IMG/VR virus record: IMGVR_UViG_3300037808_000947
Coordinates: 1 to 21,370 of that record
Reading direction: 5' to 3' (one strand)
DNA from: a virus
DNA length: 21,370 nucleotides
Shown: piece by piece, positions 1 to 21,370 of the stretch
How positions within the stretch are numbered: the first letter of the stretch is position 1
How the letters are laid out: every line of letters begins with the position of its first letter
Made by a program: the position numbers and the translations under genes
The notes under the pieces: generated by a model
The model's database searches: none
Seen by the model: the letters and a program-made list of their open reading frames with translations, nothing else
What the model was told of the DNA's origin: nothing

Positions 1-252
1 ATGGTCCGCGCGAAACCCGGAGAGGGAGTCCTCTCCACATCCGGGGTCGCCGCTGCGGGGGGCCCTGGAGGGGTGGACGCGCTCAACGCCGGGAGAGGCT
101 CCTCGGGAACGACGGTCAACGTGATTCGATTCGGGACCCGGACCACCGAGGCCATCTCCCACCAGCAACTCCAGAGCCGGACGGGCACTATGCAAGGCGC
201 ACTTCGGGCGGTCCGTCCGAAGGTTGGCCGGTCCATCCCGGGCAGGAGGTAG
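1..252 (+). CDS. Phage tail tape-measure protein, C-terminal fragment (5' end outside window)
   Basis: The frame is open from the first base, so the ATG at base 1 is probably an internal Met codon and the gene is cut by the window edge. The segment KPGEGVLST followed by a Gly/Ala-rich stretch and GVDALNAGR resembles the conserved C-terminal tail of siphophage tape-measure proteins, where a GEGVL motif precedes a LNAG/LNRG motif. Tape-measure proteins set tail length and line the tail tube. The stop lies 3 bp before the next start, whose ribosome-binding site overlaps this gene's end, so the two are translationally close. A following large tail protein and tail-hub gene fit the usual siphophage order. 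Family assignment rests on this short C-terminal signature only. Confidence 0.6.
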   Translation: MVRAKPGEGVLSTSGVAAAGGPGGVDALNAGRGSSGTTVNVIRFGTRTTEAISHQQLQSRTGTMQGALRAVRPKVGRSIPGRR

Positions 253-255
253 GTC

Positions 256-3200
256 ATGGGCACGAAGTTTGACGCACGAGGAGCCCGATACCAGGGCGTT
301 TCCCGTCTAGACCCCCGCTGGACCAACTCCCGGGTCCGGGCCATCGGGGCGAACCCCTACGACTCCGATTACACGCAGCAGGGGAACCGTGCGGGCATCC
401 CGGAGGCCCAGGAGACCTCCTCCCTCGCCCTCAAGGCCGCAGGGCCGCAGGGGACCCTGGGGGACCTGGAGCTTCTGACCTCCCGGGCAGGCCATCCCGT
501 CCCGGATGCAGCCGGAGCCCTGGTCCGAGACCACGCCCTGGGGGACTCGGCCACTCAATACCTCGGCCACGATGGCTATCAGGTGGTCACCGGATGGGAC
601 GGCTCCATCCGATACGAGACCGGAGGGGGCATCTCCCCCGCCGTCCCGGTCATTCGCCTCCTGGACGGGGACCTCCTCCTGGTGGAGTACGACGGAAACA
701 GGGTCACCCACAAGTCCTGGAGGATGGACGCGGACACCGGAGCATGGGCGAACGTCAATACCTCGACCCTAGTCCCGGGCTCCTCCGGCATCACCGAGGC
801 GGAACACGCCCTCCTCCAGTTGCCCTCGGGGCGGGTCTTGTACTTCTTTACAGACCAGAAGGCCCTCCAGGTTCATGTCCGCTACTCGGACGACAACGGG
901 ACGACCTGGGCGAGCTACGCCACGGCGGCCCTCTCCCGGAAGACTGAGGGGACCATCGAGGCCCTCGCCGTGGCCTACGCTCGCGGGACGGTGGTGCTAT
1001 TCACCACCGAGTCCTCGCCCTCGGCCCTCGGCCAGCCTCAGACCGGCCAGCAGTGGACCAGCCACGACCTCGGGTGTTCGTTCTCGCCGGTCGGGAGCGC
1101 GTGGTTCGCCGCAACGGCATCCCCCGGACCCCAGGAGCGGCCCTCCCACGTCAACCTCGTGGGACTCCTCTCGGGGCAGGTGGCGATGCTCTATTGGTGG
1201 AGGACCGGCGTGGGCACGGAAACGTACTCCTTCCGGCTCCTGGACCCCGCGTCCCCCGGCTACCTCGCGGCCAAGACGGACCTCTACACCGCCACGACGG
1301 CACCGGCCTTCGCGGAGTCCGGCTGTGCGCTGTGGGACGACGAGGACGGGACGCTGTATGCCCTCCTGGAGTTGAAGGCCGCAGCCCCCGCATACACGCA
1401 ACTCCTCCGCTCCCTGGACGGGGGAGCCTCCTGGAAGAAGCAGAAGTCCCCGTCCTACTTCGCGGAGGCCTCCGGGACCCAACGTCCCACGAACTACCGG
1501 GTGGCCTCCACCGGAGGGAGGGCGGCCTGGGTCATGCGGTGGACATCCTCGGAGGCGTCCTCCCCGGAGTCCCTCGGCGTGGCCTACCTCGGCGGCCACA
1601 CCCGGGCCACCGTCGCCTCGGTCGGAGACGGGACCGAGGAGTATGACTCCCGCTCCTTCCTCGGATGGGGCCGAGAGGAGGGGACGGTCACCGGAGACGC
1701 TCGGTGGGGCGGCTGCTGGCTCCCCCTCGCGGGTCCGGCAAGTTCCGGGTGGACCGTCGCGGGAGCAGGCGCGGACGCGATGGTTGCCGCGTCGAAGTGG
1801 CAGGTCACGACCACCGCCAACGAGCGGTACTACTCCCGGGCGGACGTGGCCTCCCGGTCCACCATCCAGGCCGTCGGGGCTGGCTTCCTGGTCACGGTGG
1901 CCTCCGGGGGGTCCCTCACCACGCCCATCGTCGGCATCCGGCTCCGGCTCTCGGACTATGACCAGCCCAGCACGACCAACGCGACCTTCGTCAATGAGGT
2001 CCTGATTAACCTCACCGCCACCGGGTTCCGGGTCTACGACTCCATCTCAGGGGTCCAGCGGGGGGTCGATGTCACCTACGACCTCACCAAGCCGACCTGG
2101 ATTCAAGTCTCCATGAAGGGGGACTCCGCTCAAGGTGAGGCGGCCATCTGGTACGGACGCCCCGAGGGACCCGCGAGGAGGCTCCTGGTCGCCCTGACAT
2201 CCTTCGCCTTCACGTCCGACCACGGAGCCAACCCCACGGACCCCCCCAGGGTCCAGTGGGGGAACATCGCGACCGGCTCGGCTGTCTCTCAGTGGGAGAC
2301 GGTGGGGTTCAACTTCTCGGCCCACGCCTTCCGCCCGAAGCAGGCCGACAACTTCGTATCCTCCTGGACCAACCCCGCCGACCTCCGGGGGCGCGAGTTC
2401 TCGACCCTCCCGGCTCTCCTCCTGGACCGGGTGAAGGTCCAGGCCACGGACGGACCCACGAGGCTCGGGGAGTCCTGGCGCATCAAGGCGCGGCATGACT
2501 ACGGGGTGTCCAACCTGGACCCCCGCCTCTCCCCCTCTCCTCGGGTGCCCTGGAGGTCCGTAGATGACTCCTCCCTCGCCCGCATCGTGTGGGACCTGGA
2601 GGGGGGCCTCTTCACGGATGCCTACCTGGGGAACCACGCCCTACTCTTCATGCTCCTCGGGTGCAACTTCAAGACGGCCCATATCAAGGCCTGGGACGTT
2701 GCCGGTGCGGCCTGGGTGACCCTCGCTACCCTGGATGCCGCCTCCGGTTTCTCCGGGCTCCCCTGGAAGCGTGCGGGCTCAACGGTCCGCCCGGACCTGG
2801 GGACCGCCGGAGCAGGCAAGCGATACCTCTGGAGACATCAGCACGCGGGGGACACCCTCGATATGAATACGGGGGAGACCCCCGTCCACCGCATCCAGAC
2901 CAACACCGAGGGGGCCTGGAGGTCTGACGGCTCCGGGACGGCGAAGACGAAGACGCCGACCGTGTGGCTGGAGAAGGACAACCTCACGGTGGGGACTTCC
3001 GCCTCTGGGGTCTCCGGGGAGATTTGGTGCCGGGACTTCGGCGCCGTCGTCCGGGAGTACGCTGGAGTCTACGAACGGTTCTGTCTGGAGATTCCGGCTC
3101 AGTCCACGGTGGACGGCTACTTCCAAATCGGCTCCTTCTTCGCCGGAGACCTCCTCCCCTTCGCCCAGCAATACGACCTCGGGTGGGTCTGGAGCCGGGA

Positions 3201-3636
3201 GTGGAACGTAGACCTACAGCAGCGGGTGGACGGGACCCGCTCCGTCCGGGTCCTCGGGCCTCGCCGCCGGTCCGTGGAACTCGGCTGGGTCGAGACCGCT
3301 GTACAAGCCCACCAGGAGCAAGCGGACGACCCGGACCCGGATTACCTCTCCTCGGGCACGACGGGGCTACCCATCGCCTCCCGGGGCGATGTCCTCCGGG
3401 CGATGGAGGGCCTCCTGGAGCAGCAAGGAGGACCCTCGGAGCCGCTGGTCTACCTCTCCCGGGTCCCGGAGCAGGCCGCCGGGACCACGGACCCGCTCCT
3501 CCTGACTGACCGGCGCCGATGGCTCTACGGGCGAGTCCAGACGGACCCGAAGACGGAGACCCTGGCCGCTCGCAGCGGGGAGGCCGTGGACGAAGTGGAG
3601 CGGCTCAATCGCATCACCATCGAAGAGGAGGTCTAG
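256..3636 (+). CDS. Large tail protein with sialidase-like Asp-box propeller
   Basis: This 1126-residue protein starts at an ATG preceded by GGAGGT at a good distance. Residues about 110-400 contain sialidase-type signatures: a strand reading PVIRLLDGDLLLVEYDG, then Asp-box-like motifs (S-x-D-x-G-x-T/S-W) at about 210 (SDDNGTTW), a degenerate one near 269 (SHDLGCSF) and one near 387 (SLDGGASW). These are typical of BNR/sialidase-fold beta-propellers. The rest is rich in beta-strand-like segments, Gly, Ser, Thr and Trp, with no transmembrane segment seen. Position between tape measure and tail hub suggests a virion tail-tip or receptor-binding component, perhaps able to bind or cut surface glycans. 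No full set of sialidase catalytic residues was confirmed, so binding without catalysis is equally possible. Confidence 0.65.
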   Translation: MGTKFDARGARYQGVSRLDPRWTNSRVRAIGANPYDSDYTQQGNRAGIPEAQETSSLALKAAGPQGTLGDLELLTSRAGHPVPDAAGALVRDHALGDSATQYLGHDGYQVVTGWDGSIRYETGGGISPAVPVIRLLDGDLLLVEYDGNRVTHKSWRMDADTGAWANVNTSTLVPGSSGITEAEHALLQLPSGRVLYFFTDQKALQVHVRYSDDNGTTWASYATAALSRKTEGTIEALAVAYARGTVVLFTTESSPSALGQPQTGQQWTSHDLGCSFSPVGSAWFAATASPGPQERPSHVNLVGLLSGQVAMLYWWRTGVGTETYSFRLLDPASPGYLAAKTDLYTATTAPAFAESGCALWDDEDGTLYALLELKAAAPAYTQLLRSLDGGASWKKQKSPSYFAEASGTQRPTNYRVASTGGRAAWVMRWTSSEASSPESLGVAYLGGHTRATVASVGDGTEEYDSRSFLGWGREEGTVTGDARWGGCWLPLAGPASSGWTVAGAGADAMVAASKWQVTTTANERYYSRADVASRSTIQAVGAGFLVTVASGGSLTTPIVGIRLRLSDYDQPSTTNATFVNEVLINLTATGFRVYDSISGVQRGVDVTYDLTKPTWIQVSMKGDSAQGEAAIWYGRPEGPARRLLVALTSFAFTSDHGANPTDPPRVQWGNIATGSAVSQWETVGFNFSAHAFRPKQADNFVSSWTNPADLRGREFSTLPALLLDRVKVQATDGPTRLGESWRIKARHDYGVSNLDPRLSPSPRVPWRSVDDSSLARIVWDLEGGLFTDAYLGNHALLFMLLGCNFKTAHIKAWDVAGAAWVTLATLDAASGFSGLPWKRAGSTVRPDLGTAGAGKRYLWRHQHAGDTLDMNTGETPVHRIQTNTEGAWRSDGSGTAKTKTPTVWLEKDNLTVGTSASGVSGEIWCRDFGAVVREYAGVYERFCLEIPAQSTVDGYFQIGSFFAGDLLPFAQQYDLGWVWSREWNVDLQQRVDGTRSVRVLGPRRRSVELGWVETAVQAHQEQADDPDPDYLSSGTTGLPIASRGDVLRAMEGLLEQQGGPSEPLVYLSRVPEQAAGTTDPLLLTDRRRWLYGRVQTDPKTETLAARSGEAVDEVERLNRITIEEEV

Positions 3637-3639
3637 GCC

Positions 3640-5268
3640 GTGGCCTTCGATCTCCGAGACCTCCGGGGAGCCTCCCTGGAGTGGCTCCTGGACCTCCAGG
3701 TGGGAGAGGATGTCCTCCGGCTCGCCGAGAGGCCTCTGGACGCTCCCACGGGTCCCCAAGGGGCTCTGGAGGCCTACCGGGCGGGGCTCGACTTCGCGGG
3801 GCAGGTCGCGGACTCGGTGGACCCGTTCGCGGATACCCCCTCCTCGCGCCGAGTGGACATCACGGCATACCTCCCGGATGACCTGGACCCCGCCGACCTC
3901 GTGGAGCGGGGCTTCGACTTCTCCGCAGCCCGGGGAGTCCTTTGGCTCTGGAGCCCCCTCACCGGGACGCTGGAGGTGGTGGTCTCCGGCGTGGTCCGGG
4001 GCGTGGAATACGGGCAGACCGGGGAGCCTCTCACCTTCTCGCTGGAGGAGGTCCAGGAGGACGACTCGGCGCGGTTCCCTCCGGCGGACGCCCGGGTCAC
4101 CACGACATCCTGGCCCAACGCGACCGACAAGGCCCTGGGGGAGCGTTATCCCTGGGTTATCGGGGAGCCTGGGACCACCGGGGCCACCGGGGCCTTCCCC
4201 TCTCCCGCCCTCTTCGTGAACTCGACCACGGACGTTCTGCTGGTCGCCGGTCACATCGTCGCAGCCTCGGCGGTCTGGGTCATCAACGACACGGACTCCA
4301 CCGCCGCCTCCGTCGCCGTCTTCAACGCTCGGGACGGCGTGGGGCGAGCCGTCTCGGTGGTGGACCTGACGGCCTCCGGGGTCACGGTGGATGTGGACGC
4401 GGATTACTTCGTCTCGTGGGGCTCCAGCGGAGGAGGTCTCCAGCGCGAGGACGGGAGCCTCCTCGTGGGGGCGGGGGATGTCCTGGAGTGGATGCTGGGT
4501 CACTCCTCCCTCCGGCTGGACCGAGGGAGGACCGCAGCGGCCTCGGTGTTCCTGGATACCTTCCGGCTGGACACCGTTATCTCAGCGAGCCCGGACGCTC
4601 GGTTCGCTCCCTGGGACTGGATCGTGGACCACCTCCTCCCCATCCTCCCGGTGACCGTCCGGCCCTCCTCGGATGGGTTCGCTCCGGTGGTCTGGCGATT
4701 CGATGCCACGGCGGACATGGCCGTGGGCCACCTGGAGGTCTCGCCCTCCCCTCGGGCCGCTCTCCGGTCCGCCGTCTCCTTCTCCTCTCGGGACTCCGTG
4801 GCGAATGAGTTGACCCTCCACTACGCCCAGAATCCTCGGGCCAAGGCCTACCGCAAGCGGTCCGTCTTGACCGGGGACCCCATCACGGCAGAGGCGGACC
4901 CGGATGCGAGCCTCAACTTGTACTGCGTGGCCTCCCGCTCCCGGTATCGGGACCCCTACGGGCAACCGGAGACGGTCCCGCTGGAGGAGTCCTCCGAGGT
5001 CATCTGGTCGGACGCGACGGCTGCGGCAGTGCTAGCGTGGTGGGCGCAGAGGCACGCCCTCCAGGCCCGCCTCGTGGGCTACACGGCGGACCTGGAGATG
5101 GCCGGGAGCCTGGAGCCGGGGGATGTGGTCACGGTGACTCACCCCGCCCTCTCGTGGGCCTCCAAGGTGTTCCTCGTGGAAGAAGTTGTCCGCACCACTG
5201 CGGACGGGGTAGACATCGACTTGCGGGCGGTCGAAGACCTCGCCCAAACTCGGAAGGCCACACCATGA
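3640..5268 (+). CDS. Tail hub / tail-tip structural protein
   Basis: The gene starts at GTG 3640, three bases after the previous stop, with GAGGAGGT as ribosome-binding site. The 542-residue product has no membrane segment. Around residue 165-190 it carries GERYPWVIGEPGTTG, a Tyr-Pro-x-x-x-Gly turn resembling siphophage central tail proteins. Near the C-terminus the stretch LEPGDVVTVTHPALSW, followed by VFLVEEVVRT, resembles the beta-rich domain of tail-hub proteins that ends with a change in local coordinate or ligand-binding loops. Location just after the large tail protein and just before lysis genes supports a distal tail or hub role. It overlaps the next gene by 4 bp (ATGA). The exact family is not certain; a minor tail protein is the main alternative. 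Confidence 0.55.
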   Translation: MAFDLRDLRGASLEWLLDLQVGEDVLRLAERPLDAPTGPQGALEAYRAGLDFAGQVADSVDPFADTPSSRRVDITAYLPDDLDPADLVERGFDFSAARGVLWLWSPLTGTLEVVVSGVVRGVEYGQTGEPLTFSLEEVQEDDSARFPPADARVTTTSWPNATDKALGERYPWVIGEPGTTGATGAFPSPALFVNSTTDVLLVAGHIVAASAVWVINDTDSTAASVAVFNARDGVGRAVSVVDLTASGVTVDVDADYFVSWGSSGGGLQREDGSLLVGAGDVLEWMLGHSSLRLDRGRTAAASVFLDTFRLDTVISASPDARFAPWDWIVDHLLPILPVTVRPSSDGFAPVVWRFDATADMAVGHLEVSPSPRAALRSAVSFSSRDSVANELTLHYAQNPRAKAYRKRSVLTGDPITAEADPDASLNLYCVASRSRYRDPYGQPETVPLEESSEVIWSDATAAAVLAWWAQRHALQARLVGYTADLEMAGSLEPGDVVTVTHPALSWASKVFLVEEVVRTTADGVDIDLRAVEDLAQTRKATP

Positions 5269-5540
5269 ACGAAGACCACAAGCCCAAGCTGGACGGGTCC
5301 ATAAACATCCCGACCCTCGTGACCCTAGTCGGGCTCCTCGTCGCCCAGGGGCTCCTCCCGTCCGGGGACTCCAAGGCCATCGCTGAGGAGGCCGTGGGTG
5401 TCCACGCCCAGGTCCTCCATGACGGCTCCGTCCCCCTCCAGACCTACGAACTGGAGAAGGCTCACGACCGGGAGACGATGGCCCGGATTGAGGGCAAGCT
5501 GGACGATGTGGCCAAGGAAGTTTCGGCTCTCGCCAAATGA
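5265..5540 (+). CDS. Small membrane protein with coiled coil, candidate holin
   Basis: The ATG at 5265 overlaps the preceding stop in an ATGA junction, and the gene's own stop overlaps the amidase start in the same way. The 91-residue product has one hydrophobic segment at about 13-32 (IPTLVTLVGLLVAQGLLP) and a C-terminal charged helix at about 61-90 with heptad-like spacing (IEGKLDDVAKEV). A single membrane span, small size and direct coupling to an endolysin gene suggest a holin or a lysis accessory protein that lets the amidase reach the cell wall. The order (membrane span first, coiled coil last) is opposite to XhlA-type proteins. No sequence family was recognised, so the holin call is from context and topology. 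Confidence 0.6.
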   Translation: MNEDHKPKLDGSINIPTLVTLVGLLVAQGLLPSGDSKAIAEEAVGVHAQVLHDGSVPLQTYELEKAHDRETMARIEGKLDDVAKEVSALAK

Positions 5541-5989
5541 GCGGCCCGACTCTCCTGGTCCTCCACCACACCGCCAGCCCCGCCTCATGGCGACGGGAAG
5601 ACGTACTCCGAGCGCACAAGGCCAGGGGCTTCCGGGACGTTGGCTATCACGAGCTTGTCTGCTACTCCCCCGAGGAGGGAGCCCACATCGAGCAGGGTAG
5701 GCCTCACGACCTGGACGACGAGTGGGAGCCCTGGGAGATGGGAGCCCATGTCAAGGGGTTGAATACCCACTCCTGGGGTGCGGCCCTCGTCGGGAACTAC
5801 GAAGAGGAGGAGCCCCCGGAGGAGCTTCTCAGGGCTGCGGCGGTCCTTTTCGCCTCCCGGTGTCTCCAGTGGCAACTCGACCCGATGGAGGCTATCCGAG
5901 GCCACCGGGAGCTAGCCGCGACCCTCTGCCCTGGGAAGTTCGTGGACCTCGGCTGCTTCCGTCGCCGGGTCGCGTCTCTGTTGCGCTAG
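5537..5989 (+). CDS. N-acetylmuramoyl-L-alanine amidase (endolysin)
   Basis: The 150-residue protein matches the amidase_2/PGRP fold, cutting the bond between N-acetylmuramic acid and L-alanine in peptidoglycan. Visible landmarks are LHHTAS at 9-14 (first zinc His), VGYHEL at 35-40, GAHVKGLNTHSWG at 69-81, VGNY at 85-88, GHRE at 122-125 (zinc His123) and LCPGKF at 130-135 (zinc Cys131). Spacing of the His and Cys ligands is close to that of T7 lysozyme, and length is also similar to it. There is no signal peptide or separate wall-binding domain, so export would need the holin-like neighbour. The start overlaps the upstream stop by ATGA. A hairpin follows the stop codon. Confidence 0.93.
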   Translation: MSGPTLLVLHHTASPASWRREDVLRAHKARGFRDVGYHELVCYSPEEGAHIEQGRPHDLDDEWEPWEMGAHVKGLNTHSWGAALVGNYEEEEPPEELLRAAAVLFASRCLQWQLDPMEAIRGHRELAATLCPGKFVDLGCFRRRVASLLR

Positions 5990-5993
5990 GCCC

Positions 5994-6012
5994 CCCAGGA
6001 GGGCATCCTGGG
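5994..6012. other. Hairpin after amidase gene
   Basis: A perfect 7-bp inverted repeat, CCCAGGA and TCCTGGG, encloses a 5-base loop five bases after the amidase stop and just before the ribosome-binding site of the next gene. There is no T-rich tail, so it is not a standard intrinsic terminator. It could stabilise the upstream message end or modulate translation of the next gene. Confidence 0.4.
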
Positions 6013-6027
6013 CGACCTGGAGACCTC

Positions 6028-6492
6028 ATGGCCCGACTCAGACCGTCCAACGTCGTCCGCAACCCGCCCACCGGAGAGACTCGGGTGGCCGGTTGGTCCT
6101 ATGTGACCGTGGCTTTCGGGCCTCCCCCTAACCCGCTCAAGACGCGGGCGGGAGTCCACCACGCGGTCCACTGGAACAAGGTCCGTGAGATGCTCCGACC
6201 CTATGCGTTCCAGGAGGTCGAAGGCTCGGCGGTGGTCCTGGGTCACGGAGACGGCTCGGTCATCACGTTCCGGTCCCGGGGAGAGTCGAAGCTCCCGGAG
6301 CCGGTCCAGAAGTGGCTCCAGAAGACGGAGCCCAAGGGGTTCGCGGAGGCGTCGAAGATTGCCAAGGGCGCCGCGAAGTTCCTCGCGGCCATCGCCAAGC
6401 TGTTCGGGGTCCCGCAGTTGGGAGCCATCGCAGCCGGGGCGACCGTTGCCCTGGGGGCTCTAGACGCGGTACTGGACGACGACGAGGGTTAG
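6028..6492 (+). CDS. Unknown protein with C-terminal hydrophobic domain
   Basis: ATG 6028 was chosen because GGAG lies a few bases upstream; the frame stays open further upstream but would run inside the amidase gene. The 154-residue product has a polar N-terminal region and a strongly Ala-rich hydrophobic or amphipathic C-terminal region at about 112-149 (KFLAAIAKLFGVPQ, then LGAIAAGATVALGALDAVL), ending in an acidic tail DDDEG. Placement directly after the endolysin makes a second lysis protein, such as an antiholin or pore-forming protein, plausible. No family was recognised. It is the last gene of the rightward tail and lysis block, and its stop overlaps the stop of the convergent minus-strand gene. 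Confidence 0.7.
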   Translation: MARLRPSNVVRNPPTGETRVAGWSYVTVAFGPPPNPLKTRAGVHHAVHWNKVREMLRPYAFQEVEGSAVVLGHGDGSVITFRSRGESKLPEPVQKWLQKTEPKGFAEASKIAKGAAKFLAAIAKLFGVPQLGAIAAGATVALGALDAVLDDDEG

Positions 6493-7049
6493 CCCTGGAC
6501 CGCCTCCACGAGCCACTCAGCGAAGGCCGGGGGGGTGATGTGGCGGTTCTTTTTCGGAACACATAGCCGGTCACCCCGGCGGCTCCGGCTCTGCCCGAGT
6601 ACATGGGTTGCGATGCGAGCCGGGGGGAGCGGGGGGAGGCTCCTCGGGTCCACATCCACGAAGAACAGCCACGTTCGCTTCTTCATCTGGTGCCCGAAGT
6701 CCACCTGATTGACCGCAAGAGCCCACTCCCTGGGGGCGAAGGTTGGCACCGCATGGAACGGCGCCGGAAGGCCGCACTCCCTCCACAAGACGGAGCCCTC
6801 CGGGTGTTCCAGAACCCCACCCCACCGCCGCACCTGGGCGACACCGACCGGGGAGAGGCTCGCGTCTTGGTGCTTACAGTTCCACCGCAGCTTGCCCCAG
6901 GGGCCGCAAGGGGGATGTGCAACCACCCTCCAGGGTCCGGGGTACGTCTTCGCATCCCGCTCGACCCCCCAGCACAGGTCTCGACCCACCAGCCCCGGAT
7001 AGGGGCCGCTCTCGGGGTCAACGTACAGGGCGGCAACGGTGCGCCTCAT
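6489..7049 (-). CDS. Putative divergent DNA cytosine-5 methyltransferase-like protein
   Basis: ATG 7049 is chosen because it overlaps the previous stop (ATGA) with GGAGG just upstream; an in-frame upstream ATG would overlap the neighbour heavily. The 186-residue product shows AHPPCGPWG at 44-52, GGVLEHP at 77-83, VDFGHQMKKRTWLF at 116-129 and TPPAFAEWLV at 172-181. These order like C5-methyltransferase motifs: IV (Pro-Cys catalytic loop), VI (Glu), VIII and X. Such short PPC proteins occur in other phages and are often left as hypothetical. Motif I is not canonical (YVDPESGPYPG), so activity on cytosine is inferred and a different nucleotide-modifying role remains possible. It is the last gene of the minus-strand recombination block. 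Confidence 0.6.
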   Translation of the reverse strand: MRRTVAALYVDPESGPYPGLVGRDLCWGVERDAKTYPGPWRVVAHPPCGPWGKLRWNCKHQDASLSPVGVAQVRRWGGVLEHPEGSVLWRECGLPAPFHAVPTFAPREWALAVNQVDFGHQMKKRTWLFFVDVDPRSLPPLPPARIATHVLGQSRSRRGDRLCVPKKNRHITPPAFAEWLVEAVQG

Positions 7050-7255
7050 GCCTCCTCCAGCGACTCGGGCCGGGACCTGAACTCGACCCACACCGCGAGC
7101 CCGTCCCGTTCGATTAGCTTGAGGAGGCCCTCGCAGTCATCACACGCGATGAACTCCCCAAGGGCTACCTCCTCCCGGGGAGCGGCCCAGGCCAGCCGGT
7201 TGATAGTCGCCGCGCAGCATCGTCGGGCGCTGGTGCAGGTGTCTTCGATGTTCAC
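7046..7255 (-). CDS. Small Cys-rich protein of unknown function
   Basis: The start is taken as GTG 7255, which overlaps the upstream stop in a GTGA junction, matching the coupling style of the neighbours; an upstream in-frame GTG at 7279 is the alternative. The 69-residue product contains an N-terminal group of cysteines (DTCTSARRCCA) and a central CDDC pair within FIACDDCEGLL. Together these could bind a metal ion, but this is only suggested by spacing. No family was recognised. It sits between an HTH/zinc-ribbon protein and a methyltransferase-like protein, with 4-bp overlaps on both sides. Confidence 0.65.
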   Translation of the reverse strand: MNIEDTCTSARRCCAATINRLAWAAPREEVALGEFIACDDCEGLLKLIERDGLAVWVEFRSRPESLEEA

Positions 7256-7533
7256 CCGGCGACCTGGACCCGGAGCCACTCCCCGCAGCCGGTACAGAGG
7301 ACCGACGCTCGGGCAGGCCGCACCATGTAGCTCTTCCCGCAGGGCTCGCAGATACCCACCCTGGCTCCGGGAGCCTTCCTCCGGCGAGCTTGGGCCGAGG
7401 GGATACCCAACGACCTCCTCTGGTAACTGATAGCCCCCTCGGTGACCCCGAGTTGGGCGGCAATCGCAAGGTCTGACCAGACTCCCTCGGGGTCCTGGTC
7501 CAGGATGCGCTTGACACGCTGGCGGGTATTCAT
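7252..7533 (-). CDS. HTH and zinc-ribbon DNA-binding protein
   Basis: ATG 7533 has GGAGA a few bases upstream. Of 93 residues, about 18-45 form a helix-turn-helix (SDLAIAAQLGVTEGAISYQRR), resembling Sigma-70 region 4 or MarR-like recognition helices. Residues 62-83 hold a CX2C-X14-CX2C pattern (CEPC and CTGC), a probable zinc ribbon. Both parts suggest a DNA-binding regulator of phage genes. The gene is preceded by a 172-bp leader with an unusual amount of predicted RNA structure, so its expression may be controlled after transcription. It overlaps the next gene by 4 bp. The DNA target is unknown. Confidence 0.75.
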   Translation of the reverse strand: MNTRQRVKRILDQDPEGVWSDLAIAAQLGVTEGAISYQRRSLGIPSAQARRRKAPGARVGICEPCGKSYMVRPARASVLCTGCGEWLRVQVAG

Positions 7534-7556
7534 CGGTCTCTCCGTGCGCCGTTAGC

Positions 7557-7696
7557 CGCTCCGGTGGAGCGTTGCCCGTCCCTCGCCTTCGTGGCGGTGG
7601 TGCGTGAGGGACTCCCCACCCCCAGGAGGAGGGGTGAGGAGGGGACCGCAGGAGATGGGCGGCGAGGTCTGCGGTCCCCAGGAGGAACCTCGCCGC
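7557..7696 (-). ncRNA. Structured leader: pseudoknot plus three hairpins
   Basis: The intergenic stretch 7534-7705 separates the end of the DUF669-like gene from the start of the HTH/zinc-ribbon gene, both on the minus strand. It contains two interleaved perfect inverted repeats forming an H-type pseudoknot (stem 1: 7641-7651 with 7669-7679; stem 2: 7659-7668 with 7687-7696). Three further hairpins follow in the transcript: 7617-7622 with 7631-7636; CGCC/GGCG at 7584-7596; CGCTCC/GGAGCG at 7557-7571. No T-rich run follows, so it is not an ordinary terminator. The strand is assigned because both flanking genes are on minus. It could be a leader element, a message-end protector or a processed small RNA. 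Confidence 0.45.
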
Positions 7697-7705
7697 TTCT
7701 CGTGC

Positions 7706-8314
7706 CTAGAAGGCCACGCAGCTATCGCAGCCCTTCCCGAAGCAAACCACACAGTCCGGGTCCCCCCACCCCTCCTCGGTGGGTGCGGAGGCATCGGTGG
7801 GCGCGGGAGCCTGGGGACGCTGAGAGGCCTCGGGAGCCTCCCGGCGCGTCTCCACCTTCGCGGGCTGCATCGGCGTCTCCTGGGGGCTCTGAGCGGCCTC
7901 CAGGAGTTCGTTCAGGTAGATGTCCACGAACTTCTTGCCCTGGTAGTGCCGGGACTTCTGGCGGACCCGGACGCGAGCCCCGATGACCTCCCCCCGGACG
8001 GGTCCGGTCTGGCCGGTCTCGTCGTTCCCGAGGTCGGTCCAGGGTGGGATGCGTCCGGTGACCAGCCGCATGTCCTGCTTGACGAAGCCCACGGTGCGCT
8101 CGTTCATGGACAGGAACCGCTGGAGCAGGGCTCCGTCGAAGAGTCCCCCGTCCACCGCGACCCACCAAGAGACGTACCAGTCCCCGGACTTCGCCCGGAA
8201 GCAGGAGAAGTCCTGAATGGTCCCGTCGTACTGGCCGTCTGGGACCTCGCTCATGACCCGCTCTGCGGGGCTTCCCCCGGCTGCGGGGGTGTCGTTCCAC
8301 ATCGTGCTATCCAT
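7706..8314 (-). CDS. DUF669-like protein, candidate single-strand DNA-binding protein
   Basis: ATG 8314 follows GAGGAGAG at a good distance and overlaps the end of the upstream ATPase gene by 8 bp. The 202-residue product has a central region, about 25-140, beginning VPDGQYDGTIQDFSCF and rich in beta-strand-like segments (YVSWWVAVDGG; GARVRVRQKSRHYQGKKFVDIYLNEL), resembling DUF669 phage proteins, which pair with Sak4-type ATPases and may be OB-fold single-strand binders. A Pro/Ala/Glu-rich linker (about 141-180) leads to a C-terminal CX2C-X4-CX2C cluster at 188-199, a possible zinc knuckle. The linker plus distinct tail recalls SSB organisation. Assignment to DUF669 is by resemblance and neighbourhood. 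Confidence 0.65.
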   Translation of the reverse strand: MDSTMWNDTPAAGGSPAERVMSEVPDGQYDGTIQDFSCFRAKSGDWYVSWWVAVDGGLFDGALLQRFLSMNERTVGFVKQDMRLVTGRIPPWTDLGNDETGQTGPVRGEVIGARVRVRQKSRHYQGKKFVDIYLNELLEAAQSPQETPMQPAKVETRREAPEASQRPQAPAPTDASAPTEEGWGDPDCVVCFGKGCDSCVAF

Positions 8315-9089
8315 TTTGCTCTCCTCGGTTGCCCTTTCGGGCGTTAAACGCTCGGGAAAACTCCCGAGCTAGGGTGGGGAAGTCCATCGGGAGCGTGTCC
8401 GGGAGTCGGCGGTCCGGGGTCCCTCGACCCTTCGCCTCCACCAAGGCCTCCGGCGTGTCTGCGGGCTGCGTCCGCAGGAGGCGGTTGCCCTCTTCGTCCA
8501 TCTCGGCGTGGAGGATGAAGTCCACCGCCGAGTGGAGTACGCCCCGGGCGGTCCGGGGGAGGTCAGACGAGACGTAGTACCGTCCGGTATCGACCTCCCG
8601 CTTGCCACGTCGAACCATGATGGGGGCCTTCTTCTCGTGGCCCAGGAAGATCGTGCAAACCCGTCCGCCGTCCGCCGTCTTGAGGTTGCGGAGGCCGTGG
8701 ATAGCGTTTATCCACCGGGTCTTGAGCGTCCGCCAGCCCCGTCCCCACTCGGCGTCCGCCGGGTCCGAGATGCCCATCTCCTGGCAGGTGGCCTGAAGAC
8801 AGAGCGGATACAGCAGGTCGATGGTGTCCACGACCACCGTGCGGAACTCGTGCTTCTCCCGACCCCGGAGGGCGGCCTGGACGGCGAGGAAGTCCTCCCA
8901 GGAGCCGATGGGGACCGAGGCGGCCTCCATCAACTCCGTCCCGCTCTCCGTCGCGAGGAACAGGGCATCCGGGAAGGCGTTGGCGAGGGTGGTCTTTCCG
9001 ATGCCGGGGGCACCGTAGACGAGGAAGGAGAAGTCCGACATGCGGGTCCGAGGCGGACGCTTGCCGGTGGGAAGGATGCGGGGGCTCAT
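8307..9089 (-). CDS. Sak4-like RecA-fold ATPase (AAA_24 family)
   Basis: ATG 9089 overlaps the nuclease stop by ATGA; the frame stays open upstream but would lie inside that gene. The 260-residue protein has Walker A GAPGIGKTT at 26-34 and a Walker B-like strand TVVVDTID at 84-91, then IFLGHEKK, consistent with the RecA-fold nucleotide-binding family called Sak4 or AAA_24. Members assist single-strand annealing or strand exchange together with an SSB. The neighbours (Cas4/RecB-like nuclease before, DUF669-like protein after) form the usual phage recombination set. A 37-residue upstream extension would not match the family. It acts in the cytoplasm on phage DNA. Confidence 0.85.
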   Translation of the reverse strand: MSPRILPTGKRPPRTRMSDFSFLVYGAPGIGKTTLANAFPDALFLATESGTELMEAASVPIGSWEDFLAVQAALRGREKHEFRTVVVDTIDLLYPLCLQATCQEMGISDPADAEWGRGWRTLKTRWINAIHGLRNLKTADGGRVCTIFLGHEKKAPIMVRRGKREVDTGRYYVSSDLPRTARGVLHSAVDFILHAEMDEEGNRLLRTQPADTPEALVEAKGRGTPDRRLPDTLPMDFPTLAREFSRAFNARKGNRGEQNG

Positions 9090-10132
9090 GGGGTTGTCTC
9101 CGGTAGCTCGGGGTTGGGGTTGTCGATGATGCGGAAGGCGTCCGTGCCTACTTGGCCGGTGCAGAGGTCGAAAAAGGCACACCGTCCGAAGTCCAAGCAA
9201 CTCTTCACGTTGCGGACAGGGAAGGCCCCGCCCTCAAGCTCCAGGACCCTCTCGTGGAGGCTCCAGACCTCATGCTCAAACCGGAGGAGGTCCGCCGTCG
9301 TCCGAGTCACGAGGACCTCGTGAAAGTAGTTGTCCGGGCGGCTGCGGTAGTCCGCGAGGACCCGCCGACCGTACTCCTCGGGGGTCTCCGCGACCTTCCG
9401 CTTGAGCGGGGGTCGAGCCTCCTCCCGGGCCTGGGACCGCTCCTGATAGGACTCCTCCGCCTCCCCCTTCCGCTGCTTGAGCGGGGACAGGGGCTTCCGG
9501 GCCTGGACCCTCTCCGCGAACTCCGAGTCCGTCTCGCCCTTCCGAGGCCGCAGGCCCGGTTTCTTGACGATGCGGTAGACCACCTCCCGGACCGGAGCCC
9601 CGGTGACCCGAGACATTGCCCCCAGGTACATCGTGACCTGAAAATCGAGAGCCAGCCGGGCGATGTAATCCCGGTCCACCCTGGAGGATGTCTTCAACTC
9701 TAGGAGCTTCGATTCGTCGTAGACGCCATCCACGACGCCCCCGAGGACGTGGACCGTGGAGGTCCCCCCGGTGGTGGGGTTGCGGAGGGGGATGCGGAAG
9801 GGGACTTCCGCCCGTTCGGGCCAGTCGTCCCATCGGACCAGGGCTCCCTCGACCATCGCCCGGACCACCCAGGAGTCCCGCTCCAGGGCGTCCCTCTCCT
9901 GGTCGGAGTACGCGGGGCCTCGGGCTTCGACCAGGGCACGGACTCCGGCCTCCGGGTCCTGGTGTTCGATGCCAGCGTGGAAGCCGGTCCCGACCGAGAA
10001 GTGGGGAGGGGTCTCCATCGGTCGGAGGCCCTCCAGGTATTTGAGCCGGAACAACTCCTCACAGCGGAGGAGCGTCCCGAGACTGCTCTGGGTGAGTACC
10101 GGAAGTCTCCGGCGTGGTGGGGTGGGGTCCAT
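9086..10132 (-). CDS. PD-(D/E)XK nuclease, Cas4/RecB-like, with probable Fe-S cysteines
   Basis: ATG 10132 has GGAGAGA upstream and is preferred to an upstream ATG at 10174. The 348-residue protein shows the nuclease signature: His52, GGVVDGVYDE with Asp135, LLELKTSS with Glu145 and Lys147, and QVTMY (Gln165, Tyr169). A single Cys24 (LLRCEELFRLKY) plus a C-terminal cluster Cys312, Cys318, Cys324 match the split 4-cysteine arrangement of Cas4/AddB-type iron-sulfur nucleases. A charged segment of about 75 residues between them has three loose repeats (RKGETDSEF, RKGEAEESY, KVAETPEEY). It is probably an exonuclease making single-stranded ends for the Sak4-like partner downstream. No CRISPR array is near, so it is a phage recombination nuclease rather than an adaptation Cas4. 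Confidence 0.85.
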   Translation of the reverse strand: MDPTPPRRRLPVLTQSSLGTLLRCEELFRLKYLEGLRPMETPPHFSVGTGFHAGIEHQDPEAGVRALVEARGPAYSDQERDALERDSWVVRAMVEGALVRWDDWPERAEVPFRIPLRNPTTGGTSTVHVLGGVVDGVYDESKLLELKTSSRVDRDYIARLALDFQVTMYLGAMSRVTGAPVREVVYRIVKKPGLRPRKGETDSEFAERVQARKPLSPLKQRKGEAEESYQERSQAREEARPPLKRKVAETPEEYGRRVLADYRSRPDNYFHEVLVTRTTADLLRFEHEVWSLHERVLELEGGAFPVRNVKSCLDFGRCAFFDLCTGQVGTDAFRIIDNPNPELPETTP

Positions 10133-10193
10133 CTGTCTCTCCTCTGCCCTCGCTCCGAGGAGGGCCTCCCGCATCCGTACAGCGGGCCGCGAG

Positions 10194-10234
10194 GTCGGCG
10201 GGATGCCGACTCGTGCAGGGTCCTTCCGGGACCC
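10194..10234 (-). other. Tandem hairpins downstream of the 51-aa gene
   Basis: The 109-bp gap 10133-10241 holds two short perfect hairpins: GTCGGC/GCCGAC at 10194-10199 and 10205-10210, and GGGTCC/GGACCC at 10218-10223 and 10229-10234. They begin eight bases after the 51-aa gene stop on the minus strand. No T-run follows, so termination is unproven. They could be processing or message-stabilising structures separating the accessory trio from the recombination module. Confidence 0.35.
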
Positions 10235-10241
10235 CTTCGGG

Positions 10242-10397
10242 TTAGGCGAAGTCGCCGGTCCGCTTGACGGGGGAGCCCCGGTAGACGGTGACGGCGTGGC
10301 CCGCGATGGGGCGGCGGTGGTTCAGGAGTCTCCAGAGGAGCCGGGACAGAAGGCGTCCCGACCTGGAGAGGAGGGGGGCTCGGGTGGACCGGCTCAC
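10242..10397 (-). CDS. Small basic protein, unknown
   Basis: The start is chosen as GTG 10397, which forms a GTGA overlap with the upstream stop; ATG 10409 in the same frame is the alternative. The 51-residue product is very rich in Arg, Ser and Leu (LLSRSGRLLSRLLWRLLNHRR) and would be strongly basic, with a possible amphipathic helix that could bind nucleic acid or membranes. Nothing in it identifies a family. Its support is the coupled start and intact frame. It may be spurious, since short open frames are common in GC-rich DNA. Confidence 0.4.
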   Translation of the reverse strand: MSRSTRAPLLSRSGRLLSRLLWRLLNHRRPIAGHAVTVYRGSPVKRTGDFA

Positions 10398-10873
10398 GAC
10401 GCGGCCCATTCCACGCGCCCGGCGGCGATGCTCGCCCGCTCGCCGTCGGTGGCGCACTGCGCGAGGAGCTCCAGCCGGAACGACTCGGCCTCCGCGTCCT
10501 GGTCGGTGTCGGCGGCGAACTCACCCCCGTAGAGGTCCGACTGACCGCCGGAGGCTCGCCAGTACAGGAGGACGCCCGGAGCCGGGAGGGTCTGACCGGC
10601 GAGCATCTCTTGGACGCGGTTGGCCTCCTGCTCCTGGGCGTCCATCTCGGCGTCCTCGACCTCCTCCTGGGCGTCCATCTCGGCGTCCTCGGCGGCGAGG
10701 TCAGCGAGGTCAGCGAGGTCTTCGCTGATAGTGGACCAGCGAGCGTCCGCGCTCGCTTCCGCTGCGGCGTGGAGACGGTCAAGGCGTGCGTTGGTCGCCG
10801 GGTCGATGGTGTCGAGGGTGTCGGCTTCGTTGATAGCGGCGAGGTAGGCGGCTGCGGCGGTCAAGTCGGTCAT
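10394..10873 (-). CDS. Acidic Ala-rich protein with internal repeat, unknown
   Basis: ATG 10873 follows a clear GAGGAGAG ribosome-binding site. The 159-residue product is acidic and Ala-rich, with a helical N-terminal half (YLAAINEADTLDTIDPATNARLDRLHAAAEA), a short repeat LADLADLA and a tandem repeat DAEMDAQEEVE / DAEMDAQEQEA at about 62-83, suggesting an extended coiled-coil. The C-terminal part (GVLLYWRASGGQSDLYGGEF) may be a small folded domain. The GCG-rich codon style differs from the CTCC/GAGG-rich phage backbone. No family was recognised. It is coupled by GTGA to the following small basic protein; acidic DNA-mimic or scaffold roles are conceivable but unsupported. Confidence 0.75.
   Translation of the reverse strand: MTDLTAAAAYLAAINEADTLDTIDPATNARLDRLHAAAEASADARWSTISEDLADLADLAAEDAEMDAQEEVEDAEMDAQEQEANRVQEMLAGQTLPAPGVLLYWRASGGQSDLYGGEFAADTDQDAEAESFRLELLAQCATDGERASIAAGRVEWAAS
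10631..10720 (-). repeat. Tandem repeats inside the 159-aa gene
   Basis: A 28-bp sequence occurs twice with a 33-bp period (10631-10658 and 10664-10691), encoding the DAEMDAQE repeat. It is followed by three nearly identical 9-bp units based on GCGAGGTCA (10695-10720), encoding the Ala-Asp-Leu repeat. The repeats are in frame, so copy number changes would preserve the reading frame. Confidence 0.85.
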
Positions 10874-10884
10874 GGTCTCTCCTC

Positions 10885-10936
10885 GGCGCGGTCTGCGCCT
10901 ACTGGCTTAAGCCCGACCCCTTGCGGGGTACGGGCT
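10885..10936 (-). promoter_or_regulatory. Structured leader of the 159-aa gene
   Basis: In the 97-bp gap before ATG 10873 three symmetric elements overlap: a long hairpin whose arms at 10910-10920 and 10925-10936 pair over 11 bp with a single bulge and close on the loop TTGC (GCAA, a GNRA tetraloop, on the minus-strand RNA); a perfect palindrome GGCTTAAGCC at 10904-10913 overlapping it; and a GGCGC/GCGCC hairpin at 10885-10899 directly beside the ribosome-binding site. The overlap means two folds compete. An operator, a weak terminator or a translation-control leader are all possible. Confidence 0.4.
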
Positions 10937-10970
10937 CGGGGGCTCGGGGTGGGGGTGGGTTAGCGGCGGG

Positions 10971-11303
10971 TCACGACGCGAGCCGGGCGGCGGCGGTGCG
11001 GAGGATCGAGAGGTCGTGGCGGGTCTGGATGGCGGTGACCTTCACACCGCGAATCGTGCGGGTGAGGTTCCGCTGCTTGTCGTCGGCGTACCAGTCCCCG
11101 GCGTGAGACTTCGCCGGAAAGATGGTTGCGACGCTGCGCGGGCTGGCCCATACGTTGAGGCGTGGGGCCTCTGCGTAGGGTGCGACCTCGACCGTGTAGC
11201 CCGTTAGGTCGTGCTCGGCGTCAAGTTCCGCGAGTACGCCGAGGGCGGTCATTAGGGCGCGGCTTCGGTCGGCGGCGGTGGATATGCTCAGAGGCTTGCT
11301 CAT
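10971..11303 (-). CDS. Unknown accessory protein, 110 aa
   Basis: ATG 11303 is preceded, about ten bases away, by a GGGAGAG purine tract. The product has a likely helical N-terminus (AADRSRALMTALGVLAELDAEH), beta-like segments (TGYTVEVAPYAEAPRLNVWAS) and a C-terminal helix. It is rich in Ala, Arg and Asp, with no membrane segment or cysteine cluster. It is the first gene after the purine-rich leader at 11341-11406 and so probably heads the transcript reading into the recombination module. It contains one of the few GATC sites in the window, suggesting a different origin from the backbone. No family was recognised. Confidence 0.7.
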   Translation of the reverse strand: MSKPLSISTAADRSRALMTALGVLAELDAEHDLTGYTVEVAPYAEAPRLNVWASPRSVATIFPAKSHAGDWYADDKQRNLTRTIRGVKVTAIQTRHDLSILRTAAARLAS

Positions 11304-11340
11304 GGTTTCTGCTCTCCCGGTCGGCTGTTTGTTTCGACCT

Positions 11341-11396
11341 GGGAGAAGACTAAACGAAACGGGAAGGAATGGGAAACAAAAGGGAAGAAAAGGGAA
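11341..11396. promoter_or_regulatory. Phased GGGAA repeat leader with shared 21-bp element
   Basis: The gap 11304-11408 is AT-richer than the rest. GGGA runs start at 11341, 11361, 11371, 11382 and 11392, that is mostly every 10-11 bp, one helical turn apart. Bases 11356-11376 match the opposite strand of 15314-15334 at 18 of 21 positions. The element lies upstream of the leftward gene at 11303, so a regulator or initiator binding array is likely. A promoter could not be placed firmly. Confidence 0.45.
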
Positions 11397-11406
11397 AGTA
11401 TTTCCC
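11388..11406 (-). terminator. Possible intrinsic terminator of the replication operon
   Basis: On the minus strand, two bases after the 157-aa gene stop, GGGAAA-TAC-TTTCCC forms a 6-bp hairpin (11392-11406), and the strand then reads TTTTCTTCCCTTTTGTTT. A short stem followed by a T-rich run at the end of an operon fits a weak intrinsic terminator. The T-richness is also part of the phased repeat array, so the two roles may be combined. Confidence 0.45.
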
Positions 11407-11408
11407 GC

Positions 11409-11882
11409 TCACCCCTTGCCGCAGTCGATTCGGAGGACCTCCTGGAGGGCCTGGAGGTCCCGATAGTCCGCCTCCGCTCGCTCGGTCTGGACGACATCCC
11501 CGCCGGGGAGCCGGAGGTAGACCTCAGACCACCGGAGGGCCTGGGAGTACCAGGGGTCCTCGGGGTCCGGCTCTCCGTCCGGTCCTCGCCTGACCCGGGC
11601 GTCCGCAAGGCCCCATAGGTGGAAGGCCCGGAGCTTCCGCTGGTAGCTCGCCCACCGGCTCCAGAGGGCGGCCACCGGGCGAACGGTCGATTGCTTCTCC
11701 GGGTCCCACCGAGGAGGGAGGGAGGCGACCTCGTGGGGGATGGCTGCGGACTTGACCGCCCGCGCGTATTGACGGGCCGCCCAGGCTCCCCACTCGGTCG
11801 GAGAGGGCTCGCGCCGGGTCGGGGGAGGGCTCCCCGCTCGCCGGTACATCGCAAGGCTCAGGAGGAAGGCTCCGGGGCGCAT
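11409..11882 (-). CDS. Unknown protein following helicase, 157 aa
   Basis: ATG 11882 shares one base with the helicase stop (TGATG) and has GGGGAGGA just upstream. The frame is open far further upstream, but that part is a shadow of the helicase gene. The product is rich in Arg, Trp, Ala and Pro, with helical segments (EWGAWAARQYARAVKSAA; WSRWASYQRKLRAFHLWGLADARVRR) and an acidic/polar C-terminus. No motif was recognised. Coupling to the helicase suggests a role in replication, such as a loader or helper protein, but that is inferred only from position. Confidence 0.75.
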   Translation of the reverse strand: MRPGAFLLSLAMYRRAGSPPPTRREPSPTEWGAWAARQYARAVKSAAIPHEVASLPPRWDPEKQSTVRPVAALWSRWASYQRKLRAFHLWGLADARVRRGPDGEPDPEDPWYSQALRWSEVYLRLPGGDVVQTERAEADYRDLQALQEVLRIDCGKG

Positions 11883-13219
11883 CAATCCTCCCCCCAAGTC
11901 TGGGCCGCTCCGGTCGCAGGAGGAGCGTAGTCGGTAAACCAGCCCTCCCCGGGGCTGAAACTCGCCGGGACGGTTACATGGGCTCGCCCGTTCCTCTGCT
12001 TCTCCAGGATTAGCTCCACCTTGCTCGGCTCCTTCGCCATTCGGTTGTATGCGACCTCGCGGTACACGAAGAGGATGGAGTCCGCGTCTTGCTCCAGGGC
12101 TCCCGACTCCCGGAGGTCGGAGGCCATCGGGCGGCGGTCCTTCCGGGAGTCCACCCCCCGGTTGAGTTGACTCAAGACGAGGCCGCAGAGCCCCGAAGAG
12201 GAGCAGAGGGAGGAGAGGGCCTCCGAGGCGTTGGCAATCTCCTGCTCCCGGGAGTCCCTCCGGGGAAGCCGCATTTTCTGGAGGTAGTCCACGACGAAGG
12301 CGACGATGCCGTGACGGGCCTTCGCGATTCGGATGGAGGAGAGGACCTCGGAGAGTGACTTCGCCCGGTAGTCCATCCACATCGGGACCCCCGCCCAGGA
12401 TGCCGTCCCGGCTCGCTCCTGCTCGTGGATGTCTCCAGACATCGAGAGGGAGGAGGAATACATCCGTTCACTCAGGGAGTCCCCGCCCATCTCCACGGAG
12501 ACGAACAAGACCGGGCCGTGTCTGCTCGCTATCCCTCGGGCGAGGGTCAACGCCAGCTGGGTCTTCCCCATCCCAGGACGGGCCGCAATAAGCCCATAGT
12601 GTCCGGGGTGATACTTGAGGACCCGGTCCAGGGCTCGGAGCCCGGTGGTTAGGTGGTGGTCTACCTCCTCCCCCCTTCGGATACGTCCCGCCCGGACGGT
12701 AGCCCTCTCGACCATCGTGGAGGCCAGCACGATGCCCTCCCCCGATGTCCGGGAGGAGACCCGGAGGAGGGCCTCTTCCATCTCCTCCTGCATCCGGGCC
12801 GAGTCTGCCCCCCCTTGGTGGAGGGCCGTGGACATTTGAGCGGCCTCCAGGAGCGTCCTCCGTGCCCGGAACTCGCGGAGGGTCTGGACGTAGGTCTCCA
12901 GGTTTGTCCGGCGAGCCGGGACCCTCCCCAGGTTCGTGACGGTCTGGACAAGGTGCCCGAAGTCGGGGAAGGGCCGCCCCCGCCCCACGTTGGACTCGTG
13001 CCTCTCCAGCACGGTCGCTTCATCCGGCCCGATGCCCTTTTGACGGTCCAGGACCATCCCCTCCCACATCGCCCGCAGGTGCGGGGCCGTGAAGTCACCC
13101 TCCTGGAGCCCCAGTACCAGGGCTTCGTCCACCACGGTCGGGTCCCTCAGTCCCAGAGCCACCACCGCCGTCTCCGACTGGTCCGCCCGCTCTTTCCTCC
13201 TTGCTCCCTCGGTCTCCAT
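11882..13219 (-). CDS. Replicative DNA helicase, DnaB-type
   Basis: ATG 13219 is preferred because AAGGAG lies six bases upstream; the in-frame ATG at 13258 has no such site and overlaps the preceding gene. The 445-residue protein has a DnaB-like N-terminal domain (DPTVVDEALVLGLQEGDF at 26-43) and a RecA-like motor with Walker A ARPGMGKT at 213-220, Walker B VVDYLQ at 309-314, LSQLNR at 349-354, DLRESGALEQDAD at 368-380 and KQRNG at 407-411. It would unwind phage DNA at the fork. It follows the initiator gene with a C5 methyltransferase between them. Confidence 0.93.
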   Translation of the reverse strand: METEGARRKERADQSETAVVALGLRDPTVVDEALVLGLQEGDFTAPHLRAMWEGMVLDRQKGIGPDEATVLERHESNVGRGRPFPDFGHLVQTVTNLGRVPARRTNLETYVQTLREFRARRTLLEAAQMSTALHQGGADSARMQEEMEEALLRVSSRTSGEGIVLASTMVERATVRAGRIRRGEEVDHHLTTGLRALDRVLKYHPGHYGLIAARPGMGKTQLALTLARGIASRHGPVLFVSVEMGGDSLSERMYSSSLSMSGDIHEQERAGTASWAGVPMWMDYRAKSLSEVLSSIRIAKARHGIVAFVVDYLQKMRLPRRDSREQEIANASEALSSLCSSSGLCGLVLSQLNRGVDSRKDRRPMASDLRESGALEQDADSILFVYREVAYNRMAKEPSKVELILEKQRNGRAHVTVPASFSPGEGWFTDYAPPATGAAQTWGED

Positions 13220-13236
13220 CTCGCTCTCCTTCTTGG

Positions 13237-14007
13237 TTAATCGTTCAGGACCTGCCATGCGAGCGCAGCCACCGCCGGAACTTGACCGTTTCCAGCGGCG
13301 CGGAGCCTGTCCATTTGGTCGGGAACCTCATTAGCCAATCGATAAAGTTGGGGTTGAGGTATTGCGGGTCCTCTTTGCAAGTCCTCAAGCCCTCGGATGT
13401 CTTCGCCCCACGATAATGAGGGCTCCCCCGGAACCGTTTGCTGCTGCTGCCCTTGTTCATGTTCGCGCTCGGGGTCGGAAGCGAGAACCCAGACCCGCTC
13501 CCTTTTATGCAGGGCACCCGTACAGCACGCTCCCAACACTCCCCACCGTGCATCGAACCCCATCGCGGCCAAGTCTCCGAGAACAACGCCCATCCCCCGA
13601 GAAGTGAGCATTGGTGAGTTCTCCACGAAGACGTGCCGGGGTCCCACTTCGCGAACGATCCGCGCCATCTCTCCCCAGAGACCGGAACGTGCGCCGGATA
13701 GACCCGCGCCCTTACCCGCTGCGCTGATGTCCTGACAAGGGAACCCCCCGCAGATGACCAACTGATCTCGGATGACCCTGAGCCCTTCGATGAACTCGGA
13801 GCAGTCGGGGTTGTCGGCTCGGAAGGTCGAGACATCATCCCAGACGGGGAAGGGCGGGAGCAGTCCGTCCCGCTGCCGCTGGAGCAGTACGCCCCCAGGA
13901 TAGGGTTCGATTTCAACAGCGCCGACCGGCCAGTGACCGAGCAAAGCGTCCGCAAGGATTCCGCCGCCCGCTCCGGCGAACAAGTGGAATGTGAATAGCT
14001 GCTCCAT
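13237..14007 (-). CDS. DNA cytosine-5 methyltransferase
   Basis: ATG 14007 begins one base after the upstream stop, with GGAGGAAGG a little further upstream. The 256-residue protein shows C5-methyltransferase motifs in order: I FHLFAGAGGGILAD at 7-20, IV GGFPCQDIS at 87-95 (catalytic Cys91), VI VFVENSP at 126-132 (Glu129), VIII KRERVWVLA at 168-176, and IX/X AAGNGQVPAVAAL at 237-249. Length is on the short side, leaving a small target-recognition region (about 177-235, Gln-rich). It would add methyl groups to cytosine in phage DNA, perhaps to block restriction. Its position between initiator and helicase and its two GATC sites suggest insertion into the operon. Target sequence unknown. Confidence 0.9.
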   Translation of the reverse strand: MEQLFTFHLFAGAGGGILADALLGHWPVGAVEIEPYPGGVLLQRQRDGLLPPFPVWDDVSTFRADNPDCSEFIEGLRVIRDQLVICGGFPCQDISAAGKGAGLSGARSGLWGEMARIVREVGPRHVFVENSPMLTSRGMGVVLGDLAAMGFDARWGVLGACCTGALHKRERVWVLASDPEREHEQGQQQQTVPGEPSLSWGEDIRGLEDLQRGPAIPQPQLYRLANEVPDQMDRLRAAGNGQVPAVAALAWQVLND

Positions 14008-14008
14008 G

Positions 14009-15058
14009 TCATACCCTTCCTCCGAGCCACGCCAACAGCGCGGACGGCTTCGGGGGCCTCGTGACCCCCGCCTCTTCACAAGCCCCGAGGAGTCCGGCCT
14101 CGGTGACCTTCTCCCCCAGTGCGGTCCGTTCATCTCTCCACCGCAGCAACCAGCGGTGGTTCTCCTGCATCCACTCCTGGGTTGGGTCCACCGCTCCCGA
14201 GGAGATGGCGGCCCCGCCCTGACGGGCCTGGATGATTAGGCGGTCAAAATGTTCCCGGACCTTCCGCCCGCTCAGAAGGTTGGGCCTCCAGAAGCCCGAG
14301 GGGTCCTGGATGTGCGCCCACCGGATAACGGCGCGCACCTCCCCCTCTGAGGCTCCGTCAATGCGTAGGAGCTTCTCCAGGTCCACCTCCCACCCCACGA
14401 CGCCCTCGGCCCCGTCGCGCTTCCCGGCGACTCGGGGAGAGTGGGACCGGATGGACTCCCGGAGGAGGACCGCCAGCCCTCGCGCGGGAGAGGTATTCCC
14501 TTCTTCCTTCTTCTTCTTCTTCTTGGTTCTTGTTCTTGGTTCTTGATTAGGGGATGTCTTTGGCAAAGGCTTAGGGGAAGGCTTTGGCAAAGGCTTCCCG
14601 GAAGGCTTCCCCAGGTCCGGGAACGTCGCATCGAAGGCGCGGAGGAAGGCTTCCCCCTGGAGCCTCTCCCGGATACCTCGGATGGCCTTCTCTCGGAGGT
14701 CCGTCTCGGGGAGCTCCCGGAAGGCCGACCCCCAGGACTTGACGACGTTCGGGCTCGCTGGCGGGTTGTGGGTCACCGCCTTCGGGAGCCATACCAGAGG
14801 AGGCCTCTGAGACCGCTCCAGGAGCCCCGCATCCTCTAGCTCCTGGAGGGCTCGCCGGGTCTTCCCCGCCTCCCATCCAAGACCGTCCGCGAGAGTCCCG
14901 AGACCCGCGCGAAACAGCCCCGGGATGGGTCCCTGGACCTCTCCGGTGAGCAGGTATATCCAGAGGGTCTGAGCGTTAGGCTCCGGCCCCGAGAGGCCCA
15001 GGAACTTCGCGTCCGACCACATACCCCGGGTCACGAGGGAATAGCGTCTCCGGGTCAC
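14009..15058 (-). CDS. Replication initiator-like protein
   Basis: The start is GTG 15058, overlapping the upstream stop by GTGA. The 349-residue protein has a winged-helix-like N-terminal domain at about 5-95 (DGLGWEAGKTRRALQELEDAGLLER), a low-complexity linker at about 150-188 (KPLPKPSPKPLPK, then a run of six Lys), and a C-terminal part at about 195-280 whose sequence VIRWAHIQDPSGFWRPNLLS and VREHFDRLI resembles the ends of phage DnaD-type or replisome-organiser proteins that recruit helicase. Position ahead of the DnaB-type helicase supports an initiator or loader role. The linker DNA has origin-like repeats (see separate entries). Assignment is by architecture and context. Confidence 0.7.
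   Translation of the reverse strand: MTRRRYSLVTRGMWSDAKFLGLSGPEPNAQTLWIYLLTGEVQGPIPGLFRAGLGTLADGLGWEAGKTRRALQELEDAGLLERSQRPPLVWLPKAVTHNPPASPNVVKSWGSAFRELPETDLREKAIRGIRERLQGEAFLRAFDATFPDLGKPSGKPLPKPSPKPLPKTSPNQEPRTRTKKKKKKEEGNTSPARGLAVLLRESIRSHSPRVAGKRDGAEGVVGWEVDLEKLLRIDGASEGEVRAVIRWAHIQDPSGFWRPNLLSGRKVREHFDRLIIQARQGGAAISSGAVDPTQEWMQENHRWLLRWRDERTALGEKVTEAGLLGACEEAGVTRPPKPSALLAWLGGRV
14494..14612. repeat. Iteron-like array and AT-rich tract inside initiator gene
   Basis: From 14558 to 14605 four consecutive 12-bp units have the form CTT-N5-AAG-G, three of them with near-perfect dyad symmetry (CTTTGGCAAAG twice, CTTCCCGGAAG once). Beside them lies a T-rich, pyrimidine-biased tract (14494-14550) with a perfect tandem 13-mer, TTCTTGGTTCTTG, at 14520-14532 and 14533-14545. 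The DNA encodes the Pro/Lys and poly-Lys linker of the initiator. The layout resembles lambda-type origins, with iterons and an AT-rich unwinding region inside the initiator gene. Origin function is inferred. Confidence 0.55.
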
Positions 15059-15273
15059 TTGCGGAGGCTCGCAGCGAAGTCTTCCAGACCAGCGGCCTTC
15101 TCAGCCTCGCGGGCCTCCTTGCGGAGCCAGCCGTCCAGGGCCTCCTCCCTCACGCGCCACTTTCCGGCCAGCTTGAACGCGGGAATGGTTCCGGCCTGGG
15201 CCATCGTGTAGGCCGTGTTCGCGGACACGCCCAAGCGCTTCGCAACGTCGGTGATTCTCAGCAGATTTGACAT
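15055..15273 (-). CDS. HTH_17/MerR-like DNA-binding protein
   Basis: ATG 15273 has GGAGAAG about eight bases upstream. The 72-residue protein is a compact helix-turn-helix of the excisionase/HTH_17 type: LRITDVAKRLGVSANTAYTMAQAGTIPAFKLAGKWRVREEALDGWLRK at about 5-52 has the usual helix-turn-helix followed by a beta wing. It is the first gene of the replication operon and sits next to the divergent promoter region, so an autoregulator or replication regulator is likely; an excisionase is less likely because no integrase gene was seen. It is coupled by GTGA to the initiator gene. Confidence 0.8.
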   Translation of the reverse strand: MSNLLRITDVAKRLGVSANTAYTMAQAGTIPAFKLAGKWRVREEALDGWLRKEAREAEKAAGLEDFAASLRK

Positions 15274-15297
15274 CGGTTACTTCTCCGTGGGGGTTGT

Positions 15298-15375
15298 TCC
15301 CTGACCCGGAACCTATCCCATCCCGTCCCGTTTCTTCCCATCCTTTGGGGTTTATGTCTCCCAGGTTGACCTGGG
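15298..15375. promoter_or_regulatory. Divergent control region with purine-repeat element and palindrome
   Basis: The 163-bp gap 15274-15436 separates the leftward replication operon from the rightward methyltransferase operon. It contains TCCC repeats at 15316, 15321, 15326 and 15336 (GGGA on the minus strand), the 21-bp element also found at 11356-11376, and a 16-bp palindrome CCCAGGTTGACCTGGG at 15360-15375 that contains TTGACC, a -35-like hexamer on the plus strand. Exact promoters could not be fixed. An operator function is likely from symmetry and position. Confidence 0.5.
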
Positions 15376-15436
15376 GACCCCTTATCCCGCACGCTTCCCC
15401 TTCGCGCCCTTGTTCCGGGGCTGGGAGGAGCCTGTG

Positions 15437-16474
15437 GTGGATGTCTTGGTCGAGTTGTGCGCCGGGACCGCCGCGCTCTCATGGGCGACGGCTGGACTAA
15501 AGTTCCCGGTGTCGCGCATGGGCTCAAAGTCCGGGTATGCCTACGCCATCCTATCGGCCCTCGGCCTGCGGGCTGGCGAGCCGTTGCCCGCGTATCTGTG
15601 GAACGAGCCCGACGAGGAGCTAGCGCGCACGCTCGCCCTCCTGGCCTCCCCGGGCGGCGCTGCCGCCGTGGCCGAGGTCATTCGCTCGTGGATACCCTGC
15701 CCCGCTGGACACGCCGAGGGCGGCGCGGATTGGTGCCTTGAGTGCGCGCGGTGGACGAACGGCGCGGACGGTGCCCCGCTCGGTGTAGAGGCTTACGTCG
15801 AGCGCAAGCGGGACGGGACCATTCGGCGATGGGCGTCCGGCCCGAGTACGGGCAAGCAGGACGCGCGGAGGCTGTGGGAGAGGTTGAGGAAGGAGCGGCC
15901 CGAGGCGAGCCCGGAGCGGGAGGGTGCGATGCTCTACATGCTCAACTCTAACGAACTCATCCCGGGTGCCTACGTCAACGGCGAGTGGCGCAATCAGGGC
16001 AAGGGCGGGACGACGTTCGGCGGCGAAAACAACGGATGGGGACCGGACCGCGCCAGCATGAAGCGCCGCATCGACACCCTCTCCCCCATCCCCGCCACCG
16101 TCGTCTGCGGACGCGCGGAGGACGTACCGACGCCGCCGGACTGCTCGCGGGTCCTCTGCTACATCGACCCGCCCTACCTCAATACGACCGGATACGCCCA
16201 CGGGTTCGACCGTGCCGCCGTCGTCGCAGTTGCCCGACGATGGGCCGACGCAGGGGCGCACGTTGTCATCAGCGAGGCCGAGCCCATCCCCGAGTTAGTC
16301 GCGGACGGCTGGCACTTCTGCGACATCGCGGACGCGCGCATTGGTCAGCGGCGGACGTTCAGCAAGCAGCAGCGCGAAGCCTTGACGAGTAACCGCCCGC
16401 TCACGCCCCGCCACTCCTGGCCCGCTCGGGATGCTCTCCCCGGTCAATCGAGCCTGTTCGGGCCGCGGTCGTGA
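15437..16474 (+). CDS. DNA adenine N6-methyltransferase, Dam/D12-like
   Basis: GTG 15437 is chosen for GGAGGAG six bases upstream; GTG 15434 and TTG 15410 are alternatives. The 345-residue protein has an SAM-binding motif LCAGTAALS at 7-15, SRMGSKSGYA at 26-35 (like the KxxGGK region of Dam), and the catalytic DPPY at 244-247. An insertion near 88-103 has Cys88, His92, Cys100 and Cys103 and could bind zinc. The C-terminus ends PARDALPGQSSLFGPRS; QSSLF at 337-341 fits a sliding-clamp-binding pentapeptide. Target base adenine is inferred from family. Codon style is GCG/CGC-rich, unlike the backbone, suggesting acquisition. Confidence 0.82.
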   Translation: MDVLVELCAGTAALSWATAGLKFPVSRMGSKSGYAYAILSALGLRAGEPLPAYLWNEPDEELARTLALLASPGGAAAVAEVIRSWIPCPAGHAEGGADWCLECARWTNGADGAPLGVEAYVERKRDGTIRRWASGPSTGKQDARRLWERLRKERPEASPEREGAMLYMLNSNELIPGAYVNGEWRNQGKGGTTFGGENNGWGPDRASMKRRIDTLSPIPATVVCGRAEDVPTPPDCSRVLCYIDPPYLNTTGYAHGFDRAAVVAVARRWADAGAHVVISEAEPIPELVADGWHFCDIADARIGQRRTFSKQQREALTSNRPLTPRHSWPARDALPGQSSLFGPRS

Positions 16475-16947
16475 GCATCGATATGCAGACGCCCCGCGGT
16501 TACTCTCGGCTGCTCGCGGCGACGCTACTGCTTGCTCACGGCCTGGACTGGAACCCCGGCTGGTGGGCTCCTAGCTATGTCCTGTGTCGGATGGGCCTGA
16601 TCACGAAGCCGCGCTCGCTGAGACTGCGGCGGAATCGGTCGATCATCCAAAACGTGCGGAGTCATTCGACGCTGGAGGCGGCCGACGAGCACTTGGGCGC
16701 TCAGTGGTTCGCGGCCAGCTCGCTAGGGTTTGGCCCGAAGTATTCGCCCCGCCTTCGGCTGACGGCCAAGGGGATCGAGGTCGCGACGCGGGACACGCGG
16801 GCGAAGTGGCTCACCGACGCGGTCCGCACGCTGGAATATCGGGAGGCCATCGCCGAGACCGCGGACTACATCGCGACGCTGCCCGACGTGGCGGTCTCGC
16901 TGGCGGCTACACGGAACCGGGCGGCGGCCGACGGGTCCGCCCGGTGA
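16471..16947 (+). CDS. Unknown protein, 158 aa
   Basis: The GTG 16471 overlaps the methyltransferase stop (GTGA); an internal ATG at 16483 could also be used. The product has helical segments, Arg-rich patches (LRLRRNRSII) and a stretch RLRLTAKGIEVA resembling the wing or last helix of a winged-helix protein, but no clear family. The gene contains three GATC sites in under 200 bases, while most backbone genes have none, and is flanked on both sides by the same 42-bp coding sequence (16421-16462 and 16962-17003). This suggests a mobile or recombination-delivered gene linked with the methyltransferases. A role in modification or regulation is speculative. Confidence 0.7.
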   Translation: MSIDMQTPRGYSRLLAATLLLAHGLDWNPGWWAPSYVLCRMGLITKPRSLRLRRNRSIIQNVRSHSTLEAADEHLGAQWFAASSLGFGPKYSPRLRLTAKGIEVATRDTRAKWLTDAVRTLEYREAIAETADYIATLPDVAVSLAATRNRAAADGSAR

Positions 16948-16961
16948 TTAGTTGCACGCCG

Positions 16962-17015
16962 CCCGCTCGAGATGCTCTCCCCGGTCAATCGAGTCTCTTT
17001 GGAGGTAGCCCATGA
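16962..17015 (+). pseudogene. Relic of a gene tail related to the Dam-like methyltransferase C-terminus
   Basis: The frame here reads PARDALPGQSSLFGGSP then a stop. Its first 14 residues are identical to the C-terminus of the Dam-like methyltransferase. The two DNA copies (16421-16462 and 16962-17003) differ at five of 42 positions, every one a silent third-codon change. No start or ribosome-binding site precedes it and similarity stops abruptly upstream, so it looks like the end of a lost or replaced gene left between 16947 and 17044. Confidence 0.6.
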
Positions 17016-17043
17016 CCCTCTCCCCTTTTCACTCGGAGGAACG

Positions 17044-18378
17044 ATGACGAAGAAGAAACCCGAAGCGGCTGCGGTGTGGTGTCCGGTCGAAGACCTGACC
17101 CCCTGGGACGACAACCCCCGGCTCAACGACGAAGCCGTGGGGAAGGTCCGGGACTCCATCAAGCGGTTCGGGTTCGCCGCTCCCATCGTGGCTCGCAAGG
17201 AGGACGGAATGGTCATCGCCGGACACACCCGGCTCCGGGCTGCGGTTGAGTTGGGGCTGGAGAAGGTCCCCGTCCGGTGGATGGACCTGGACCCGGCGGA
17301 CGCTCGGATGCTCGCCCTCGCTGATAACAAACTCGGAGAGGTCGCAGCGTGGGACGACGACCTGCTACGGAAGGTCCTGGAGGACCTCGCCAGCGAGCCG
17401 GACCTGGACCTGTCTGGCCTGGGTTGGGAGGAGGAGGACCTGGAGGCCATCCTGGGGGACGACGACCCCACCGGCCCGGAAGACGGAGACCTGACGGAGC
17501 CCCCCGAGGAGCCGGATAGCGCGGTGGGCGAGGTCTACGAACTCGGACCGCATCGGCTTGTCTGCGGGGACTGCCGGGACCCCTCGGTGGTCTCTCGACT
17601 GCTCGACGGGCAGAGCATCAACGTGGCGCTCACATCGCCGCCGTATGCGAGTCAGCGCAAATACGACGAATCCAGCGGGTTCCGACCCATCCCGCCCGCC
17701 GAATACGTGGAGTGGTTCGACGCTGTACAGGCGAACGTCCGCGAGCATCTAGCGGCGGACGGCTCGTGGTTCGTGAACATCAAGGAGAGTGCGGAGGGCG
17801 GCGCTAGGAACCTATACGTGAAGGATCTCACGCTGGCACATGCTCGGCAGTGGGGGTGGCGATTCGTCGACGAGTTCTGCTGGAGGAATACCGCGAACGG
17901 CGTCCCCGGTACGTGGCCGGACAGGTTCAAGAACGCTTGGGAGCCAGTCTTTCACTACTCAACCGGAGCGCCCCGGTTCAGGCCGGGCAACGTGAAGCAC
18001 GCCACGGTCGACGCCTTCAACTACGGAGAGCGGGAGGCGTCGCGCACCGGGACCCCGTTTATGCGAGGCGGCGCCCGGAAGGATGGGGCGGCGCTGCCGA
18101 GTAACGTGGTCGAGGCTCGGCCGGAGTTGGCGGGCATCCACTCTGCACCGTTCCCGCTCGCGCTCCCCGACTTCTTCATTCGCGCATTCTCCGACGCCGG
18201 AGACATCATCTTCGACCCGTTCCTCGGCAGCGGGACCACGCTTGTCGCAGCGGCGAAGACCGACCGCGTGGCCTACGGGTGCGAGATAAGCGCAGGGTAC
18301 TGCGACGTTATCCGCCGCCGATGGACGACCTGGGCCGACGAGGCTGGAGTGGACCCAGGACCCGGGGCTCTGCGGTGA
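17044..18378 (+). CDS. ParB-like domain fused to DNA (N4/N6) methyltransferase
   Basis: ATG 17044 follows GGAGGA at a good distance. The 444-residue protein has an N-terminal ParB/Srx-like domain (about 10-100: DNPRLNDE at 23-30, GHTRLRAA at 60-67), an acidic linker (about 115-165) and a methyltransferase part with catalytic TSPPY at 197-201 and SAM-binding FDPFLGSGTT at 390-399, the beta-class order. It could methylate cytosine N4 or adenine N6; the motif does not decide. ParB-methyltransferase fusions are known in phages and plasmids. Codon style changes near the domain junction (about 17600). It overlaps the resolvase gene by GTGA. Confidence 0.88.
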   Translation: MTKKKPEAAAVWCPVEDLTPWDDNPRLNDEAVGKVRDSIKRFGFAAPIVARKEDGMVIAGHTRLRAAVELGLEKVPVRWMDLDPADARMLALADNKLGEVAAWDDDLLRKVLEDLASEPDLDLSGLGWEEEDLEAILGDDDPTGPEDGDLTEPPEEPDSAVGEVYELGPHRLVCGDCRDPSVVSRLLDGQSINVALTSPPYASQRKYDESSGFRPIPPAEYVEWFDAVQANVREHLAADGSWFVNIKESAEGGARNLYVKDLTLAHARQWGWRFVDEFCWRNTANGVPGTWPDRFKNAWEPVFHYSTGAPRFRPGNVKHATVDAFNYGEREASRTGTPFMRGGARKDGAALPSNVVEARPELAGIHSAPFPLALPDFFIRAFSDAGDIIFDPFLGSGTTLVAAAKTDRVAYGCEISAGYCDVIRRRWTTWADEAGVDPGPGALR

Positions 18379-18869
18379 CCCTCTTTCACACCACCCTCCA
18401 GGAGACCCCCAGGGGCAAGGAGAGGGTCCGCGCCGCTATACCCTGGCCCTGGGTCGAGAAGTGGCTCCGAGGCGGCAAGCGAGGACCACCGCCCTCCCCT
18501 CGGATTTACACCCGGACCGAGTATCGGACCTACGAGGACCGGCTGGCCGACCTCCTGACGGTGGCCTGGAGGGAGGCTGGACACACCGCAGCCCTGGATG
18601 AACCCTGCTCGGTGTCCGTTGTGGCGTGGTTCCCTCGCCCTCAGAGCCGGACCCGGAAGACCCTGCCGAATCCGCGCTACCCCCACACCGTCCGACCGGA
18701 TGGGGACAACGTGGGGAAGTCCATCCAGGACGCTATGCAGAAGGCCGGGATGCTCCACGATGACTCCCGGGTCTTCGCCTTCCGGGTGGTCAAGTGGGTC
18801 TGCGCGGCTGGAGACTCCCCTCGGATTGAGGTCGCCCTCTCCTGGGGATTCGATACCCTGCCGGAGTAG
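18375..18869 (+). CDS. rusA: RusA-like Holliday junction resolvase
   Basis: GTG 18375 overlaps the preceding stop by GTGA; alternatives further upstream lie inside the methyltransferase. The 164-residue product carries the RusA core RPDGDNVGKSIQDAMQ at 107-122 followed by GMLHDDSRV at 125-133. Asp109, Asp111 and Asp119 with Lys115 correspond to the acidic catalytic site, and Asp129-Asp130 are also conserved in the family. It is a small homodimeric endonuclease that cuts four-way DNA junctions using magnesium. It would resolve branched concatemers from replication or recombination before packaging, which fits its place just before the terminase genes. Confidence 0.9.
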   Translation: MTLFHTTLQETPRGKERVRAAIPWPWVEKWLRGGKRGPPPSPRIYTRTEYRTYEDRLADLLTVAWREAGHTAALDEPCSVSVVAWFPRPQSRTRKTLPNPRYPHTVRPDGDNVGKSIQDAMQKAGMLHDDSRVFAFRVVKWVCAAGDSPRIEVALSWGFDTLPE

Positions 18870-18897
18870 GACGCGATTTGACCCGTATGGAGGGCCG

Positions 18898-19332
18898 ATG
18901 ACGACGAAGGATGAACGGGAGAGACGGCTCGCCGTGGTGGAGAAGGCTATCCATCGCCTCGGGTGGTCGCTGACCCTGGAGGCTGCCCTCGCTCAACAGA
19001 TAGGGGTCTCCCGCCGGACCATCCGACGCTACCGCTTCGATGTGGAGTCCATCGTCCGCCGAGAGATAGGGCAGGAACGGCGACTCCTCCGGGCGTCCCT
19101 CCTGGTCCGCGTCCGAGGACACCAGCAGGCCGCCCGGGAGGCTGAGAGATTCGGCCCCCTCGCTTCGATGCTGGGGCTGGAGGCTCGCATGACCGGAGTC
19201 CTGGAGCCGGAGCCGGAGCCCATCCCGGACACCCTGGAGGCCGTCTCCTCTGAGGACCTCCTGGCCGAGATAGCCCGGGACCTCTCGGACTCCGACCTGG
19301 AGACCCTCGTGCGGCTGCGGGACAAGGGGTGA
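18898..19332 (+). CDS. Terminase small subunit-like protein
   Basis: ATG 18898 has GGAGGG a few bases upstream. The 144-residue product has an N-terminal helix-turn-helix (LTLEAALAQQIGVSRRTIRRYRFDV at about 25-49), then a helical region rich in Arg and Glu (RREIGQERRLLRASLLVRVRGHQQAAREAERFG) and an acidic C-terminal tail. This layout, with the immediate overlap to the large terminase gene (GTGA), supports a small terminase subunit that recognises packaging sites on phage DNA. Sequence similarity to a named family was not seen, so position is the main argument. Confidence 0.65.
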   Translation: MTTKDERERRLAVVEKAIHRLGWSLTLEAALAQQIGVSRRTIRRYRFDVESIVRREIGQERRLLRASLLVRVRGHQQAAREAERFGPLASMLGLEARMTGVLEPEPEPIPDTLEAVSSEDLLAEIARDLSDSDLETLVRLRDKG

Positions 19333-20762
19333 CCCTCCTCGCGGCGGTCCGCCGACTGCGGGCCAACCCGGTCATGTCCCTCGCCCGATACGCCCCCGGG
19401 CCGGTACACCGGGCTTTCCACGGAGACCCCTCCCGCATCCGACTCCTTCGGGGGCCTAACCAGAGCGGGAAGACGGAGGCGGGCTGCAAGGAGACCGTGG
19501 ACCGTTGCCTGGGCCGAGGAGAGTGGCAGGCCGTCAAAGCTCCCCCCGTTCGGGGTCGCGTGGTCTGTCACAGCTTCAAGCAGTCCCTGGTCATCCAGCG
19601 GAAGCTGTGGATGTCCATCCCCAAGGGGGAGCTTGACCCCCGGACCGTCTTCGACAAGGTCTTGGGGTTCCGTCACGGGTGGGTCGGCTTCTCCAACGGG
19701 TCGGAGGTCCGCATCGTGACCGTAGGCCAGGACACCCTCGCCCACGCCTCTGAGACGCTGGACTTCATCTGGATTGACGAGCCTCCCACCCCGGAGGTCT
19801 ACGCCGAGTGTGTCTCCCGGACCATCCAGACCCGGGGCGTCGTCTTCCTGACGCTGACCCCCATCGGTCGCCCGGTGGGCTGGCTCCGGGACCTCGTGGA
19901 CGGAAGACTCCCGGAGGAGTTGGAGGGCCTGGAGGCCTTCTCCGGGGATGTAGCCCACCGAGTCACCGAGCACCACTACACCCTCTCCCGGGAGCACTGC
20001 CCCTGGATGTCAGACCTCCAGGTCCAGGAGGCCATCTCGGCGGTCCCCTACTACGACCGACCCCAACGCATCCTGGCCGAGTGGGAGGGCCTCACGATGG
20101 GCCGGTGCTTCTCGGCGTTCTCCCCCGCTTGCATCTCCGAGGAGGGCCTCTCCCCGCTGGAGGGCTGGCCTCTGGACCGGGCTCCCATCCGTCTCGTCCT
20201 CGCTGCGGACCACGGCGAGAAGGCGGCTCACTCCTTCTGGATGCTCCTCGCGTATCAGGTGGACCGCCGTGGCCGAGGGCTCCCCAGGACTCGGATGCGG
20301 GTCCTCGGGGAGTACGCCAACGCAGCCGGAGCCGATGACCTGGAGGACGCCCACGCGGTGCAGGCGATGGTCGAGGCCCTCGGGCTCCGGCTCGATGCGA
20401 TTGACTTCGGGGTGGGCGACATCAACACGGCGGGGAAGAGCAAGGGCGGGAGGAAGCTCAATGACTTGATGACCGAGCACTTCGCCGTCCTCATGGGCCT
20501 CCCTCCCGGGGCTCCGTCCTTCCGGGTCCGTGGAGCCTGGAAGGGCTCCGGGTCCGTGGACTACGGGCTCAGGCTGGTCAATAACCAGTTCAGGAGGCTA
20601 GACCTCCAGGTGGACCCCCGCTGCGAGATGATGGTCGAGACCTGCCGACATTGGACCGGAGAGTCCTCTGGAAAGTTAGTCCACCGAGCAGATACCCTCC
20701 GCTACGCCGTGACCGAGATTCTCAGGGAGGAGGACGCCTCGACCGTCCTCGCCCCCTGGTAG
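19329..20762 (+). CDS. Terminase large subunit
   Basis: GTG 19329 overlaps the small subunit stop. The 477-residue protein has the packaging ATPase motor: Walker A-like GPNQSGKT at 42-49, Walker B LDFIWIDEPP at 144-153 with the catalytic Glu, and the coupling motif LTLTPIG at 174-180. The C-terminal RNase H-like nuclease region has acidic residues in LAADHGEKAAHS (Asp294), IDFGVGDINT (Asp359, Asp364) and RADTLRYAV (Asp455). Length is typical. It drives ATP-powered DNA translocation into the procapsid and cuts concatemers. The next gene begins 10 bases later. Confidence 0.93.
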   Translation: MTLLAAVRRLRANPVMSLARYAPGPVHRAFHGDPSRIRLLRGPNQSGKTEAGCKETVDRCLGRGEWQAVKAPPVRGRVVCHSFKQSLVIQRKLWMSIPKGELDPRTVFDKVLGFRHGWVGFSNGSEVRIVTVGQDTLAHASETLDFIWIDEPPTPEVYAECVSRTIQTRGVVFLTLTPIGRPVGWLRDLVDGRLPEELEGLEAFSGDVAHRVTEHHYTLSREHCPWMSDLQVQEAISAVPYYDRPQRILAEWEGLTMGRCFSAFSPACISEEGLSPLEGWPLDRAPIRLVLAADHGEKAAHSFWMLLAYQVDRRGRGLPRTRMRVLGEYANAAGADDLEDAHAVQAMVEALGLRLDAIDFGVGDINTAGKSKGGRKLNDLMTEHFAVLMGLPPGAPSFRVRGAWKGSGSVDYGLRLVNNQFRRLDLQVDPRCEMMVETCRHWTGESSGKLVHRADTLRYAVTEILREEDASTVLAPW

Positions 20763-20772
20763 GAGCCCCCCG

Positions 20773-21370
20773 ATGTCCAGCCGATTTCTTGAGCCCCCGC
20801 AGCCCCCCAAGACCGACGACCAGCAGCGGGTGGAGGAGGCAGGCCGTCGCCGCTCTGTCCTGGAGGGGACCTGGGAGACCCTCCTTCGCGCCCATCTCGT
20901 GCGGCAACTCGGGAGGAAGCGGAGCAGGATGGTCGGGCTCCCGGACATCTCCTCCAACCTGCTCAAGCAGGTGGTGGTCCAGGTCGCTCGGCTTTACTCG
21001 GAGGAGCCCATCCTCGGCAACCCCGACCGGGCAGGGCTGGAGGTACTACAGGGACACCTGGAGGCCGCGAAGGTCTGGGGCCTCTCGCAGAGGAACCAGC
21101 GGCTATCCCTGGCCGTCAACGAGTCGGTCATGTTCCTGGGGTTCCGGGAGGACGCCGAGGGCAAGGGCTCGGGGACGCTCACGGCGGACGTAGTGCCCTC
21201 CGACTTCGTATGGGGGGAGGAGCATCCCCAGGACCCGGGGCAGTTCGGGTGCCTGTTCCGGGCTCGGCGGCGGGAGGTCTTGAGCGGGACCGATGGCGTC
21301 CGCCGCGAGGCCTGGACCTGGGATGTGTGGGATGTGCGAGCCGCAGACCCGGACGCCCCCGCCGATGCTC
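20773..21370 (+). CDS. Portal protein, N-terminal part (3' end outside window)
   Basis: ATG 20773 follows AGGAG in the short gap after the terminase. The frame is open to the end of the window, giving about 199 residues without a stop. It begins with a charged segment, then VVQVARLYSEEPILGNPDRAG, a region resembling phage portal proteins where conserved aromatic and Glu residues precede the wing. It is rich in Trp, Glu and Arg, with no membrane segment. Directly following large terminase is the usual portal position. The call rests on position and general resemblance. Confidence 0.7.
   Translation, partial: MSSRFLEPPQPPKTDDQQRVEEAGRRRSVLEGTWETLLRAHLVRQLGRKRSRMVGLPDISSNLLKQVVVQVARLYSEEPILGNPDRAGLEVLQGHLEAAKVWGLSQRNQRLSLAVNESVMFLGFREDAEGKGSGTLTADVVPSDFVWGEEHPQDPGQFGCLFRARRREVLSGTDGVRREAWTWDVWDVRAADPDAPADA

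Follow-up and report, generated by a model that had tools for sequence, protein, structure and literature searches.

A probable HDV-like ribozyme and a predicted, lineage-specific pseudoknot between two genes of a phage genome

Self-cleaving RNAs of the HDV type are known from phages as theta ribozymes, which lie in non-coding DNA, share the minimal-ribozyme motif, come mostly from gut phages and mostly cut at the 3' ends of tRNAs; isolated phage ribozymes away from tRNAs were reported in the same work, whose authors left their function open (PMC10879173). Clustered hammerhead ribozymes that flank prophage genes have been proposed to process long transcripts into mRNAs of gene or operon length (PMC3088659). 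Among phage pseudoknots, that of T4 gene 32 lies in the 5' leader, within the target of autogenous repression of its own gene (PMC535899, PMC3014915). In T4, gp32 binds its own message.

The locus described here resembles each of these in part. Like theta ribozymes, the predicted ribozyme is HDV-like and sits in phage non-coding DNA; a tRNA-linked theta ribozyme was rejected, as ARAGORN found no tRNA genes in the window, which is an entire IMG/VR virus record (21,370 bases, G+C 67.7%). With the prophage hammerheads it shares the proposed role, the ribozyme fold being different. The resemblance to T4 gene 32 is one of neighbourhood alone: a phage pseudoknot adjoins a gene for an ssDNA-binding protein in both, but in the window the pseudoknot comes after that gene, whose protein family is assigned only weakly. 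A gene 32-type autoregulatory leader was rejected, since the pseudoknot sits after the DUF669-like stop and not in the ssb leader. The closest likeness is to the HDV-like ribozymes (RF00094; RF02682, HDV-F-prausnitzii), with which the locus shares a predicted nested double-pseudoknot layout, a 7-bp P1 starting with G1, the CC of L3 beside a P3 that is imperfect in the window copy, GGCAAC, P4 and a candidate catalytic C in a CNRA motif. The window copy differs from that family in a score below gathering, a P2 of five positions that includes an A.C, a short and GC-rich P4, a position between phage recombination and HTH-like genes, and a flush hairpin with an extra pseudoknot upstream.

Gene neighbourhood and interleaved repeats

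As both genes flanking the 172-nt intergenic spacer are on the minus strand, the relevant RNA is the reverse complement of the presented letters and runs from 7705 to 7534. Read in this direction, the order is stop codon, 9-nt spacer, interleaved stems, hairpin, ribozyme core, Shine-Dalgarno sequence and next gene. The parts outside the ribozyme core are:

8307-9200, upstream of the DUF669-like gene: Sak4-like ATPase gene (phrog_124, E 2.6e-29)
7706-8314, minus strand: DUF669-like gene, open reading frame of 202 amino acids with stop TAG at 7708-7706, preceded by the Sak4-like gene
7697-7705, minus strand: 9-nt spacer from stop codon to pseudoknot, read from the sequence; its equivalent in the relative G001 is 8 nt before the first stem
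7687-7696, minus strand: 5' arm of pseudoknot stem S1, GCGGCGAGGT (inverted repeat)
7669-7679, minus strand: 5' arm of pseudoknot stem S2, GGGGACCGCAG (inverted repeat)
7659-7668, minus strand: 3' arm of S1, ACCTCGCCGC (inverted repeat)
7641-7651, minus strand: 3' arm of S2, CTGCGGTCCCC (inverted repeat)
7613-7640, minus strand: flush hairpin of 10-11 bp upstream of the predicted cleavage site (from folds and the G001 sequence)
7540-7543, minus strand: Shine-Dalgarno GGAG, 2 nt past the end of P2 and 6 nt ahead of the ATG
7252-7533, minus strand: HTH-like gene, open reading frame of 93 amino acids, HTH- and zinc-ribbon-like from weak Pfam matches

A PD-(D/E)XK nuclease gene is also encoded upstream, on the same side as the Sak4-like ATPase. 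For the nearer neighbour, the stop position given by the initial annotation stands, and support for its DUF669 label is weak, with Pfam PF05037 scoring 11.8 bits (E 0.27) where the cutoff is 21; an AlphaFold2 model of the protein, with a mean pLDDT of 41, was too low for use. Between 7200 and 8400 there is neither a sigma-70-like promoter nor an intrinsic terminator, and intrinsic termination was rejected because no stem-loop followed by a U tract occurs there. Several DNA-methyltransferase-like genes are present in this small record, namely at 13237-14133 (minus strand; a C5 cytosine methylase match, PF00145) and, judged by eye, at 15410-16474 and 16972-18378 (both plus strand).

The initial annotation had described two perfect interleaved repeats of 11 bp (7641-7651 with 7669-7679) and 10 bp (7659-7668 with 7687-7696), separated by two 7-base loops with nothing between the inner arms and starting nine bases after the DUF669-like stop. 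All of this is found in the sequence exactly so, the nine bases (7697-7705) when read on the minus strand. The arms of the 10-nt S1 and the 11-nt S2 are 100% complementary, the whole element is 56 nt long, and it is the single pair of interleaved perfect stems of at least 8 bp (span up to 70) in the window. In 100 dinucleotide-preserving shuffles of the window the mean number of such pairs was 0.77 at >=8/8, 0.05 at >=9/9 and 0 at >=10/10 (0 of the 100 shuffles), and shuffling the 172-nt spacer alone gave a >=10/10 pair in 2 of 20,000 cases. As shuffles of window and spacer almost never yield 10/10 pairs, the repeats are not a chance product of composition, which bears out the earlier statement that the interleaving is improbable by chance. 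An exact 11-nt direct repeat, CCCCAGGAGGA, occurs at 7620-7630 and 7676-7686 with a spacing of 56 bases, equal to the length of the pseudoknot, and may mark a slippage or duplication event.

In energetic terms the two stems are well matched, with -21.9 kcal/mol for S1 alone and -22.2 kcal/mol for S2 alone, and their stacking energies total -53 kcal/mol. With assumed pseudoknot penalties of 9.6 to 14 and the remainder of the leader folded separately, the leader with the pseudoknot comes to about -88 to -93 kcal/mol, compared with -86.5 kcal/mol for the best nested fold, in which S1 is lengthened with GAGA/UCUC and GCA/UGC. Two perfect interleaved stems of 10 and 11 bp with workable loops, as in an H-type pseudoknot, are present: the 7 nt of L1 cross about 25 Å and easily span it, and the 7 nt of L3 run over a 10-bp shallow groove of about 42 Å, which is taut but possible. 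On these figures formation of the pseudoknot is plausible, and an extended S1 hairpin is a genuine alternative. The energy estimates place the pseudoknot slightly below the nested fold, with no clear preference, and vary with the penalty.

The probable ribozyme core and its counterpart in a relative

Scanning the whole window against Rfam at gathering cutoffs gave no matches. The default scan is empty because both HDV matches in the spacer score below gathering: under permissive filters (7450-7800), HDV-F-prausnitzii matches 7612-7544 on the minus strand over the full model with 29.4 bits (E 0.001) and the HDV_ribozyme model matches with 26.3 bits, compared with gathering values of 44 and 50 bits respectively, which are curation thresholds and not biochemical features. 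The putative ribozyme comprises:

7546-7612, minus strand: HDV-like ribozyme core (Rfam matches, pair counts, conservation)
7612-7613, minus strand: predicted cleavage site A7613/G7612, placed by the start of the HDV-like alignment at 7612
7612-7606/7584-7578, minus strand: P1, GUCCCUC/GAGGGAC, 7 bp beginning with G1
7603-7599/7550-7546, minus strand: P2, four of five pairs plus one A.C
7598-7596/7587-7585, minus strand: P3, with A.C in one of three pairs (the outer one)
7594-7593, minus strand: CC of L3 for P1.1, the GG after P1 being present
7577-7571, minus strand: GGGCAAC
7570-7566/7562-7558, minus strand: P4, fully paired, short and GC-rich
7555, minus strand: candidate catalytic C in J4/2 after P4, within GGCUAA (CNRA)

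A relaxed HDV descriptor gave one match in the window, exactly at this locus, compared with 3 hits, 2 of them distinct, at unrelated places in 1.2 Mb of strand sequence, and the P1/P2/P3 geometry was absent from unrelated contigs chosen by the conserved core letters. Two features of membership, a 7-bp P1 beginning with G1 and a catalytic C in CNRA after P4, are present. The RNA would work like the HDV-like ribozymes and is probably a member of their family, a grading that reflects the imperfect P2 and P3, the score below the curated threshold and an activity that is only predicted. The 5' strand of P1 (7612-7606) can also pair with GAGAGAC at 7542-7536 (minus strand) over the Shine-Dalgarno sequence; with this tail included, P1 occupancy is predicted to fall from 0.94 to 0.38, and G001 does not have the same complement.

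The search for relatives in viral contigs and genome collections used Sak4, the DUF669-like protein, the terminase and three DNA patterns as queries, and a nucleotide search of phage records gave no matches. The sole relative found with the locus is IMGVR_UViG_3300025133_006240 (G001), which is about 75% identical in Sak4, 84% in the terminase, 59% in the DUF669-like protein and about 56% in the HTH-like protein. Its ribozyme match (6382-6451, plus strand; 28.5 bits, full model) likewise follows the DUF669-like stop, at the corresponding position, and is also below the Rfam gathering threshold. Of the other contigs, two (L001, L002) were rejected as relatives because their matches were short and spurious, three (L062-L064) were rejected as carriers because their core letters match without a matching ribozyme fold, and the terminase relatives L051 and L053-L059 had no credible ribozyme match, most being fragments without the region. 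All but one of the terminase relatives were without a Sak4 match, the remaining one being weak. A model built from the two sequences found no further credible copy in the window, the G001 genome or the other terminase relatives.

The DNA comparison of the two phages uses the blastn table, tblastx being too noisy in GC-rich DNA. No aligned block matches G001 better than the spacer DNA at 7545-7623, with 86% identity compared with 67-80% elsewhere, and the conserved block stops where P2 and the ribozyme end; fourfold-degenerate sites in genes common to both phages are 41-58% identical. Within the core, 59 of 68 columns are identical (87%), with 8 substitutions and a 1-nt indel in the loop of P4. 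This indel, together with a G001 frame that closes 29 codons past the DUF669-like stop, argues that the constraint on the core is not coding. In P1 a double change converts U-A in the window into C-G in G001 (GUCCCCC/GGGGGAC), paired in both, and in P2 the pair 12/66 is A.C in the window and G.U in G001, a near-isosteric double change that leaves all five P2 positions paired in G001, G.U included. In P3, the outermost pair reads A-U in G001 but A.C in the window, with the CC of L3 and the GG kept in both; the other substitutions affect loops, a junction and the variable purine of CNRA. The catalytic motif reads GGCUAA in the window and GGCUGA in G001, and the CC/GG of P1.1 and CURA are kept. 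A pair-count control, in which 375 of 500 shuffles were equally good, has no power with two sequences only, so that what speaks for a ribozyme is its agreement with a known fold, together with the constraint. On this evidence the HDV-like ribozyme at 7612-7546 (minus strand) is very probably genuine. The window copy looks weaker than that of G001, as it has A.C in both P2 and P3 and nested folding favours another register for P3 (GCC/GGC), and it may be slower or decaying; even with its two A.C mismatches it is rather likely to be active, to judge from its sequence.

The stretch between stop codon and predicted cleavage site also differs between the two phages. In the window it measures 93 nt (9-nt spacer, 56-nt pseudoknot, 28-nt hairpin), in G001 only 28 nt (8-nt spacer and 20-nt hairpin). 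In each phage, pairing in the hairpin runs up to the base just ahead of the predicted cleavage site, and the hairpin sequences differ. An upstream hairpin, P(-1), aids the genomic HDV ribozyme, and the hairpin of the window, likewise directly upstream of the predicted site, could prevent mispairing with the flank. The interleaved stems are absent from the spacer of G001, the sole ortholog found, where a single hairpin stands instead, and with no other homologue found there is neither conservation of the H-type element nor compensatory change in it. Since the G001 leader is without it, the pseudoknot is an insertion in the window lineage or was lost in the other. In the folding model, P1 occupancy is predicted at 0.77, and at 0.95 once the pseudoknot region is locked, which hints modestly at insulation. 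G001 has an extra small gene (MPRTFNHTDKDGKPTPYINEG...) at 6470-6678 (plus strand), between the ribozyme and the HTH-like gene; the ribozyme thus stays behind the DUF669-like gene while the next gene changes.

Proposed message splitting and rival readings

Taken together, the locus is perhaps best read, on balance, as an intercistronic RNA-processing module in a minus-strand replication and recombination cluster, with the pseudoknot in its 5' half. In this module the pseudoknot is most probably a lineage-specific accessory, the conserved heart being the HDV-like ribozyme. The ribozyme would fold and cut between 7613 and 7612 during transcription. The Sak4/DUF669-like message upstream would gain a defined 3' end, carrying a 2',3'-cyclic phosphate, for which the hairpin and, in the window phage only, the 56-nt pseudoknot would act as a cap; the pseudoknot could slow 3'-to-5' exonucleases and keep upstream sequence from interfering with the ribozyme. 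The HTH-like message downstream would gain a 5'-OH end and a ribozyme fold just before its Shine-Dalgarno sequence. A 5'-OH is not sensed by RNase E as a 5'-monophosphate is, and stable 3' structures slow exonucleases; a cut at this position would therefore separate the fates of the two halves, and the net outcome would be an uncoupling of the two messages. That 3'-end protection or insulation is the main role of the pseudoknot is proposed tentatively. The earlier suggestions of a cis-regulatory leader or nuclease-resistant message end are partly supported. The evidence speaks for a structured, functional intercistronic RNA, and the message end comes near the best explanation, but G001 does not share the pseudoknot, and the conserved part is the probable ribozyme 28 nt beyond it, which the initial annotation had missed.

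Alternatively, the repeats could form a nested hairpin in which S1 is extended (GCA.GAGA.GCGGCGAGGU paired to its complement), S2 being a minor state or functionless, so that a plain stable hairpin would stand beside the ribozyme. The nested minimum-energy fold does use the extended S1, within 2-6 kcal/mol of the pseudoknot estimate, and the tautness of L3 in the full pseudoknot points the same way; set against this, chance would very seldom interleave a perfect S2 of 11 bp with S1, and S2 is as stable alone as S1, which makes the plain hairpin rather unlikely. Less probable still is a spurious match, or a decayed ribozyme, in a spacer kept for another reason, such as a protein-binding or replication site. 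Scores below gathering, the A.C mismatches of the window copy and a descriptor background above zero would fit such a case, yet the match recurs in the diverged G001 with changes in register in P1 and P2, every letter of the catalytic core is preserved and the conserved block reaches no further than the end of the ribozyme.

Regulatory readings of the pseudoknot fare worse. In an aptazyme-like leader, control of the ribozyme or of the downstream Shine-Dalgarno sequence in response to a factor would lie with the pseudoknot, or with switching between it and the extended hairpin. The 3' arm of S2 can indeed pair near the Shine-Dalgarno sequence in the nested fold, P1 occupancy rises when the pseudoknot is locked, and the SSB-like neighbour gene recalls T4 gene 32. 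However, the pseudoknot is not conserved in G001, and a decoy or switch suggested by the 7-nt word GGCGAGG common to S1 and the ribozyme was rejected, as a ribozyme-like word in S1 is at chance level (547 of 1000 shuffles); this kind of control is accordingly considered improbable. It is slightly less probable again that the pseudoknot serves as a sensor domain of the ribozyme, its pseudoknot and extended-hairpin states being shifted by a factor, e.g. the SSB-like upstream product, or by a terminating ribosome. If it were so, self-cleavage, and hence expression of the downstream DNA-binding protein, would be controlled, and the locus would encode a natural, phage-encoded allosteric ribozyme. 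A signal for programmed stop-codon readthrough or frameshifting would suit the 9-nt distance between UAG and pseudoknot (8 nt to the hairpin in G001), but no conserved extension is compatible with a 1-nt indel inside the conserved core, and programmed readthrough was rejected because the open frame after the stop is not conserved, closing so early in G001; this reading is very improbable.

Under the favoured reading as a processing module, the locus adds an apparent HDV-like ribozyme, scoring below the Rfam cutoffs, in a phage message without tRNA context and at the boundary between two gene modules. It would provide a concrete case of message splitting, in which one half ends in a hairpin and pseudoknot and the other begins with a ribozyme-capped 5' end by the Shine-Dalgarno sequence. 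It also suggests that a striking pseudoknot seen in a single genome can be accessory to a larger conserved RNA.

Follow-up and report, generated by a model that had tools for sequence, protein, structure and literature searches.

In phage lambda, iterons with dyad symmetry lie in the middle of gene O, beside an AT-rich tract needed for unwinding. They are four 19-bp imperfect inverted repeats, and Stx phages have six (PMC7466680). In the plasmid pSK41, the N-terminal winged helix-turn-helix (wHTH) domain of Rep binds four Rep boxes in the central part of rep, the linker encoded by the origin is dispensable, and both Rep domains resemble DnaD (PMC5703833). In phage SPP1, gp38 binds direct repeats in its own gene beside an AT-rich unwinding element (oriL), with gp39 as the loader and gp40 as the DnaB-family helicase (PMC6316719).

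Here we analyze a linear virus contig of 21,370 bp with about 67% GC, the whole of which is called the window below. Positions 14494–14612 are very probably a phage replication origin located in the linker-coding part of the initiator gene. The earlier note had likened this region to the origin of lambdoid phages, and the likeness stands as to dyad-symmetric iterons midway along the initiator gene and a flanking AT-rich tract, but it does not extend to the protein profile or the iteron type. Neither the window protein (E ≤ 1) nor any of 44 family members (E ≤ 0.01) matched the Pfam profile Phage_rep_O, and the window sites are not the 19-bp inverted repeats that characterize the lambda O family. 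Lambda combines such iterons with a separate P loader, whereas the window has 7-bp dyads every 12 bp and, unlike lambda, an initiator with a DnaD-like C-terminal domain together with a phage-encoded DnaB-like helicase.

Among the RepA_N initiators (pSK41 and pTZ2162), that of pSK41 is comparable to the window initiator in having boxes within rep, a linker-coding origin, and DnaD-like domains, but the sequence and spacing of the boxes are different, and the RepA_N domain PF06970 was not matched by the window protein or the 44 members. SPP1 oriL is alike in layout, since it is also a phage initiator gene with repeats and an AT-rich element, whereas SPP1 has a second origin, oriR, approximately 13 kb away. 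The layout is already known from lambda O, SPP1 gp38, and RepA_N plasmids, and the window member is neither lambda O nor RepA_N by profile. The open-access papers searched contained no description of the 12-bp site family AAG-S-CTT/AAC-S-GTT, its frame independence, the cluster over wHTH codons, or the pairing of a residue with the site.

Initiator gene and its neighborhood

The initiator gene (14009–15058, minus strand) encodes 349 residues, which form an N-terminal winged-helix domain, a disordered linker, and a DnaD-like C-terminal domain according to PHROG matches and an AlphaFold2 model. The N-terminal part matches PHROG 25711 and PHROG 1701, the latter being a DnaD-like helicase loader profile (E 1.5e-8, residues 4–185). 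Residues 174–284 match PHROG 2514, also a DnaD-like helicase loader (E 4.7e-14), and the only O-like matches are PHROGs 391 and 277, over the C-terminal part. The annotation of PHROG 1701/25711 as a DnaD-like helicase loader says nothing about an origin or in-gene sites. In the model, the N-terminal winged-helix domain is confidently predicted, the linker over the DNA sites is disordered, and the C-terminal domain is helical. The best Foldseek matches of the model are weak (E 0.07–0.18, target TM 0.44–0.48) and include 4pql, 4pta, 4pt7, and 5kbj; among them are RepA_N-type initiators from plasmids and a Rep–DNA complex. The N-terminal domain also resembles MarR-type folds. Judging from the PHROG matches of both the N- and C-terminal parts and from the neighboring genes, the label "initiator" given in the first reading is sound.

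A DnaB-like replicative helicase (11882–13258, minus strand; Pfam DnaB_C, E 3.2e-53; PHROG 19, E 2.5e-68) is encoded two genes downstream of the initiator and is presumed to be loaded at the origin. Between the two genes lies a C5 cytosine methyltransferase gene (13237–14133, minus strand; Pfam DNA_methylase, E 4.9e-21), which is not regarded as belonging to the origin. Its open reading frame overlaps the 3' part of the initiator gene, and its likely true start (MEQLFTF) is located at the initiator stop codon, suggesting translational coupling. Upstream of the initiator is a small HTH_17/excisionase-like gene (15055–15273, minus strand; Pfam and PHROG profiles). Its product was considered as a reader of the sites described below and rejected, as the gene occurs only in L005 among the loci L005–L135.

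Other repeats in the window should also be mentioned. Downstream of the helicase gene, an A-rich tandem repeat, GAAAAGGGAA (11352–11397), with periods of about 10 and 21 bp coincides with a local dip in GC. A near-perfect (96%) 33-bp tandem pair is found in a strongly skewed region (10627–10691), and a perfect 9-bp repeat follows just after the 33-bp copies (10695–10720).

The GC skew proposed as a check by the earlier note turned out to be uninformative. The cumulative minimum at approximately 15.25–15.75 kb coincides with a switch of the coding strand. The record, moreover, covers a fragment of only 21 kb, and its skew gives no independent support for an origin.

Site array and adjoining tract in the window

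The main iteron array (14566–14608) consists of four AAGGCTT heptamers starting at 14566, 14578, 14590, and 14602, with a period of 12 bp. Each is a 7-bp hyphenated dyad, AAG-S-CTT. Four consecutive 12-bp units of the form CTT-N5-AAGG, several with dyad symmetry, had been described earlier; they are indeed present at 14558–14605 as CTTTGGCAAAGG, CTTAGGGGAAGG, CTTTGGCAAAGG, and CTTCCCGGAAGG, and their symmetry, when read in register, is that of the four heptamers. A degenerate fifth unit, ATGTCTT (14554–14560; AAGACAT on the coding strand), lies in register 12 bp from the array, and degenerate last units are common across the homologue family. An isolated AAGGCTT (14646–14652) is located in a codon frame unlike that of the array, reading GAA GCC TTC (Glu-Ala-Phe) on the coding strand. 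Many relatives have a further group of sites over their wHTH codons, which the window lacks.

The heptamer AAGSCTT occurs six times in the window versus 0.76 expected, and none of 100 shuffles reaches six. Triples of 7-bp dyads of any class at 12-bp spacing are absent from 100 Markov-1 windows. Synonymous codon resampling with the window's own usage gives a mean of 0.41 sites, and the five sites observed in the gene were reached in none of 10,000 resamplings.

Next to the array is the presumed unwinding tract (14494–14549), which is purine-rich on the coding strand and begins with TAATCAAGAAC (the family equivalent being CCTAATCAGGAACAGGAACAGG...). This is the single most AT-rich 56-bp segment of the record (64% AT), and its plus strand contains 33 T versus 3 A and is 84% pyrimidine, in agreement with the T-rich, strand-asymmetric tract noticed at first. 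The perfect tandem 13-mer reported within it is also there, as two copies of TTCTTGGTTCTTG (14520–14545, plus strand). It is a repeat at the DNA level, since 13 is not divisible by 3.

In this minus-strand gene, the array encodes KPLPKPSPKPLPKTSP and the tract encodes NQEPRTRTKKKKKKEE. The codons of both fall in a segment predicted to be disordered (pLDDT of about 56 or less, residues ~151–190), so the units do coincide with the linker between the two domains, as the first reading had placed them. All nine Pro codons in the linker are CCT or CCA, compared with 21% elsewhere, and GC3 is 0.53 in the linker versus 0.81.

Nearest relative

A single-protein IMG/VR search with P0001 gave no relative. 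The nearest relative, L005, was retrieved through a search with the helicase, which is 75% identical in L005. Its initiator is 57% identical to that of the window in a local alignment, and its linker peptide differs from that of the window in both sequence and length. The L005 initiator gene contains seven AAGSCTT, all those present in the locus (0.83 expected in the locus). The first three are 12 bp apart and occupy the same place as the window array. The sites are followed by an A-rich tract in which a 13-mer is imperfectly repeated in tandem (ATACAAGAGCAAG/ATACAAGAGGAAC). The isolated site at 14646–14652 in the window is absent from L005 (GAGAGCTTCC). A Pro to Ala exchange (CCT to GCT) in L005 relative to the window merely flips the center base of the dyad.

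Sites in the homologue family

IMG/VR was scanned with dyad patterns for two site types, AAG and AAC. The DNA-only pattern of three AAGSCTT at 12-bp spacing was found in at least 119 loci; among the matches listed, the array lies in a homologue of the initiator (>100 bits) in 85 of 119 loci. AACSGTT, first picked to serve as a negative control, proved to be the site of a sister group, as described later. CTTSAAG, which is matched in composition, was then run as a second control and gave 77 loci, none with the pattern in a homologue.

In many of the genes found by the pattern, the sites form two clusters, one over the codons of a wHTH helix (residues ~60–90) and the other over the linker. The former encodes a peptide of the EAFREAF type. 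In the linker cluster, part of the genes read the site as AAG-CCT-TCN (KPS), whereas others read it as GAA-GCC-TTC (EAF), and some genes switch the frame within a single linker array. The regions C-terminal to the array are diverse, while the site arrays stay. The earlier note had named a linker that is kept while the repeat spacing is lost as evidence against its proposal; the opposite was found, the 12-bp sites being kept while the peptide, the frame, and the C-terminal domain change.

Two further features of these genes should be noted. The helix encoded by the cluster over the wHTH codons (e.g., residues 73–84 in L105) is at the position of the wHTH recognition helix in the fold model, so these sites may code for a portion of their own recognition domain. 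The initiators of L017–L135 have a conserved N-terminal domain and site array with widely differing C-terminal regions, and the origin with the N-terminal domain thus seems to be a module accepting different loaders.

A second sample was chosen by protein only, using the block NxP[EAG]SPNV located between the two clusters, and comprises 135 homologues (80 viral and 55 genome loci). The density of AAGSCTT in this sample is 5.08/kb in the gene and 0.17/kb in the flanks, a 30-fold difference. The genes have 5.07 sites on average versus 1.24 after synonymous shuffles, with 133 of the 135 above expectation. Site spacing peaks at 12 bp (333 pairs), 24 bp, and 36 bp. The three reading frames hold 413, 265, and 7 sites, and 103 genes use two frames. 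Among the 64 dyad classes, AAG alone reaches two 12-bp pairs; this is the case in 60 of the 80 viral loci and 40 of the 55 genome loci.

The confinement to the gene bears on whether the sites might be a cluster for recombination, packaging, or methylation that came to be located in the initiator gene by chance. The adjoining C5 methyltransferase gene would suit such a cluster, but its sites are expected genome-wide, whereas AAGSCTT remains at the background level outside the gene, and P0003-like methyltransferases are not constant neighbors. We regard this explanation as very improbable.

PHROG 1701 and PHROG 25711 are both matched by 43 of the 44 members of the family alignment. The record titles give Beta- and Gammaproteobacteria, Desulfovibrio, Spirochaetes, and Planctomycetes for this phage and prophage group. 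Two copies, L319 and L320, are 57 kb apart in one contig of a Thermoplasmata MAG, an archaeal assignment that may be a binning error or may indicate an unusual host. Chris1 and pPE4, the named phages nearest to the N-terminal domain, have only one or two exact sites, and the pattern is not confirmed there. Klebsiella phage ST13-OXA48phi12.4 has two AACSGTT 220 bp apart, one of them in the linker, with near-matches and a CAGGAA-type tract. In phi297 and SOVA965, only the C-terminal domain is shared, and no array was seen.

Purine repeat tract in the family

A purine repeat tract follows the last site in 116–120 of the 135 genes and is found in two frames. Runs of CARGAN start after the last site in 120 genes, with a median of five and up to eleven copies, and all 774 kb of the 135 loci contain only 136 such runs. 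In the set found by the DNA pattern, the coding-strand A-T skew of the tract is +0.47, with positive values in 84 of 86 cases, and the tract is only modestly AT-rich (45% versus 41% AT). The window tract is markedly more AT-rich than the family average. The AT-rich unwinding region of the first reading therefore holds for the window, whereas the family tract is defined more by its purine/A asymmetry and the CARGAN hexamer than by AT-richness. The tracts of L092, L035, and L103 are built of 7-bp units (CAGGGAG, CAGGTAG, and ATCAGGA) and not of 6-bp units, indicating that the unit length is not tied to codons.

Conservation of the tract is also relevant to a regulatory role of the sites, in which the initiator or another regulator would bind them as an operator, either for autorepression or for the control of partition, with the origin elsewhere. 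Autoregulation is generally known among initiators, short repeated dyads suit regulators, and the MarR-type likeness of the N-terminal domain points in the same direction. However, the sites are in the middle of the gene, in the linker and not at a promoter, and adjoin a tract that is itself conserved, an arrangement like that of proven in-gene origins; the upstream HTH gene is not conserved together with the sites. An operator with the origin elsewhere is therefore considered unlikely, and an origin within the gene is the preferred reading.

Sister group and residue 102

The scan with AACSGTT gave 81 loci, of which 43 have the pattern in homologues of the initiator. Every frame is used by their sites (89, 86, and 67), and a single array in L137 contains all three. 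Sites of this form thus come in two types or more. The use of all three frames in the sister group shows that it is the DNA, not the peptide, that is conserved at the sites, and it rules out a purely peptide-level explanation.

Such an explanation would be selection for a Lys/Pro-rich linker that is flexible or binds nucleic acid, expanded by replication slippage. It would account for the KPLP/KPSP repeats, the Lys run, and a main repeat unit that is divisible by 3. It is at odds with the reading of one DNA site in two or even three frames, which yields KPS, EAF/KAL, NGS, or ETV peptides, with tract repeats that are likewise in differing frames and include 7-mers, with Pro/Ala swaps that flip the dyad center only, with codon usage departing from that of the genome, and with the second cluster in the folded wHTH part of relatives. 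The frame independence refutes linker selection as the sole cause, and we give it hardly any weight. The proposal that the DNA does double duty, as codons for the linker and as origin, is instead supported by these comparisons.

The position of Ser102 should be noted, since this column is the best discriminator of the site type outside the codons encoded by the sites. Among proteins found by the DNA pattern only, Ser occupies this column in 72 of the 76 non-redundant members of the AAG type, and Asn in all 29 of the AAC type; the four AAG-type exceptions with Asn are L035, L051, L080, and L135. The model places Ser102, within PASPNVV, before the helix of residues 103–115 and directly after the wing. 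L202 is 85% identical to the AAG-type L105 over 95 columns, yet its sites are AACSGTT and its residue is Asn. In the tree, L205 falls with the window and L005 (SH-aLRT 99) but differs from them in both site type and residue. In these two cases, the window/L005 versus L205 and the L105 group versus L202, close relatives appear to have switched the residue and the sites together. The best tree has ten site-type changes; strongly supported branches give two independent switches only, in which the residue follows the site type almost without exception.

These observations are suggestive of the residue–site pairing as a determinant of recognition. We tentatively propose, as a possibility of somewhat less than even weight, a recognition code in which Ser102 specifies AAG-S-CTT and Asn specifies AAC-S-GTT through the third base of the half-site. 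Specificity would be switched by the residue change together with rewriting of all the sites, in any frame, and loader domains would be freely exchanged.

Proposed initiation and implications

As far as sequences can tell, the region combines two features of an in-gene iteron origin, namely repeats of the initiator-binding type that lie in coding sequence and are conserved as DNA, and an adjacent tract of the unwinding type. By analogy with the known systems, we infer that the N-terminal winged-helix domain would bind the AAG-S-CTT dyads at 12-bp spacing, and that multimers assembled on the dyads would melt the repeat tract beside them, with its high AT content and strand asymmetry. The phage DnaB-like helicase would then be recruited or loaded by the DnaD-like C-terminal domain, and the origin would fire. 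The linker peptide may be mainly a by-product of the DNA sites, flexibility being its only need.

A probable replication origin is thereby assigned, from sequence alone, to a large and mostly uncultured group of phages and prophages, and a DNA pattern that finds such initiators is provided. With one DNA element placed in several reading frames, the family offers a clear case from nature in which DNA function takes precedence over protein sequence inside a gene. The paired change of residue and sites makes the co-evolution of initiator and origin directly testable.

Follow-up and report, generated by a model that had tools for sequence, protein, structure and literature searches.

RESULTS

Organization of the locus

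The DNA analyzed here, referred to as the window, is the whole 21,370-nucleotide (nt) stretch of IMG/VR virus record IMGVR_UViG_3300037808_000947 (positions 1 to 21,370). The features that concern us lie between a small helix-turn-helix gene on one side and a ParB-methyltransferase gene on the other, and their coordinates are collected in Table 1.

Table 1. Features of the locus, in window coordinates
Feature	Position	Strand	Remarks
Small helix-turn-helix gene	15055..15273	-	excisionase-like, by eye; left border, common to L003 and L083
Divergent intergenic region	15274..15409	.	L003 alignment ends near 15353
Predicted Dam-like (D12-type) DNA adenine methyltransferase	15410..16474	+	354 aa, TTG start as listed, ends in copy 1
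Copy 1 of tail	16421..16462	+	PARDALPGQSSLFG, C terminus of methyltransferase
158-aa gene	16471..16947	+	GTG start overlaps methyltransferase stop (GTGA)
23-codon frame, MISCTPPARDALPGQSSLFGGSP	16944..17015	+	contains copy 2; GTGA overlap with 158-aa gene, ATGA downstream; scar or small peptide
Copy 2 of tail	16962..17003	+	same 14 residues as copy 1, five silent differences
11-codon open reading frame (ORF), MTLSPFHSEER	17012..17047	+	stop overlaps next start (ATGA)
ParB-N/N6_N4 methyltransferase fusion	17044..18378	+	right border of insertion

Four successive junctions are 4-nt overlaps (GTGA, GTGA, ATGA, and ATGA), the last of which reaches the start of the ParB-methyltransferase gene. The GGAGG ribosome-binding site of the 11-codon ORF (about 17000 to 17004) falls within the last codons of copy 2 (GGA GGT). 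The ParB-methyltransferase gene matches phrog_498 (E = 2.7e-86) and Pfam families PF01555 and PF02195. Its frame also stays open upstream through copy 2, as a 468-aa ORF from the ATG at 16972, which gives copy 2 two open frames; the homolog in the related record L003 starts at the position of 17044.

The 158-aa ORF is a real coding frame between the two copies of the tail. Its third-position G+C content (0.843) is similar to that of the neighboring genes, and the codon score is +0.154 for its frame versus −0.227 for the one containing copy 2. The original prediction had placed a 158-aa gene at this point, and the codon statistics uphold it. An overlapping 143-aa ORF (16584 to 17015) was considered as the true gene and was rejected on the same codon statistics. 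The 158-aa protein had no match in Pfam, PHROGs, NCBIfam, PADLOC, PDB sequences, phages, plasmids, or viral contigs, and tblastn against 189 loci gave weak matches only (best E = 0.18). An AlphaFold model made from the single sequence had a pLDDT of 38.7 and was useless. The 23-codon frame in which copy 2 sits contains no recognized gene.

Two copies of a 14-residue tail

The tail is encoded twice, in 42 nt each time and at a spacing of 541 nt. The copies differ at five bases (repeat positions 9, 33, 36, 39, and 42), all of them third codon positions and all silent, exactly as originally described. The pair was also recovered by a repeat search of the window (family D10). When all six frames of the window were scanned for the 14 residues, the two copies matched at 14/14 and 14/14 and the next best site at 8/14, so the repetition is beyond chance. 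Five random single-base changes would all be silent with a probability of 0.0019 to 0.0034, for transition weights of 1 to 4. The copies share unusual codons and a 23-bp block without a mismatch. The differences cluster toward the 3′ end, with four of the five in the final four codons (P = 0.005, in a test chosen after the clustering had been seen).

The similarity has abrupt edges. On the left, PAR is preceded by W in copy 1 and by P in copy 2; on the right, FG is followed by PRS and a stop in copy 1 and by GSP and a stop in copy 2. There is no similarity between the copies outside the 14 residues. Among 33 sequences scanned, only the window has a second copy of the tail. An assembly duplication was considered and rejected because the differences between the copies are codon-aware.

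A Dam-like methyltransferase carries copy 1

The gene that ends in copy 1 was originally said to encode a methyltransferase, and both profile and structural comparisons agree. It matches phrog_56 (DNA methyltransferase; E = 5.6e-8) and contains the D-P-P-Y catalytic motif as IDPPY. IDPPY is invariant in a 30-sequence alignment (A2), of which 28 rows were chosen by a DPPY-pattern scan, the exceptions being the window row and the L002-record row. The AlphaFold model of the protein has a mean pLDDT of 69, with a poorly predicted central region. Its best structural matches in Foldseek were the Dam-type enzymes DpnM, EcoDam, and T4 Dam (2dpm, E = 6.3e-6; 4rtq and others were also among the best), with TM-scores of only 0.32 to 0.38 over the query. 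The profile match to 2dpm had an E value of 0.003. From the predicted structure, the product is probably a Dam-like DNA adenine methyltransferase. Because no Pfam family matched at E = 0.1, we call it Dam-like and not a member of Pfam D12. It resembles the Dam-type (D12) enzymes DpnM, EcoDam, and T4 Dam in its DPPY motif and predicted fold but differs from them in lacking a Pfam match, in its large and variable central region, and in its C-terminal Q-x-x-L-F tail.

Two homologs were found, in L002 (72% identity) and L160 (61% identity). With the window protein alone as the query, no methyltransferase relatives were detected in viral contigs, phages, or plasmids. A two-row alignment as the query matched only the L002 record in viral contigs and nothing in genome contigs. 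The wider methyltransferase family came from a scan with the DNA pattern DPPYxxTxGYxH, which gave 68 viral stretches. A tblastn search with a family member (L122) returned no phage record, whereas a control query with the ParB-methyltransferase returned 123. Methyltransferase profile searches of 4, 396, and 398 genomes, a set with no positive control among them, found none.

The central region of the family is seemingly modular. It contains a unit of ∼60 to 75 residues whose end is marked by DARxxxP or RAED-type motifs. Of 28 proteins, 10 have two such units and the rest have one or none that is recognizable; the window protein has one. ORFs bearing the unit are found in L106, L107, L109, L116, L131, L137, L148, L163, L164, and L002. 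These units may be exchangeable target-recognition modules.

A conserved C-terminal motif

The duplicated tail contains a motif that is common in the family. Q..LF occurs within the last 12 residues of 30 of the 35 enzymes of the FSxQQ type but of only 2 of the 33 others among the 68 stretches (Fisher P = 7e-12, a value that overstates independence because the sequences are related). Enzymes were assigned to the FSxQQ type when their protein terminates in a segment of that kind. The background frequency of Q..LF among open frames of at least 150 codons in the loci compared, methyltransferases included, is 44/3,724. Of the five exceptions, L163 ends in QVALW, L100 and L155 end in QCSHL, and L101 and L158 have nothing similar. 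Some family members have FSKQK or FSNQQ near the end and no Q..LF (L100, L102, L118, L127, L130, L140, L147, L152, and L155); several of these end in TPLEHEKVAP. In all of the listed members the tail was either lost or never gained.

In the 30-sequence alignment, two residues of the window protein, Q346 and L349, show conservation of at least 90%. The spacing between FSxQQ and the motif varies: most members have 16, L002 and L160 have 24, and L142 has 36. The last nine residues (346 to 354) have pLDDT values below 50, low confidence being only a proxy for disorder. Judged by its sequence, a conserved tail on a variable linker behaves like a short docking motif.

In bacteria, the canonical motif for binding the clamp reads Q-phi-x-[L/M]-[F/L]; its position 2 is tolerant but best as Leu, according to a review (PMC11139829). 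In transposases the motifs are mostly C-terminal, with Q1 and hydrophobic positions 4 and 5 conserved, according to PMC4549789. Both copies of the tail read QSSLF and so have the Gln at position 1, the Leu at 4, and the Phe at 5. Position 2 is not aliphatic: it is S in the window, and R, S, G, A, and Q are the commonest residues among 25 distinct tails. Because of this position, we describe the tails as resembling the clamp motif and do not file them as beta-clamp-binding members. The tail may nevertheless dock on the host replication clamp.

The cassette is missing from syntenic relatives

A terminase search identified L003 (91% identity), L083 (83%), and L084 (83%) as relatives. The local alignment with L003 covers window positions 15164 to 15353, that is, the start of the small helix-turn-helix gene and the promoter region after it. 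Since this alignment ends near 15353, the insertion begins at or after that point. In L003 the ParB-methyltransferase gene (71% identity) directly follows the left border, with no cassette between. L083 has the same gene order, with a different ParB/methyltransferase set and the equivalent of the small gene at 3757 to 3978. In the syntenic place of L083 (5724 to 6044, plus strand), beside that other set, is a small protein that resembles S-adenosylmethionine decarboxylase by eye.

The methyltransferase was not found in the records of L003, L083, L084, and L004. Nor was the 158-aa gene found in these four or in that of L002, five records in all. Several of the records are short fragments, and absence at this locus is firm for L003 and L083 only. 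The methyltransferase, the 158-aa gene, and both tails are all missing from L003 and L083, the nearest syntenic phages, which makes the cassette an insertion. Genomes without the 158-aa gene, which the original prediction had expected, thus do exist, but they lack the whole cassette and not that gene alone.

The L002 record has its methyltransferase elsewhere, in a leftward gene cluster, and there it ends in PARDALPGQEGLFG; since L002 has its copy at another place, the gene moves. The third methyltransferase of the clade, in L160, ends in PSRDALTGQPSLFG. Directly after it is an ORF that looks like an HNH endonuclease by eye (L160, 8075 to 8773, minus strand); it occupies the place of the 158-aa gene of the window, and there is no second tail copy there.

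Five bases distinguish copy 1 from copy 2. Each copy differs from the L002 tail at 13 bases, and from the L160 tail copy 1 differs at 14 and copy 2 at 17. In residues, copy 2 has no change relative to copy 1, 2 relative to L002, and 3 relative to L160. A scan of viral contigs for DALxGQxxLFG gave 21 stretches, in which, apart from frames open by chance, the tail is a gene end only in L002 and L160. The same scan of a genome collection gave 7 stretches, none of them a gene end with the tail. Within the collections searched, from which very near records may be missing, the tail is thus restricted to this methyltransferase clade.

DISCUSSION

Origin of the second copy

We think the chances are somewhat better than even that copy 2 is what remains of a diverged allele of the same methyltransferase gene, whose 3′ end was displaced when the present methyltransferase and the 158-aa gene arrived. 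The methyltransferase gene, with the 158-aa gene behind it, would have been placed between the divergent promoter region and the ParB-methyltransferase gene. The incoming unit would have joined inside the tail of the resident allele, and the old last codons would remain as copy 2. Both tails would have been under selection for coding before the event, as carriers of the C-terminal docking motif Q-x-x-L-F. That the divergence is silent-only would follow from the conservation of this motif in the family. We infer both the order of these events and the recombination.

The silent-only pattern, the lack of the cassette in syntenic relatives, the confinement of the tail to one clade, and the conservation of Q..LF all favor displacement. 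Several observations argue against it. No genome was found with an uninterrupted allele ending in copy 2, and no mobility gene was recognized. The W that precedes the tail in all three clade members has no counterpart before copy 2, which leaves little homology outside the motif. Plain allelic divergence does not explain why the differences cluster in the final four codons. The GTGA and ATGA overlaps that flank the 23-codon frame would also fit a working small gene, and the role of the 158-aa gene as cargo is assumed, since no homolog was found.

One alternative is that copy 2 was the original C terminus of the 158-aa protein, severed by a one-base frameshift close to that end, either real or a sequencing error. 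The stop of the 158-aa gene (16947) and the start of copy 2 (16962) are only 14 nt apart, in frames shifted by one base. However, the tail with its DALPG linker was found only on methyltransferases, and the 158-aa protein has no homolog for comparison. We regard this origin, in which two adjacent proteins would have had the same docking tail, as unlikely.

Another alternative is that copy 2 is a working gene, translated by coupling into a 23-residue peptide that would be a free docking motif and might sit on the host clamp or help the methyltransferase. The silent-only divergence agrees with a peptide, as do the 4-nt overlaps that delimit the frame and the fact that, within the family tail, what is conserved is the motif. 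Against a peptide, there is no evident ribosome-binding site before its GTG (by eye), 4-nt overlaps occur at other junctions here too and need only a purine before TGA, and none of 32 other tail-bearing loci provides another case. Silent-only differences do not separate a recent scar from a conserved peptide because both yield them. We consider a working peptide gene rather unlikely. Less likely still is the elaboration in which the phage would deploy a clamp-recruited methyltransferase together with a stand-alone 23-residue decoy of the same motif, derived from the tail of such an enzyme, aimed at the host clamp, and coupled stop to start.

Copy 2 had originally been read as the remnant of a separate methyltransferase-like gene. 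A methyltransferase origin is the natural reading, as the tail is found elsewhere only on the methyltransferases of L002 and L160, but "separate" is stronger than the data allow: the data agree no less well with an allele of the same gene, because copy 2 is closer to copy 1 than to the tails of L002 and L160. In its strict form, a second methyltransferase gene in tandem would also yield silent-only differences and a tail otherwise confined to methyltransferases. Neither L002 nor L160 has a tandem, each having one tail copy in the stretches examined, and copy 2 resembles copy 1 more closely than it does any other tail in the family. We hold a tandem gene to be rather improbable. The full gene ending in copy 2 that was expected in relatives at this locus was not found; in no relative does a gene end in copy 2. 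Overall, the earlier interpretation is partly supported. It missed the family-wide C-terminal motif, which alone explains the silent-only divergence, and therefore copy 2 may still be functional.

That the repeat is a DNA-level recombination or regulatory site, coding by accident, is very improbable: the 23-bp identical block would suit such a site, but the codon pattern disfavors it, with all five differences silent and in third positions (P = 0.002 to 0.003) and the Q and L of the motif conserved family-wide.

Comparison with known systems and implications

The arrangement is like that of the E. coli e14 prophage in icd, where two versions of the 3′ end of a gene, with mostly silent differences, flank inserted DNA. 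Unlike in e14, the inserted 541 bp hold one unrecognized 158-aa gene and no recognized integrase. In addition, no uninterrupted methyltransferase allele was found here, and sister phages are without the target gene altogether.

The tail is like the beta-clamp-binding motifs, which lie at the C terminus of Pol II, Pol IV, and many transposases (PMC11139829 and PMC4549789), in its Gln1, Leu4, and Phe5 and in its apparently disordered C-terminal setting; it is unlike the canonical motif at position 2. What appears to be new here is that the tail is a conserved C-terminal Q-x-x-L-F motif that, by sequence comparison, resembles the beta-clamp-binding motif except at position 2. A literature search of titles and the starts of abstracts gave no report of clamp-docking phage methyltransferases, which is weak evidence of absence. 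The main text of the review (PMC11139829) contains no words beginning with methyltransferase or methylase.

The scar is one more case of gene exchange among phages; the conserved methyltransferase tail is of more interest. It points to Dam-like methyltransferases of uncultured phages that keep Q-x-x-L-F while the preceding linker changes in length and sequence. If the tail binds the host sliding clamp, phage DNA would be methylated right behind the replication fork, and such fork-coupled methylation, if true, would be a simple protection of newly made DNA.
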